From positions 1 through 41,782 of IMG/VR virus record IMGVR_UViG_3300045242_000151: 41,782 nt of DNA. The stretch is one strand, 5' to 3'. Positions 1-41,782 of this stretch are shown in pieces. Within the stretch, counting starts at the first letter, position 1. Each line of letters opens with the position of its first letter. The position numbers were made by a program, and so were the translations under genes. Origin of the DNA: a virus. The notes under the pieces are model-generated. The model searched no databases. It was not told the DNA's origin and saw only the letters and a program-made list of their open reading frames with translations.

Positions 1-101
1 CGGTGCTCACGACGGTGCAGGGTGGTCATGGATGCGGCCACGGACTGGCCGGCAAGGGCGAGGCAGGCGATACAGGCGCAAGATGCGGTGAAGCAGCGAA
101 T
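1..101 (-). CDS. Secreted transglycosylase-like protein, 5' part only (variant A copy)
   Basis: Only the first ~33 codons are present; the gene runs off the left edge. They encode a signal-peptide-like stretch (TASCACIACLALAG) and then MTTLHRREH, matching almost residue for residue the start of the secreted transglycosylase at 39892-40404. The family cleaves peptidoglycan outside the membrane. The frame has no ATG, GTG or TTG at the position matching the other copy's GTG. Instead ATT sits there, 7 nt after a GGAGG (109-113), so an AUU start is likely. The next ATG would remove the signal peptide. It is the first gene of the variant A branch and confirms that both window ends descend from the same phage region. 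Confidence 0.6.
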   Translation of the reverse strand, partial: MRCFTASCACIACLALAGQSVAASMTTLHRREH

Positions 102-153
102 GAGGAAACCTCCAGAGAGGGTGCGATGGCATCGCGCATCGAATGCGCGGCGT

Positions 154-609
154 TCACGACAGCGCCTCCACGTAGTCGCGGATGCGGTCGGTGATGCGGA
201 ACCACTCGCCATGCGAGCGGTCAGACCGGAAGCGCCGATGCAGGTCGTGCTCGCTTCGGACGCTGCCGCGGGTCGTCGCCCACAACTCGAGCGGAAACGG
301 GCTCGCGGTCGCCAGCCGGTCGAGCCTCTTCGTCGGCTCGGACGAGTAGCCGATCTTCACGAACCCGCCGCCGCGGATGAAGTAGATCCAGCCCGTATCT
401 AGAGGAGGCTCAGGCGGCAGGAGGGCGGGAACCGTCGGCGCCTCGAAGCACGCCTTGCAGAAACCAACCAGGCCGTCGTGCCACCACTGGGTCTTCTCAA
501 CGTGCTCAAAGAGCCACGCGGCCGGCTGGTCGCAGTTCAGGCACTGCTCGCCGTCAGCGATCGAGACAACGCGGATCAGGTGATGCTGGAGCGTCCACTT
601 CCACGTCAT
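154..609 (-). CDS. T5orf172/MUG113-type GIY-YIG-like protein
   Basis: The 151-residue product ends in a domain of the T5orf172/MUG113 family, a GIY-YIG-nuclease relative common in phages: GWIYFIRGGGFVKIGYS, then RLATASPFPLEL, then a His-rich HDLHRRF helix and GEWFRI. The first ~70 residues hold a CxxC (CLNCDQ) and a second CxxC-like CKAC, suggesting a zinc knuckle ahead of the domain. I start it at ATG 609 because GGAG lies 9 nt upstream; an in-frame GTG at 663 lacks a ribosome site. Family members bind or cut DNA; the biochemical role here is not shown. It lies only in variant A, between the transglycosylase and the attachment site, and resembles the N-terminal half of the fusion at 6707-7738. 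Confidence 0.7.
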   Translation of the reverse strand: MTWKWTLQHHLIRVVSIADGEQCLNCDQPAAWLFEHVEKTQWWHDGLVGFCKACFEAPTVPALLPPEPPLDTGWIYFIRGGGFVKIGYSSEPTKRLDRLATASPFPLELWATTRGSVRSEHDLHRRFRSDRSHGEWFRITDRIRDYVEALS

Positions 610-776
610 CGCGTGGCACTCCGAGGAGAGAGATGCGGGGCGCCCTTGGAAGGCGACGGACACACGTTCGCGCGTGTGTCGACGTCAGCTAGTGCCGCTC
701 TAGTCGCCCCGCCGCGGCAGACCTGGAGAGACGTTACATTTTTGGCTTCACTGCACGGTTTGTGCAGGTACACATC

Positions 777-801
777 GCGGGTTCGATCCCCGCCGCCTCC
801 A
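777..801 (+). other. tRNA/tmRNA 3' end fragment, candidate attP core of integrase A
   Basis: A T-arm (GCGGG, TTCGATC, CCCGC) is followed by an acceptor 3' strand CGCCTCC, an A and TTTT. The matching 5' strand GGAGGCG is absent upstream, so this is a displaced 3' end and not a gene. Phages of this kind carry the 3' end of their target RNA gene beside the integrase to restore it on integration. The integrase A stop codon is 38 nt away, which fits. The family could be tmRNA (whose T-arm and CGCCTCCA-like ends occur in some actinobacteria) or a tRNA; I cannot decide. Confidence 0.6.
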
Positions 802-839
802 TTTTCGGCTCTAGGCCCCAAAGCAGGAGGAAGCATGGT

Positions 840-1853
840 TTACAAGTCGTCTTCCGTATCCCGCATCGAGTGAAGCACTCGCGCCAGGTCGGAGGTGTCG
901 AACGACGCATACGAATCCCTCGTCGTCCCAATGTCAGCGTGCCCCAGAAGCTCCTGTGCGGCCGTGAGGTTCCCTGTGCGACGCAGAATGTCCGAGGCAA
1001 CCGTGTGACGGCCCCTGTGCATCCCGAACCCCGCCACGACGCCCTCATCCACGATTCCGGCCGCCTCAAGACGTGCGTACCACCAGCGATGCACAGAACG
1101 CGGGACGAAGCCGTGATGGTGCTGGTAGTAGGTGCGCATCCCGACCTTGCGGCGCGGGCAGACAGGGAACCAGTCGAGGATCGCGTCGTGGCCGCCTAGT
1201 TCGAGCTCGAGCGCGCCAAGGTCCCGCCAAAACGCCTCTTCAACGATCGGGATCGTGCGTACCTTGCCGCCCTTGCCGGTGAGGACGAGGGTGCGGCGCT
1301 CGAAGTCGAAGTCGCGGAACCTGACGCCGGCTATCTCAGCCCTGCGGAGCCCGTAGAGCAGGATCAGCATCACGCCGAGCTTGTCGCCGAGATAGTCCTG
1401 TGAGGCGAGGACCTTGTCGACCATGCTCTTGCCGAACGGTTCCCGCTTGACGCCGCGTTTCTTCGGTGACGCCAGAATGCGAGCGGGGTTGCCGTGGATG
1501 CCGCGCCCTTCACGTACAGCCCAGTCGAAGAAGTCCACCCACACCGACCTGACCTTCGCCCTCGTTCTGCCTGACAGCTCGCCCCAGTGGAAGTCCATGC
1601 ACTCGCGCAACCGTTCGGCGCCGACGGGTGCTTCGAGGTCTTTCAGTTCGAGGTCGGAGAAAAAAAGAGCAAGCCGAGCAAGGATGGGCTCGTAGTCGCG
1701 GATAGTGTCCTTGGCGGCTCCCCACTCATTCCGCTTCCAACGGATGTAGCGGGCGACTTCGAGCCCCAGGGGAGTCGAGCGGTAGCTCTTATCCTTCAGG
1801 GCCTCGCGGAGAATACGCGAAGCGTCGCCGAGTTCCAAAGCGGTGACGCTCAT
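840..1853 (-). CDS. int: Tyrosine integrase A
   Basis: A 337-residue phage integrase that catalyses site-specific recombination between attP and a host RNA gene. The N-terminal SAM-like/core-binding part covers roughly residues 30-130 and the catalytic part 145-330. The catalytic set is visible: R170 (GLRRAEI), K194 (GKGGK), H279 and R282 (HRGRHT), H305 (LLGHAD) and nucleophile Y315 (RDSYAS). ATG 1853 overlaps the stop of the upstream gene as ATGA, so it is translationally coupled as the last gene of the early operon. Just before this start codon the sequence departs from the identical copy at the right end, where a different integrase follows. An upstream in-frame extension is coding for the neighbour in another frame and is rejected. 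Confidence 0.95.
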   Translation of the reverse strand: MSVTALELGDASRILREALKDKSYRSTPLGLEVARYIRWKRNEWGAAKDTIRDYEPILARLALFFSDLELKDLEAPVGAERLRECMDFHWGELSGRTRAKVRSVWVDFFDWAVREGRGIHGNPARILASPKKRGVKREPFGKSMVDKVLASQDYLGDKLGVMLILLYGLRRAEIAGVRFRDFDFERRTLVLTGKGGKVRTIPIVEEAFWRDLGALELELGGHDAILDWFPVCPRRKVGMRTYYQHHHGFVPRSVHRWWYARLEAAGIVDEGVVAGFGMHRGRHTVASDILRRTGNLTAAQELLGHADIGTTRDSYASFDTSDLARVLHSMRDTEDDL

Positions 1854-1973
1854 CCCGTCTCCTCGCCAGCGTCGGGGGTTTCCGTGCCGCCCTGCTCGAG
1901 CGCCGCCAGCAGAGGCATGACGTGCAGCCCGATGCACGCACCAAGCGCGGAGTCTCCCGGGGTCGGGTAGCCC
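1847..1973. repeat. 127-bp exact terminal repeat, left copy
   Basis: Identical to 41656-41782, which is the very end of the window. It covers the first 7 bases of either integrase gene (ATGAGCG) and the 3' part of the upstream gene. To the left the two copies diverge at once. A length of exactly 127 with one copy flush against the contig end is what a de Bruijn assembler using k=127 leaves at a branch vertex. It is therefore more likely a circular-genome junction than a biological direct repeat. Confidence 0.9.
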
Positions 1974-2374
1974 ATCTTTGCGTCTATACGGTCTGCCTCA
2001 ACGACGGCTTCGAGCGCTGCCGTCACCAGGGCGAGCCGGTCTTCGGCCTGCTGTGCTCGTTGCCGGGCCGACCATTTCTGTGCGGCTTCGTCGGCCAGCC
2101 GGTCGCGCAGACGCGCGCACTTCGGGCAGTCAGGGTCAACCAGTCCTGCCGCTACCGGGTCGGACGTGTAGCGCCCGTCCATGTAGCCGGGTTCCTCGTC
2201 GCCTTCCTGCCGTCCGGGTGCGCCCACCCCGGCGGCCGCAAGCTCATCCGCTGCCTCCCGCATCGTGCGAGTCAGGAGTGACTTAGCATGGCCGCGGTCA
2301 TCGTCTACCGCTGCGGCGAGTGTCCGAAGTCTCTCGACTAGCTCCGCTGTCTTGTCGGCGTCCCGGGCGGTCAC
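1850..2374 (-). CDS. Unknown early protein, coiled coil with CxxC
   Basis: 174 residues with no family I recognise. The N-terminal half is helical and charged (TAELVERLRTLAAAVDD), followed by a flexible acidic loop, then CPKC (possible half zinc site) and a predicted coiled coil RLRDRLADEAAQKWSARQ. The C-terminus is a hydrophobic helix (GACIGLHVMPLLAAL) and an acidic tail. It begins with GTG overlapping the stop of its upstream neighbour (GTGA) and ends overlapping the integrase start (ATGA). Its 3' part is the segment shared by both phage variants, so it marks the boundary where integrase modules were exchanged. By position it could modulate integration or excision, but nothing in the sequence proves that. 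Confidence 0.75.
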   Translation of the reverse strand: MTARDADKTAELVERLRTLAAAVDDDRGHAKSLLTRTMREAADELAAAGVGAPGRQEGDEEPGYMDGRYTSDPVAAGLVDPDCPKCARLRDRLADEAAQKWSARQRAQQAEDRLALVTAALEAVVEADRIDAKMGYPTPGDSALGACIGLHVMPLLAALEQGGTETPDAGEETG

Positions 2375-2610
2375 GACGCCGCCGCTTCAAGATTGCGGAG
2401 CCGCCGCGCCGCCTGCACAAGCAGCGCGAACGCAGCCGCACCGCCGCTTTTGCCGTTGCGCTCCTGCCAAAGCAGCAACCGCTCCTGGTAGACGGCGCGG
2501 GCCTCTTCAAGATTGTCGTCCGGGTGGTACTCGGGTGGGACGTACTCAAGTAGGGCCTGCTCAAGCGACCGCTCCGTCCGCCGTTCGCCTGCTCCCGCGC
2601 CGCTAGACAT
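2371..2610 (-). CDS. Unknown small helical early protein
   Basis: 79 residues: a polar N-terminus, LEQALLEYVPPEYHP, then a long predicted helix from about residue 34 to 75 (EEARAVYQERLLLWQER and FALLVQAARRLRNLEAA). It is not a recognised family. The ATG at 2610 overlaps the end of the upstream gene by 8 nt, and its stop overlaps the next GTG by 4 nt, so it sits inside the coupled early chain. The longer in-frame extension upstream reads as arginine/serine-rich shadow and is not used. Confidence 0.65.
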   Translation of the reverse strand: MSSGAGAGERRTERSLEQALLEYVPPEYHPDDNLEEARAVYQERLLLWQERNGKSGGAAAFALLVQAARRLRNLEAAAS

Positions 2611-2794
2611 CGGCGTCCCGATCGGGTGCGTCAAGTGACTGAATCCGCCACTCCACGGGCTCGCCGCCGAAGTCGTCGGGTGGCTGGGCGGCGATCCACT
2701 TTTCGACGTCGCGCATTGACTCGAACGGCCCGACGATCCGACCCGCGATCGACCCAATCTCCTCAGCCGCGATCCATAGACGCGTGCCGCTCAC
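2603..2794 (-). CDS. Unknown small early protein
   Basis: 63 residues with a compact alpha/beta look: SGTRLWIAAEEIGSIAGRIV, then FESMRDVEKWIAAQPPDDF and VEWRIQSLDAP. No family recognised. I place the start at GTG 2794 because it overlaps the stop of the membrane microprotein upstream (GTGA) and because the sequence before it is coding in a different frame. The product is acidic and probably cytoplasmic. Confidence 0.6.
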   Translation of the reverse strand: MSGTRLWIAAEEIGSIAGRIVGPFESMRDVEKWIAAQPPDDFGGEPVEWRIQSLDAPDRDADV

Positions 2795-2937
2795 GAGCCC
2801 ACCCGTTCGCGCCCGTACGGGAAGCTGCCGCCGCGTCTCGCCCGTCTGAGGTTCCGCCCCCACCAGAACGCCAACACCCACGCCCCGGTGAGGGCTCCGG
2901 CGGCGAATGCCACGATGGCTACGGCGGCGTAGATCAC
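2791..2937 (-). CDS. Single-span membrane microprotein
   Basis: A 48-residue gene joined at both ends by GTGA overlaps (2934-2937 and 2791-2794). It encodes IYAAVAIVAFAAGALTGAWV, one strongly hydrophobic span of about 25 residues, then WWGRNLRRARRGG, a basic cytoplasmic tail that should anchor the protein with its C-terminus inside. The fit to both overlaps is good evidence that it is translated. Function unknown; small membrane proteins in phage early operons can act in superinfection exclusion, but nothing specific shows this here. Confidence 0.7.
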   Translation of the reverse strand: MIYAAVAIVAFAAGALTGAWVLAFWWGRNLRRARRGGSFPYGRERVGS

Positions 2938-3116
2938 TCGCCCTCGTCCTGGTCTTGGTTGTCGGGGTCGGGGGTGCCGGCCGGCAGATCGTGGGGGGCC
3001 GGGACGTCGGGGGCGTAGTCGGCGTGGAACCTGAGCCCGTAGGCGCGGGCGGCGCCGGTCAGGATTAGGGAGCGGACGCGACGGTCAACGCGGTCGAGCG
3101 GCTGCGGATCACTCAT
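2934..3116 (-). CDS. Unknown small early protein, acidic tail
   Basis: 60 residues. The first half is a basic helix (DRVDRRVRSLILTGAARAYG) and the second half is proline/aspartate-rich and acidic (PDPDNQDQDEGE), likely disordered. The ATG overlaps the upstream gene's end by 8 nt and the stop overlaps the next gene's GTG by 4 nt. A basic head with an acidic tail can suit a nucleic-acid mimic or a partner-binding adaptor, but no family is recognised. Confidence 0.65.
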   Translation of the reverse strand: MSDPQPLDRVDRRVRSLILTGAARAYGLRFHADYAPDVPAPHDLPAGTPDPDNQDQDEGE

Positions 3117-3351
3117 CGGTGGGCCAGAACTCGTACGGCTCCCACATCCGCATCAGACGCACGTCGAGCCCATCGAGGGCGAGCTGCTGCTGGACGGCCT
3201 CGCCGATGGTCGAATCACCATCGGGCGCGTCCTCTTTCCACCACCAGCCGGAGACTTCTTCCTGACGCCGCCACCCGTTGTCGATCAGGTAGCGGCACAT
3301 CAGGTCGTACAAGTCCTCGATCGTGACCGTGTGCGGCGATTGCTCGATCAT
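3109..3351 (-). CDS. Unknown early protein, 80 residues
   Basis: Acidic and tryptophan-rich: TIEDLYDLMCRYLIDNGWRR, then VSGWWWKEDAP, then a helix TIGEAVQQQLALDGL and the end WEPYEFWPTDE. The pattern of short helix, WWWKE strand and helix is typical of small phage accessory proteins that sit beside recombination genes, but I cannot assign a family. ATG 3351 overlaps the stop of the ATPase gene (ATGA), so its production should follow that gene. Confidence 0.7.
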   Translation of the reverse strand: MIEQSPHTVTIEDLYDLMCRYLIDNGWRRQEEVSGWWWKEDAPDGDSTIGEAVQQQLALDGLDVRLMRMWEPYEFWPTDE

Positions 3352-4454
3352 GCCTGCGCGCTCTCAGGGATCGGAAATGCCGAGGGCTTCGGCTCGCCGA
3401 TCTCCGTGAGGATCGTGTCGACCATCGCCGCCGGGATGCCCGCGCTTGAGGTCTGCCCGGTGACGACGTCGAAGATCGCGCGCAGGCCAGCCTCCTCCAC
3501 GCCGCACTCCCGGGCCCGCGCGAAGATCAGGTGGCGCTGCTGCTCGGACGCCAACGGGACGGCAGGGGACGCAGGCTCGTCTTGATCGGCCTGCGAGACG
3601 TCGCCGGCCGAAGCCGTGGATGCCACAGGTTCCCCCGCCGAACTAGTACCGGCCCCCGCCGCCAGCCCCCCATCGGGCGCAGCGGAGGCCGGATCCTGCG
3701 AGGCACCGGCCGCCCACGCCGCGAGCGCCGCACCCGCCTGAACACTGATCGGCTTCCCGGTCGGGAAGAACGCCTTGAGCTGTTCCGGCAGCTTGATCGG
3801 ACGCGGCACACCCGGCGACGACGGACTGAGCAGGAAGCTCGCGGTCATCTCGTACGGCAGCGTCTTCTCCGTGATCGGAATCCACCCGTCCAGACTCCCG
3901 CCCGTCAGGGTGCGCTTCGGACGGATCTCCGTCTTCCCCTTCGCGTCCTTCCCGATCTCGATCTTCTCCTCCGCCCGAAAACAGAGGATGACGTGGGCGC
4001 GCACCTGCAACAGCCGCGACACCATCCGCTTGTGCTGCTGCTTCGGCTTCACCCACGCCGAGAACGTCATCGCCTCCCGCTTCTTCCAGTCGTCCCCGGC
4101 CATGCGTTGCAGCTCCGACTCGTGCATATCGAGGATCCCGCCGTCCCCCGCGTACTCATGGCTCATCGAGTCCACGACCACGACGCCGTAGCCGGCCTTC
4201 TCAGCCGCCTGGATCGCATCCGCATACCGCTCCGGGGTGAACGGCGCCCGCAGATCCGCCGTCTCAAAAGAGAACTCGTTCGCATAATGCGACGCCCGCC
4301 CGTTCTCCGTGTCGATCACAACGAACGGCTTCCCACCCGACAACCCCTTCGCGAGCTCAAGAGCCGAATACGTCTTCCCCGAGCCGGTGTACCCGGCCAG
4401 GCCGATCAACAACGGGACGTTCTCGCGCTTCGCAGGCTTGAACTGGAAACTCAT
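3348..4454 (-). CDS. Sak4-like RecA-fold ATPase (single-strand annealing/recombination)
   Basis: 368 residues. The N-terminal ~230 residues are a phage AAA/RecA-fold ATPase: Walker A GYTGSGKT (residues 21-28), VVIDTENG, and Walker B VVVVDS (91-96). This is the pattern of Sak4-type recombination ATPases, which promote strand annealing with a phage exonuclease. Residues ~235-300 are an alanine/serine/proline linker and ~305-368 a helical extension (SEQQRHLIFARARECG) that I do not recognise; it may bind partner proteins. It follows the RecE-like nuclease with an ATGA overlap, as in other phages where nuclease and annealing ATPase pair. Sak4 identity is by motif and context, not alignment. Confidence 0.8.
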   Translation of the reverse strand: MSFQFKPAKRENVPLLIGLAGYTGSGKTYSALELAKGLSGGKPFVVIDTENGRASHYANEFSFETADLRAPFTPERYADAIQAAEKAGYGVVVVDSMSHEYAGDGGILDMHESELQRMAGDDWKKREAMTFSAWVKPKQQHKRMVSRLLQVRAHVILCFRAEEKIEIGKDAKGKTEIRPKRTLTGGSLDGWIPITEKTLPYEMTASFLLSPSSPGVPRPIKLPEQLKAFFPTGKPISVQAGAALAAWAAGASQDPASAAPDGGLAAGAGTSSAGEPVASTASAGDVSQADQDEPASPAVPLASEQQRHLIFARARECGVEEAGLRAIFDVVTGQTSSAGIPAAMVDTILTEIGEPKPSAFPIPESAQA

Positions 4455-5299
4455 GCTGCCTCCTCACGCGCCAACCAGCGCGTCTCCTCATAGGACGGGA
4501 GGTCCGCGACACAGACCCGCGTCGGATAGGCCGGCCAACGGTCAGCCGCCAGACACTTGCGCCACAGGTCGATCGCGTACTGAACCTTCTCGTCCGCCAA
4601 CGCCAACGCCTCAGCGCCGAGCGTCACAACGGACAGCGCATACGGCGGAAACGTCTCCTGCACAACGAACCGGAACTCAGCCAACGAGCCGGCCAGGCAG
4701 AGCAGACCGCGCCGGTAGAACGCCGCCTGCACGTCGTAGCCCATCGAGAACAGCGACCGGGAGAACTGCTCCGGATTCGCCGACCGGCTCGAGGTTTTGT
4801 AGTCGTCGATCGTCGCCCGGTCATCGCGCAACCAGTCAAGCCGGGCGCGACACGCCACACCGTGGTCGTCCCACACCAACGTCTGCTCCGCGAGCCCGTC
4901 AGCGAACACAGCCGGGTCGGCGTCGAGCGCGTCGAGCTGCCGACGGGTAGCGGCGACCATCTCCGTGACGGCCTGCCAATGCTTCTCCAGAAGCGGCGTC
5001 CGCCCAGCCTCACGCGCTTCCTTCCGCGCCTCTTGCGCGTCCTTCTTCCGCCAGTCATCGAACGGCAACACCGCCACGTCCGCGCCGTCCTCCAGCAGGA
5101 GAGCGTGCGCGATCGTGCCGATGTCAAACGCTTCTTTCTCCTCGGAGCGGTAGTCCGGGTTCAGCCTGGGATGGGCCGTCCATGCGTGCTTCGGTGACTG
5201 CGAGACGAGCACCCGCGCGATCGACGACGACAGCGACGGCTGCTCGCCGAACCCGTCGGCGTGATAGGCAGCAGCGTCAATGGTGAGGATGCCGCTCAC
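4451..5299 (-). CDS. RecE/YqaJ-like PD-(D/E)xK exonuclease
   Basis: 282 residues resembling exodeoxyribonuclease VIII/YqaJ-type phage nucleases that resect double-stranded ends for recombination. Visible core: GTIAHALLLE with H65, RLDWL with D155, IDDYKTS giving D166-x-K168, and DVQAAFYRR with Q191, the order expected for H, D, DxK and QxxxY in this fold. Residues 75-125 form a charged helical insert. The start GTG 5299 overlaps the upstream stop (GTGA). Together with the ATPase downstream it makes a two-gene recombination unit that could also aid concatemer formation. Confidence 0.85.
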   Translation of the reverse strand: MSGILTIDAAAYHADGFGEQPSLSSSIARVLVSQSPKHAWTAHPRLNPDYRSEEKEAFDIGTIAHALLLEDGADVAVLPFDDWRKKDAQEARKEAREAGRTPLLEKHWQAVTEMVAATRRQLDALDADPAVFADGLAEQTLVWDDHGVACRARLDWLRDDRATIDDYKTSSRSANPEQFSRSLFSMGYDVQAAFYRRGLLCLAGSLAEFRFVVQETFPPYALSVVTLGAEALALADEKVQYAIDLWRKCLAADRWPAYPTRVCVADLPSYEETRWLAREEAA

Positions 5300-5586
5300 G
5301 ATTTGGCCTCGCCCAGGACGAGTTTCGGCGGCTGCGGCTCAACCCTGATCGTGAACGCCGTCCACGATCTGGCAGGTGTCGCTGCAAAGGTTCCGGTCTG
5401 TTCCTTCTCCGGCAGCCTTCCCACGACGGCCTTGACGGCGAGCTCGGCGGTGCGGGCGGTTGCCTCGTTGACGGGCTCCCACACAACCGGGTCACCCTGG
5501 TCGCCGGGGACCTGTTGGAAGACGAGGTAGCGGACCCCGGTCGCCTCGTCCGAGGGCGGCTTGATGACGGTCGACTGCTCGCTCAC
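5296..5586 (-). CDS. Unknown early protein, 96 residues
   Basis: Reads as a small beta-rich protein: GVRYLVFQQVPGDQGDPVVWEPV, then a helix TARTAELAVKAVVGRLPEKE, then TGTFAATPARSWTAFTIRVEPQ. This beta-helix-beta arrangement is seen in short phage accessory proteins encoded ahead of RecE-like nucleases. GTG 5586 overlaps the stop of the zinc-binding gene upstream and the stop overlaps the nuclease start, both as GTGA. No enzymatic motif is visible. Confidence 0.7.
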   Translation of the reverse strand: MSEQSTVIKPPSDEATGVRYLVFQQVPGDQGDPVVWEPVNEATARTAELAVKAVVGRLPEKEQTGTFAATPARSWTAFTIRVEPQPPKLVLGEAKS

Positions 5587-5789
5587 GTCGTCACCCCACG
5601 CCGCGCCAACGGCTCCACCGACGGCTCCAACCCCAGGCACAACGGGCACTCGACCCAGTCCGCCTGCTGCGGATCCGGGTAGCCCGGATTCACGGACAGC
5701 TCGCCGTGGCCGCCGCAGCGAGGGCACACATCCGCGAGCGACGGCAGACCAGTAACCCCGAGCACATCCGGCATGAGTTCCTCGGTCAC
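5583..5789 (-). CDS. Zinc-finger microprotein (DnaJ-like CxxCxGxG)
   Basis: 68 residues with CPRCGGHGEL and, 23 residues later, ECPLCLG: two CxxC knuckles like half a DnaJ cysteine-rich zinc centre. Such small proteins are frequent in actinophage early regions and are presumed to bind zinc. GTG 5789 overlaps the upstream stop and its own stop overlaps the next start. No DNA-binding function is proven. Confidence 0.7.
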   Translation of the reverse strand: MTEELMPDVLGVTGLPSLADVCPRCGGHGELSVNPGYPDPQQADWVECPLCLGLEPSVEPLARRGVTT

Positions 5790-6001
5790 GATCGTCCTCC
5801 TCGCATCAACGCTGCCTCCAGGTCGTAGACGTCACGGTGTGACGGGCAGGCGGGGCCACGGCAGGGCCGGCCGCAGAACGGGCAGGCCCTATAGATGCGA
5901 GGCTCCCGTTGGACGACAAGGTCAGCGGCGAGGGCGGACGGGCTCGGGGCCACCCCAGCCACATCCGCCCCCCTCACACGCCGCTTCGCCGCAGTCCTCA
6001 C
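5786..6001 (-). CDS. Zinc-knuckle early protein
   Basis: 71 residues. The C-terminal half is RACPFCGRPCRGPACPSH: five possible ligands in C-x2-C-x3-C-x4-C-x2-H spacing, then a short helix DVYDLEAALMRGG. The N-terminal half is basic (VRTAAKRRVRG). The start is GTG 6001, chosen because it overlaps the MT-A70 gene stop as GTGA; the longer upstream reading is the methylase gene in another frame. It may bind nucleic acid, by its charge and zinc site. Confidence 0.65.
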   Translation of the reverse strand: MRTAAKRRVRGADVAGVAPSPSALAADLVVQREPRIYRACPFCGRPCRGPACPSHRDVYDLEAALMRGGRS

Positions 6002-6555
6002 GACGCCATCACCACATGGCCGAGCGCTTCGTCGCCCCAGGTGTCCCAACCAAGACGGTTGCGACGGGCGAATAGCTCCACGTACGGGCCGGGACTCACT
6101 GCTTCCACGAGGTCTAGGAACGCCTCGGGCTTCGCGCTGTGAGCGTTGTGCGGGCGTGTCCAGTGGAACCACGACGTGTCGATGCGCGAGAGCGCTGGGA
6201 GCGTGCCTCGTCGGGCGAACAGGACGAACTCAGCGGTGTTCGTGAACGCGCCGCCTAGCCCGATGCCGCGCGGCGTCTTGCACCAGACAAGCGTTTGCGA
6301 CGGCCTGAATCCCCACGCTCGCGCAACGTCCGGTGCGTGCTCAAGGTAGGCGTTGGGCACCCACAGATACAGGTGCGCGTCAGGCTCCGCGAGCGACTCG
6401 ACGTCGAGTGTCTTGATCGCGTCGAGCGTCATCGGTTCATAGGGAAGGTCCGACGGACGCCGGGGGTTCCTGTGCCACCGCGCGCCGCCTGCGTGTGCGC
6501 CACCACCCGGCATCTGCCACGGCGGGTCCGCGACGATCGTCCGATACACCGTCAC
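5998..6555 (-). CDS. MT-A70-family adenine methyltransferase
   Basis: 185 residues. DPPW (residues 10-13, after YRTIVA) is the MT-A70 catalytic motif, and LYLWVPNAYLEHA, WGFRPSQTLVWCKTP, SWFHW and AFLDLVEAVSPGPYVELFAR follow in family order, closing the SAM-binding fold. Members methylate adenine N6 in DNA or RNA; phages use them against restriction or to control genes. GTG 6555 overlaps the preceding microprotein stop (GTGA). A Dam-type methylase lies just upstream, so the phage has two adenine methylases side by side. Confidence 0.9.
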   Translation of the reverse strand: MTVYRTIVADPPWQMPGGGAHAGGARWHRNPRRPSDLPYEPMTLDAIKTLDVESLAEPDAHLYLWVPNAYLEHAPDVARAWGFRPSQTLVWCKTPRGIGLGGAFTNTAEFVLFARRGTLPALSRIDTSWFHWTRPHNAHSAKPEAFLDLVEAVSPGPYVELFARRNRLGWDTWGDEALGHVVMAS

Positions 6556-6710
6556 CGGGTTGTCCGCCCGTCCAGGAGCAGCAGCCCGATCGCGAACGCA
6601 ACCGCCAGAAGGGCCACCGGGAACGCGAACGGGGTGCCGGCGGCACGCACGGCGACACCGACCGCGACCACCGCGGCCACCGCACCGAGGGCGAGCCTCA
6701 GACACGTCAC
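6552..6710 (-). CDS. Two-span membrane microprotein
   Basis: 52 residues with two hydrophobic segments, LALGAVAAVVAVGVAV and PVALLAVAFAIGLLLL, separated by a short RAAGTP turn, so a hairpin in the membrane with a basic end (DGRTTR). It starts at GTG 6710 overlapping the Dam gene stop and ends overlapping the MT-A70 start, both as GTGA; this fit argues strongly that it is real. It is easily missed because of its size. Function unknown. Confidence 0.7.
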   Translation of the reverse strand: MTCLRLALGAVAAVVAVGVAVRAAGTPFAFPVALLAVAFAIGLLLLDGRTTR

Positions 6711-7738
6711 GCCGCTACCTCAATCGCCTCGGCGTCGCTAGGTACAAACCCGCCGGAGATCCGGTCGAACGCGATCTCCATCGGAATCCCGTAGGGGGCG
6801 AACGCCGTCACGAACTCCGGCACCCGTCCGCCGAAGTAGACGACCGCATGGGGATGGTTGCTCCCGGTGCGACCCTGAGCGTGCCCCCAGAACTTCGGTG
6901 TCGGCGAAAGAAGAACCGTCGCCGAGCTCCGGCGCATAACCGGCTTCGCCTGCTCCGTCGTGAACGCCCAGAGCGGACTCAACATGCAGAGCTGCGAGAT
7001 GCTGCCGGTGTCGAGGTGCCGAGTGATCTGGTCGAACCAGGGGGTGTTGTTCCCGTAGGGCGGGTTGAGCCAGACGCGGCCGTACCAGTCGTTCTCGAAC
7101 GCCGATCGGTTGATGTGGAAAAAGTCGGGTACGCGGTGGGTGCGGTTCGCGATCGGATGCGAGGCGGCGTCCAGGTCGATGTCGCCCATCGCCTCCCTCG
7201 CTGCGGCGATCAGGTCCGGAGGGGTGAAGTAGTCCTGGATACTCGCGGTCGGGGAGAGCATCCAGTCCCAGGCTGTGCCGGCGAGCGACCCGGAAAGGTC
7301 CTGGAACGGCTGGATCAGAAGCTCCGGGTCCGACTCGGGTGTGGCGAGGCTCCGGCCGGGGCCGGGAAGCCAAACGTCCGGGGCCGCGGCCTCAAGCTCG
7401 GAGAGCGGAACATCCTGGTCGACGGCCACCCACCACCACTGGCGCAGCCAGTTGACGTACCCGCTCAACGAGTCGTCGGGCCGGTAATACTCCTTCCGGC
7501 TGCCCTTGTCGGTGCGCCGGAACCCAGTGAAGTAGCGATGGGTTGCGTCCTCGTCCTTGCGGTCGCCTCGGACGGCGGCGAGAAGTTCGTATCGCGCCGA
7601 GGTCGTCTGTTCGCGGTTCACGGTCGCGACCCGGCTGCGTAGCGTTTCGCCAGTGCTGGAGCCGACCTTGATGTCCTCACCGGTCACTTCGCCTAGGAAG
7701 TAGACCCAGCAGTTGATGCTGGAATCCTCCGGTTGCAT
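6707..7738 (-). CDS. T5orf172-type domain fused to Dam-family adenine methyltransferase
   Basis: 343 residues. Residues ~9-95 look like a T5orf172/GIY-YIG relative (NCWVYFLGE, IKVGSSTG, HRYFTGFR, EYYRP). After a ~65-residue linker comes a phage Dam-type N6-adenine methylase: DYFTPPDLI (169-177), IDLDAASHPIAN, and catalytic NPPYG (225-229). Joining a DNA-binding or nicking module to a methylase would target or couple modification; that is inference. Start at ATG 7738 or the in-frame ATG 7756; I prefer 7738 since it follows the regulator's stop. The end overlaps the next GTG. A separate T5orf172-type gene exists in variant A. Confidence 0.85.
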   Translation of the reverse strand: MQPEDSSINCWVYFLGEVTGEDIKVGSSTGETLRSRVATVNREQTTSARYELLAAVRGDRKDEDATHRYFTGFRRTDKGSRKEYYRPDDSLSGYVNWLRQWWWVAVDQDVPLSELEAAAPDVWLPGPGRSLATPESDPELLIQPFQDLSGSLAGTAWDWMLSPTASIQDYFTPPDLIAAAREAMGDIDLDAASHPIANRTHRVPDFFHINRSAFENDWYGRVWLNPPYGNNTPWFDQITRHLDTGSISQLCMLSPLWAFTTEQAKPVMRRSSATVLLSPTPKFWGHAQGRTGSNHPHAVVYFGGRVPEFVTAFAPYGIPMEIAFDRISGGFVPSDAEAIEVAA

Positions 7739-7739
7739 G

Positions 7740-8069
7740 TCACGCGGCGTTCTCATTGCGCTTGACTGCCGCGGCGAGGAGGTCGTAATCGAGGGTCACC
7801 GTCACAGTCACGGGTAGATCGCCCTCCTTGTCGTCCTCGTCCTCGAAAAAAGCGGCCGGCTGCTCCGTCGCCTCAGCGATCCGCACACGGAAGACAGGGC
7901 CGGGGCGGTGCAGACCCTTCTCGATGCGGATCATGTGCCGCCGCGACGTTGCGATTTCGTTCGCGAGGCGTTCCTGCGAGATGCCTTTCTGTTTACGAGC
8001 CCAGACGATCCGTTCGTTGAGCGGCAGCTTGCGAGCGGCTGCTTCGGGGAGATCCAATAGAGGTGTCAC
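7740..8069 (-). CDS. XRE-family regulator, Cro-like (leaderless)
   Basis: 109 residues. A helix-turn-helix of the XRE type occupies residues ~18-70: NERIVWARKQKGISQERLAN, then SRRHMIRIEKGLHRP. The tail is acidic (EDEDDKEGD) then beta-like. It lacks a peptidase or dimer domain of a CI repressor, and it is the first gene of the long early operon, so a Cro-like role is inferred. The GTG start has no ribosome site. The promoter at 8077-8105 places transcription start at about this codon, so the mRNA is probably leaderless. The start codon lies within an operator palindrome (8063-8076). Confidence 0.85.
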   Translation of the reverse strand: MTPLLDLPEAAARKLPLNERIVWARKQKGISQERLANEIATSRRHMIRIEKGLHRPGPVFRVRIAEATEQPAAFFEDEDDKEGDLPVTVTVTLDYDLLAAAVKRNENAA

Positions 8070-8076
8070 GGGACAC
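8063..8076. promoter_or_regulatory. Operator palindrome O1 over the early start codon
   Basis: GTGTC-ACGG-GACAC, a 5-bp inverted repeat with a 4-nt centre. It covers the GTG start and predicted transcription start of the 7740-8069 gene. Its half-site GTCACGGG recurs in the other two palindromes of this intergenic region. Confidence 0.65.
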
Positions 8077-8105
8077 AGTATGCGTCACGGGGCGTCCCGT
8101 GTCAA
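8077..8105 (-). promoter_or_regulatory. Sigma-70-type early promoter
   Basis: Reading leftward: -35 TTGACA (8105-8100, perfect consensus), a 17-nt spacer, and -10 CATACT (8082-8077, 4 of 6). The expected start is about 8070, at the GTG of the Cro-like gene, so the transcript would lack a leader. Palindrome O2 fills the spacer and O1 covers the start, ideal positions for repression. Confidence 0.75.
8086..8101. promoter_or_regulatory. Operator palindrome O2 between -35 and -10
   Basis: CACGGG-GCGT-CCCGTG, a perfect 6-bp inverted repeat, extended imperfectly to GTCACGGG/CCCGTGTC. It lies inside the spacer of the leftward promoter, so a bound repressor would exclude RNA polymerase. Confidence 0.7.
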
Positions 8106-8117
8106 ACACGATGTCCC

Positions 8118-8144
8118 TTGCCGTTGCCCGCTCCTTGCTACAAA
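8118..8144 (+). promoter_or_regulatory. Candidate rightward promoter
   Basis: TTGCCG (8118-8123) and TACAAA (8139-8144), spaced by only 15 nt, so weak. The predicted start near 8151 would fall at the GTG of the plus-strand regulator, giving a leaderless mRNA like its divergent partner. A weak promoter would suit repressor maintenance, but this is inference. Confidence 0.4.
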
Positions 8145-8146
8145 GT

Positions 8147-8160
8147 GCGTCACGTGACGC
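8147..8160. promoter_or_regulatory. Operator palindrome O3 over the plus-strand start codon
   Basis: GCGTCACGTGACGC, a perfect 14-bp palindrome. The GTG at its centre (8154-8156) is the proposed start codon of the plus-strand regulator. The half-site GCGTCAC also begins the O2 region at 8082-8088. Confidence 0.7.
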
Positions 8161-8438
8161 CACGTGGTAAGCCGGATGACACCCTCTCGGGGGCGATCAT
8201 CAAACTCCGCCAACGCGTCGGCTCGCAGGTCAAACTCGCGAAGCTAGTAGAGACAAGCGAGCGGACGGTGAAGCGATGGGAGGGCGGAGTCGTCCCTCAG
8301 AAGAAGTTCCGTCCGGCGCTTATCGCGCAGGGGGTGGATGCTCGACTGTTCGAGGACGCTGCGGAACGGGAGCAGATGAGGAAGCGTCTGCGCTTCGTCG
8401 AGAGCGAGGTTGCGAAGCTGAATGAGCTTCTAGCATGA
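8154..8438 (+). CDS. Helix-turn-helix regulator, candidate immunity repressor (leaderless)
   Basis: 94 residues. An HTH is seen at ~8-45: LSGAIIKLRQRVGSQVKLAK, then TSERTVKRWEGG. The rest (FEDAAEREQMRKRLRFVESE...) is a predicted coiled coil with leucine spacing, suited to dimerisation. It is the only regulator transcribed away from the lytic operon and it is monocistronic, so I infer the lysogenic repressor role. I start it at GTG 8154, at the centre of a palindrome. Earlier TTG/GTG codons in frame have no ribosome site and would fall upstream of the predicted transcription start. Transcription ends at the hairpin 8646-8694. Confidence 0.75.
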   Translation: MTPRGKPDDTLSGAIIKLRQRVGSQVKLAKLVETSERTVKRWEGGVVPQKKFRPALIAQGVDARLFEDAAEREQMRKRLRFVESEVAKLNELLA

Positions 8439-8645
8439 GCCGGGCTCGGCGGAGTTCGGCGGCGGCTCGATCCAGGCACGCAAGTATCTCGGCTGCTTGA
8501 TCCACGGTAATCCCCTTCGTCGCAGTTCAGGATTCGCCGCAGTCGGCCGCAGAAGCCGCCGTCTCCCGAACCTAGACGGTTGCTTGCTCGACTACCAGCC
8601 TCAATGGAGGGATCGCAGGCGAACTGTCATCCAGAGCGAGGAAAG

Positions 8646-8694
8646 CCGCCCCCGTCCTCCGTCAGCTGCGGCGCCAAAGGAAGGACAGGGGCGG
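8646..8694. terminator. Hairpin terminator between convergent units
   Basis: Arms 8646-8658 (CCGCCCCCGTCCT) and 8682-8694 (AGGACAGGGGCGG) pair over 13 positions with one mismatch, around a 23-nt loop. It lies between the end of the plus-strand regulator and the end of the leftward late operon, so it can serve both. No T-run follows, so termination may need Rho or the hairpin alone. The rest of 8439-8723 shows nothing else that I can support. Confidence 0.6.
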
Positions 8695-8723
8695 TGGGAA
8701 TCGCGCGCGCTGCGCGAAACGGT

Positions 8724-9044
8724 TCAGGCCGACGGCGCGGGCGGTGTCAGCGCGGCGTTCGCGGCGTCGGTTGCGGTCTGGAGGTTCCCGGTGGCGGCCT
8801 GCAACGCGGCCACCTCGGTCGCGAAGTCGGCGGCTGCGGGCGACTGGCCGATCTTGTCGACGAGCGCGGTGACTGCGGCGTCGATGCTGTCGGTGTGGGT
8901 GGTGAGGTCGGCGATTGCCTGGTCGAGCTCGGCCTGGTCGGCCATAAGGATTCCTTCCTGCTTGAGTATGAGATCGAGCTTGTGCTCGATCCGGGACATC
9001 CAGCGTTCATGACGCTCGTGCTCTGTTTCGTGGCGTTGTCTCAT
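8724..9044 (-). CDS. Unknown late protein, coiled coil
   Basis: 106 residues, last gene of the late operon. The N-terminus is charged (RQRHETEHERHERWMSRIEH) and residues 15-90 are predicted helices with heptad-like spacing (LDQAIADLTTHTDSIDAAV, VAALQAATGNLQTATDAAN), ending PPAPSA. ATG 9044 overlaps the upstream stop (ATGA). An internal ATG at residue 35 (MADQAELDQ) could give a shorter form: a GGAA-like site precedes it. Alanine-rich heptads of this type occur in small structural or lysis-associated phage proteins; no family assigned. Confidence 0.65.
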   Translation of the reverse strand: MRQRHETEHERHERWMSRIEHKLDLILKQEGILMADQAELDQAIADLTTHTDSIDAAVTALVDKIGQSPAAADFATEVAALQAATGNLQTATDAANAALTPPAPSA

Positions 9045-9325
9045 GTTGCGACGCAGACCCATAGGGTGATGTGGCCTGAGCTGTGGTTCACCTGTACGGC
9101 CTGGAAGGTGCTGCCGGCCGGGCATTGCTCCGCGCCGCCGGTCCCAGGCGGGCCGGGGGGGCCTGGCGGGCCGGCGGGTCCAGCGGGGCCGGTGGCGACG
9201 CTGATCGTCGTCGTCGAGTTCGGCGCCGCCCCCGACCCTGCGCCGAGGGCGACCGCGCCGAGCCCGCCCGCCCCGGCCGCCAGCAGACCGGAGCTAACCA
9301 TCAGCAGCCTGCTTGGGATCCTCAC
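9041..9325 (-). CDS. Short collagen-like membrane or secreted protein
   Basis: 94 residues. A hydrophobic N-terminal span (LLMVSSGLLAAGAGGLGAVA) is followed by a short Gly-X-Y run, GPAGPAGPPGPPGPPG, and a C-terminal beta-like domain with two cysteines (EQCPAG, WVCVAT). Start GTG 9325 has GAGGGG 6 nt upstream. A second, much longer collagen-like membrane protein lies at 11058-12014 with the same layout and a similar cysteine pair at its end. Collagen-like phage proteins form trimeric stalks; in this lysis region a host-envelope role is also possible. Confidence 0.7.
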   Translation of the reverse strand: MRIPSRLLMVSSGLLAAGAGGLGAVALGAGSGAAPNSTTTISVATGPAGPAGPPGPPGPPGTGGAEQCPAGSTFQAVQVNHSSGHITLWVCVAT

Positions 9326-9449
9326 GCCGACACCCCTCTGTTCTCGCCCGCCGCAGCGCCGCCAGCCCGGACAGCACGCTGCCCGCCCCGAGCAGCAGCG
9401 CGCCGAGCCCGGCGAGCGTCACCTCGTGCGAGAACCCCAGCAGCGTCAT
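9294..9449 (-). CDS. Small membrane protein in lysis region
   Basis: 51 residues: TLLGFSHEVTLAGLGALLLG then AGSVLSGLAAL, a continuous hydrophobic stretch of ~30 residues, then a basic, charged tail (RRARTEGCRRED). It fills the otherwise empty gap between the holin-like gene and the collagen-like gene and overlaps the latter's start by 32 nt. The ATG lacks a clear ribosome site, so the start is not certain. Possibly a second holin or antiholin; inference from position and hydropathy only. Confidence 0.5.
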   Translation of the reverse strand: MTLLGFSHEVTLAGLGALLLGAGSVLSGLAALRRARTEGCRREDPKQAADG

Positions 9450-9464
9450 GTCGGTGGTGTGGGC

Positions 9465-9704
9465 TCATGGCGCCTTCGGAGGGAACAGCTTCGCGAGGCC
9501 GCGCGAGACCGCGTAGAGCCCGGCGCTGACGGCCGCGCCGATGGCGGCGTAGCGGGGCGAAAGACTAGCCGCGGCGGACGCGACGACGAGCCCGGCGATC
9601 GTCAGCGCGGTGACCCAGAACTCCGTCGTCTGCCAGCCCGGCTTGGGTTGCTTCACGGGGACTCCTTCGTATTTGGTTGCGGCGGGGTTCTTGGCTGCGG
9701 TCAT
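9465..9704 (-). CDS. Holin-like two-span membrane protein
   Basis: 79 residues. A polar N-terminus (KQPKPGWQTTEFW) leads into span one, WVTALTIAGLVVASAAASL, and span two, YAAIGAAVSAGLYAVSRGLA, then KLFPPKAP. This layout, 'TTEFWVT' before the first span included, is typical of phage holins that permeabilise the membrane for the endolysin. ATG 9704 has GGAAGGGG just upstream, so the longer in-frame extension is rejected. It follows the endolysin gene by 16 nt. Confidence 0.75.
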   Translation of the reverse strand: MTAAKNPAATKYEGVPVKQPKPGWQTTEFWVTALTIAGLVVASAAASLSPRYAAIGAAVSAGLYAVSRGLAKLFPPKAP

Positions 9705-9720
9705 CGGATGCCCCTTCCCT

Positions 9721-10464
9721 TTACTTCCCGACGTGGACGAACGCCTGAATCTGGTTCCTCGTGCGGTTGCGCCGCATGACCTCGCCACCGTTCGAGTCGT
9801 TACCGACGGCCGTGTTGCCCTCGAGCGTCTCGAACTGGGAGTGGGCCGCGTCGATCCAGCGCATGAACAGGCCGACGTGGTCGGAGATGCCGTCGCCGTC
9901 CCAGTCGAAGCAGCAGAGGTCGCCGGGCTGCGGCGAGGTCGTGACCGCCAGATTGTTCGCGCCTGCGTGCGCGTCGTTGACGATGTAGGGCACGTAGGCG
10001 TACCGTTGCGTCCTCTTGAACGACTGCGACCCGGCCTCGACGTAGGCGCGGGTGACGGCCATCGCGCACCACGGCCCGATCACGCCGTACCACTCCGACG
10101 CCCACGAGATCCGGTTCGAGTTGGCAGGCCGCTCCTTCTCGCCCTCGTGCGGCAGCAGCCAGTTCAGCGCCTTCTGGCGCAGCGGGACGGCGGGCTGGGA
10201 CTGCTTCCGGCCGGCGGCGCGTTTCGTCATCGCGTCAGTCGGCGAGCGTCGCCCCTCGAGGTAGGCCAGGAGCACGTCTCCGGCCGTCTGATCCGGTTTC
10301 AGGTAGCCGAGCCAGTACTTGCTCCGGTAGGCCGCCTGGGCGCTCACCGGGCCGTACACGCCGTCCACGGTGTTCTGGAAGTACCCCTTTTTGCGCATCG
10401 CCTGCTGCATCCGTTCCACGTCAGGGCCGTGCATGTAGGGGCTGGTGAGCTTCAGAGTCTTCAC
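9721..10464 (-). CDS. Endolysin: peptidoglycan-binding plus CHAP domain
   Basis: 247 residues. Residues 1-70 form a PG_binding_1 repeat (MHGPDVERMQQAMRKKGYF, VDGVYGPVSAQA). A linker ~75-110 leads to a CHAP amidase/endopeptidase domain: C133 in GPWCAM, H196 in ISDHVGLF, and E215-x-N217 in ETLEGNT. It would cut cell-wall peptide bonds at the end of infection. The start GTG 10464 overlaps the stop of the membrane protein upstream (GTGA). No signal peptide, so release should need the neighbouring holin candidates. Confidence 0.9.
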   Translation of the reverse strand: MKTLKLTSPYMHGPDVERMQQAMRKKGYFQNTVDGVYGPVSAQAAYRSKYWLGYLKPDQTAGDVLLAYLEGRRSPTDAMTKRAAGRKQSQPAVPLRQKALNWLLPHEGEKERPANSNRISWASEWYGVIGPWCAMAVTRAYVEAGSQSFKRTQRYAYVPYIVNDAHAGANNLAVTTSPQPGDLCCFDWDGDGISDHVGLFMRWIDAAHSQFETLEGNTAVGNDSNGGEVMRRNRTRNQIQAFVHVGK

Positions 10465-10640
10465 GCTGGCGGTCTGCCCCAGGTCATCTGCGGCCCGTAG
10501 GGGCCGATCAGGGTGGCGGCAACCCAGAACGCCAGTCCGAACGCGATCAGGTCGGCGGGCGGCTGCGAGAAGAGGGTTTGGCCGCACCCGGCGAGGACGA
10601 ACAGCAGCAGCGCGATCAGGCGGAAGAGGATTCCGAGCAT
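10461..10640 (-). CDS. Small membrane protein with lipobox-like start
   Basis: 59 residues with the strong ribosome site AGGAGG 6 nt before ATG 10640. Span one (LIALLLFVLAGCGQ) carries LAGC, which fits a lipoprotein signal-peptidase box; a second span is ADLIAFGLAFWVAATLIG. The stop overlaps the endolysin GTG by 4 nt, tying it to lysis. It could be a holin, or a lipoprotein like those of spanin systems; the second span favours holin. Confidence 0.7.
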   Translation of the reverse strand: MLGILFRLIALLLFVLAGCGQTLFSQPPADLIAFGLAFWVAATLIGPYGPQMTWGRPPA

Positions 10641-10650
10641 GGCGTGCCTC

Positions 10651-10722
10651 CTAGAGACGGCGGAAGAGTGCGAAGAGGAGGAAGATCACGAGGACGACGA
10701 TCAGCAACTCAACGAGGGTCAC
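10651..10722 (-). CDS. 23-residue single-span peptide
   Basis: VTLVELLIVVLVIFLLFALF followed by RRL: one full membrane span with a basic C-terminal end. It starts two bases after the stop of the upstream gene and ends 10 nt before the next start. No ribosome site is clear, so translation may depend on coupling. Such tiny peptides are known around actinophage endolysins but the evidence is positional. Confidence 0.45.
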   Translation of the reverse strand: MTLVELLIVVLVIFLLFALFRRL

Positions 10723-10724
10723 GG

Positions 10725-10967
10725 CTAGTGGGCGGGCTTCGGGTGGTGGGGGAGCCCATAGACGGCGGGCGGCCACCCGGTGCCGGAGACCCCCACCCAC
10801 GGGTTCTGCTTCGGCCGCCTCGCCAGCTCGGCCTTCAGGACGCGAACACAGTCCTCGAGTGTCACCGTCGTGCGCTTCTTCGCCGCGGTGCTGTTCTGCT
10901 CGTGAGCTTTCCAGTCGAGCCCGCAGACGGTGCAGACGACGTTCGTTGGCTTCGGCTCAGGCTTCAT
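10725..10967 (-). CDS. Unknown small protein with CxxC
   Basis: 80 residues. VCTVCGLDWKAH near residue 11 offers a C-x2-C...H half zinc site; a helix LEDCVRVLKAELARR follows, then a proline/glycine-rich tail ending HHPKPAH. A GGAGG lies 8 nt before ATG 10967. Similar short proteins with one CxxC occur in tail-to-lysis regions of actinophages; function not known. Confidence 0.65.
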   Translation of the reverse strand: MKPEPKPTNVVCTVCGLDWKAHEQNSTAAKKRTTVTLEDCVRVLKAELARRPKQNPWVGVSGTGWPPAVYGLPHHPKPAH

Positions 10968-10980
10968 GGGCTGACCTCCT

Positions 10981-11067
10981 CTAGATCCAGCGAAAGTGGC
11001 GGAGCAGCAGTAGTGCGGCGACGGTGACGACGATCCAGAAGACGACGGCCGGCCAGTTCAGGCGCAT
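10981..11067 (-). CDS. 28-residue single-span peptide
   Basis: RLNWPAVVFWIVVTVAALLL then RHFRWI: one span with a basic/aromatic end inside. Its ATG lies 10 nt inside the end of the collagen-like gene, with GGGGGAG about 10 nt upstream. Together with 10651-10722, 10461-10640 and 9294-9449 it belongs to a run of tiny membrane proteins around the endolysin. Confidence 0.5.
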   Translation of the reverse strand: MRLNWPAVVFWIVVTVAALLLLRHFRWI

Positions 11068-12014
11068 GTGAAGTTGGCTCCCCCGTCCGGCGACGTGCAC
11101 GTGAACACGGTTCCGGTGGCCGGGTCGGTGAACGTAAAGCTGGCGATCGGCGGCCCGGTCGCCCCGGTCACGCCGGGTTGGCCGTCTGCCCCGGCTGGGC
11201 CTTGCGGGCCTACCGGGCCGGGTGCGCCGTCCGCACCGGGCTGCCCCGGCTGGCCGTCCGCCCCGGTGAGGCCTGGCGGCCCTGCGGCCCCGTCGACCCC
11301 CGGAGGGCCTCGCAGCCCGGGCGTCCCGTCCGCCCCGTCCACACCGGCCGGGCCGGGCAGCCCCGCCGCCCCGTCAGTTCCGTCCGTCCCGTCAGCCCCG
11401 GCCGTGCCGGGCGCGCCTGCCGCCCCGTGCGGCCCCTGCTCACCCGGCGGCCCCTGCGCCCCCGTGGCACCAGCCGGACCCGGGACACCCTGCGGCCCGA
11501 CGGTCGCCTCCCCCGCCGCCCCTGCCGGCCCCTGCGGCCCCTGCTCGCCGCGGGCGCCCTGCTTACCGACCAGGCCACGCAAACCTGTCAGCCCGACCGT
11601 CCCCGCCGCCCCCGGCGTACCCGGCACCCCGCCCAGCCCAGGCGCACCCGGCGCCCCCGGCTGCACCCGCAGGCACGCAACGACGGCGGCAGCGAGCTTC
11701 TTCGTCAGACACCGGTTCGTCCTGACGACCGCCCGCGAGTTCGCCAACACCTGCACCCGGTTCGCGGTCGCGAGGTTCTCCGCCTTCTGCGCGGCGAGGG
11801 CGGCGTCGAGTACCCGGTCGCGGTTCTTCGACGCCACCGCCGCCGTGTGCTGCACATACACGAACGACGAGATCAGCGCGACACCGATCAGCATCGCAAG
11901 CAGATACGGCCCCAACCGCTGCCACCGGGGTGTCGCATGGCTCGGCTGGTCGGCGGCGGCCTCAACGGTACGGGCGAGGCGGTCTTGCGCGTCCTGGACG
12001 CCCCGGTCAGGCAA
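11058..12014 (-). CDS. Collagen-like membrane-anchored protein
   Basis: 318 residues. A cytoplasmic start, a span (LGPYLLAMLIGVALISSFVYV, ~residues 35-55), a coiled coil (~60-105, AALAAQKAENLATANRVQV), then about 165 residues of Gly-X-Y triplets (GPQGVPGPAGATGAQGPPG style), and a short beta C-terminus with two cysteines (FTCTSPDGG, FTCA). Start TTG 12014 is proposed: GGAGG lies 9 nt upstream, while the longer frame is a shadow of the upstream gene. A coiled coil feeding a collagen stalk suggests a trimer on the envelope or virion. The shorter protein at 9041-9325 shares the layout. Confidence 0.75.
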   Translation of the reverse strand: MPDRGVQDAQDRLARTVEAAADQPSHATPRWQRLGPYLLAMLIGVALISSFVYVQHTAAVASKNRDRVLDAALAAQKAENLATANRVQVLANSRAVVRTNRCLTKKLAAAVVACLRVQPGAPGAPGLGGVPGTPGAAGTVGLTGLRGLVGKQGARGEQGPQGPAGAAGEATVGPQGVPGPAGATGAQGPPGEQGPHGAAGAPGTAGADGTDGTDGAAGLPGPAGVDGADGTPGLRGPPGVDGAAGPPGLTGADGQPGQPGADGAPGPVGPQGPAGADGQPGVTGATGPPIASFTFTDPATGTVFTCTSPDGGANFTCA

Positions 12015-12342
12015 CGGCCTTCGCCTCCAGAATGACGATGTTCGCCCGCAGCGCCGCAATGATCTCCTCAAGTTGCTCGATCTTCGCGAGCGCCTCCACG
12101 CGGGCGGTCTCGGCCCTCGCTTCCGACTTGACGGTTTCGTTTTCGGAGCGGGCGAGCGACTGGCGCAACTGGTCGATCAGGACTTGCATCGCGTCAACGA
12201 TCGCGGAGAGTTGCGTCACGTTCGCCGACTCGGCCTCCGCCGGCGCCTGCCTTGCTTTCAGGAATAGGCCGACCGCGCCGACGAGGAACACCCCGAGCGC
12301 CGAGACGGCCGCGATGGTGCCGCCACCCACGGCCGCGGCCAC
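12007..12342 (-). CDS. Membrane protein with coiled coil
   Basis: About 111 residues: a span VAAAVGGGTIAAVSALGVFL... (first ~28 residues) and then a long predicted coiled coil (ANVTQLSAIVDAMQVLIDQL, ETARVEALAKIEQLEEIIAA). The architecture resembles a phage holin-associated or spanin-like protein; family not recognised. The frame is open far upstream but there it is an arginine-rich shadow. I place the start at GTG 12342, just downstream of the previous gene's stop (12365); the ribosome site is poor, so the start is uncertain. Confidence 0.6.
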   Translation of the reverse strand: MAAAVGGGTIAAVSALGVFLVGAVGLFLKARQAPAEAESANVTQLSAIVDAMQVLIDQLRQSLARSENETVKSEARAETARVEALAKIEQLEEIIAALRANIVILEAKAVA

Positions 12343-12364
12343 CGTCAGTAGCGTCTCGCCCCCA

Positions 12365-12604
12365 TCAAACCGGCTGCCTGTGCGTTGTCCCCGGAACAGG
12401 CACCTCAGGGAACCCGAACGATTTCGGCTTCGGCTTCGGCTTCGGCGGAGGAGGCGGCTTCGGCGGAGGCGTCGCCGAGTTGTACGGGAACGGATGATCG
12501 GCCCCCGGCACGTAAACCGGCGGGGTGGCGCCGTGGTATTTCGGGTCCGCCGACATCGCGAGCAGCGCCTCGAGCAGCGGATGGATCGGCGGCTGACGTG
12601 CCAT
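12365..12604 (-). CDS. Small virion-region protein with PVYVPGA-HPFP motif (paralogue 1)
   Basis: 79 residues. The start ARQPPIHPLLEALLAMSA and the block PVYVPGADHPFP match, position for position, the protein at 19428-19667. After it comes a proline/lysine-rich tail (PPPKPPPPPKPKPKPKSFGF). AAGGAGG precedes ATG 12604. Both copies sit directly downstream of another virion gene. The conserved N-terminal half may be a docking or packaging signal; function unknown. Confidence 0.75.
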   Translation of the reverse strand: MARQPPIHPLLEALLAMSADPKYHGATPPVYVPGADHPFPYNSATPPPKPPPPPKPKPKPKSFGFPEVPVPGTTHRQPV

Positions 12605-13627
12605 CTAGTACCTCCTTGCGCCGACCGCGCCGCGGCCGGCAAGTTGGCTGATCTCCACGGACGCCCCGGTGTGTGGGTCCTCCACAACGCGACCCCCACC
12701 TATGAAGATCGCGACGTGCTCGGGGCCGCGCGGCCCCATGTGGAAGAAGACGGCGTCGCCTGGCTGTAGGGCGGTGAGCGGGACAGGGGTGCCCTGTTTG
12801 TATTGCTCGTAGGTGGTGCGGCCGATGTTGATGCCGTTGGCGCGGGCGGATGCTTGCAGGAGGCCGGAGCAGTCGGTTCGGCCGCCGAGTTTCGCGGCGC
12901 CGCCCCACTGGTAGGGGATACCGATCTGGGTGAGCGCGGTTTTCGCGATGCCGCCGCCGGACGCGGACCCGGCCACGGCCACGGCAGGTGTGGCGGGGCT
13001 GGGGTTGGCGGCGAGCCCGGCCGCGAGCGGTGAAGACGAAGGGTTCACTGGAGGGTTAGCCTGGGCTTGGCGTGCCTGCCCGAGCTGCTGGTAGAAGCCG
13101 GTCAGGTCGCCGCCTCGTGTCTGCTGTAGTGCCTGGAGGAGCCTGAGCCTCGGGTCGGGGCCGGCCGCGGCCGAGGCGAAGGCCGGGGCTGTTGCGGGGG
13201 CGGCGGGGGCGGACGGCGAAGGAACCACCCCCGCGCCACCCGTGCTCGGCGAGGCCGAGGAGGCCGTGCCGCCTGCGCCGAGGATCGAGCGGACATAGTT
13301 GTACGTCTGGCCGCCCGCGAAGTTCGGATCCTTGTAAGCGTTCGGGTTGCCGCTGTTGTACGCCGACAGTGCTCCGGCGATCCCGTACTTCTTGATCAGC
13401 CCCGCGTCCATCCTGGCCGCACCATCGAGGGATGAGACGGGGTCGGCGGTATTGACGCCGTACTGCCTAGCGGTTGCAGGCATGAACTGCGCGATCCCCT
13501 GCGCCCCCGCACCCGACCGGGCGGACGGGTTGAACCCAGATTCCTGCTGGATCTGCTTGAGGAAGACGTCGACCGGGACGCCGTACTTCTGTGCCTTCTG
13601 AGCGGCGATCGCGCGATAGTCGGGCAT
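12605..13627 (-). CDS. Transglycosylase plus NlpC/P60 peptidase, virion-associated
   Basis: 340 residues. The N-terminal ~125 residues are a lytic transglycosylase: E29 in QQESGFNP, GIAQFMP (44-50), ALSAYNSGNP. An alanine/proline-rich linker spans ~130-225. The C-terminal domain is NlpC/P60: DCSG with C253, EHVAIF with H304, and a third polar residue near H319. Both halves cut peptidoglycan, one the sugar chain and one the peptide. Its place among ejection proteins suggests it opens the wall during DNA entry. ATG 13627 is 8 nt from GGGAG; an ATG at 13633 is too close to it. Confidence 0.9.
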   Translation of the reverse strand: MPDYRAIAAQKAQKYGVPVDVFLKQIQQESGFNPSARSGAGAQGIAQFMPATARQYGVNTADPVSSLDGAARMDAGLIKKYGIAGALSAYNSGNPNAYKDPNFAGGQTYNYVRSILGAGGTASSASPSTGGAGVVPSPSAPAAPATAPAFASAAAGPDPRLRLLQALQQTRGGDLTGFYQQLGQARQAQANPPVNPSSSPLAAGLAANPSPATPAVAVAGSASGGGIAKTALTQIGIPYQWGGAAKLGGRTDCSGLLQASARANGINIGRTTYEQYKQGTPVPLTALQPGDAVFFHMGPRGPEHVAIFIGGGRVVEDPHTGASVEISQLAGRGAVGARRY

Positions 13628-13661
13628 AGACATCTCTCCCTGCTGCGCCTACGGTGAGGGC

Positions 13662-13823
13662 ATGAAGGACATAACCATCGAGGTGGCCGTCGTCCTTGTG
13701 TTGGCCGGGGCGGCGTTGGCGTTCTCAGTCGCCGGGCTGGCGAAGGACAACGACAAGCCTGTCGGGCCCGCGCAGCAGACCTACTTCAACAACTCGGGTA
13801 GCCCTTACTTTCGCACCCCGTAG
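13662..13823 (+). CDS. Plus-strand membrane protein sharing a C-terminal tail with the facing gene
   Basis: 53 residues on the strand opposite to all its neighbours. A span (ITIEVAVVLVLAGAALAFSV) is followed by AKDNDKPVGPAQQ and TYFNNSGSPYFRTP. The 1072-residue protein encoded on the other strand, whose stop codon directly abuts this one, ends with SYFGGSGSSGGSPYFASP and GGYFATP: the same SPYF-x-(T/S)P tail. It fills an otherwise empty 190-nt gap between divergent and convergent minus-strand genes. The ribosome site is weak. It may be a moron gene or an inverted duplication; the tail may bind a virion protein. Confidence 0.5.
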   Translation: MKDITIEVAVVLVLAGAALAFSVAGLAKDNDKPVGPAQQTYFNNSGSPYFRTP

Positions 13824-16800
13824 TCACGGCGTGGCGAAGTAGCCGCCACCGCCGCCCGACTTCGGCGACGCGAAGTACGGACTGCCGCCCGACGAACCCG
13901 ACCCACCGAAGTACGACTGCGGCTTCTTCGACGCTTTCGACGGCTTCTGCTTGTAGGTCTGCACCCCAAGACCCAATGCGCTCAGCCCGTAGGCACCGGC
14001 GGCCCACTCGATCCCCTTGAGGCCGCCCTGCCTGTTCTTGAAAGCGTCGTGTGCGTCCTGGAAACCGAGCGGCGTCAGGTAGTTCGAAGCCATGCTCTCC
14101 CACGTCACTTTTGCCCCGGTTGCGTCTGTCCCGCGAGCGGCGTTGACGACCGCGCCCGGCACCGGGGAGAGTTTGTTGCCGAGGAAGTTCATGCCCACAG
14201 TCAGCCGGGTTGGTTTGCCGTAGCCGGAGCCGAGCTTCGTGTACTGCCCTGTGTTCGCCGAGTAGGTGCGGTCGCCGCCAAGGGCTGCCGGGGCGAGCTC
14301 TGTGGCAAGCCGGACGTATTGCAGGAACCCTCCAGCGATGTCGATGCGGGTGTCGCCGATCTTCATTTTGCCCCAGTCGGAGCTTTGCGGATGCTGCCAG
14401 TCGACCTCTACGCCCGGGATGCGGGAAAACAAATACAGCGCCCCGATGACGGATCCTGTGAGGGCGAACAGGCCCCGTATCGCCTCCCTGCGTGCTGACC
14501 CTTTCAGCCGGAAGTACCAGGTCGGGTCCATGTAATGCAGCCGGGACAGCATCAGCCGGGGCGAGTACATAAACGTGTTCATGGCAGGCAGCAGATGGTC
14601 GAGCCGGCCGGGAAGGGTTCCGCGTCCGGTTGCCGCGTTTATCACGTCGGCGATCTGTTTCCGCACAGCCGGATTGTGAATGGTCGGGTCGTTGGCGGCC
14701 ATCGCGATCCTGATCCGGTTCTCGTACAGCGACATCCTCATGTAGTTGCCGGTCGCCGCGTACATCCGGGCGGATCCTTTGATCACGTTCGGCACCTTCG
14801 GGACATAGTCCAGAGCGTTCGCGGCGATGTCGGACTGGAACCCCTCCTCATGGAGCGCCATCGTCGCGTGCGTGCCGGTGTCGGTGAACTGCACCCCGTC
14901 CTGCACAGCCATGTGGTAGAGCGGGTTGTCCCTGATCAGTTGCGACTCGGCCTCGAACCCTGCCTCCGTCGCGCCCTTGACCATGTGCGGAACGGACTTT
15001 CCCCAAAAGATCGGGTGCGACACGCCGCCCACCAGGTTCTGCCGCATCAGACCGGAAATGTCGAGGGTCGTCTGCAACGCCCGAGGGATGTTCAGGACGT
15101 TGATGATCTTGTCGCCGAGGTTCTGCTTCGCCTGCTTCACCAGACCGGCTGCGGTCTCCTTCCCGAACACCATCTCGATCTTTCGCAGCTCCGCCGGGCG
15201 CGGCACCCTGCCCTCCGTCACAGCCCTGTTCAACGCCTGCATCACCGTCCGCTTATCGTGGAACCCCAACGCCGGATGGTTCTGCGCGACGGTCATCAGC
15301 TGCTTGACCGTCTCCGGGTTCAGCTCCTTCAAGCCCATGTAGTCGATCGTCGCGTACTTGCCGCGCAACGCCGCCCCGGACGCCGCCAACGCCGCGTGCG
15401 GGTCGCTGATCGAGGCGAGCGCCTCCGCCGCAGCCTTCCCCCGAGCGGCCTCCTCCACCTTGCGGGCGGCCTTTTCTTTCCCGTACTGCGTCCGGGACCC
15501 CTTCAGCCCCTCCCGCAACTGCGCGACGGAGTCGAGCGATTGGAGGTGATGGGCGGCCACGTCGCGGGCGACGATTTTCCCGCCGCGGCCGGTGCCTTTC
15601 ACGTCCGCGAGGTCGATGCCGTGCTTCTCCGCGAGTTTGGCGGCGGCGCCTGTGCGCTCTGCGGTGTCAACCACCTTGGCCGCCGACGGGGTGACGGCTG
15701 CGACGTTCGGGGCGTCCTGGATGGTCTTGAGTGCGGCGCGGGAGCGTGTGAGTTCGGCGCCGATGGCGTCGGCTCGTGCGGTCGCCCCGTTGGGGAGGCT
15801 CGTTTCCTTCCGGATCTGCGCCAGCGCGATCCGTTGTGTCTCAGGCGGCGGGATTTGCTTGCCGTAGTTGATGTGGGCGATCTCGCCGTCTTGGATCACG
15901 GCGTCCCCGGGGTACCACTGGCGTTCGTGGAAACGCGGAAGCAGTTCGTGTCCTTGGACGCCGAGTTGGTAGTGGATGTCGGTCGGGTCCTTCGGGTTCA
16001 CGAGCACCTTGACGTAGCGGTCGAAAGCATGGCCGGGCGCGCTGATTCTTCCCTCAGACGGAAGCGTGACTTTCCCGGACCCGGTCACGGCAGCCTTCGC
16101 CCGTCCGTGCAATCCCTCGAGCCGGGCGACCCGGGCCTGCGCCTTCACCTCCGCCTCCGCCGGGACAGCCGCCTTCTCGACAACCCGGGCCGCCACCTTC
16201 GCTGCCCTGGCAGCGTCGACCGCTTCAACACCGACCTTCGCGTCCTTCAACGCCTTCACGCCGCGCAGAGCACCGAACAGGCCCGCCGCCTTCCCGACCG
16301 GCACGAAGTTCGACGCGATGTTCGCGACATCCGAGGCGGCGCCCTTCAGCTTGAACGGGGCCTCGCCGGTCGCCTGCCGCGACAGATCCGTCAACGGGTG
16401 AGTGGTGGCGTTCAGCAACGCCATCGCGACCGTCGGCCTCGTCCCCAACTGCGCCTGCCACTGCTCCGCCGTCATCACCCGTCCGCCCACACCGACCAGC
16501 CCTTGCTGCCCCGCCTTCCCAGGCTTCCCGAGCGTGTACACAGGAACATGCGGGCCGATCGGCTGCGTGCCGACCCCTGCGGAGCCACGAGGGGCGTCCA
16601 TCCCGCCGAGCCCCGTCGGCGGGTTGTTCTCGTAGTGGTCGGGCTTCTGGCCTTTGTAGAACGGCTTGTACGACGTGCGCACCTTCGGCGGCGTGTGCGC
16701 CGCCTCAGCGCGGGCCGTGTTTACCGGGACCACCTTGGGGGCTGGAGGGAAGCGCCGGTCGCTGGCAGGGTTCAGCGACGGCGGCAACGGCACCGACGCG

Positions 16801-17042
16801 GGCTTCGGTGCCGGGGCGGCCCGGGTGTGGGCGCGCACCTTGATCCTCGGCGCTGGCGGCCCGGCGGCTTTCGGGTTGACAGACGGGTTCACAGACTGTG
16901 TCGGCTTGGGTGCCGGTGTTCTCTTCGGCGCGGGCGGCCCTGCCGCTTTCGGGTTCGTCCGAGGGTTCACATCCGGCTTGGGCGCGCGTGCCTTCAGCGC
17001 AGTGGCGAGGCCGGTGCCGCCGGGGCCACGAACAACGGGCAT
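13824..17042 (-). CDS. Large virion/ejection (polyvalent-type) protein with E3-binding-like domain
   Basis: 1072 residues. Residues 1-105 are proline-rich with repeats ending AAGPPAP; ~200-320 alanine-rich helices; 461-497 an E3-binding (peripheral subunit-binding) domain with AAAKLAEKHGIDLADVKG then GTGRGGKIVARDV; ~500-850 helical, including NPLYHMAVQDGVQF and SARMYAATGNYMRM that recall LPD38-type polyvalent protein domains; a span at ~854-873; and a glycine-rich tail of YF motifs. Polyvalent-type giants in podoviruses are injected with DNA and can act in the new host. The start ATG 17042 overlaps the upstream stop (TGATG). Role inferred from size, composition and neighbours. Confidence 0.75.
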   Translation of the reverse strand: MPVVRGPGGTGLATALKARAPKPDVNPRTNPKAAGPPAPKRTPAPKPTQSVNPSVNPKAAGPPAPRIKVRAHTRAAPAPKPASVPLPPSLNPASDRRFPPAPKVVPVNTARAEAAHTPPKVRTSYKPFYKGQKPDHYENNPPTGLGGMDAPRGSAGVGTQPIGPHVPVYTLGKPGKAGQQGLVGVGGRVMTAEQWQAQLGTRPTVAMALLNATTHPLTDLSRQATGEAPFKLKGAASDVANIASNFVPVGKAAGLFGALRGVKALKDAKVGVEAVDAARAAKVAARVVEKAAVPAEAEVKAQARVARLEGLHGRAKAAVTGSGKVTLPSEGRISAPGHAFDRYVKVLVNPKDPTDIHYQLGVQGHELLPRFHERQWYPGDAVIQDGEIAHINYGKQIPPPETQRIALAQIRKETSLPNGATARADAIGAELTRSRAALKTIQDAPNVAAVTPSAAKVVDTAERTGAAAKLAEKHGIDLADVKGTGRGGKIVARDVAAHHLQSLDSVAQLREGLKGSRTQYGKEKAARKVEEAARGKAAAEALASISDPHAALAASGAALRGKYATIDYMGLKELNPETVKQLMTVAQNHPALGFHDKRTVMQALNRAVTEGRVPRPAELRKIEMVFGKETAAGLVKQAKQNLGDKIINVLNIPRALQTTLDISGLMRQNLVGGVSHPIFWGKSVPHMVKGATEAGFEAESQLIRDNPLYHMAVQDGVQFTDTGTHATMALHEEGFQSDIAANALDYVPKVPNVIKGSARMYAATGNYMRMSLYENRIRIAMAANDPTIHNPAVRKQIADVINAATGRGTLPGRLDHLLPAMNTFMYSPRLMLSRLHYMDPTWYFRLKGSARREAIRGLFALTGSVIGALYLFSRIPGVEVDWQHPQSSDWGKMKIGDTRIDIAGGFLQYVRLATELAPAALGGDRTYSANTGQYTKLGSGYGKPTRLTVGMNFLGNKLSPVPGAVVNAARGTDATGAKVTWESMASNYLTPLGFQDAHDAFKNRQGGLKGIEWAAGAYGLSALGLGVQTYKQKPSKASKKPQSYFGGSGSSGGSPYFASPKSGGGGGYFATP

Positions 17043-17089
17043 CAGGGAGCGGGCGGCCCCGCCGCGGCCGGGTTCGTCGCAGGGTTCAC
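16848..17089 (-). repeat. Three 45-bp coding repeats across a gene junction
   Basis: Copies at 17045-17089 (end of the upstream gene), 16926-16970 and 16848-16892 (start of the 1072-residue gene) encode VNPATNPAAAGPPAP, VNPRTNPKAAGPPAP and VNPSVNPKAAGPPAP. The same peptide thus closes one protein and opens the next across the TGATG junction. Confidence 0.85.
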
Positions 17090-18679
17090 GCTGCCGGCGG
17101 GCCTGCCGCGCTTACCCGGCATGTAGAAACGGTTCGCCATCCTGGTAGCAGCCGCCCGGGAATAGCCCGCCGACACCGCATGGCTGATCGCCGTCTGGTA
17201 GTCCACGGGCGGCAGCGCAGCCGTAACCACTTTGCCGGTCGCGTCCTTCTGTTCGGGGACGCCGTTGAACGCCGCCGCGACCCCTGACCGGAGATGCAGC
17301 ACCTGTGACTTCGTCAGGTTCGGGTAGTCCGGGTTCGCCGGCGTCTTCGGCGTTTTCGGTGTTTTCGGCGTGGCGACCTTGACGGCCGTGTTGTTCGGCC
17401 CGGCCTTGAACCCCGGCAGGATCTGCGGCTTCCCGTCCGGACCCGGAATCCAGTGGCCGCTCGTGTCCATCAGCATCCCCGTCGCCCTGGACAGCCCGGA
17501 CGACGGCATCGCGCCCTTCGTGGCGGTAGCCGTCGCGTCGGTGATCGCCTTGTTCTGCGCCGCGAGCACCCTCGCGTCCGCGATCAACTTCGCCGCCGCA
17601 ACCCTCGAGTCCGCGATCGTCTTCGCAGACCCCCCCCTCGCGTCCGCGATCAACTTCGCGGCCGCGACCTTCGCCGCCGCGACCGCATCAGCACTCGCCG
17701 CCTTCCCCGCACCCAGCGTGAGCGCGTCCGCGCGCGCCTGCTTATTCGCCGCCAACGTGTCCGCCCGGCTGCGGGCGTTCCCCGCCAGCGTGATGTTCCG
17801 GCCCTCCAGGTACTGCCGGAGCTGCTGGCCGGCCTGCGCCCGGTTCGACTGCCGCGTCGCCGACTGGTCGCGCAAGCCACTGACGATCCCGGGAAGCTGC
17901 CCCGTCGCCGCCGCCACCTGATCAGCCAACGTCTTATTCCCGGCAAGGGTGACATCCCGGATGTCCGCGAGTCCCTGTGAGCGGGCAATGCCCGGCTGCT
18001 TCCCCGCCTCCGACGACGCCGCCGCGGAACCGGCCAGTAGCTGCGCCAACGCCGCGGAGCCTGTGCCCAACGTGGCGTTCGCTGCGCCGGTCCCGGCCGC
18101 CGACACCTGACCGGACGTTGCTGCCTCGAGCCCCGCCGGGCCTTGCAGCCCGGCGAGCTTCCCCGCAAGCTGCGACGCAAGCTCTGTCCCGGTACCCCGG
18201 ATCGCCCCCGATTCGGCGGCGTCCGCGGCGGCCTGCCCCTGGATCGCGGGCGCATAGTTCTTCGACGGGTCGTACGCCGCGAGCGAGTTGGCGAGCGAGT
18301 TGGCGTACCCGGAGATCGCACCCGACGCGGCCCTGCCCTGCGCCTGCGCACTCTTGGTGATGCCCGCAACTACGGGGTCGATCATGCCCTGGGCGCGCGC
18401 CCGGATCTGCGCGTCCGTCAACGGCGCAGGAAGCGCGTTGGTGTACCCCGCGATCCGGTTCGCGACCTCAGCCGGCGTCAACGGCGTCAACGGCCCGGTC
18501 GCGGGCTTCGCTCCGGGCCGCACTGGCGGCGTCGGGGGCGGCGCGGTGGCCGCGTAGTACCTCTGTCCGGCGCTACGGGAAGGGTCGTACTTCAGCGTCT
18601 GCCCACGGCCCAGCTTGACGGCGCCCTGAAGCGCCGCCTGGCGCGGTGCGATCGGCGGAGGGAAGCGGCCGGCCGGCAT
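17042..18679 (-). CDS. Alanine-rich virion/ejection protein
   Basis: 545 residues, mostly long alanine-rich helices (residues 75-370), typical of podovirus ejection proteins that are stored in the head and unfold to form a channel. Visible repeats: AAAKLIADAR twice around residue 345-375, encoded by near-identical DNA. A linker KTPKTPKTPA precedes a small helical C-terminal part (DYQTAISHAVSAGYSRAAA) and the closing repeat. No enzymatic motif. The ATG overlaps the upstream TGA (TGATG), as does its end with the next gene, so the ejection genes are tightly coupled. No signal peptide. Confidence 0.7.
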   Translation of the reverse strand: MPAGRFPPPIAPRQAALQGAVKLGRGQTLKYDPSRSAGQRYYAATAPPPTPPVRPGAKPATGPLTPLTPAEVANRIAGYTNALPAPLTDAQIRARAQGMIDPVVAGITKSAQAQGRAASGAISGYANSLANSLAAYDPSKNYAPAIQGQAAADAAESGAIRGTGTELASQLAGKLAGLQGPAGLEAATSGQVSAAGTGAANATLGTGSAALAQLLAGSAAASSEAGKQPGIARSQGLADIRDVTLAGNKTLADQVAAATGQLPGIVSGLRDQSATRQSNRAQAGQQLRQYLEGRNITLAGNARSRADTLAANKQARADALTLGAGKAASADAVAAAKVAAAKLIADARGGSAKTIADSRVAAAKLIADARVLAAQNKAITDATATATKGAMPSSGLSRATGMLMDTSGHWIPGPDGKPQILPGFKAGPNNTAVKVATPKTPKTPKTPANPDYPNLTKSQVLHLRSGVAAAFNGVPEQKDATGKVVTAALPPVDYQTAISHAVSAGYSRAAATRMANRFYMPGKRGRPAGSVNPATNPAAAGPPAP

Positions 18680-18963
18680 CAGCGGGTCCGGTTCTTCAGG
18701 TCCGCGCTGCGGAACCCGGTGTCAGGCTTCGGCTTCGGCTTCGGCGCAGGCAGATCCTCGTGGGTGATCTTCTGGGGTAGCGGGTGGCTGCGAGGGTCGT
18801 AGTTGGTGACGTAGTCCTCCGCTTTCCTTTCCGCTTTGCTTGCGGCGTGGCCGACGGCTTTCGCAGCGCCGACGATCGGCTTGACAGGGTTCCACCCGGG
18901 CCGGGCTTTGCTTGACGCGAGGGCTTTGACGAGCGCACCCTTCGAGGCCGGTTTTGTTGTCAT
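18679..18963 (-). CDS. Small basic virion-region protein
   Basis: 94 residues, strongly basic: KPASKGALVKALASSKARPG, an amphipathic helix AKAVGHAASKAERKAEDYV, then KPKPKPDTGF. The middle sentence-like block YDPRSHPLPQKITHEDLPAP is unusual. Basic small proteins in the head/ejection region may bind DNA. ATG overlaps the upstream stop by 4 nt (ATGA) and its end overlaps the next ATG (TGATG). Family not recognised. Confidence 0.65.
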   Translation of the reverse strand: MTTKPASKGALVKALASSKARPGWNPVKPIVGAAKAVGHAASKAERKAEDYVTNYDPRSHPLPQKITHEDLPAPKPKPKPDTGFRSADLKNRTR

Positions 18964-19427
18964 CGTGAGATCACCTGTCCTGTCCTCGTGTCGATCAGCT
19001 TGTTCCCCTGCCAGACGAACGGCGTGTGTGGTTTCGCGTACTTCGACTCCCCTGAGAACGTTGTGTCATAGGGGGTTTTGAACGTGTCGGGGAAGTGCTG
19101 GCCGGACCGGTGGGTTGCGAGTGGGTTCGCGGCGTAGTAGCCGCGCATGTCGTAGTCGACGGTTTTCGCGTTCGGGTTGAACGACACCCGGTTTACTGCG
19201 AGCCACTGGCGGAACGCGGCTTCTTCCGGCGGCGGCAGCACGGTTTGGTAGCTGCCGGGTTTCGCGAACGCGGCGTTGTGTTTGTAGGCGGCCTGGTAGT
19301 TCTGCGGCCCTTCGGCCGTGAAGAGCGGTGTTTGGACGGAGAGCAGCCGGGCGAGCGGGGAGGGGCCGAACACGGCCGGGCGGGCGGGGGCGTTCAGCGC
19401 GCGTGCGAGCGGCTGCCGGGGTGTCAC
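18960..19427 (-). CDS. Conserved phage virion-region protein (PDTFK/ESKY motif)
   Basis: 155 residues. The second half carries a pattern I know from many podo- and siphoviruses: a long polar helix FRQWLAVNRV, then DYDMRGYYAAN, HFPDTFKTPYDTTFSGESKY and a closing strand W-G-N-K-L. The reaction is unknown; the motif is found near ejection and tail genes and the protein is likely virion-associated. The first 45 residues are basic and proline-rich. Its stop overlaps the next start by 4 nt. Confidence 0.7.
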   Translation of the reverse strand: MTPRQPLARALNAPARPAVFGPSPLARLLSVQTPLFTAEGPQNYQAAYKHNAAFAKPGSYQTVLPPPEEAAFRQWLAVNRVSFNPNAKTVDYDMRGYYAANPLATHRSGQHFPDTFKTPYDTTFSGESKYAKPHTPFVWQGNKLIDTRTGQVISR

Positions 19428-19667
19428 TCAGATCGTCTTCCTAGCGCCGTAGATCATGTCCCGGGTTAGGCGGTCGGCGTTGAAACCGAACGGCAGCGGC
19501 GGGGGCTGTTTCATGATTCGGCCGTTCTGCGGGTTGTGGTCGGCGAACCAGGGGAACGGGTGCGGTGCGCCGGGGACGTAGACGGGTTCGACGCCTCGGT
19601 TTTGTTTGTTTGCTGATTGCGCGAGGAGTGCGAGCAGAAGCGGCGCGATCGGCGGCTGTTTCGCCAT
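19428..19667 (-). CDS. Small virion-region protein with PVYVPGA-HPFP motif (paralogue 2)
   Basis: 79 residues, exactly the length of its paralogue at 12365-12604. Shared: AKQPPIAPLLLALLAQSA at the start and PVYVPGAPHPFP from about residue 29. The second halves differ: here QPPPLPFGFNADRLTRDMIY. GGGAGG lies before ATG 19667. The gene directly follows the repeat-bearing protein 19682-20653. Duplication of a small gene 7 kb apart within one operon suggests two cargo proteins sharing a localisation or assembly signal. Confidence 0.75.
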   Translation of the reverse strand: MAKQPPIAPLLLALLAQSANKQNRGVEPVYVPGAPHPFPWFADHNPQNGRIMKQPPPLPFGFNADRLTRDMIYGARKTI

Positions 19668-19681
19668 CAGCTTCCTCCCTT

Positions 19682-20653
19682 CTAGTAGCCGAGCCTGGCG
19701 GTTGTGGCGTTGTGGAGCGCGACCTTCGGCACCTTCACAACTGGCGCTTTCAGTTTCACCGGGATGTACGGGGCTCCGGTGGTGCCGCCGAACGGGACGG
19801 CCGGCTGTTTGAGCGCGTTCGCGAGGGGGTTGGTCGCGCCGCCGACGCCGATACCTGCCCGGTCTGATGCGCCTTGCGAGAGCGGCGTCACGGCGGGCGG
19901 CGGTGCACCCGCTTGGGGTGGTGCGGGTGCGCCGGGGTCGATGCCGTAGGTGGCGGCGCGCTGCCCTGCCCGGTCGGTTGCTTGGCCGAGTCCGGCGAGG
20001 TCGGATTGGTCGGCGCCCGTGAGGGCGGCGGCGAGGCCGGACTGGATGCCTCCGTAGGCGCCCAACGCGGTGTTGCGGGCGTCGTAGACGCCGTGCTGGT
20101 ACTGGCCCGCATCCTCCGTCAGCGTCTTCGCGCGGGCGCCGGAGTAGAAGAGGTTCGACTGGTTCAGCGTTTCGTCGTGCGCAAGCCCCGTGTCCTTGTA
20201 GCCTTTGAGCAACGTGGCGAGGGTGGAGTAGGGGTTGCCCGCGGCTTCGGCTTGGGCGGCGGGGTCGTCGCTGATGCCTGTTGCGTCGCCGAACTGGATC
20301 GCCAAAGTTTTAGCGTCGGCGAGTGCTTTCGCGCGGGCGTTGGTGCGGGCGGTTTCGTTGCCTGCCCGGATCTTCGCGAGGATCGGGTCGCCGTCGACGC
20401 TGTACGGGTCGGTCGCGGCCGCGGCGGGGGTGTAGGCGGTTTGCGGGGTGGCGGTGCCGTAGGTTCCGCCGACGCCCTCATACCCGCCTTTGGACGCTTG
20501 CGGGTTCGCCGCCAGACTGGCGGCGATCTGTGACTGGGTGACGCCGGCCGGGAGCGGCGCCGCGGCCCCGCCCGTGCCGATCCCGGCCCGCGCGCTGGCG
20601 CCGGCCGACAGCGGCCTGGGTTTCGGCTGCACCGGGGTTTTCAAGACGGCCAT
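19682..20653 (-). CDS. Virion/ejection-region protein with internal repeat
   Basis: 323 residues. Two copies of the pattern PLS-x-GAS-x-RAGIG-x-GGA-xx-PL lie at residues 14-34 and 257-277, like bookends around an alanine/glycine-rich helical core (RTNARAKALADAKTLAIQFG, SGARAKTLTEDAGQYQHGV). The C-terminus is basic with strands (PYIPVKLKAPVVKVPKV). The composition matches ejection or internal head proteins. ATG 20653 directly follows the stop of the coiled-coil gene. No catalytic motif. Confidence 0.65.
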   Translation of the reverse strand: MAVLKTPVQPKPRPLSAGASARAGIGTGGAAAPLPAGVTQSQIAASLAANPQASKGGYEGVGGTYGTATPQTAYTPAAAATDPYSVDGDPILAKIRAGNETARTNARAKALADAKTLAIQFGDATGISDDPAAQAEAAGNPYSTLATLLKGYKDTGLAHDETLNQSNLFYSGARAKTLTEDAGQYQHGVYDARNTALGAYGGIQSGLAAALTGADQSDLAGLGQATDRAGQRAATYGIDPGAPAPPQAGAPPPAVTPLSQGASDRAGIGVGGATNPLANALKQPAVPFGGTTGAPYIPVKLKAPVVKVPKVALHNATTARLGY

Positions 20654-20839
20654 CTAGAGTTGCGTCCCCTTCCACGCCTGGTAGGCGGCCCTCAGATCCG
20701 TCACCTGTTGGCGGACGGCCTGGCGTTCCGCTTGCAGCGCTTGCAGCTCGAGCTGTTTGGCGGCGACTTTGTCGTCGAGCTGGCCGAGCGAGGCTTGCAA
20801 CCTGACGTACTGGTCTTGCAGGACGTCGGGGGCCGGCAT
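20654..20839 (-). CDS. Small coiled-coil protein
   Basis: 61 residues, nearly all one coiled coil: LQASLGQLDDKVAAKQLELQ, then ALQAERQAVRQQVTDLRAAY with regular hydrophobic heptads. Start ATG 20839; the stop directly abuts the next ATG. Likely an oligomeric structural or scaffold partner of the ejection proteins. Confidence 0.7.
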   Translation of the reverse strand: MPAPDVLQDQYVRLQASLGQLDDKVAAKQLELQALQAERQAVRQQVTDLRAAYQAWKGTQL

Positions 20840-20852
20840 CAGCGGCTCACTG

Positions 20853-21410
20853 TCACGAGGCGAGGTAGCAGATCGAGGCTTGCAGGGATACGCCGGCTGC
20901 CAGTGCCACCGGGGTCGTCCCTGTCACGGCTGACGTCGCGGCGGTGGTCTGGTACAGAGCGCCGCTCGTCCCCCAGACGATGAACGGGAACGCGGCGCCG
21001 TTGATGATCCCGCCGCCCGTGCTGAAGAACCCGGCCAGCGGGGCGGCAGGAAGCGTGACTGTGTAGTTGCCTGTCCCGTAGGTCGTCGTGGTGCCCGGCG
21101 TCAGCGTGAACGCCGCGAACGTGAGCTTCCCGACCTGGGCGTAGCTGCCTGTCAGGGTGCCGTTCCCGAGCACAGGCGGGGTGCCCGACGCCGTCCAGGC
21201 CGGCGTGTACGGGGTCACCGCTGCCGTCCACGACACCGCGGCCGCACCGCTCGAGGTGAGCAGCTGCCCGGCCGTGCCGGCACCCAGAATCCCGAGGAGC
21301 GAGTCGATCGCCGTCTGGATCGCCGAGTAGTTGTTCCGGTGGTCCGACGCAATTATTGAGGCGCCGTCGGCGATGTTCGTCAGCGTGATCGGAGAGGGGA
21401 GCGCAGCCAT
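20853..21410 (-). CDS. Tail-fibre or head-fibre-like protein
   Basis: 185 residues. The N-terminus LTNIADGASIIASDHRNNYS and AIQTAIDSLLG is the common phage fibre opening in which a short helix attaches to the particle. The rest is glycine/threonine-rich beta (SYAQVGKLTFAAFTLTPGTT, TVTLPAAPLAGFFSTGGG), resembling the small jelly-roll head domains of fibres that bind host sugars. Signal for secretion is absent, as expected for a virion protein. GGAAGG precedes ATG 21410. Confidence 0.7.
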   Translation of the reverse strand: MAALPSPITLTNIADGASIIASDHRNNYSAIQTAIDSLLGILGAGTAGQLLTSSGAAAVSWTAAVTPYTPAWTASGTPPVLGNGTLTGSYAQVGKLTFAAFTLTPGTTTTYGTGNYTVTLPAAPLAGFFSTGGGIINGAAFPFIVWGTSGALYQTTAATSAVTGTTPVALAAGVSLQASICYLAS

Positions 21411-21423
21411 AAGAAGCCTTCCG

Positions 21424-22953
21424 CTAGTTGATTCCTAAGCGCATTTCCATGAGCTCTACGGAATAGACGGCGAACGCGCCGACCTGCGGGGCCGCCCCGG
21501 CGTTCAGCACCTGCGGCGCCGCAACCGTGGTGGAGGCGGTGAACGTGAACAGCAAAGACATCTGCCGGGCCGCCCCGAGGGCGCCCAGGGTGGCGGTCGG
21601 CTCCTCGGACGGCACGTAGTAGCTGTTCCCGGAGTCGTAGTGCAGGCCGGTGTCGTAACGGGTCGCGGCGGCGGCTTGCATGTAGATCGGGTAGGTGTCG
21701 CCGGAGACGATGTAGTTCTTCAAAACTTGCACGAACCCGTCGCCGCGGCCGCGGATGTGGGCGTGCAGGATCGACGCGTTGAAGCCACCCAAAAGGTCAA
21801 CCCACCGGGTTTGCAGCTTCCCGGTGATCGGGGCGCCGTCGTCGGTGCCGCCCGACTCGAGCTGGTAGGACTGGCCGGCAACCGTCGGGGAGCCGCCATA
21901 CGTCACATCGGACGCCCCGCTGCTCATTGAGTAGCACGACATGGCGTGGGAGCCGGCGGACAGCCACCCCTGCTCCGTATGCAGGGTGAGCGCCAGGTCG
22001 TTCGCCGTCGACCCAGCCCGGGTGAGCGAGAAGCGGGCGCGGTTCCGTGACCGGCCCGCACACCACTTATCCAACTGGCCGAGGTTCAGTTGTGCCTGAT
22101 CCCAGAGAGGTTTCATCCGGTCGGACATGTCGGTCGCACCGACCTGCGCCCCGGCCGCCCGGAAGATCCCGCGCCGCGACAGCGCGTACACGAACGGGCC
22201 CGCCCCCACGACCGAGATCGCCGACGCCGCCCCAACCGTCGCATCCACGACGGTGTAGGCGCCCGTTGCCGGGTCGGTGATCACGTACCACGACTCCTGC
22301 TTGAACGCATACAACAGCGGGCGGCCGACGATGTCCTGCCCCGACGCGATATGCAACGCCACAACAGGGCTCGCGTCCTTCGTCCACAGATTGTTGAAGT
22401 CCGTCGGCGACCAGGCGGTCGGGTCGCCGATCGCCGACCATTGCACCGACCCGTTCGGCTTCCCGACCCACAGCTTGTTCTGCCACGCCGCCACACACGT
22501 CCCATGCGGCGCGTCCGCGTCCGCGACCACCGTCCACGTCACACCGTCAGTCGACGTGAACAACCCATCCGTCGGATGGCAGGCAACCACATACACGCCC
22601 AACTCCGCGAACGTCACCCGCTCCCCGGTCGTAAAGGTTTTCCTGACCGTGTTCGACGTGCCCAAATACAGCTTCGCCCCGACGTTCACGATCTTCGTCG
22701 AGAGCAGCCGCGACCAGTGCTCGTTCTGGATCAGGTCGACCCCGTACGGGGTTCCGTTGTACTTCACGTATCCGAGCCGGGAGGCGGCGCCGCCGCGCTC
22801 GTCAAACGTGATGTTCCAGGCGTCGATGACTTCATTGGCGGCGAGTTCGCTCGCAGCATCACGGGAGTTGATCCCTCCGGCGAAACTGTCCAGACGGGTG
22901 CTCTGCGGGTACCTGTATCCGCGCGGGAGGCCGGGCATCGTGATCGTCGACAA
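21424..22953 (-). CDS. Tail nozzle/stabilisation protein, beta-propeller-like
   Basis: 509 residues. N-terminal FAGGINSRDAASELAANEVI and AWNITFDERGGAASRLG, the standard opening of podovirus tail nozzle (P22 gp10 / T7 gp12-type) proteins, is followed by repeated beta blades (LFTSTDGVTWTVVADAD, WSAIGDPTAWSPTDFNN, LLYAFKQESWYVI). It would close the portal-adaptor channel and hold tail fibres. The assignment rests on the N-terminal pattern, blade repeats and position after the adaptor gene. Confidence 0.8.
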   Translation of the reverse strand: MSTITMPGLPRGYRYPQSTRLDSFAGGINSRDAASELAANEVIDAWNITFDERGGAASRLGYVKYNGTPYGVDLIQNEHWSRLLSTKIVNVGAKLYLGTSNTVRKTFTTGERVTFAELGVYVVACHPTDGLFTSTDGVTWTVVADADAPHGTCVAAWQNKLWVGKPNGSVQWSAIGDPTAWSPTDFNNLWTKDASPVVALHIASGQDIVGRPLLYAFKQESWYVITDPATGAYTVVDATVGAASAISVVGAGPFVYALSRRGIFRAAGAQVGATDMSDRMKPLWDQAQLNLGQLDKWCAGRSRNRARFSLTRAGSTANDLALTLHTEQGWLSAGSHAMSCYSMSSGASDVTYGGSPTVAGQSYQLESGGTDDGAPITGKLQTRWVDLLGGFNASILHAHIRGRGDGFVQVLKNYIVSGDTYPIYMQAAAATRYDTGLHYDSGNSYYVPSEEPTATLGALGAARQMSLLFTFTASTTVAAPQVLNAGAAPQVGAFAVYSVELMEMRLGIN

Positions 22954-22956
22954 CGG

Positions 22957-23967
22957 TCAGCCTCCGTACCCGTAGACGGACGACCAGCCGCCACTGCCCC
23001 AAACCTGGGACGGTGCGAAATCTGTCTCGAGATCGTTCTGCATCGCTGTCAGCGCCTGGTCGCGCAAACCCTGGAACGTGGCGCCGAACGGATTAGAATT
23101 CATGCTGTGGCCGACGAGGGCGGCGTGGAACACGAGGATCATGTGGTGGTCTGACCAGAGGGGGAGGTCGCCGTCGTCGGTGAACGGGCCGGCGGCGATG
23201 GTGCCGGCGGCGGTGTAGTGGCAGACCCGTCGGCTGTACGACAGGAGGTAGTTGGCGGTGTTGCCGGGTGGGGGGCCGAGGACGATCTGCTCGCCGCGGA
23301 CCTTGTACGCTTCCGATCGGCCGCCGCTGGTTGCGCCGGAGTAGCGGCGGTCAAAGATTTCGGGGTCGAGCTCGGCGATCTCGTTGCCTTGGTCGTCGAG
23401 GAGCCAGTCAGCCTGTCCGAAGTCGGCGGGCATCGCCGGGGCGGCCTGGCCGGCGGTGACGGCGAGCGGGGCCTGGTCGATTTTCTCGAATGTCCAGTTG
23501 ATTTTGACGCCGGCTGGGTCTTGGGCGTTCCACACCCACAGGTAGGCGGCGTTGAGCCACATGTTTTGGCGGATGACGTCGGCTGTTGTGTTGTTGAACC
23601 CGGTTGCTTGCAGTTCGGCTCTGAGTTGGCCGCGGGTGAGGCCGGCTGTCGTGGGTGGTGTGGCGGCGGCCGGGGGGGTGGTGACGACGGTGACGAGCGG
23701 GACGGTGGAGACGACAAGGTCTTCGGTTGCGTACACCCCGGCGCCGTTGTCCCAGACGACGGTTGCCTGCATGGCGGTGGCGGGGGCGGTGAACTGGGTC
23801 CGGTAGATGCCGGAGCCGGCGATGTCTTCGGTGATGCCGGTGGTGGTACGGGCGATCAGGTCGGCGCCTTGGTTGTCTCTGAGCCGGTAGCCGATCACGC
23901 CTGCGAGGCCGGTGGTGAATCCGTCGGCGACTGCTTCGACGGTCGTGGAGGGGGCGGCGTACAGCAC
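22957..23967 (-). CDS. Head-tail adaptor protein with N-terminal beta domain
   Basis: 336 residues. Residues ~110-336 are a podovirus adaptor: LTRGQLRAELQATGFN, then the helix VIRQNMWLNAAYLWVWN, a strand set WTFEKIDQAPLAV, MPADFGQADWLLDD, RSEAYKVRGEQIVLGPPPG, and C-terminal helices. The adaptor binds the portal and the nozzle. The first ~95 residues form an extra beta domain (GVIGYRLRDNQGADLIA, TVVWDNGAGVYATEDLVV) like the immunoglobulin-like domains fused to other phage structural proteins. ATG 23967 is 1 nt from the tailspike stop. Confidence 0.8.
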   Translation of the reverse strand: MLYAAPSTTVEAVADGFTTGLAGVIGYRLRDNQGADLIARTTTGITEDIAGSGIYRTQFTAPATAMQATVVWDNGAGVYATEDLVVSTVPLVTVVTTPPAAATPPTTAGLTRGQLRAELQATGFNNTTADVIRQNMWLNAAYLWVWNAQDPAGVKINWTFEKIDQAPLAVTAGQAAPAMPADFGQADWLLDDQGNEIAELDPEIFDRRYSGATSGGRSEAYKVRGEQIVLGPPPGNTANYLLSYSRRVCHYTAAGTIAAGPFTDDGDLPLWSDHHMILVFHAALVGHSMNSNPFGATFQGLRDQALTAMQNDLETDFAPSQVWGSGGWSSVYGYGG

Positions 23968-23968
23968 G

Positions 23969-26362
23969 TTAGTAGACCCCCATGTAGTAGAAGACGTTGG
24001 TGCCGCCGGCTACGGGCACGGATGCGCCGATCGCGGGCAGGTCGGTCTGGCCGGTCTGCTGGATCGCGCCCGGCAGCTTGCCGGGGAGCGCGTTGGCGTA
24101 CCACTGCGAGTAGCCGGCCCGGATCGGTGTTGGCTGGGTGGTGCCCCAGGCGCCGTTGACGACGAAGACCGCGTAGTAGCTGCCGTCGGTGAGGACGGTG
24201 TAGGGGGCGGTGAACGGGAACTGGATCGGCCCCTGCACCCAGTTCGCCAACGCGTTGAGGTTGGCGGAGAGCACCAGGATTTTCCCGGTGGAGTCGGCGA
24301 GGCCGAACCGGACGGTGGTTGGCGGGGTGCCTGCGGCGGCGACGGTGTTGCGGAGCACGATCCCGGTGGCGATGTCGCCGCCGCGGAGGCCGATGAGTGC
24401 CCCGGCGACCTGCTGGGTTGCGGGGAGGACGGCGGTCGGGAATAGGAAGGGCGGGCCGTTCTCGGAGATCACCCCGGCTGCCTGCTGCGCGAGCTGGGCC
24501 TGGTCGACCGTCGCCGTGGACAGGTACCAGGATGTGCCGTCGAAGGTGACCGTGAGTTGCGCACCGGCGGTGACGGAACGGGAGGTGGTGATCGCGAGGT
24601 TGCCGCCGGGGATGAGTGACAGCGCTCCGGCGAAGATGAGGGTGGCTTCGCGGCCGACGTGGCTGCCGGTCAGGGTCGCGATGCTGGTGGTGCCGGTGAT
24701 TTTGACGGTGTCGTAGCCAACCGGCAGTGCAACCGACGCCGCGGACGCAACGGACGGGATCAGTGTTGCCGCGGTCGGCGGGAACGTGACGGCCGCGCAC
24801 TCGTTGTCGCGGATCTTCCAACGCCTCGTGTCGGCGAGCGCCCCGTTCAGCGTGCCGATCGCGAGCGTCGACCCGAACAGGGTGTTGCCGGTGACGACGA
24901 GGTCGTCGATGCCGGGACCGTCGAGCAGGAGCCCGTATTTGTACGGGGTGTTGTTGATCAGTTGCCAGTTGCGGCCCGGCCCGTACTGGCCGCCCGTCAC
25001 GTTGATGCCCTGCGTGAACGGGGCGGCGGGGCCGGCGTAGATGTACAGGCTGGCCGACGGGGAGATTCCGTCGTCGATCGGGGCAACCGAGCCGGGGATG
25101 CACGCGACGGATTCGCCCAGCGTGACCGCTTGCACCTGATCCAGATGGATGGCGCGGCCGCGGGCGTTCGAAGCGCCACCGGAGATCGCGAAGCCGTTGA
25201 CGGTCGACTCGTTCGCGGCGTTCGACGCCATCCCCGACAGGAGGATCCCGCCCGCGTACTGGTCGTAGTAGTTGCCGGCCAATGTCCAGCCGGAGAGCGA
25301 CCCTTGCTGGGCAAGGTTTCCGCGGCGCCCGTCGAAGTAGAGCGAATACGATCCGTACAGGCCGGTCTGGGACGCCTCGAACAGACAGCCGGTGAACGCA
25401 CCCTCGTTGACCGACAGCGCCGACCCGGCGTCCTCGTTCGACACGAGAGCGCAGGCGGTGACAGCTTCGGCTGTGCCGTTCACGGACGAGGCGCCAGGGT
25501 TCAACACAGACGTGACGGTGAACGTTGTGCCGGTCGGGACCGTGGCGACCCGGAACATCGAGTTGTAGGCGGCCGGTGTCATCCCGCGCAAGACGACGAA
25601 GTCGCCGACACGGAAGTCATGCGTGACAGACGTCGTGACGGTGAAGTTCGCCCCGGTCGAGACGATCCCGGACACGACGTACTGCGAGTGCGGCCCCGCC
25701 CCCGTGAACGTCGACCCGGTGAACTTCAACCCCGTGGACGTCCCCGTCACATGCAGCGCGGGTTTGCAGCCGGTGTAGCCGGCCGCGCCGTTCGCGGTCT
25801 CAAAGCGGCAGTTCGAGAACGCCGGGGAGCCGTTGCAGTTACGCACCCGCAACCCGACCCCGGCCGCCGCCGAAGACGAGCGCCCCTGGCAGTTATCGAC
25901 CTTCAGGAAAATGCAGGTGTCGAACAGGTAGAGGCCGCCGCCTGTGTTCTCCATCGTCACATCAGCGACCGTGCCGTTGAAAACGTTGATAAGGCTGAGG
26001 TTGTAGGCGCCCTGATCCCTGGTCACGGCCGGCTGGACGTGGAGGTTCTCAACCGACACCCGCGTCGACCCAGACGACGCAGACAACGTGACAGCGTCAC
26101 CAGACGGGAACCCCGGCACCAGCACCGTCCCGGCACCAGCCCCCACTAGCCCGCCCGGCTGCGTCGACGGCGTCGCGAACGCGAGCGGCGAGTTGAACCG
26201 CCACCGCCCCGCACCGAAATACAGGTGGCCGCCGCCCGCAGCTACCCGGGCCGCGTCAGCCGCCATGATCGCCGCGTAATCGTCCGTCGCACCGTCACCC
26301 TTCGCACCGTAATCCCGGACGTTGTAAAGAAGCTCCCTCCTCGCCGGGGCGTGCGCCGGCAT
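23969..26362 (-). CDS. Tailspike, right-handed beta-helix (pectate-lyase-like)
   Basis: 797 residues. YNVRDYGAKGDGATDDYAAI near residue 14 opens the pectate_lyase_3/tailspike fold, and turn-rich repeats follow through ~residue 520 (FSNCRFETANG, LVVTGNTLFG). The C-terminal ~200 residues form a beta-rich receptor-binding or chaperone-like head (VRFGLADSTGKILVLSANL, YAVFVVNGAWGTTQ). Such spikes bind and often cut capsule or surface glycans. I cannot point to catalytic residues with confidence. ATG 26362 starts 1 nt after the next gene's stop. Confidence 0.85.
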   Translation of the reverse strand: MPAHAPARRELLYNVRDYGAKGDGATDDYAAIMAADAARVAAGGGHLYFGAGRWRFNSPLAFATPSTQPGGLVGAGAGTVLVPGFPSGDAVTLSASSGSTRVSVENLHVQPAVTRDQGAYNLSLINVFNGTVADVTMENTGGGLYLFDTCIFLKVDNCQGRSSSAAAGVGLRVRNCNGSPAFSNCRFETANGAAGYTGCKPALHVTGTSTGLKFTGSTFTGAGPHSQYVVSGIVSTGANFTVTTSVTHDFRVGDFVVLRGMTPAAYNSMFRVATVPTGTTFTVTSVLNPGASSVNGTAEAVTACALVSNEDAGSALSVNEGAFTGCLFEASQTGLYGSYSLYFDGRRGNLAQQGSLSGWTLAGNYYDQYAGGILLSGMASNAANESTVNGFAISGGASNARGRAIHLDQVQAVTLGESVACIPGSVAPIDDGISPSASLYIYAGPAAPFTQGINVTGGQYGPGRNWQLINNTPYKYGLLLDGPGIDDLVVTGNTLFGSTLAIGTLNGALADTRRWKIRDNECAAVTFPPTAATLIPSVASAASVALPVGYDTVKITGTTSIATLTGSHVGREATLIFAGALSLIPGGNLAITTSRSVTAGAQLTVTFDGTSWYLSTATVDQAQLAQQAAGVISENGPPFLFPTAVLPATQQVAGALIGLRGGDIATGIVLRNTVAAAGTPPTTVRFGLADSTGKILVLSANLNALANWVQGPIQFPFTAPYTVLTDGSYYAVFVVNGAWGTTQPTPIRAGYSQWYANALPGKLPGAIQQTGQTDLPAIGASVPVAGGTNVFYYMGVY

Positions 26363-26866
26363 CTACCGCAACCCCTCCCGGAACCCAGCCGGCAGATGCC
26401 TGTTCCGCTGGTGGGCGGGCAGCTTCGTGTCGGGGGCGAGCGAAACCTGCTTACGGCCCCGCTCCAACTGGGCGCGGAACCCATCCTCGATGTCCGCAAC
26501 CGCACCGTCGAACTCCCTGCGGCGCAACTCACGCAACCTGTCGTTCGCCAGGTCGCTCTCCGCCATCGCGTCGAACCCACCAGGCCGGTCACGCCGCTGC
26601 CCGTCAACCGCGTCCACGATCCCGGACGTCAACGGGAACGGACGGCCCGTCCCGCCCTCACGCCAATCCAGAACATGCATCGCCGGCCGGTCGTCGCCGG
26701 CCCACACGAGCACCTTCCACACCCACATCCGGTATTTCTCATCGCGATCTCTGACCAAGATCAGGTCCCGGTCGATGTCCTTGAGGGCACGGCTAAGCCG
26801 GGCCTCGTCGCCCGCCTCTTCGGCGACAACGAGGCCCGACCTTGTCCGTGAAGTAACGAGCGCCAT
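26363..26866 (-). CDS. Unknown head-region protein
   Basis: 167 residues between capsid and tailspike genes. Beta start (ALVTSRTRSGLVVAEEAG), a helical/strand middle with KYRMWVWKVLVWAGDDRPAM, and a charged, basic C-terminus (ERGRKQVSLAPDT, HQRNRHLPAGF). Proteins at this place in podoviruses are often minor head or head-completion proteins. I choose ATG 26866, just after the capsid stop, with AAGG upstream; the longer frame starts inside the capsid gene. Confidence 0.6.
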   Translation of the reverse strand: MALVTSRTRSGLVVAEEAGDEARLSRALKDIDRDLILVRDRDEKYRMWVWKVLVWAGDDRPAMHVLDWREGGTGRPFPLTSGIVDAVDGQRRDRPGGFDAMAESDLANDRLRELRRREFDGAVADIEDGFRAQLERGRKQVSLAPDTKLPAHQRNRHLPAGFREGLR

Positions 26867-26873
26867 CCCGGCC

Positions 26874-28166
26874 TTAGAACTGCGCCGATCCGGCCTCATC
26901 GAGGTTATTGATGAACGTGATCTTGTTGCACGCGAGCCCGCCCAACTGGACGCGGTCGAGGAGGTCGTACTCCTTCGGCAGCGTCCGCGAGAAGCGGCGG
27001 GCCTCTGCGCCGTCGTCGTTCAGGAACCCAGGCCCGACGTTGTCGCCGTACAACTGCAACGCGTCCTTCAGGATCAGCCGGCACGCCTTCCGCGGCGCGA
27101 ACAGCGACTTGATCATCGGGTACGGCTGGTCGGCGCCCTCATAGAGGATGCCGTTGAACCCCGACTTGAGCGTCCCCGTCGCGGGCTCATACCGCACCTG
27201 CGAATACTTCGACTGCTTGTACAGGTCGATCACCTTCGGGTGGGCCATCCCGAAGTCGTGCGCACCCACCCCAGCGCCGCGGGAGATGTAGGTCGCGTCG
27301 TCGAGGATCGCATCCGACAGAGCCGCGACCGTGGTCACGCCTGCGCGCCCGTCGGTGCCCTGCCACTGCACGACGTTGCCCTTGTCGATGTTCTCGAATA
27401 CGCCGGACACAGCAGCGATCTGCTTCAGTCCCTGCATCGCGGTCCCGTAGGAGCCGGCGATGTAGATCCCCGACGTCGCCGCATGCACGATCGAGCCGGA
27501 GCCGCCATCGGAGGCGGTCTGCGTGGTTGAGAACGTGATGACGCCGGTCGTCCGGTTGACCGACGCGATCTTGCGGCGCAACCCCTGGCCGGGGTCGGCG
27601 CCGGTTGAGCGGGTGAGGACGTCGACGACGCGGCCGGGGTACAGCCGGTCGAAGTTGTCCCCCGACGTCACGGTGATCGTCAGCGACGTCGCCGCGTCCG
27701 TCACCGTCGCCAGCAGCGCGTCGCCGCCGCCGTGGAGCATGTCCTCCTCGATCGACGCGAGCGACTGCCGCGCCTCCTTCGTGTACGCCGCAACCGCGTT
27801 CATCGCCGACGTCGAAGGGTTCGACGAATCCCGGTCAGCGTCCACCGAGATCGAGAACGGTTGCAGAATCCGGGCGATCGCGACGTGCGCCTCGTTTGTG
27901 TCCATCACCTGCGGGACGTTCCAGGTGCCGGTCTCCGAAACGGAGCCGCCGCCCTGCAACTCGGCGAGGAACAGCGGGACACGAACCCACTTGCCGGAGA
28001 ACACCTCACGGTTCCCGTCCATCGCCTTCGTGTAGCGAAGGTATTTCCCGGAGTCGTCACCGACCCCGCTCAGTTCGGCCAGCAAGGGGTGCTCGGTCGG
28101 GAACAGCTCCTGCACCTTGCCTTGAAGCTCGTACAAGAAGTTCACCCAACCTGTGGCGGAAGTCAC
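26874..28166 (-). CDS. Major capsid protein
   Basis: 430 residues, the right length for an HK97-fold capsid protein and directly downstream of the scaffold. N-terminal helix GWVNFLYELQGKVQEL, spine-like long helix EARQSLASIEEDMLHG at ~135, a beta insertion ~150-225 (SLTITVTSGDNFDRLYPGR, RTTGVITFSTT), then A-domain strands (FGMAHPKVIDLYKQSK, ILYEGADQPYPMI). It forms the icosahedral shell. The beta insertion could be an I-domain-like or accessory domain. No protease gene is visible, so prohead cleavage is not expected. Confidence 0.85.
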   Translation of the reverse strand: MTSATGWVNFLYELQGKVQELFPTEHPLLAELSGVGDDSGKYLRYTKAMDGNREVFSGKWVRVPLFLAELQGGGSVSETGTWNVPQVMDTNEAHVAIARILQPFSISVDADRDSSNPSTSAMNAVAAYTKEARQSLASIEEDMLHGGGDALLATVTDAATSLTITVTSGDNFDRLYPGRVVDVLTRSTGADPGQGLRRKIASVNRTTGVITFSTTQTASDGGSGSIVHAATSGIYIAGSYGTAMQGLKQIAAVSGVFENIDKGNVVQWQGTDGRAGVTTVAALSDAILDDATYISRGAGVGAHDFGMAHPKVIDLYKQSKYSQVRYEPATGTLKSGFNGILYEGADQPYPMIKSLFAPRKACRLILKDALQLYGDNVGPGFLNDDGAEARRFSRTLPKEYDLLDRVQLGGLACNKITFINNLDEAGSAQF

Positions 28167-28244
28167 GTCGGCCGTGGCGGGGTCACCTGCCTTTCAGTCC
28201 ACGCGGCGATCGTTCGCCGGATGGTTCGTGTGTTTGTGTGGGAC

Positions 28245-28277
28245 CACGAGAAAGGCCGCTCGTTGGCGGCCTTCGTG
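28245..28277 (-). terminator. Hairpin between scaffold and capsid genes
   Basis: A perfect 8-bp stem AAGGCCGC (28252-28259) and GCGGCCTT (28266-28273) with a 6-nt loop, extended by CACG/CGTG with a 3-nt bulge. It sits in a 140-nt gap ahead of the capsid gene. No T-run, so a partial terminator, RNA stabiliser or processing site are alternatives. Confidence 0.5.
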
Positions 28278-28306
28278 GGTTCGTGCGCGGAAACTTTGTT
28301 GGCGGG

Positions 28307-29056
28307 TTAGGCGCGGGCTGCCCAGGAGCGTGCGAGGTCGCGCTCGTCGCCGTACACCTTCGGGGTGACGCGGAGGCCGGTGCCGCCGCCGGCCGGGTCC
28401 TGTGGCGCCCCGGCCAATGTGGAGATTTCGTTGGTGTGGCGTTCGATCGCAGCCTTGGCAATCGCGTCCTGGTAGGCCTTGACTTGCTGGTAGCCCTGCT
28501 CGAGGGCGAGCTCGGCGGCCCGGTCGGTCATGCCGTAGCGTTGCGCCAACTCAGGTAGCGCGTCCCTCGCGGCGGCCAGCATCTGTTCGCGAGCGAAGCT
28601 GCGTGAGGGTTCGTCGCCGAGGAACTCGCCTTTGCGGGTTTCGACGTCGACGGCGGCGTCCTTGAGTAGCGATGCTTGCTCTTGTTCGGCTTCCTGCTGG
28701 GCGCGGGTGGCGAGCGGCGAGATCATCTCCTGGATCGCCGTCAGGGTCTGCTGCCGTTCCCATTCGTTGTAGGCGGCGACCGATTGCGGGTCGAACGGGT
28801 CGTACTCGGGCGGCCGCCCTTCCTCGAGAGGCTGCTGCTGTACGGCAGGCTGCTGGTATTGCTGGGCGATCTGGGAGAGCGCGTATTGGGTTGCTTCCCA
28901 GTCGTCGCGGGAGAGCTGCCACGGCTCCTCCGCCGCGGTCTCTTCGGCGACGGGGGTTTCGTCGACTGCGGGTTCGGACGCCTCAGGTGCGGAGAGTGTT
29001 TCGCCGGTATCCGGCGGTGTGTCGACCGTCGTCTCGTACTCTGCGAACGTATCCAT
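28307..29056 (-). CDS. Scaffolding protein
   Basis: 249 residues placed between portal-side genes and the capsid gene. The first 45 residues are acidic and disordered (TPPDTGETLSAPEASEPAVD), followed by glutamine-rich helices (YALSQIAQQYQQ, QQEAEQEQASLLKDAAVD) and a C-terminal basic helix-like end with KVYGDERDLARSWAA. Acidic head, coiled-coil middle and basic capsid-binding tail is the standard scaffold arrangement: it drives procapsid assembly and leaves before DNA filling. Confidence 0.8.
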   Translation of the reverse strand: MDTFAEYETTVDTPPDTGETLSAPEASEPAVDETPVAEETAAEEPWQLSRDDWEATQYALSQIAQQYQQPAVQQQPLEEGRPPEYDPFDPQSVAAYNEWERQQTLTAIQEMISPLATRAQQEAEQEQASLLKDAAVDVETRKGEFLGDEPSRSFAREQMLAAARDALPELAQRYGMTDRAAELALEQGYQQVKAYQDAIAKAAIERHTNEISTLAGAPQDPAGGGTGLRVTPKVYGDERDLARSWAARA

Positions 29057-29077
29057 CGAGGAGGTTGCCTCCTGTCC

Positions 29078-29401
29078 TTATTTGCCGGTTGCGCGGAACC
29101 GGATCGTGGTGGTGGTGATGTCGACCGCGTTTGCGATTTCCGGCAGCGCGGCGGCGGTCGCGACGGAGTTGTCACGGTAGGCCTTGACCTTCAGGTTGGC
29201 CTTGTCGAACTCGAAGATGTAGCCGCCGCCGTTGTCGACCTCCAGATGGTCGATGCGGACGGGCAGGTCGAACATCTGCTTGGTGACGGGGACGCCGTTG
29301 GTGGCGTAAACGCCGATGTTCATGTTGCCGACCCGGATGAACTTGTCGCCGGCTGCGAACCTGCCGGTGTCACCGGGATCGATCGTCACGGTTGCGGCCA
29401 T
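29078..29401 (-). CDS. Small beta-rich head protein, decoration candidate
   Basis: 107 residues, mostly strands: TVTIDPGDTGRFAAGDKFIR, VGNMNIGVYATNGVPV, IDHLEVDNGGGYIFEFD, DITTTTIRFRATGK. No helix-rich part. Its place between portal and capsid genes and its beta composition suggest a decoration or capsid-stabilising protein, but no family is recognised. It begins just after the coiled-coil gene 29403-29675. Confidence 0.6.
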   Translation of the reverse strand: MAATVTIDPGDTGRFAAGDKFIRVGNMNIGVYATNGVPVTKQMFDLPVRIDHLEVDNGGGYIFEFDKANLKVKAYRDNSVATAAALPEIANAVDITTTTIRFRATGK

Positions 29402-29402
29402 G

Positions 29403-29675
29403 TCAGCTCACCGCTGCTTTCTTCTCTTCGGCGGCCTGCCGGGCGGCGGCGCGTTTCGCTTCGGCTTCGGCTTCCTTGTTGGCCGCCTCGAGCTGCTTCT
29501 CCTCTTCGGCCTTCAGTTTCGCGGCGAGATCGTCGGCTGCCTTCTGGTCGGCCTCGGCCTGTTTCGCGGCGGCCTCGTTCTGGGCGTCGGTGTTGAACTC
29601 GGCGAGGTTGACGTTCAGGCCGCGCGCGACGGCGGCCTCGAGCCGGGTGAGGCGGTCTTCGGTGTCGTTGCTCAT
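29403..29675 (-). CDS. Alanine/glutamate-rich coiled-coil protein
   Basis: 90 residues, almost wholly a charged helix: EDRLTRLEAAVARGLNVNL, then AEADQKAADDLAAKLKAEEE and RAAARQAAEEKKAAV. Composition (A, E, K, Q) matches small phage scaffold-like or membrane-free coiled coils. Possibly an auxiliary scaffold. ATG 29675 follows a 42-nt gap after the upstream gene. Confidence 0.65.
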   Translation of the reverse strand: MSNDTEDRLTRLEAAVARGLNVNLAEFNTDAQNEAAAKQAEADQKAADDLAAKLKAEEEKQLEAANKEAEAEAKRAAARQAAEEKKAAVS

Positions 29676-29717
29676 CAGGGGTTCCTTTCAGGTGGAGGGA
29701 GCGAAGGGGCGAAAGAG

Positions 29718-30089
29718 TTACGCGAGCGTCGAGACGCCAACGGTTCCGGTGACGGGGTTGGCGTTGTTCGCGATCAGCCGGAGCCTCCAGATTTCGGGGA
29801 TGACGTCGGAGACCGTGACGTTCGCGACGGCGGTCAGGCCGGGGTAAACCGTCAGCACCGTCGTGGCGTTCCCGACGAGAGCTGCGGAGGTGAGGAGCGG
29901 GTAGTACTTGCCGCTGATTTTGTCTTTGCCTTCGACGACGAGCGTCCAGGAGCCGGTCCCTACGGCGGTGATGTCGACGACGACTTTGACGCCGGAGACC
30001 CCGGTGTTTTGGTTGTCGGGGCCGACCACCGTAGTCGTGTTCGCGGGTGGGATGGCGAGGGAGTAGCTGTCGAGGAGTTCGGCGGGCAT
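29718..30089 (-). CDS. Beta-sandwich head protein, decoration candidate
   Basis: 123 residues. AAGGAG lies before ATG 30089, 10 nt after the portal stop. Strands alternate with turns: NTGVSGVKVVVDITAVG, SWTLVVEGKDKISGKYYPLL, TVLTVYPGLTAVANVTVSD, EIWRLRLIANNANPVTGTVG. This pattern is what one sees in phage 'head decoration' and hypothetical beta-sandwich proteins encoded beside portals. The longer in-frame extension is a proline/arginine-rich shadow of the portal gene. Confidence 0.7.
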   Translation of the reverse strand: MPAELLDSYSLAIPPANTTTVVGPDNQNTGVSGVKVVVDITAVGTGSWTLVVEGKDKISGKYYPLLTSAALVGNATTVLTVYPGLTAVANVTVSDVIPEIWRLRLIANNANPVTGTVGVSTLA

Positions 30090-30099
30090 ACGGGGCTCC

Positions 30100-32217
30100 T
30101 TACTGCGCGGGTGGCGGAGGTGGCGGGCCGGGTGGCCCTGGCGGCTGCTGTGGCGGCTGCGGGGCGCCAGGGGGCTGCCCAGGCTGCCCGGGCGGCTGGA
30201 GTTCCGCCTGCGCCTGCGCTGCGTGCTGCGGCGCCTCAGCGGCGGCCTGCTGGTCGGCGACCTGACGGGCCATCGCCAAATGCTCCTGAATGTGCGACTC
30301 CAAAGCGGCGACGGTGTGCATCTCGCCGGACATGTCGGCGGCGACCTGCGCCTCCCGGTGGATCGGGACATGCACCTGCGGCGGGTCGTAGTAGGCGACC
30401 GTCACCGGCTTGCCGGTCGCGAGGAGATGGTTTTCGTTCTCCGCCTTCTCCGAGTGTTCGTCGTTCGGCTGCTCGGGGGTCTCCAACGCCTCCCCGGCCT
30501 CCAGCGAATTGCGGTACCAGTCGACCCAGGCGGCCGCGTTCGCCATGACGATCTGCGAGTTCAACGCGGCCGTCCAGATGTCGTTGACCTTCTGGATCTC
30601 CGCACCCTGCGACCTCGGTTTCGCCGAGCCCTTCGCGGGCCGGACAACGCAGCCGGTCGGCAGCTTCGTCGCGTTGAACGTGTCGGCCTGCACATGGTTG
30701 TCGTCCGCGTCGAACCGGATCTGCTTCTCCGCCCCCCAATACGTCCTGATGAAATGGATGGACGCTTCGACGAGCCGGCCGATCGCGATCTTGTGCTCCT
30801 TGATGATCGCGGAGCGTTTCCCCGATTCCTGCTCGTGCAGCAGCGCGAGCTGCCCGTAGGTTTGGGCGTTCTCGGGGTTCTCCCCCAATGCTGACTGGCC
30901 GATCCCCGACGCCCGGTCGAGGTCGCCGATGGCGTCTTCTTTGTCCTGGTACATCCACGCCCCCGGCTGGACCCCGGACACGGGCATCGGCGGCTTCTCC
31001 GACGGCTCGACGGCGATCACTTCCATCGGCCAGCCGCGCCGCTTGTGCGCGTTGCCGCCCTTGTCGACGATCACGTACGGTTGGCCGCGGTCGATCGTCT
31101 TGTCGATCTGGTTCGTCCGTTTGTTCACCCGCCGTTGGATGTCCTTCATCGACTCCACCAGCGCCCGCGACCAGAACCGGCCGGTGACCCGCCACCAGTG
31201 GAAATACGAGATCCCGGAGACGTAGGTGCCGTCGGGTGCGACGACCGGCAGCTCATCCCTCACATCCAGCAACGTGAAGCTGTTGGAGGCGAGGATGACG
31301 ACGCGGCCCTTCGGCAGCTTCGCCGTCGGGCGCCGGTAGCACTTGTACACCCACACGTGATCCTTCAACCGCGACGAGCCGGAGCCGGCGCCCTGCCGCG
31401 ACCCGCCAACACCGGACGCGCGCTGGTCGACGCCGAGCTCGTTCCCGATGTCCGTGTCTTCCTTCAGGTCGGCGGCGGCCTGCCCGTACTGCTCCTGCAA
31501 CCCGCTGATCGGCTCCGGCGCGCAGAGGATCTCCCACGGGAAGTTCTTCTCGCGCGCGACGCCGGCCGGCACCAGGAACCCAAACGGCGAATGCACCTTC
31601 CAACGGATCGCACCCTCATGGATCGTCCGCATCGACACAGCCGGATTCGGCCCGTCCGCCAACAACTGCCTCGCCTGGGCGGCGTCATGGACAGGCTTGC
31701 CCTGATGGAACGGCACGTCGCCCTGCTTGACCGGCCCGGCGGTCGGGTCGAACAGCACCTGCACCGCCGCCGTACCGAGATCGATGACGGTCTGGCGGAG
31801 CTCGAGCAGGGTGGCGTCGCCGTCCCACTCCGAGTCCCAGCCGTACCCGACCGCCCGGTTGCACTGCGCCTGGAAATCCTCCTCCCACGAACCATCGTCG
31901 ACGAGCAACAGTTCGGGCCGGTCATCCTCCGCGCTCAACTCTCCGAGGAGACGGAGCCTGCGTTCGGTGATGACGTCGCCGTTGTACAGCTCGCCGCGCT
32001 CCATCTGCTCTTCAACATCCCGCGGTACCAACACCCGCCCCTGCGCGCGCGACCAACGCGCATACGGTTGCCCCGCCGCGAACGCGAGGTTCTCCATCCA
32101 CGCCGGCTCGAACCGGCGGCGGTCCTCGCGCGCCTGCTTGATCCGGTCCCGCCACAGATCCGTCACCGTCTCGGTGTCAGCCAGCGTCCCGTCCGGGCGA
32201 GCAACAGCAACAGCCAT
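30100..32217 (-). CDS. Portal protein (P22-like)
   Basis: 705 residues, the length of P22-type portals, which form the dodecameric DNA gate. N-terminal helices (DLWRDRIKQAREDRRRFEPA), TERRLRLLGELSAED, a channel-like core with KDIQRRVNKRTNQIDKTID, and a helical barrel (HEQESGKRSAIIKEHKIAIG). The last ~35 residues are glutamine/proline-rich (QPPGQPGQPPGAPQPPQQ), an unusual disordered tail. Position between TerL-side genes and scaffold is standard. The assignment is from length, context and the RRVNKRTNQ-type motif common to this family. Confidence 0.85.
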   Translation of the reverse strand: MAVAVARPDGTLADTETVTDLWRDRIKQAREDRRRFEPAWMENLAFAAGQPYARWSRAQGRVLVPRDVEEQMERGELYNGDVITERRLRLLGELSAEDDRPELLLVDDGSWEEDFQAQCNRAVGYGWDSEWDGDATLLELRQTVIDLGTAAVQVLFDPTAGPVKQGDVPFHQGKPVHDAAQARQLLADGPNPAVSMRTIHEGAIRWKVHSPFGFLVPAGVAREKNFPWEILCAPEPISGLQEQYGQAAADLKEDTDIGNELGVDQRASGVGGSRQGAGSGSSRLKDHVWVYKCYRRPTAKLPKGRVVILASNSFTLLDVRDELPVVAPDGTYVSGISYFHWWRVTGRFWSRALVESMKDIQRRVNKRTNQIDKTIDRGQPYVIVDKGGNAHKRRGWPMEVIAVEPSEKPPMPVSGVQPGAWMYQDKEDAIGDLDRASGIGQSALGENPENAQTYGQLALLHEQESGKRSAIIKEHKIAIGRLVEASIHFIRTYWGAEKQIRFDADDNHVQADTFNATKLPTGCVVRPAKGSAKPRSQGAEIQKVNDIWTAALNSQIVMANAAAWVDWYRNSLEAGEALETPEQPNDEHSEKAENENHLLATGKPVTVAYYDPPQVHVPIHREAQVAADMSGEMHTVAALESHIQEHLAMARQVADQQAAAEAPQHAAQAQAELQPPGQPGQPPGAPQPPQQPPGPPGPPPPPPAQ

Positions 32218-32354
32218 CCAGCCCTCCCGGTCGGTGTTAGATTCTGCGGTCGGCGGCGGGCAAATGGGGCAGGAAAGACCCAGTGACCTACCGACGGGTA
32301 GCGAGGGCTTGACGCTCCGAGTCGGCCGACGCGCCCCGCTCGCCGCCCTTCTTC

Positions 32355-32561
32355 TTACGGCAGCGTCAGGTACTCAGGGGCGACAAGGTCAGCCTCCCAA
32401 TCCGGGTCAGGCACCGGCTCAACATCGAGGGGCGAGTCAACCGGCAAAGGCTTCCCGGCGAGATGGCAGATCGTCTTCACAAGCGACGCCCGCTCAACCT
32501 GCCACGCCCGCTCCCGCCGCTCGAGCTCACGCACCCACCACTTCTCACGACGCCCGAACAA
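32355..32561 (-). CDS. Unknown small head-region protein
   Basis: 68 residues. A basic amphipathic helix (KWWVRELERRERAWQVERAS) is followed by an acidic proline-rich part (LPVDSPLDVEPVPDPDWEAD). No family recognised. It lies between the TerL-side small genes and the portal; the 137 bases between it and the portal start hold only a weak hairpin (CTACC/GGTAG) and no gene that I can support. Confidence 0.6.
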   Translation of the reverse strand: MFGRREKWWVRELERRERAWQVERASLVKTICHLAGKPLPVDSPLDVEPVPDPDWEADLVAPEYLTLP

Positions 32562-32566
32562 GCGAA

Positions 32567-32803
32567 CTACCTGCCCCGCGTCATCGCGGCCAACAAACCA
32601 GGCGGCGGCCCACCACGCGACGGCAACCCACCACCAGCCGGAGCAACCACAGCAGCCGGCCCGGCGGGCTCGGCGCGTTCCTTGCTAGCGATCTGCGCGA
32701 GCGCTTGCAAACAGTGCGCGGCGACCTGTTTGTCCTCAGGGTCATCCGCCCCCTGCATAAACACCGTCAACGCCTGAATCGCAGCATGCAAAGCAGGGTT
32801 CAT
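32567..32803 (-). CDS. Unknown small helical head-region protein
   Basis: 78 residues: a helical domain PALHAAIQALTVFMQGADDP then DKQVAAHCLQALAQIASKER, followed by a proline/glycine tail. Small helical proteins between terminase and portal are frequent in this kind of phage, with no known function. ATG 32803 follows a 22-nt gap; the stop is 5 nt before the next start. Confidence 0.65.
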   Translation of the reverse strand: MNPALHAAIQALTVFMQGADDPEDKQVAAHCLQALAQIASKERAEPAGPAAVVAPAGGGLPSRGGPPPGLLAAMTRGR

Positions 32804-32825
32804 AAGTCACCCTCTCGAGTCGAAG

Positions 32826-33221
32826 TTACGCGGCCGTCTTCCGTGGCGCACGGGCCCGCACCGGCTCATCCGGAGACTGGAACTTCCGCGACGCCGAAGC
32901 AACCGCAACAGCGAGAGGCTGCAACTCCGCCAACTCACCCTCCGCAATAGCCTGCGCCTGCTGCGCCATGTCCCGCTCGAGACGCAACGAATGGGCCTGC
33001 TCGCTCGTGAGCATCCCGTACCGCTCGGCGATGCCCTCCAAGTAGTCGGCGCGGGTGACGATCCCCGTCATCGCAGCCTGATAGACCGTCCGCTCCGACA
33101 GGTAAACCCGGCCGTCCAAAAACTCGAAATGCGTATCCACACACGGCCCATCGCTCGAACGATCCACGCTCATCCCCGGAAACATCGACGGCTGCTCAAC
33201 CACCCGAAACTCAATCACCAC
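32826..33221 (-). CDS. Unknown conserved-looking head-region protein
   Basis: 131 residues. A strand-rich start (VIEFRVVEQPSMFPGMSVDR), THFEFLDGRVYLSERTVYQA, then a long helix (LRLERDMAQQAQAIAEGELA) and a basic tail (RARAPRKTAA). The short N-terminal beta part with DGRVYLSERT looks conserved in style. GTG 33221 overlaps the end of TerL by 7 nt, so it is coupled to it. Confidence 0.65.
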   Translation of the reverse strand: MVIEFRVVEQPSMFPGMSVDRSSDGPCVDTHFEFLDGRVYLSERTVYQAAMTGIVTRADYLEGIAERYGMLTSEQAHSLRLERDMAQQAQAIAEGELAELQPLAVAVASASRKFQSPDEPVRARAPRKTAA

Positions 33222-34744
33222 ACACCCCCCTCAACCGACACAAACTCATCACCACCACGCGCCTCACGATCCCACCGCTCCTCCGCCTCCCTGAGAGCCT
33301 CCGCCTGAAGGTAAGCGCGACGCGCCGTCTCATCGTTCCAATCCGGCAACGGCGCAACCTCCGTCGACGGGCCACTCCGCACCAAACACGCGTACCGGCA
33401 CATCGCAACGGCGTGACCGTGTTTGCTCTCAAAGTCAGGGTCGATCTTCTCGCCCGCGTCCGACTTCCCCATCGGCTGCAACGGCGCCGCACGCAACTCC
33501 TCAACCAGCCGCGCACAACGATCACGAACGAAGAACACCCGCGGCGCACCCAACTCGCCAGCCCTCGCATGCCACGACGGAAACGGATGCGCAGGATCAA
33601 GCTCGAGCAGCTCACGCAACCGGACAAGCCCCGCACGCGGATCATTGTTCGCAGGCACCAGCGGCACACCGTGATCGGAAAACTCATCAGCCAACATCGC
33701 CGGAACACCCCAACGGTTCCGCGCCCCCGTCCGCTTCCAAATCGACGGATCAGCGTAGGCCGGATTGCCGAACCCCCACAACGCCTTCCGCTTCTCAACC
33801 ACCAGCGCACACACATCCGAAGGAAGCATGTCCTTCACGTACAGCATGTCCGCGAAGATCAGGTTCCCTTCGTAGTCCTCAGGGACCAGCGCCCACGGCG
33901 CACCGTTCAACCCGTAGTCGCAACACTCGAACCTGACGTGCGCGTCCTGCAACTCAAACCCGTCGATCAGATGCGCCTCCGTCACGGACACGGCGGCACC
34001 CTCAAACGCCCCCCAATCACCATCGAGAAGCTGCTTGCGTAGCTCGTCCGGAAGATGCGCGAGCGACGCCGCGTAGTCGTCAACATCCAAGCCGGGGTTG
34101 TCTTCGACCTTCGCCGGGATGAACACCACCCGCGGGCCACGCTCATCAATGAACCGACGCTTAACCCAAATATGACCTTCGCCGCCAGGCGTCCCCGTCG
34201 CCCGCGTACGGATCGGCACCCCAACCTGCGCCAACTCCATCGAACGACGAGCACGCGAGAACCCGATGTACTCGTACTGCCGCTCCGTGAACGACGTCGC
34301 CTCATCGAACCCGATGAACTGAAACGCCGCCCCGTCGTAGTCGAACATCGACGTCTCATGCTCCACATGGCCAAACTCCAGCGTCGCACCCGACGGAAAC
34401 GTCCACCGCTTCCGCTGCTCGTTCCACCTCGCGTCCGACCGCGCAAGCCAATGCTGCGACCGCAAAATCAACGTGTCACCCTTCGACAACTGAGCGAACG
34501 TACGACGCACGATCAGCGCGTGATAGTCGGGCTCGTCAACGTACTGCAACGCCGCCATCAGCAACGCATCCGACTTGCCGCCACCCGCCGCACCACCGTA
34601 GAACGCCTCCCGATGATCGAGCAGCAGAAACGCTAACTGCGGCTCACTCGGCGTGTGCGGGCAATACCGGTCGAGAGCCGGCCAGCGCGCCGAAATCAAC
34701 GTCGTCAAGGGCGCCGGCCTCGGCGAGGATGTTGAGAACTCCAT
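33215..34744 (-). CDS. terL: Terminase large subunit
   Basis: 509 residues. ATPase: Walker A GGAAGGGKS (50-58) and Walker B FQFIGFDEAT with D148-E149. The C-terminal RNase H-like nuclease begins with FECCDYG (D276 first acidic residue) and continues with YADPSIW. This is the motor that packages DNA into the portal and cuts it. The start ATG 34744 has GAGGTGA upstream and overlaps TerS by 101 nt, which is long. A later start is possible but the conserved HTPSEPQLAFL region would remain. A circular assembly of the genome fits headful packaging with circular permutation, but that is inference. Confidence 0.93.
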   Translation of the reverse strand: MEFSTSSPRPAPLTTLISARWPALDRYCPHTPSEPQLAFLLLDHREAFYGGAAGGGKSDALLMAALQYVDEPDYHALIVRRTFAQLSKGDTLILRSQHWLARSDARWNEQRKRWTFPSGATLEFGHVEHETSMFDYDGAAFQFIGFDEATSFTERQYEYIGFSRARRSMELAQVGVPIRTRATGTPGGEGHIWVKRRFIDERGPRVVFIPAKVEDNPGLDVDDYAASLAHLPDELRKQLLDGDWGAFEGAAVSVTEAHLIDGFELQDAHVRFECCDYGLNGAPWALVPEDYEGNLIFADMLYVKDMLPSDVCALVVEKRKALWGFGNPAYADPSIWKRTGARNRWGVPAMLADEFSDHGVPLVPANNDPRAGLVRLRELLELDPAHPFPSWHARAGELGAPRVFFVRDRCARLVEELRAAPLQPMGKSDAGEKIDPDFESKHGHAVAMCRYACLVRSGPSTEVAPLPDWNDETARRAYLQAEALREAEERWDREARGGDEFVSVEGGVW

Positions 34745-35126
34745 GCAGGCTCACCTCGCGTCGCTCGATCTCGATAGGCCCACCGTTCGCACCAGTCACC
34801 TCAACCGTGCGCTCAGTGAACAACCCCGCCGTCTTCCCCAACAGCTCCAGCGCCCGGTTCGCGACCTCGCCACGGTATGGCTCCCCGTTCATCGCCTGCT
34901 CCGCGTTCACCCGAAGCTTGTCCCGAACGTACGCCTGGTTCGTCGCATCCCTCACGTCACGCCACCACGCCATCAACTCCGCGTGCCTGACAGGGTCCGC
35001 ACGCCGAAACGTCGACGACCCGTTAAACCCACACTCACGAGCCGCATCATGTGGCGTCGCCCCCTCACTGACCAGCGCCTCCCAGCGCTCGAAATCCGAC
35101 GGCGACGGCTCAGACCACACACTCAC
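34644..35126 (-). CDS. terS: Terminase small subunit
   Basis: 160 residues upstream of TerL. An N-terminal HTH-like part (SDFERWEALVSEGATPHDAA, RECGFNGSSTFRR) would recognise phage DNA; a helical oligomerisation part follows (YVRDKLRVNAEQAMNG, EVANRALELLGKTAGLF), and a short beta end (RTVEVTGANGGPIEIE). TerS rings bind packaging sites and regulate TerL. GTG 35126 is the start used; it overlaps TerL at its end. Confidence 0.85.
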   Translation of the reverse strand: MSVWSEPSPSDFERWEALVSEGATPHDAARECGFNGSSTFRRADPVRHAELMAWWRDVRDATNQAYVRDKLRVNAEQAMNGEPYRGEVANRALELLGKTAGLFTERTVEVTGANGGPIEIERREVSLHGVLNILAEAGALDDVDFGALAGSRPVLPAHAE

Positions 35127-35208
35127 GACGGCACCACCCCGGAGAAGACCGCCTCAACCGTCCCAGGACGCACGAACAGGAGGCAATGCGGGCGAGTGTA
35201 GCAACCGA

Positions 35209-35772
35209 TCAGGCGGCATGACGGTCAATCATCTCGCTCGGCAGCTCCAGCGGCCCCGTGAACACGGTAGCCAGCCAGGCAACACCCGCAAGCCAATCCG
35301 ACTCGACGGCACGCTCAGACCACGACTCCACAAGCGCACGAGACACCCCCGTCCCACGATGGTTCAAATCCGTCCGACTCACGAGCCCCAGGATCTCCTG
35401 GCACGCCACCCTCACCGGCCGGCCCTCCTTCACCAACACCGCCCGCGGCCGCCGCTCACACACCACGTACCGCTCGACCACGCTCATCCACCAGGCGAAC
35501 GACTCCGCCCGCAGCTCCCGCATCCGCAACTCGAGCTCCAACATCGACCGCAGCCAGCAGGTGCACACAGGCGGGTTCGACGACCGCACCTGGCAGCCTG
35601 CCGAATGGGGTTGCATCGGCAGCCTGTCCCCGCTCCCGTGCGTCTGGTTCCCGTCGGCCGGCGAAGCGTAGTCCCGAGCCCGGAGCAGCCCCACGATCAG
35701 ACGCTCACGGCGGGTCACAGGTCGGAGCCGTTCCGGAGAGGGGAACTGATTCTCAGGTTTGCCCCTACCCAC
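35209..35772 (-). CDS. Conserved-looking phage regulatory-region protein upstream of terS
   Basis: About 188 residues from GTG 35772, or 170 from GTG 35718; the start is uncertain. The core has ERLIVGLLRARDYASPADGN, a histidine/cysteine-rich stretch (MQPHSAGCQVRSS), CTCWLRSMLELELRMRELRA and WWMSVVERYVVCERR. This string of features resembles a protein found just upstream of terminase genes in actinophages; it may be a late transcription regulator, but that is by position. The C-terminal part (ESWSERAVESDWLAGVAW) ends with a helix. Confidence 0.6.
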   Translation of the reverse strand: MGRGKPENQFPSPERLRPVTRRERLIVGLLRARDYASPADGNQTHGSGDRLPMQPHSAGCQVRSSNPPVCTCWLRSMLELELRMRELRAESFAWWMSVVERYVVCERRPRAVLVKEGRPVRVACQEILGLVSRTDLNHRGTGVSRALVESWSERAVESDWLAGVAWLATVFTGPLELPSEMIDRHAA

Positions 35773-35776
35773 ACCA

Positions 35777-36037
35777 TTAGGCAACCCCTCGCAGGGCCTC
35801 TCCGTCAACTCCCCTCTCGTCAAACGGGATCCTGACGGGAGTCCGCCACCTGCCACGGGCGTCCTGATGCCACCCACCGTCCAACATCTCGATGACGGAC
35901 AGGCACCGCCGGCCGTCCTCCTTCGGTGGATCCATTCGCAGCCCCTCGGTCGACGTGTAGGCGTGCTTCCCGATCCGGTGCTTGTCGAACGCATGGGTGG
36001 AACCGAAGTCGAGCCCACACCCCGAGCACTCGTTCAC
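35777..36037 (-). CDS. C2H2 zinc-finger phage protein
   Basis: 86 residues. ECSGCGLDFGSTHAFDKHR plus GKH gives C4, C7, H20 and H25, a C2H2-like finger, followed by YTSTEGLRMDPPKEDGRRCL and a tryptophan-rich end (GGWHQDARGRWRTP). This motif order is widely conserved in actinophage proteins encoded near replication genes. It may bind DNA. GGAGG lies 6 nt before GTG 36037; the frame upstream is not used. Confidence 0.8.
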   Translation of the reverse strand: MNECSGCGLDFGSTHAFDKHRIGKHAYTSTEGLRMDPPKEDGRRCLSVIEMLDGGWHQDARGRWRTPVRIPFDERGVDGEALRGVA

Positions 36038-36300
36038 GACGCCCCTCCGATCCCCGCCACCTGGCGGCATCTAATCGTTGTTCCAGTCCTCCAGCTTTGG
36101 CTTAGGTAAGCCAAAACAGCCCGCATCGAGACAGAACCGGCCGCCAGCCTGACCGGGCAGCCCACCTGTTTTGGCTCAACCAAGCCGTTTCCCTGTTCCA
36201 ACCGGGAAACCGTGACGCCCCCGTGATGACACCAGCCCCCCGACAGGCCGCAACACCGCACCAGCACACGGTTCGCCGCTAACCCGCAGGTAACGATCAC
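36034..36300 (-). CDS. Possible small HTH-like protein
   Basis: 88 residues from GTG 36300, which overlaps the initiator's stop (GTGA); its own stop overlaps the zinc-finger gene's GTG. The middle reads GGVTVSRLEQGNGLVEPKQ, like the recognition helix of an XRE protein, and SMRAVLAYLSQSW could be the last helix. However, the same DNA contains three strong inverted repeats (36096-36210), so the stretch could instead be a regulatory region whose overlaps are chance. Confidence is low. Confidence 0.4.
   Translation of the reverse strand: MIVTCGLAANRVLVRCCGLSGGWCHHGGVTVSRLEQGNGLVEPKQVGCPVRLAAGSVSMRAVLAYLSQSWRTGTTIRCRQVAGIGGAS
36096..36210. promoter_or_regulatory. Cluster of inverted repeats upstream of late genes
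   Basis: 36096-36115 is a perfect 20-bp palindrome (TTTGGCTTAGGTAAGCCAAA). AGCCAAAACAG at 36109-36119 is inverted at 36166-36176 (CTGTTTTGGCT). A third pair is GTTTCCC at 36187-36193 with GGGAAAC at 36204-36210. The sequence is AT-richer than its surroundings. It may be an operator/promoter for the late genes or an RNA hairpin region. Confidence 0.6.
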
Positions 36301-37226
36301 CGAGCAGCCTCTAGCCTCGCTAGCAGCTCGCCACGCTCCGCCTCCGTCAGCTCAGCCGCCGCGAACTCGTCATCGAGCTCGGCGTGCAACGTCAGCACCC
36401 CGTTCGCGATCAGGCCGGCGATGTACGCGAACCCCTGGCCCGACCCGTTCACGGTCGGGCCGCGCTCAGGCGTAGGCTCAAGCGCCTCGAGTTCGAGGTC
36501 GTCGGGGGAGACGAGCACGCCTTCGCGCTGGATCCGCTGGAGGATCCGGACGGCCTTGCCGGCACCGCCGCCTGTGCGGTCGATCTCGTCGCGGGTGAAG
36601 TCGAACGCGGCTTCGGGCACCTGGCCGACGAATGAGCGGAGGACGCGTTCGGTTCGGCCGTCGCGGTCGCGGAGGGTGACGAGGAGGCGGATGACGGGGT
36701 CGGTGCGGTCTGGCTGGTGGTCTTCGTGGTTTTCGTAGGTGGCAGTTGCAGCGTTGGGCGTAGTGCCTGCTACTGCCTTTGGTTCTAGTGTTGTTACGGG
36801 ACGGGACGGGTCCCCCGCGCGCGAGTCACGGTCGTAACGGTCGTGACGTGTGGTGTTGTTGTCACGGTTGTCACGGTTGTGACTGTCACGTTGTTGTTTG
36901 GCTCTGTGTCTGCGTTGGCGCTCTGCTGCGGTGGGGTCTTGTGGTTGGTAGCGTTCCCAGTTGTGGACTTTGTATTGTCCGTCGCCTAGGTCGTCGACTA
37001 GGCCGAGTTCGATGAAGTGGTGTAGGTGTGCGTTGGTGCAGCGGTAGGTCTTGAGTCGGGCGTGGTAGTAGGCGTGGTGTAGTTCCTTTACATTGAAGTG
37101 GCCGCCGTTTCGTTCTCTGGCGCAGTAGGCCCAGAGGCCGTCGCCGAGGATTCTGCGTTCGCGGTCGTTGAGTTCGGAGAGTTTTGGGTTGCTGCTTACG
37201 CTGTCGTCGAAGCGTCCCCAGCTCAT
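36297..37226 (-). CDS. Phage replication initiation protein
   Basis: 309 residues. Residues 1-97 form a winged-helix-like domain typical of phage replisome organisers: SWGRFDDSVSSNPKLSEL, WAYCARERNGGHF, HAYYHARLKTYRCTNAHLHH, KVHNWERYQPQD. A low-complexity linker (~98-175, NRDNRDNN repeats) leads to a DnaD-like helical part (FDFTRDEIDRTGGGAGKAVR) and an acidic end. The family loads helicase at the phage origin. The linker DNA contains 9-bp repeats that may be the origin itself, as in lambda O. ATG 37226 overlaps the upstream stop. Confidence 0.8.
   Translation of the reverse strand: MSWGRFDDSVSSNPKLSELNDRERRILGDGLWAYCARERNGGHFNVKELHHAYYHARLKTYRCTNAHLHHFIELGLVDDLGDGQYKVHNWERYQPQDPTAAERQRRHRAKQQRDSHNRDNRDNNTTRHDRYDRDSRAGDPSRPVTTLEPKAVAGTTPNAATATYENHEDHQPDRTDPVIRLLVTLRDRDGRTERVLRSFVGQVPEAAFDFTRDEIDRTGGGAGKAVRILQRIQREGVLVSPDDLELEALEPTPERGPTVNGSGQGFAYIAGLIANGVLTLHAELDDEFAAAELTEAERGELLARLEAAR
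36825..36895. repeat. Candidate origin iterons inside the initiator gene
   Basis: Copies of GTCACGGTTGT or close variants begin at 36825, 36834, 36861, 36870 and 36885, several 9 bp apart, so each repeat keeps the reading frame and encodes NRD units of the linker. Lambda-type initiators carry their origin in the same place. It could equally be a repetitive linker. Confidence 0.45.
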
Positions 37227-37468
37227 GTGTTGTTCACCTCCTTGAGTGCTTGGATGGCGGCGGCGATGGCGTCGTGGATGGTTTCGCCTACGGCGAGTTC
37301 GTCGCCTCCCCAGCCGGCGAGGTAGCCGACTTCCCAGCCTTCGATTCGATAGGTGTGTTCTGATCCGATGCCGCCGATTCGGGTGCCTTTGCGGATGGGT
37401 CGGATGGTGACGCCGCGGCCGTTTTCTGCGAGTAGCCTGATGAGTTCGGGGAGCCGTTCGAGGTTCAT
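37223..37468 (-). CDS. Unknown small replication-region protein
   Basis: 81 residues: helix LERLPELIRLLAENGRGV, strands VTIRPIRKGTRIGGIGS, YRIEGWEVGYLAGWGGDEL and a helix IHDAIAAAIQALKEV. A compact alpha/beta domain of the sort common in actinophages next to replication genes. ATG 37468 overlaps the upstream stop and its end overlaps the initiator start, both as ATGA. Function unknown. Confidence 0.7.
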   Translation of the reverse strand: MNLERLPELIRLLAENGRGVTIRPIRKGTRIGGIGSEHTYRIEGWEVGYLAGWGGDELAVGETIHDAIAAAIQALKEVNNT

Positions 37469-37740
37469 CGCCGCAGCCGTCCTGCGGGATGGTTTGGGGT
37501 GTGTGTTGTTGGGGTCACGGCGGCGAGTCCTTCTCGACCGCGGCCATGAGGCAACAGCCCACACCAGATTCCGTGCCGCTCGATGGCCCGGGCGACGCGC
37601 GGCCACACGTCGCAGTTCTCGCCGCAGTAGGTGGTTTCGGCTGTGTGCGCGATGTGCCAGAGCCCACCTGGTTCTTCGACGGCGCCGCCGAACTCGATGA
37701 GTCTGGCCGGGATCGTGCCGATGTTCAGCGCGCCGCTCAT
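37465..37740 (-). CDS. Unknown small protein with C/H residues
   Basis: 91 residues. IPARLIEFGGAVEEPGGLWH, IAHTAETTYCGENCDVWPRV, ARAIERHGIWCGLLPHG: histidines H30 and H32, C39, C43 and C60 may form a zinc site. Such 'HxA...CG...C' small proteins are frequent in actinophage genomes. ATG 37740 overlaps the upstream stop (ATGA) and the stop overlaps the next start. The longer frame upstream is a shadow. Confidence 0.6.
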   Translation of the reverse strand: MSGALNIGTIPARLIEFGGAVEEPGGLWHIAHTAETTYCGENCDVWPRVARAIERHGIWCGLLPHGRGREGLAAVTPTTHTPNHPAGRLRR

Positions 37741-37930
37741 GACGCCACCTGGCGGTACGGGATCCCGGCGCCTGTCGCCCTGGCGGCCCGCCGGTCGTCG
37801 GTGATCCGGGTGCGGCATTCGAGGCAGCGGTAGGTGTCGGCTTGGACGTCGAGGACGTAGCAGCACAGAAGCAGCTGCAGCCGCATCTGCTGCACCGGAG
37901 TTCTCTTTCGTTGGCGGGGTCGGCGGTCAC
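37737..37930 (-). CDS. Zinc-ribbon protein, apparently split between two frames
   Basis: From GTG 37930, overlapping the ASCH gene stop (GTGA), translation gives TADPANERELRCSRCG with a CxxC. The second CxxC of the expected ribbon, ADTYRCLECRTRITDDRR, lies in the next frame and ends at 37737 overlapping the following ATG (ATGA). Together they would make a C-x2-C ... C-x2-C ribbon. A single-base change or frameshift near 37880 would join them. Alternatively a separate 49-residue gene starts at ATG 37886, but it lacks a ribosome site. I report the whole stretch with that doubt. Confidence 0.45.
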
Positions 37931-38262
37931 GGCTGCGCCTCGAACTCAATCCGCCAGACGTCACGCGGTGCGTCCGCACCATAGAGCGCCTGCCACTTGT
38001 CAGAGAAGCCACGCGGCGACGTGAACCCTTCAGCGCGCGTCTCCGTCCACGAGAGCGGCAGCTCGAGTGTCTCCCGGCGCACGCTCACGATGCGGATGCG
38101 GTCGACAGCGGTCCCGCCGCGGCATAGCTGGACGGCGTAGCTCCTGCCAGGCTCGTAGGTGCAGGGCAGCAAGTGACCGTTGCCGTCGCGTTTCACCGGC
38201 CGGCGTGTGACCCTCTTCTGCCCGAGCGTGATCTTCGCGGCGAGGTCAGGTGCGAAGATCAC
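37927..38262 (-). CDS. ASCH-domain-like phage protein
   Basis: 111 residues. IFAPDLAAKITLGQKRVTRR is the ASCH-type opening (a small RNA-binding fold), then CTYEPGRSYAVQLCRGG, RIRIVSVRRETLEL, EGFTSPRGFSDKWQALYG and a closing strand VWRIEFE. Phage ASCH proteins are presumed to bind RNA or nucleotides. GTG 38262 overlaps the RusA stop (GTGA). Confidence 0.8.
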   Translation of the reverse strand: MIFAPDLAAKITLGQKRVTRRPVKRDGNGHLLPCTYEPGRSYAVQLCRGGTAVDRIRIVSVRRETLELPLSWTETRAEGFTSPRGFSDKWQALYGADAPRDVWRIEFEAQP

Positions 38263-38714
38263 GGCTGCGCCAGTTGGTCGATGGTCACTTCGGCGCGCGG
38301 CGACCCGTAGAGCTTCTGCCAGCGCCCCTGGGCGAACTGTGCGTCGTCCCGGGCCACGATGCCCGCCAGGGCGTCCCCTATGGCTCTGACGAGTTTGTCG
38401 CCGTCCGGCTTGACGGAATGCCAGAACGGAGCGTCGGGACGTAACTCGCCCGCGTGCTTGCCTGTCCGGTAGTGCGCTTTGGGCCGCGGGAAGTAGAAGG
38501 TCGCTGTGAGCACGAGCGGCCCTGTCATCGGCGGGCCCTGCTCGAGGATGCGCGACTGGCCGGCCGGGTCGCCGCCCATCATCGCCTCTGTGGCGGCCCA
38601 GGCGACGGCCTCACGCCACGGGCGCGTAGCGGCGTTGTCTTCCCGCATCCCCCATTTCGTGCGGGTCTTCGAGCCCTGCGGGGCAGGCACCCCGGCGACG
38701 GTAAACGCGATCAC
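38259..38714 (-). CDS. rusA: RusA-like Holliday junction resolvase
   Basis: 151 residues. N-terminal FTVAGVPAPQGSKTR, then strand FYFPRPKAHYRTGK, and the catalytic segment KPDGDKLVRAIGDALAG followed by ARDDAQ; the aspartates of D-x-D and DD are the metal ligands of RusA. It resolves branched DNA before packaging. It heads the chain RusA, ASCH, zinc ribbon, small proteins, initiator, all read leftward. GTG 38714 is used; 82 nt separate it from the upstream gene. Confidence 0.88.
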   Translation of the reverse strand: MIAFTVAGVPAPQGSKTRTKWGMREDNAATRPWREAVAWAATEAMMGGDPAGQSRILEQGPPMTGPLVLTATFYFPRPKAHYRTGKHAGELRPDAPFWHSVKPDGDKLVRAIGDALAGIVARDDAQFAQGRWQKLYGSPRAEVTIDQLAQP

Positions 38715-38796
38715 ATTCCCGTCCGTAATTCGCCGACGGCGTCTGCTTTGCTGGCTGCTTTGCTGTTCACATCCACTCGTGGAAGCTGCCTTAGAA

Positions 38797-38994
38797 TCAC
38801 TCGACTGCCGTCCCTACGACGTACCGTGCGAGGTCCCGGAGTGCGTCCTGGCCGCCGTATTTGGGTGGGAGGTCGTCGAGGTCGGCGCACTTGCGGACCT
38901 CGCTTAGACCGCCGAACGCGAGCACGACGAGTTCGACGAGGGCTGTGTCGGCTGCGGTCTGGTCGCCGAACAACGAGGTTTGGGCGTGCGTCAC
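38797..38994 (-). CDS. Unknown small acidic protein
   Basis: 65 residues, one helix-rich domain: SLFGDQTAADTALVELVVLA, KCADLDDLPPKYGGQDALRD. No family recognised. GTG 38994 overlaps the upstream gene's stop (GTGA), showing coupling to it. Confidence 0.65.
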   Translation of the reverse strand: MTHAQTSLFGDQTAADTALVELVVLAFGGLSEVRKCADLDDLPPKYGGQDALRDLARYVVGTAVE

Positions 38995-39455
38995 GCGGCG
39001 GCCCTCAGCCGCACGAGACGCGGATGCTCGTACTCACGGTCAAGCCACCAGCCCGCCTGCTTGAAGCAGTAGCCGGGGTTCGCCGACGCAATCTTCGTGC
39101 GGTCGATCCACGTCACCCAGCCGTCCGGCGGCGGGGTACCCCAGCGCTCGACGGTGAGCAGCATCGCGGCGCGGATCAGGTCGGATGCGAGCCCGGCGCC
39201 TTCGTTGCGGAAGTACGAGCAGCGGTAGCAGTCAAGCCCGTCCCACGGCTTGCCTTTGCGCGGCCACTTTGTCACCCAGAGAGCTCGCTCGCACGGCGTC
39301 GTCAGCACGAGTACGTGGCCGACACCGCCGACCTGCGGCGACTGGTGGCGGCGGCAGTAGTGCCGGTCGGCGAGCGACGCAGCCGCACGGTCGAAGCGGT
39401 TACGCATCGTCCAGACGACAGGCTCGACACCGGGGATCGTCAGCGCCTCGTTCAC
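38991..39455 (-). CDS. Conserved phage protein, GNAT-like
   Basis: 154 residues. ASLADRHYCRRHQSPQVGG, strand VLVLTTPCERALWVTKWP, GLDCYRCSYFRNEGAGLASD, LIRAAMLLTVERWGTPP, WVTWIDRTKIASANPGYCFK and the end AGWWLDREYEH. I recognise this order from many phage genomes, where it resembles an acetyltransferase-like fold, but its substrate is unknown. GTG 39455 has AAGGGG 5 nt upstream. It diverges from the plus-strand zinc protein 30 nt away. Confidence 0.75.
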   Translation of the reverse strand: MNEALTIPGVEPVVWTMRNRFDRAAASLADRHYCRRHQSPQVGGVGHVLVLTTPCERALWVTKWPRKGKPWDGLDCYRCSYFRNEGAGLASDLIRAAMLLTVERWGTPPPDGWVTWIDRTKIASANPGYCFKQAGWWLDREYEHPRLVRLRAAA

Positions 39456-39485
39456 CGACGCCCCTTGGTGGCAGAATCCGGAGTG

Positions 39486-39647
39486 GTGAACATCCGGTAC
39501 CTACCCGTCAGGAAGCGCCGGGGGCACAAGTGGCCGACAGCCGAACCGTGCCGCCACTGCGGCGGCTTCGAGACGACGCTCCGCATGGTTGACGAGCACC
39601 CGTTCGTCACCTGCAAACGCTGCGGACGCGCACGCCTGAAGTCGTAG
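39486..39647 (+). CDS. Plus-strand zinc-ribbon microprotein
   Basis: 53 residues on the strand opposite to its neighbours: NIRYLPVRKRRGHKWP, EPCRHCGGFETTLRM, then VTCKRCGRARLKS. Two CxxC pairs 19 residues apart form a clear rubredoxin-type zinc ribbon. No ribosome site precedes GTG 39486. A CAGAAT at 39472-39477 could be a -10 giving a leaderless transcript. It fills a 196-nt gap between the divergent 39455 start and the convergent 39652 stop. It may be a moron gene. Confidence 0.6.
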   Translation: MNIRYLPVRKRRGHKWPTAEPCRHCGGFETTLRMVDEHPFVTCKRCGRARLKS

Positions 39648-39651
39648 CCGC

Positions 39652-39774
39652 TCACCGTCGCCCGCTTTCTTCCGCCCGCCAGTCGACCGCTTGCTTGCAG
39701 GCGAGGCATACCGCGCCGTCGCCGTACAGGAGCCATGTCATCACGCACTCGACGCAGATCGGCCGTGGCTTCAC
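39652..39774 (-). CDS. Zinc-binding microprotein
   Basis: 40 residues: KPRPICVECVMTWLL then GAVCLACKQAVDWRAE, a C-x2-C...C-x2-C pair 15 residues apart. GTG 39774 overlaps the stop of the membrane peptide upstream (GTGA), good evidence that it is translated. Too small for most gene finders. Function unknown. Confidence 0.6.
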   Translation of the reverse strand: MKPRPICVECVMTWLLYGDGAVCLACKQAVDWRAEESGRR

Positions 39775-39869
39775 GTCAGCCACCGAATCAGCAGGACGAT
39801 GCCGATGCCGACCGCGAGGCCGGGAAGGAAGACGTACAGGAACAGCGCCCAGCCGAGGCCGTCGGTCAT
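39771..39869 (-). CDS. 32-residue single-span peptide
   Basis: TDGLGWALFLYVFLPGLAVG then IGIVLLIRWLT: one span with an arginine near the C-terminal end. ATG 39869 lies 22 nt after the transglycosylase stop; the longer upstream frame is arginine-rich shadow. The stop overlaps the next GTG by 4 nt. Possibly lysis-related together with the secreted transglycosylase. Confidence 0.55.
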   Translation of the reverse strand: MTDGLGWALFLYVFLPGLAVGIGIVLLIRWLT

Positions 39870-39891
39870 TGACGCACCGCCATCTCGCCGA

Positions 39892-40404
39892 TCACCGGCA
39901 CGTCCACGGTCGCCACCCCGCAACCCGCCAATACGCATGCGCGGCCCGCACCTGCTCCCGCGGATCCAACGTCGAGCCGCCGAACCGGGCACGCTCACCC
40001 GCCCCCATCTGCGCGATCCCGAAATACTGGCCGTTCGTCGCGCGCGTCGAGTAGCCCGACTCGCACGCGAACACCCGCAACGCCGTCGAGCACTCCGAGC
40101 CGAAGACCTGGCAGATGATCTGCGGGACGCTCCGAGGCGCCGGCCGCAGACTCGCTCTTGTTTCTGCGAGCTCGCGCCGGATCACGACTACCCACGCCCA
40201 CGCCCGCCGATACCCGCGCCGCGGCCCCGGCCTGGACAGAAGCCACGGACGATGCGACACCCACCTGACAGTTGTCAGACGGCGGTGAAGAGAACGCACC
40301 TGACGATGCTCGCGACGGTGCAGCGTGGTCATCGACGCGGCCACACAGGTGCCGGCGAAAGACAGACAGACGACGCACGCACAGGATGCGGTGAACAAGC
40401 GCAC
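39892..40404 (-). CDS. Secreted lytic transglycosylase-like protein
   Basis: 170 residues. A signal peptide (FTASCACVVCLSFAGTCVAA) is followed by a basic linker and a compact C-terminal domain: CESGYSTRATNGQYFGIAQ (E115 the likely acid; GIAQMG at 129-134), then REQVRAAHAYWRVAGWRPW with closing cysteine. This resembles small lysozyme/transglycosylase domains of actinobacterial resuscitation and cell-wall proteins. It would act on peptidoglycan outside the cell. GTG 40404 has AGGAG upstream. The variant A branch carries a homologue with an ATT start (1-101). Confidence 0.85.
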   Translation of the reverse strand: MRLFTASCACVVCLSFAGTCVAASMTTLHRREHRQVRSLHRRLTTVRWVSHRPWLLSRPGPRRGYRRAWAWVVVIRRELAETRASLRPAPRSVPQIICQVFGSECSTALRVFACESGYSTRATNGQYFGIAQMGAGERARFGGSTLDPREQVRAAHAYWRVAGWRPWTCR

Positions 40405-40478
40405 ACGGCGCTCCTTTGAGAGACAACGATGACCTCGAGGCTCAACCGGCCTCGGCTTGCGATGTCGCCTCTACTGCC

Positions 40479-40502
40479 CCGCTAACCCGCGTGGTTAAGC
40501 GG
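40479..40502. terminator. Possible hairpin beyond integrase B
   Basis: CCGCTAACC (40479-40487) and GGTTAAGCGG (40493-40502) pair with one bulged base around a 5-nt loop. It lies between the integrase B end and the transglycosylase start and could stop leftward readthrough. No T-run follows. Confidence 0.4.
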
Positions 40503-40595
40503 AGTGCGTGTGTAAACGTCCGGACGCAGCGGACAGCAGTAATAAGACAGAGGTAGGTGCGGTAGGCGACAAAACCTAGAGAGCTAGCGGAACAC

Positions 40596-40666
40596 GGCCA
40601 GTGGGCGGGACGGCTACGCAGGGGCCTGCAAAGCCTCGCAATCCGGTTCGACTCCGGAACTGGCCT
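40596..40666 (+). tRNA. tRNA-Cys (GCA)
   Basis: A complete cloverleaf of 71 nt. Acceptor GGCCAGT/ACTGGCC; D-arm GCG/CGC with a 9-nt loop; anticodon arm GGGGC/GCCTC with loop CTGCAAA, anticodon GCA at 40628-40630; 4-nt variable loop; T-arm TCCGG/CCGGA with TTCGACT. Discriminator T at 40666 is the cysteine identity base. CCA is not encoded. The T-arm sequence is nearly that of E. coli cysT. Its 3' end lies 6 nt from the integrase B stop, the usual attachment layout. Unlike the displaced end in variant A, both halves are present, so it may be a functional phage copy or the integrated host gene. Confidence 0.93.
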
Positions 40667-40672
40667 TCTCAC

Positions 40673-41662
40673 CTAGACCTTCGCCTTGAGGAGGTCGCGC
40701 ATCCGGTCGCCAATCACCCGCGTCCCGGTATGCACATAAAGATCCGAAGTGGTTTTGACGGAAGCGTGTCCGAGGATCTTCTGGAGGTCGTCGAGCGCGA
40801 GCCCACGCATCCGCCACCGTGTTGCGAACGTGTGTCTGGCGCAATGTGGATTGCCGTGCCCGGTGATGCCCGCCTTCGGGTTGCGCTTGATGTAGGCAAC
40901 GCGGGCGTCGTCGAGGCAGCGGTACCACCAACGGCCGAACGAGGTAGGGGCGATCGGTTGGCTACGGCGCAACTGCGTAGCGAAGCTACCGCCGGGTTTG
41001 TCGTACCAGAGATAGTCGGACGGCTTCAACCTCGCGTCAGAGATCAGGAAGTCCATCGCCATCGCCAGGCTCGGAACGATCGGAACCAGCCTCTCCTTGC
41101 CGCCCTTCGCGCCCTCCTTGACCATCACCATGCCGGCGTCGAAGTCGATCCGCTCGACGCGCATCTGGCAGGCTTCCTCACGGCGCAGACCCGTCTCGAA
41201 CAGGAGCGTCATCAGGGGGCCGTCGGGGAGCGGAAGAGCTTCGAGCCTGAGTTGCTCGGCCTCGCTGAACACGTCGATGATCGGTTGGGCGTGCTGCTTC
41301 ATGGCGGGCAGGTAGGACACCGGGTTGACTTTCAGGCCCGTCACATGCCGCTTGCGCAGCCCCCAGGCAAACCAGTTGTTGAGGTGGGCCTTGCGGACGC
41401 GCCGGCTCTTGACGGGGAACGTCAGGAGGCAGGTGATGAGGTCGTCCTCCCCGAACTCGTTGAACGCCCGGTCGGGGTACAGGTTCATGAGCACGGCGGC
41501 AGTACGCTTGTAAGCGTCGCAGGAGCCAAAGCCGCCGAGCTCGAGCCATTCTTGCCAGGCCAGAAACTCCTGCGCTGACCTGGCAGTCAGGTGCCGGGTG
41601 TCCCGCAGAGGCTCGTCAGCATACGCTCCGTCCCCGTCCGCATACCACTCAAGAGCGCTCAT
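40673..41662 (-). CDS. int: Tyrosine integrase B
   Basis: 329 residues with the catalytic set R160 (GLRREEA), K186 (GAKGGKE), H273 and R276 (HCARHT), H299 (LGHAS), nucleophile Y309 (SDLYVH). N-terminal core-binding part ~25-110. It shares only MS with integrase A at the start; their sequences otherwise align only at catalytic motifs, so they are distant members. ATG 41662 overlaps the upstream stop as ATGA, exactly as integrase A does. It should integrate at tRNA-Cys, whose 3' end it directly faces. Confidence 0.95.
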   Translation of the reverse strand: MSALEWYADGDGAYADEPLRDTRHLTARSAQEFLAWQEWLELGGFGSCDAYKRTAAVLMNLYPDRAFNEFGEDDLITCLLTFPVKSRRVRKAHLNNWFAWGLRKRHVTGLKVNPVSYLPAMKQHAQPIIDVFSEAEQLRLEALPLPDGPLMTLLFETGLRREEACQMRVERIDFDAGMVMVKEGAKGGKERLVPIVPSLAMAMDFLISDARLKPSDYLWYDKPGGSFATQLRRSQPIAPTSFGRWWYRCLDDARVAYIKRNPKAGITGHGNPHCARHTFATRWRMRGLALDDLQKILGHASVKTTSDLYVHTGTRVIGDRMRDLLKAKV

Positions 41663-41782
41663 CCCGTCTCCTCGCCAGCGTCGGGGGTTTCCGTGCCGCC
41701 CTGCTCGAGCGCCGCCAGCAGAGGCATGACGTGCAGCCCGATGCACGCACCAAGCGCGGAGTCTCCCGGGGTCGGGTAGCCC
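41656..41782. repeat. 127-bp exact terminal repeat, right copy
   Basis: Identical to 1847-1973 and flush with the window end. Joining the copies closes a circle of 39,809 bp that contains integrase B, tRNA-Cys and the whole core. Divergence begins immediately upstream of 41656. Confidence 0.9.
41659..41782 (-). CDS. 3' end of the unknown coiled-coil early gene (second copy)
   Basis: The last ~40 codons of the gene also found at 1850-2374, cut by the window end. The sequence reads GYPTPGDSALGACIGLHVMP to the same stop and overlaps the integrase B start by 4 nt. If the genome is circular this is the same gene seen twice. Confidence 0.85.
   Translation of the reverse strand, partial: GYPTPGDSALGACIGLHVMPLLAALEQGGTETPDAGEETG

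Follow-up and report, generated by a model that had tools for sequence, protein, structure and literature searches.

A predicted leaderless divergent switch with operator-like palindromes centred on both regulator start codons in a metagenomic phage

Analysis of a 41,782-base IMG/VR virus record (hereafter the window, meaning the whole stretch of DNA analysed), which carries integrase, P22-like portal and terminase genes, revealed two divergent regulator genes whose GTG start codons lie 84 bp apart, each directly beside the axis of an operator-like palindrome. We consider it likely that this region is a temperate-phage switch of the lambda/PY54 style, leaderless on both sides, in which operators, transcription starts and start codons coincide. 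On both sides, a single 10-bp word would then act as putative repressor site and as the start of RNA and protein, an extreme compression of a switch, and the arrangement is conserved among phages whose genes mostly differ.

Divergent regulator genes, promoters and translation signals

Nearly all predicted genes of the window point leftward, and the sole plus-strand protein gene in the predicted gene list (8154-8438) is opposed to the leftward gene at 7740-8069 (minus strand). The left gene starts at GTG8069 and encodes a 109-aa XRE-type helix-turn-helix (HTH) protein with matches to Pfam HTH_19 (2.4e-5) and PHROG 2439 (7e-9); in its AlphaFold model the HTH domain has a pLDDT of ~90 and the tail is disordered. 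The nearest folds in the PDB are C.BclI, SinR, C.AhdI and P22 c2, none with an E-value below 0.001, and plasmid matches to this protein were dismissed as relatives, being generic HTH matches. The gene occupies the Cro position at the head of a leftward recombination/methylase operon with Dam-type methylase, second methylase, exonuclease VIII and Sak4-like genes. The right gene, starting at GTG8154, encodes 94 aa matching Pfam P22_Cro (0.0017) and the PHROG 35 repressor (1.9e-4), for which a low-confidence model gives an HTH followed by a long C-terminal helix. With no other protein gene predicted on the plus strand, the product of this gene is, by position, the candidate lysogeny repressor. 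HTH matches are therefore found on both sides of the 84-bp region, and a regulator of the early operon faces a lone regulator on the opposite strand, as in CI/Cro-type pairs. A domain search found no S24 peptidase domain in either protein. Neither regulator has a relative among the named phages searched, and a protein alignment search gave no match in 84,980 genomes.

The promoter that the first-pass annotation had placed ahead of the left gene is present, with its -35 element TTGACA at 8105-8100 and its -10 element CATACT at 8082-8077 on the minus strand, a 17-bp spacer between them (8099-8083) and 7 nt from the -10 element to GTG8069 (8069-8067), which is the earliest possible start codon in this reading frame. 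It scores 10/12 against the consensus, a value attained by ~0.04% of RTG triplets, and on this measure is predicted to be strong and to drive the early operon. A right promoter, which the annotation had missed, shows the same spacer and start-codon gap (17 bp, 7 nt): a weak -35 element, TTGCCG (8118-8123, plus strand), is followed by the -10 element CAAAGT (8141-8146) ahead of GTG8154. Its score is 7/12, and ~3% of RTG triplets do as well.

The claim that both genes lack ribosome sites was borne out, with anti-Shine-Dalgarno duplex energies of only -2.4 and -1.6 kcal/mol at the two starts, a property expected of a doubly leaderless switch of the type of phage PY54, discussed below. By comparison, 31 of 48 other predicted genes reach -5 kcal/mol or better, in a hand count for which some starts are possibly misassigned; eight other genes likewise lie above -2.5 kcal/mol, so that absence of a Shine-Dalgarno (SD) sequence is not unique to the switch. 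From the promoter register at six starts, two of them in the window and four in related phages, both mRNAs are predicted to be leaderless, with transcription starting at the start codons. Many bacteria may initiate inefficiently at leaderless GTG codons, which counts against this reading. The terminase and integrase matches of the window phage gave no host, being remote and mixed. For translation in mycobacteria, a GTG or ATG at +1 is both required and sufficient, and leaderless GTG mRNAs are well translated there (PMC4633059); therefore, hosts of this kind, at least, would support the arrangement.

Operator-like palindromes and their recurrence in two phages

The repeats first annotated as O1 and O2 and the palindrome on the right can all be interpreted as copies of a single motif, GTCAC·GTGAC (the dot marks the axis), and four GTCACGTGAC-like sites stand within 94 bp across both promoters. 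Site 1, GTCACGGGAC (8065-8074; GTCCC·GTGAC on the minus strand, one mismatch), has its axis on the 5' edge of GTG8069. O1 covers the left start codon, as had been proposed, and reads GTGTCCC·GTGACAC, with 6/7 pairs and its dyad axis on that same edge. Sites 2 and 3, GTCACGGGGC (8084-8093) and GTCCCGTGTC (8094-8103), each with two mismatches, fall in the left promoter spacer and in the spacer/-35 region, respectively. The annotation had described a single operator, O2, filling this spacer; its repeat, CACGGG-4-CCCGTG at 8086-8101, is real, but it is better read as two degenerate 10-mers, beginning at 8084 and 8094. Site 4, GCGTCAC·GTGACGC (8147-8160), is the perfect 14-bp palindrome reported around GTG8154, with an exact copy of the motif (no mismatches) at 8149 and the GTG immediately to the right of the axis. 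Both genes begin GTG-AC with a palindrome axis at the 5' edge of the GTG, in agreement with the earlier proposal that half-site and start codon coincide.

The palindrome itself is not what is unusual here; its position at start triplets is. Perfect 14-bp palindromes are not enriched in the window (4 seen, 5.85 expected in shuffles), and the significance of such a palindrome alone was rejected on this count; likewise, the genome as a whole shows no excess of GTCACGTGAC with up to two mismatches (19 seen, ~34 expected). Among 2123 ATG and GTG triplets of the window (both strands, a site being counted per strand), the 8154 site alone is surrounded by at least five contiguous pairs, and a looser cut-off of 6/7 pairs adds GTG8069 plus two unrelated triplets. 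In the 43.8 kb of one related phage, G001, the only two start triplets with at least five contiguous pairs are both regulator starts. Outside the switch, the motif with at most one mismatch occurs once in the window (at 2630) and not in G001, and this near confinement suggests a putative switch-only regulon. Tandem clusters of GTCACGTGAC palindromes were also observed in unrelated viral contigs returned by the scan for motif pairs described below (L015, L016, L017 and L018), up to seven copies within 82 bp in L015, with no regulator gene starting there; these are perhaps iterons or binding arrays of another protein.

The search for an equal layout in related phages, which the first-pass annotation had recommended, identified two IMG/VR phages, G001 (43,789 bases; loci L002/L003) and L011 (41,221 bases), giving a comparison set of three phages, all metagenomic. 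Both carry divergent regulator genes with GTG-AC at a palindrome axis; their promoters keep the register seen in the window, and no SD is visible upstream of the four starts. Taken over the three phages, six of six starts are GTG-AC with a promoter spacer of 17 bp and a gap of 6-8 nt between the -10 element and the GTG.

Locus L002 of G001 was found by protein search; L021 was rejected as a false protein match. The left proteins of the window and G001 are 67% identical over the HTH and 55% overall, and the two phages otherwise share few genes, mainly an integrase (~35%) and one small early gene, with no match in G001 to the window terminase. The 84-bp intergenic region of G001 has 69% ungapped identity to that of the window, the first 60 nt of either gene are identical at 24/60 positions (40%), and the motif offsets (0, +19, +29 and +84) are the same in both. 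The G001 promoters are TTGACA-17-TATAAC-7-GTG (left) and TTTACA-17-GAAAGT-7-GTG (right), and its left GTG is likewise the earliest start of its frame. The small early gene (PHROG 8130/4284) comes next after the left regulator in G001 (L005:6980-7372, plus strand); the copy in the window, which is endonuclease-like, lies at 154-663 (minus strand), ~7 kb downstream of the regulator.

The scan of contigs for motif pairs spaced 72-102 bp apart returned 13, including G001 and L011. The eleven others were rejected as palindromes without convincing regulator ORFs, L008 and L014 among them despite their 84-bp spacing. In L011, HTH genes lie on both sides with GTG-AC at the axes, 93 bp apart, behind the promoters TTGACA-17-CATGTT-6-GTG (left) and TTACGA-17-CAAAAT-8-GTG (right), and the left protein is 38-46% identical to those of the window and G001. 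The left -35 element and spacer length are thus identical in all three phages, and a site homologous to site 1 occupies the same place in each. Site 2 (+19) is kept in G001 and absent from L011, and site 3 is found at +29 in G001 and at +28 in L011. At the -35 region of the right promoter (window 8111-8119), a conserved word, possibly an operator half-site, reads TGTCCCTT in the window and L011 and CGTCTCTT in G001.

The recognition helix of the left protein (TSRRHMIRIE in the window and G001, MTRRHLIRVE in L011) is kept while the rest of the protein diverges. The right proteins are 26-36% identical, with TSERTVKRW, APRETVNRW and TSRRQTIRW at the corresponding helix, and that of L002 gave no Pfam HTH match. 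As the left recognition helix is conserved together with the motif and the right one is not, the left protein is likelier than the right protein to be the general reader of the motif, which the right protein may read too. The joint conservation of motif and left helix lends further support to reading these sites as putative operators.

Proposed mechanism and alternative readings

In the switch that we propose, each gene would be read from a sigma-70-type promoter firing on, or within ~1 nucleotide of, the G of its GTG, and the operator GTCAC·GTGAC would be centred on each transcription start and start codon, with degenerate copies in the left spacer and -35 region. The left protein, and perhaps also the right one, would bind these sites as a dimer, cover +1 and exclude RNA polymerase, thereby shutting either promoter, while the spacer copies would raise occupancy at the strong left promoter. 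A strong left promoter for the early operon and a weak right promoter for the lone regulator would follow the logic of lambda PR/PRM. Because the perfect site sits on the right gene in the window and in L011, the right gene would be shut first at low protein levels, as Cro does at OR3. The downstream half-site GTGAC doubles as the first codons, so that all six proteins are predicted to begin fMet-Thr, and a change of operator specificity, as in an immunity swap, is predicted to alter the first codons of both regulators. The blocking of a regulator's own initiation region, suggested in the first-pass annotation, would amount to DNA occlusion of the transcription start only, since a leaderless mRNA would carry only one half of the palindrome. 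A need for looping, considered in view of the 84-bp (eight-turn) separation, is weakened by the 93 bp of L011.

More tentatively, and with rather less than even confidence, we propose that selection acts on operator, transcription start and start codon together, as a single element, which would define a class of "start-codon operator" switches. The fMet-Thr half would retain the sequence GTGAC for its role as the operator's coding-side half-site, and the leaderless state would be retained since without it the axis would not lie at +1. Such switches would be expected in temperate phages of leaderless-tolerant hosts, with regulator specificity co-evolving with the N-terminus of both regulators. 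The layout itself offers a sequence signature for leaderless regulators in uncultured phages, where transcript data do not exist.

The alternative that survives best, although we regard it as unlikely, is that the left side alone is leaderless and start-repressed, the right gene being expressed from another start or promoter with the palindrome as a nearby operator. The weakness of the right promoter would allow for this, two further starts (GTG8145 and TTG8118) lie in frame upstream, and CGTCACGTGACG would serve as a good operator anywhere nearby. Yet the upstream starts have no SD either, and in three of three right genes the 17-bp spacer and a gap of 7-8 nt recur (with GAAAGT in G001 and CAAAAT in L011 as equivalents of the -10 element) and the palindrome axis falls exactly at GTG-AC.

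Somewhat less probable still is an accessory autoregulated controller, similar to the C proteins of restriction-modification (R-M) systems or to antitoxins, with the left gene as controller, in place of a lysis/lysogeny switch. The folds nearest to the left protein include C.BclI, SinR and C.AhdI, a Dam-type gene follows the left gene, and it is common for C genes to be leaderless and to have C-boxes within the promoter (PMC4824078). Against this, methyltransferases were found but no R-M endonuclease among the proteins scanned, which were part of the gene set; the genes after the left gene in G001 are instead those for RecT, an exonuclease and an integrase, the records carry phage genes including integrases, and three of three phages have an opposed regulator-like gene that carries a matching operator of its own. 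That the start palindromes are chance products of GC-rich sequence with no regulatory work, as the shuffles and the lack of genome-wide enrichment might permit, is very improbable given their near-unique position at start triplets in each genome and the motif, spacing and register shared by three diverged phages.

Relation to known systems and features of the source record

At lambda OR, a weak promoter serves the lone divergent regulator, a strong one serves the early operon, and several operators share one motif; lambda cro has a leader, and the 17-bp lambda operators are not centred on start codons. The window switch resembles lambda OR/PRM in its promoter asymmetry, its repeated operator motif and its predicted leaderless repressor mRNA, and differs from it in these last two features of lambda, the leadered cro and the operators lying off the start codons. 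The lambda cI mRNA is cited as leaderless in passages of PMC4488713 and PMC3017554. In the Yersinia telomere phage PY54, RACE showed that the cI and cro mRNAs are both leaderless, starting at AUG, and here too divergent HTH regulators flank a short intergenic region with a palindromic operator (PMC4488713). In the PY54 region, however, 19 bp separate the centre of the OR3 palindrome from the edge of the cI start, and neither AUG stands at a palindrome axis (1/9 and 2/9 pairs); the starts are ATG rather than the GTG of the window phage, and the sequences are unrelated.

Operators over transcription starts are known from several other systems. According to those sections of PMC4557955 that describe the operators of mycobacteriophage BPs 33-34, a small HTH repressor has one operator in the spacer of the early promoter PR and a second over the Prep transcription start, with ~113 bp between the two; by contrast with the window, each operator consists of two 12-bp half-sites, several further operators occur in the genome, and no start-codon coincidence is reported in those sections. 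In the CvkR/cas12k pair of type V-K CAST, the genes are divergent, 82 nt apart and both leaderless, with a palindromic CvkR site in the Pcas12k spacer and a site at the tnsB promoter that overlaps the transcription start (PMC9938897), whereas the repressor belongs to the MerR family, the element is a transposon and not a phage, and the operator is not centred on both start codons. Similarly, the R-M C proteins (PMC4824078), which include the folds nearest to the left protein, and AcuR (PMC3017554) are encoded by autoregulated leaderless genes with promoter palindromes, but these lack a divergent partner regulator with a matching start-codon operator, and the operator of AcuR lies ahead of the ATG, where it overlaps the promoter (PMC3017554). 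Each element of the proposed switch, that is, a leaderless CI/Cro pair, operators over transcription starts and a leaderless divergent pair, is already known. What appears to be new is the centring of operators on both start codons, as no such case was found in the open-access literature text searched.

Two further observations concern the record itself. A complete tRNA-Cys(GCA) gene at 40596-40666 (plus strand), directly past the 3' end of the integrase gene, marks a likely attachment region, and the 3' half of the tRNA has no exact match in the 84,980 genomes. In addition, an exact 127-bp direct repeat links 1847-1973 with 41656-41782, and it is the shared 5' end of two tyrosine-recombinase ORFs, 840-1937 and 40673-41746 (both minus strand), that are ~30% identical overall. 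As 127 is a common assembler k-mer, the contig may close as a circle of ~39.8 kb at 1847, with 1-1846 as an alternative branch carrying another integrase allele.
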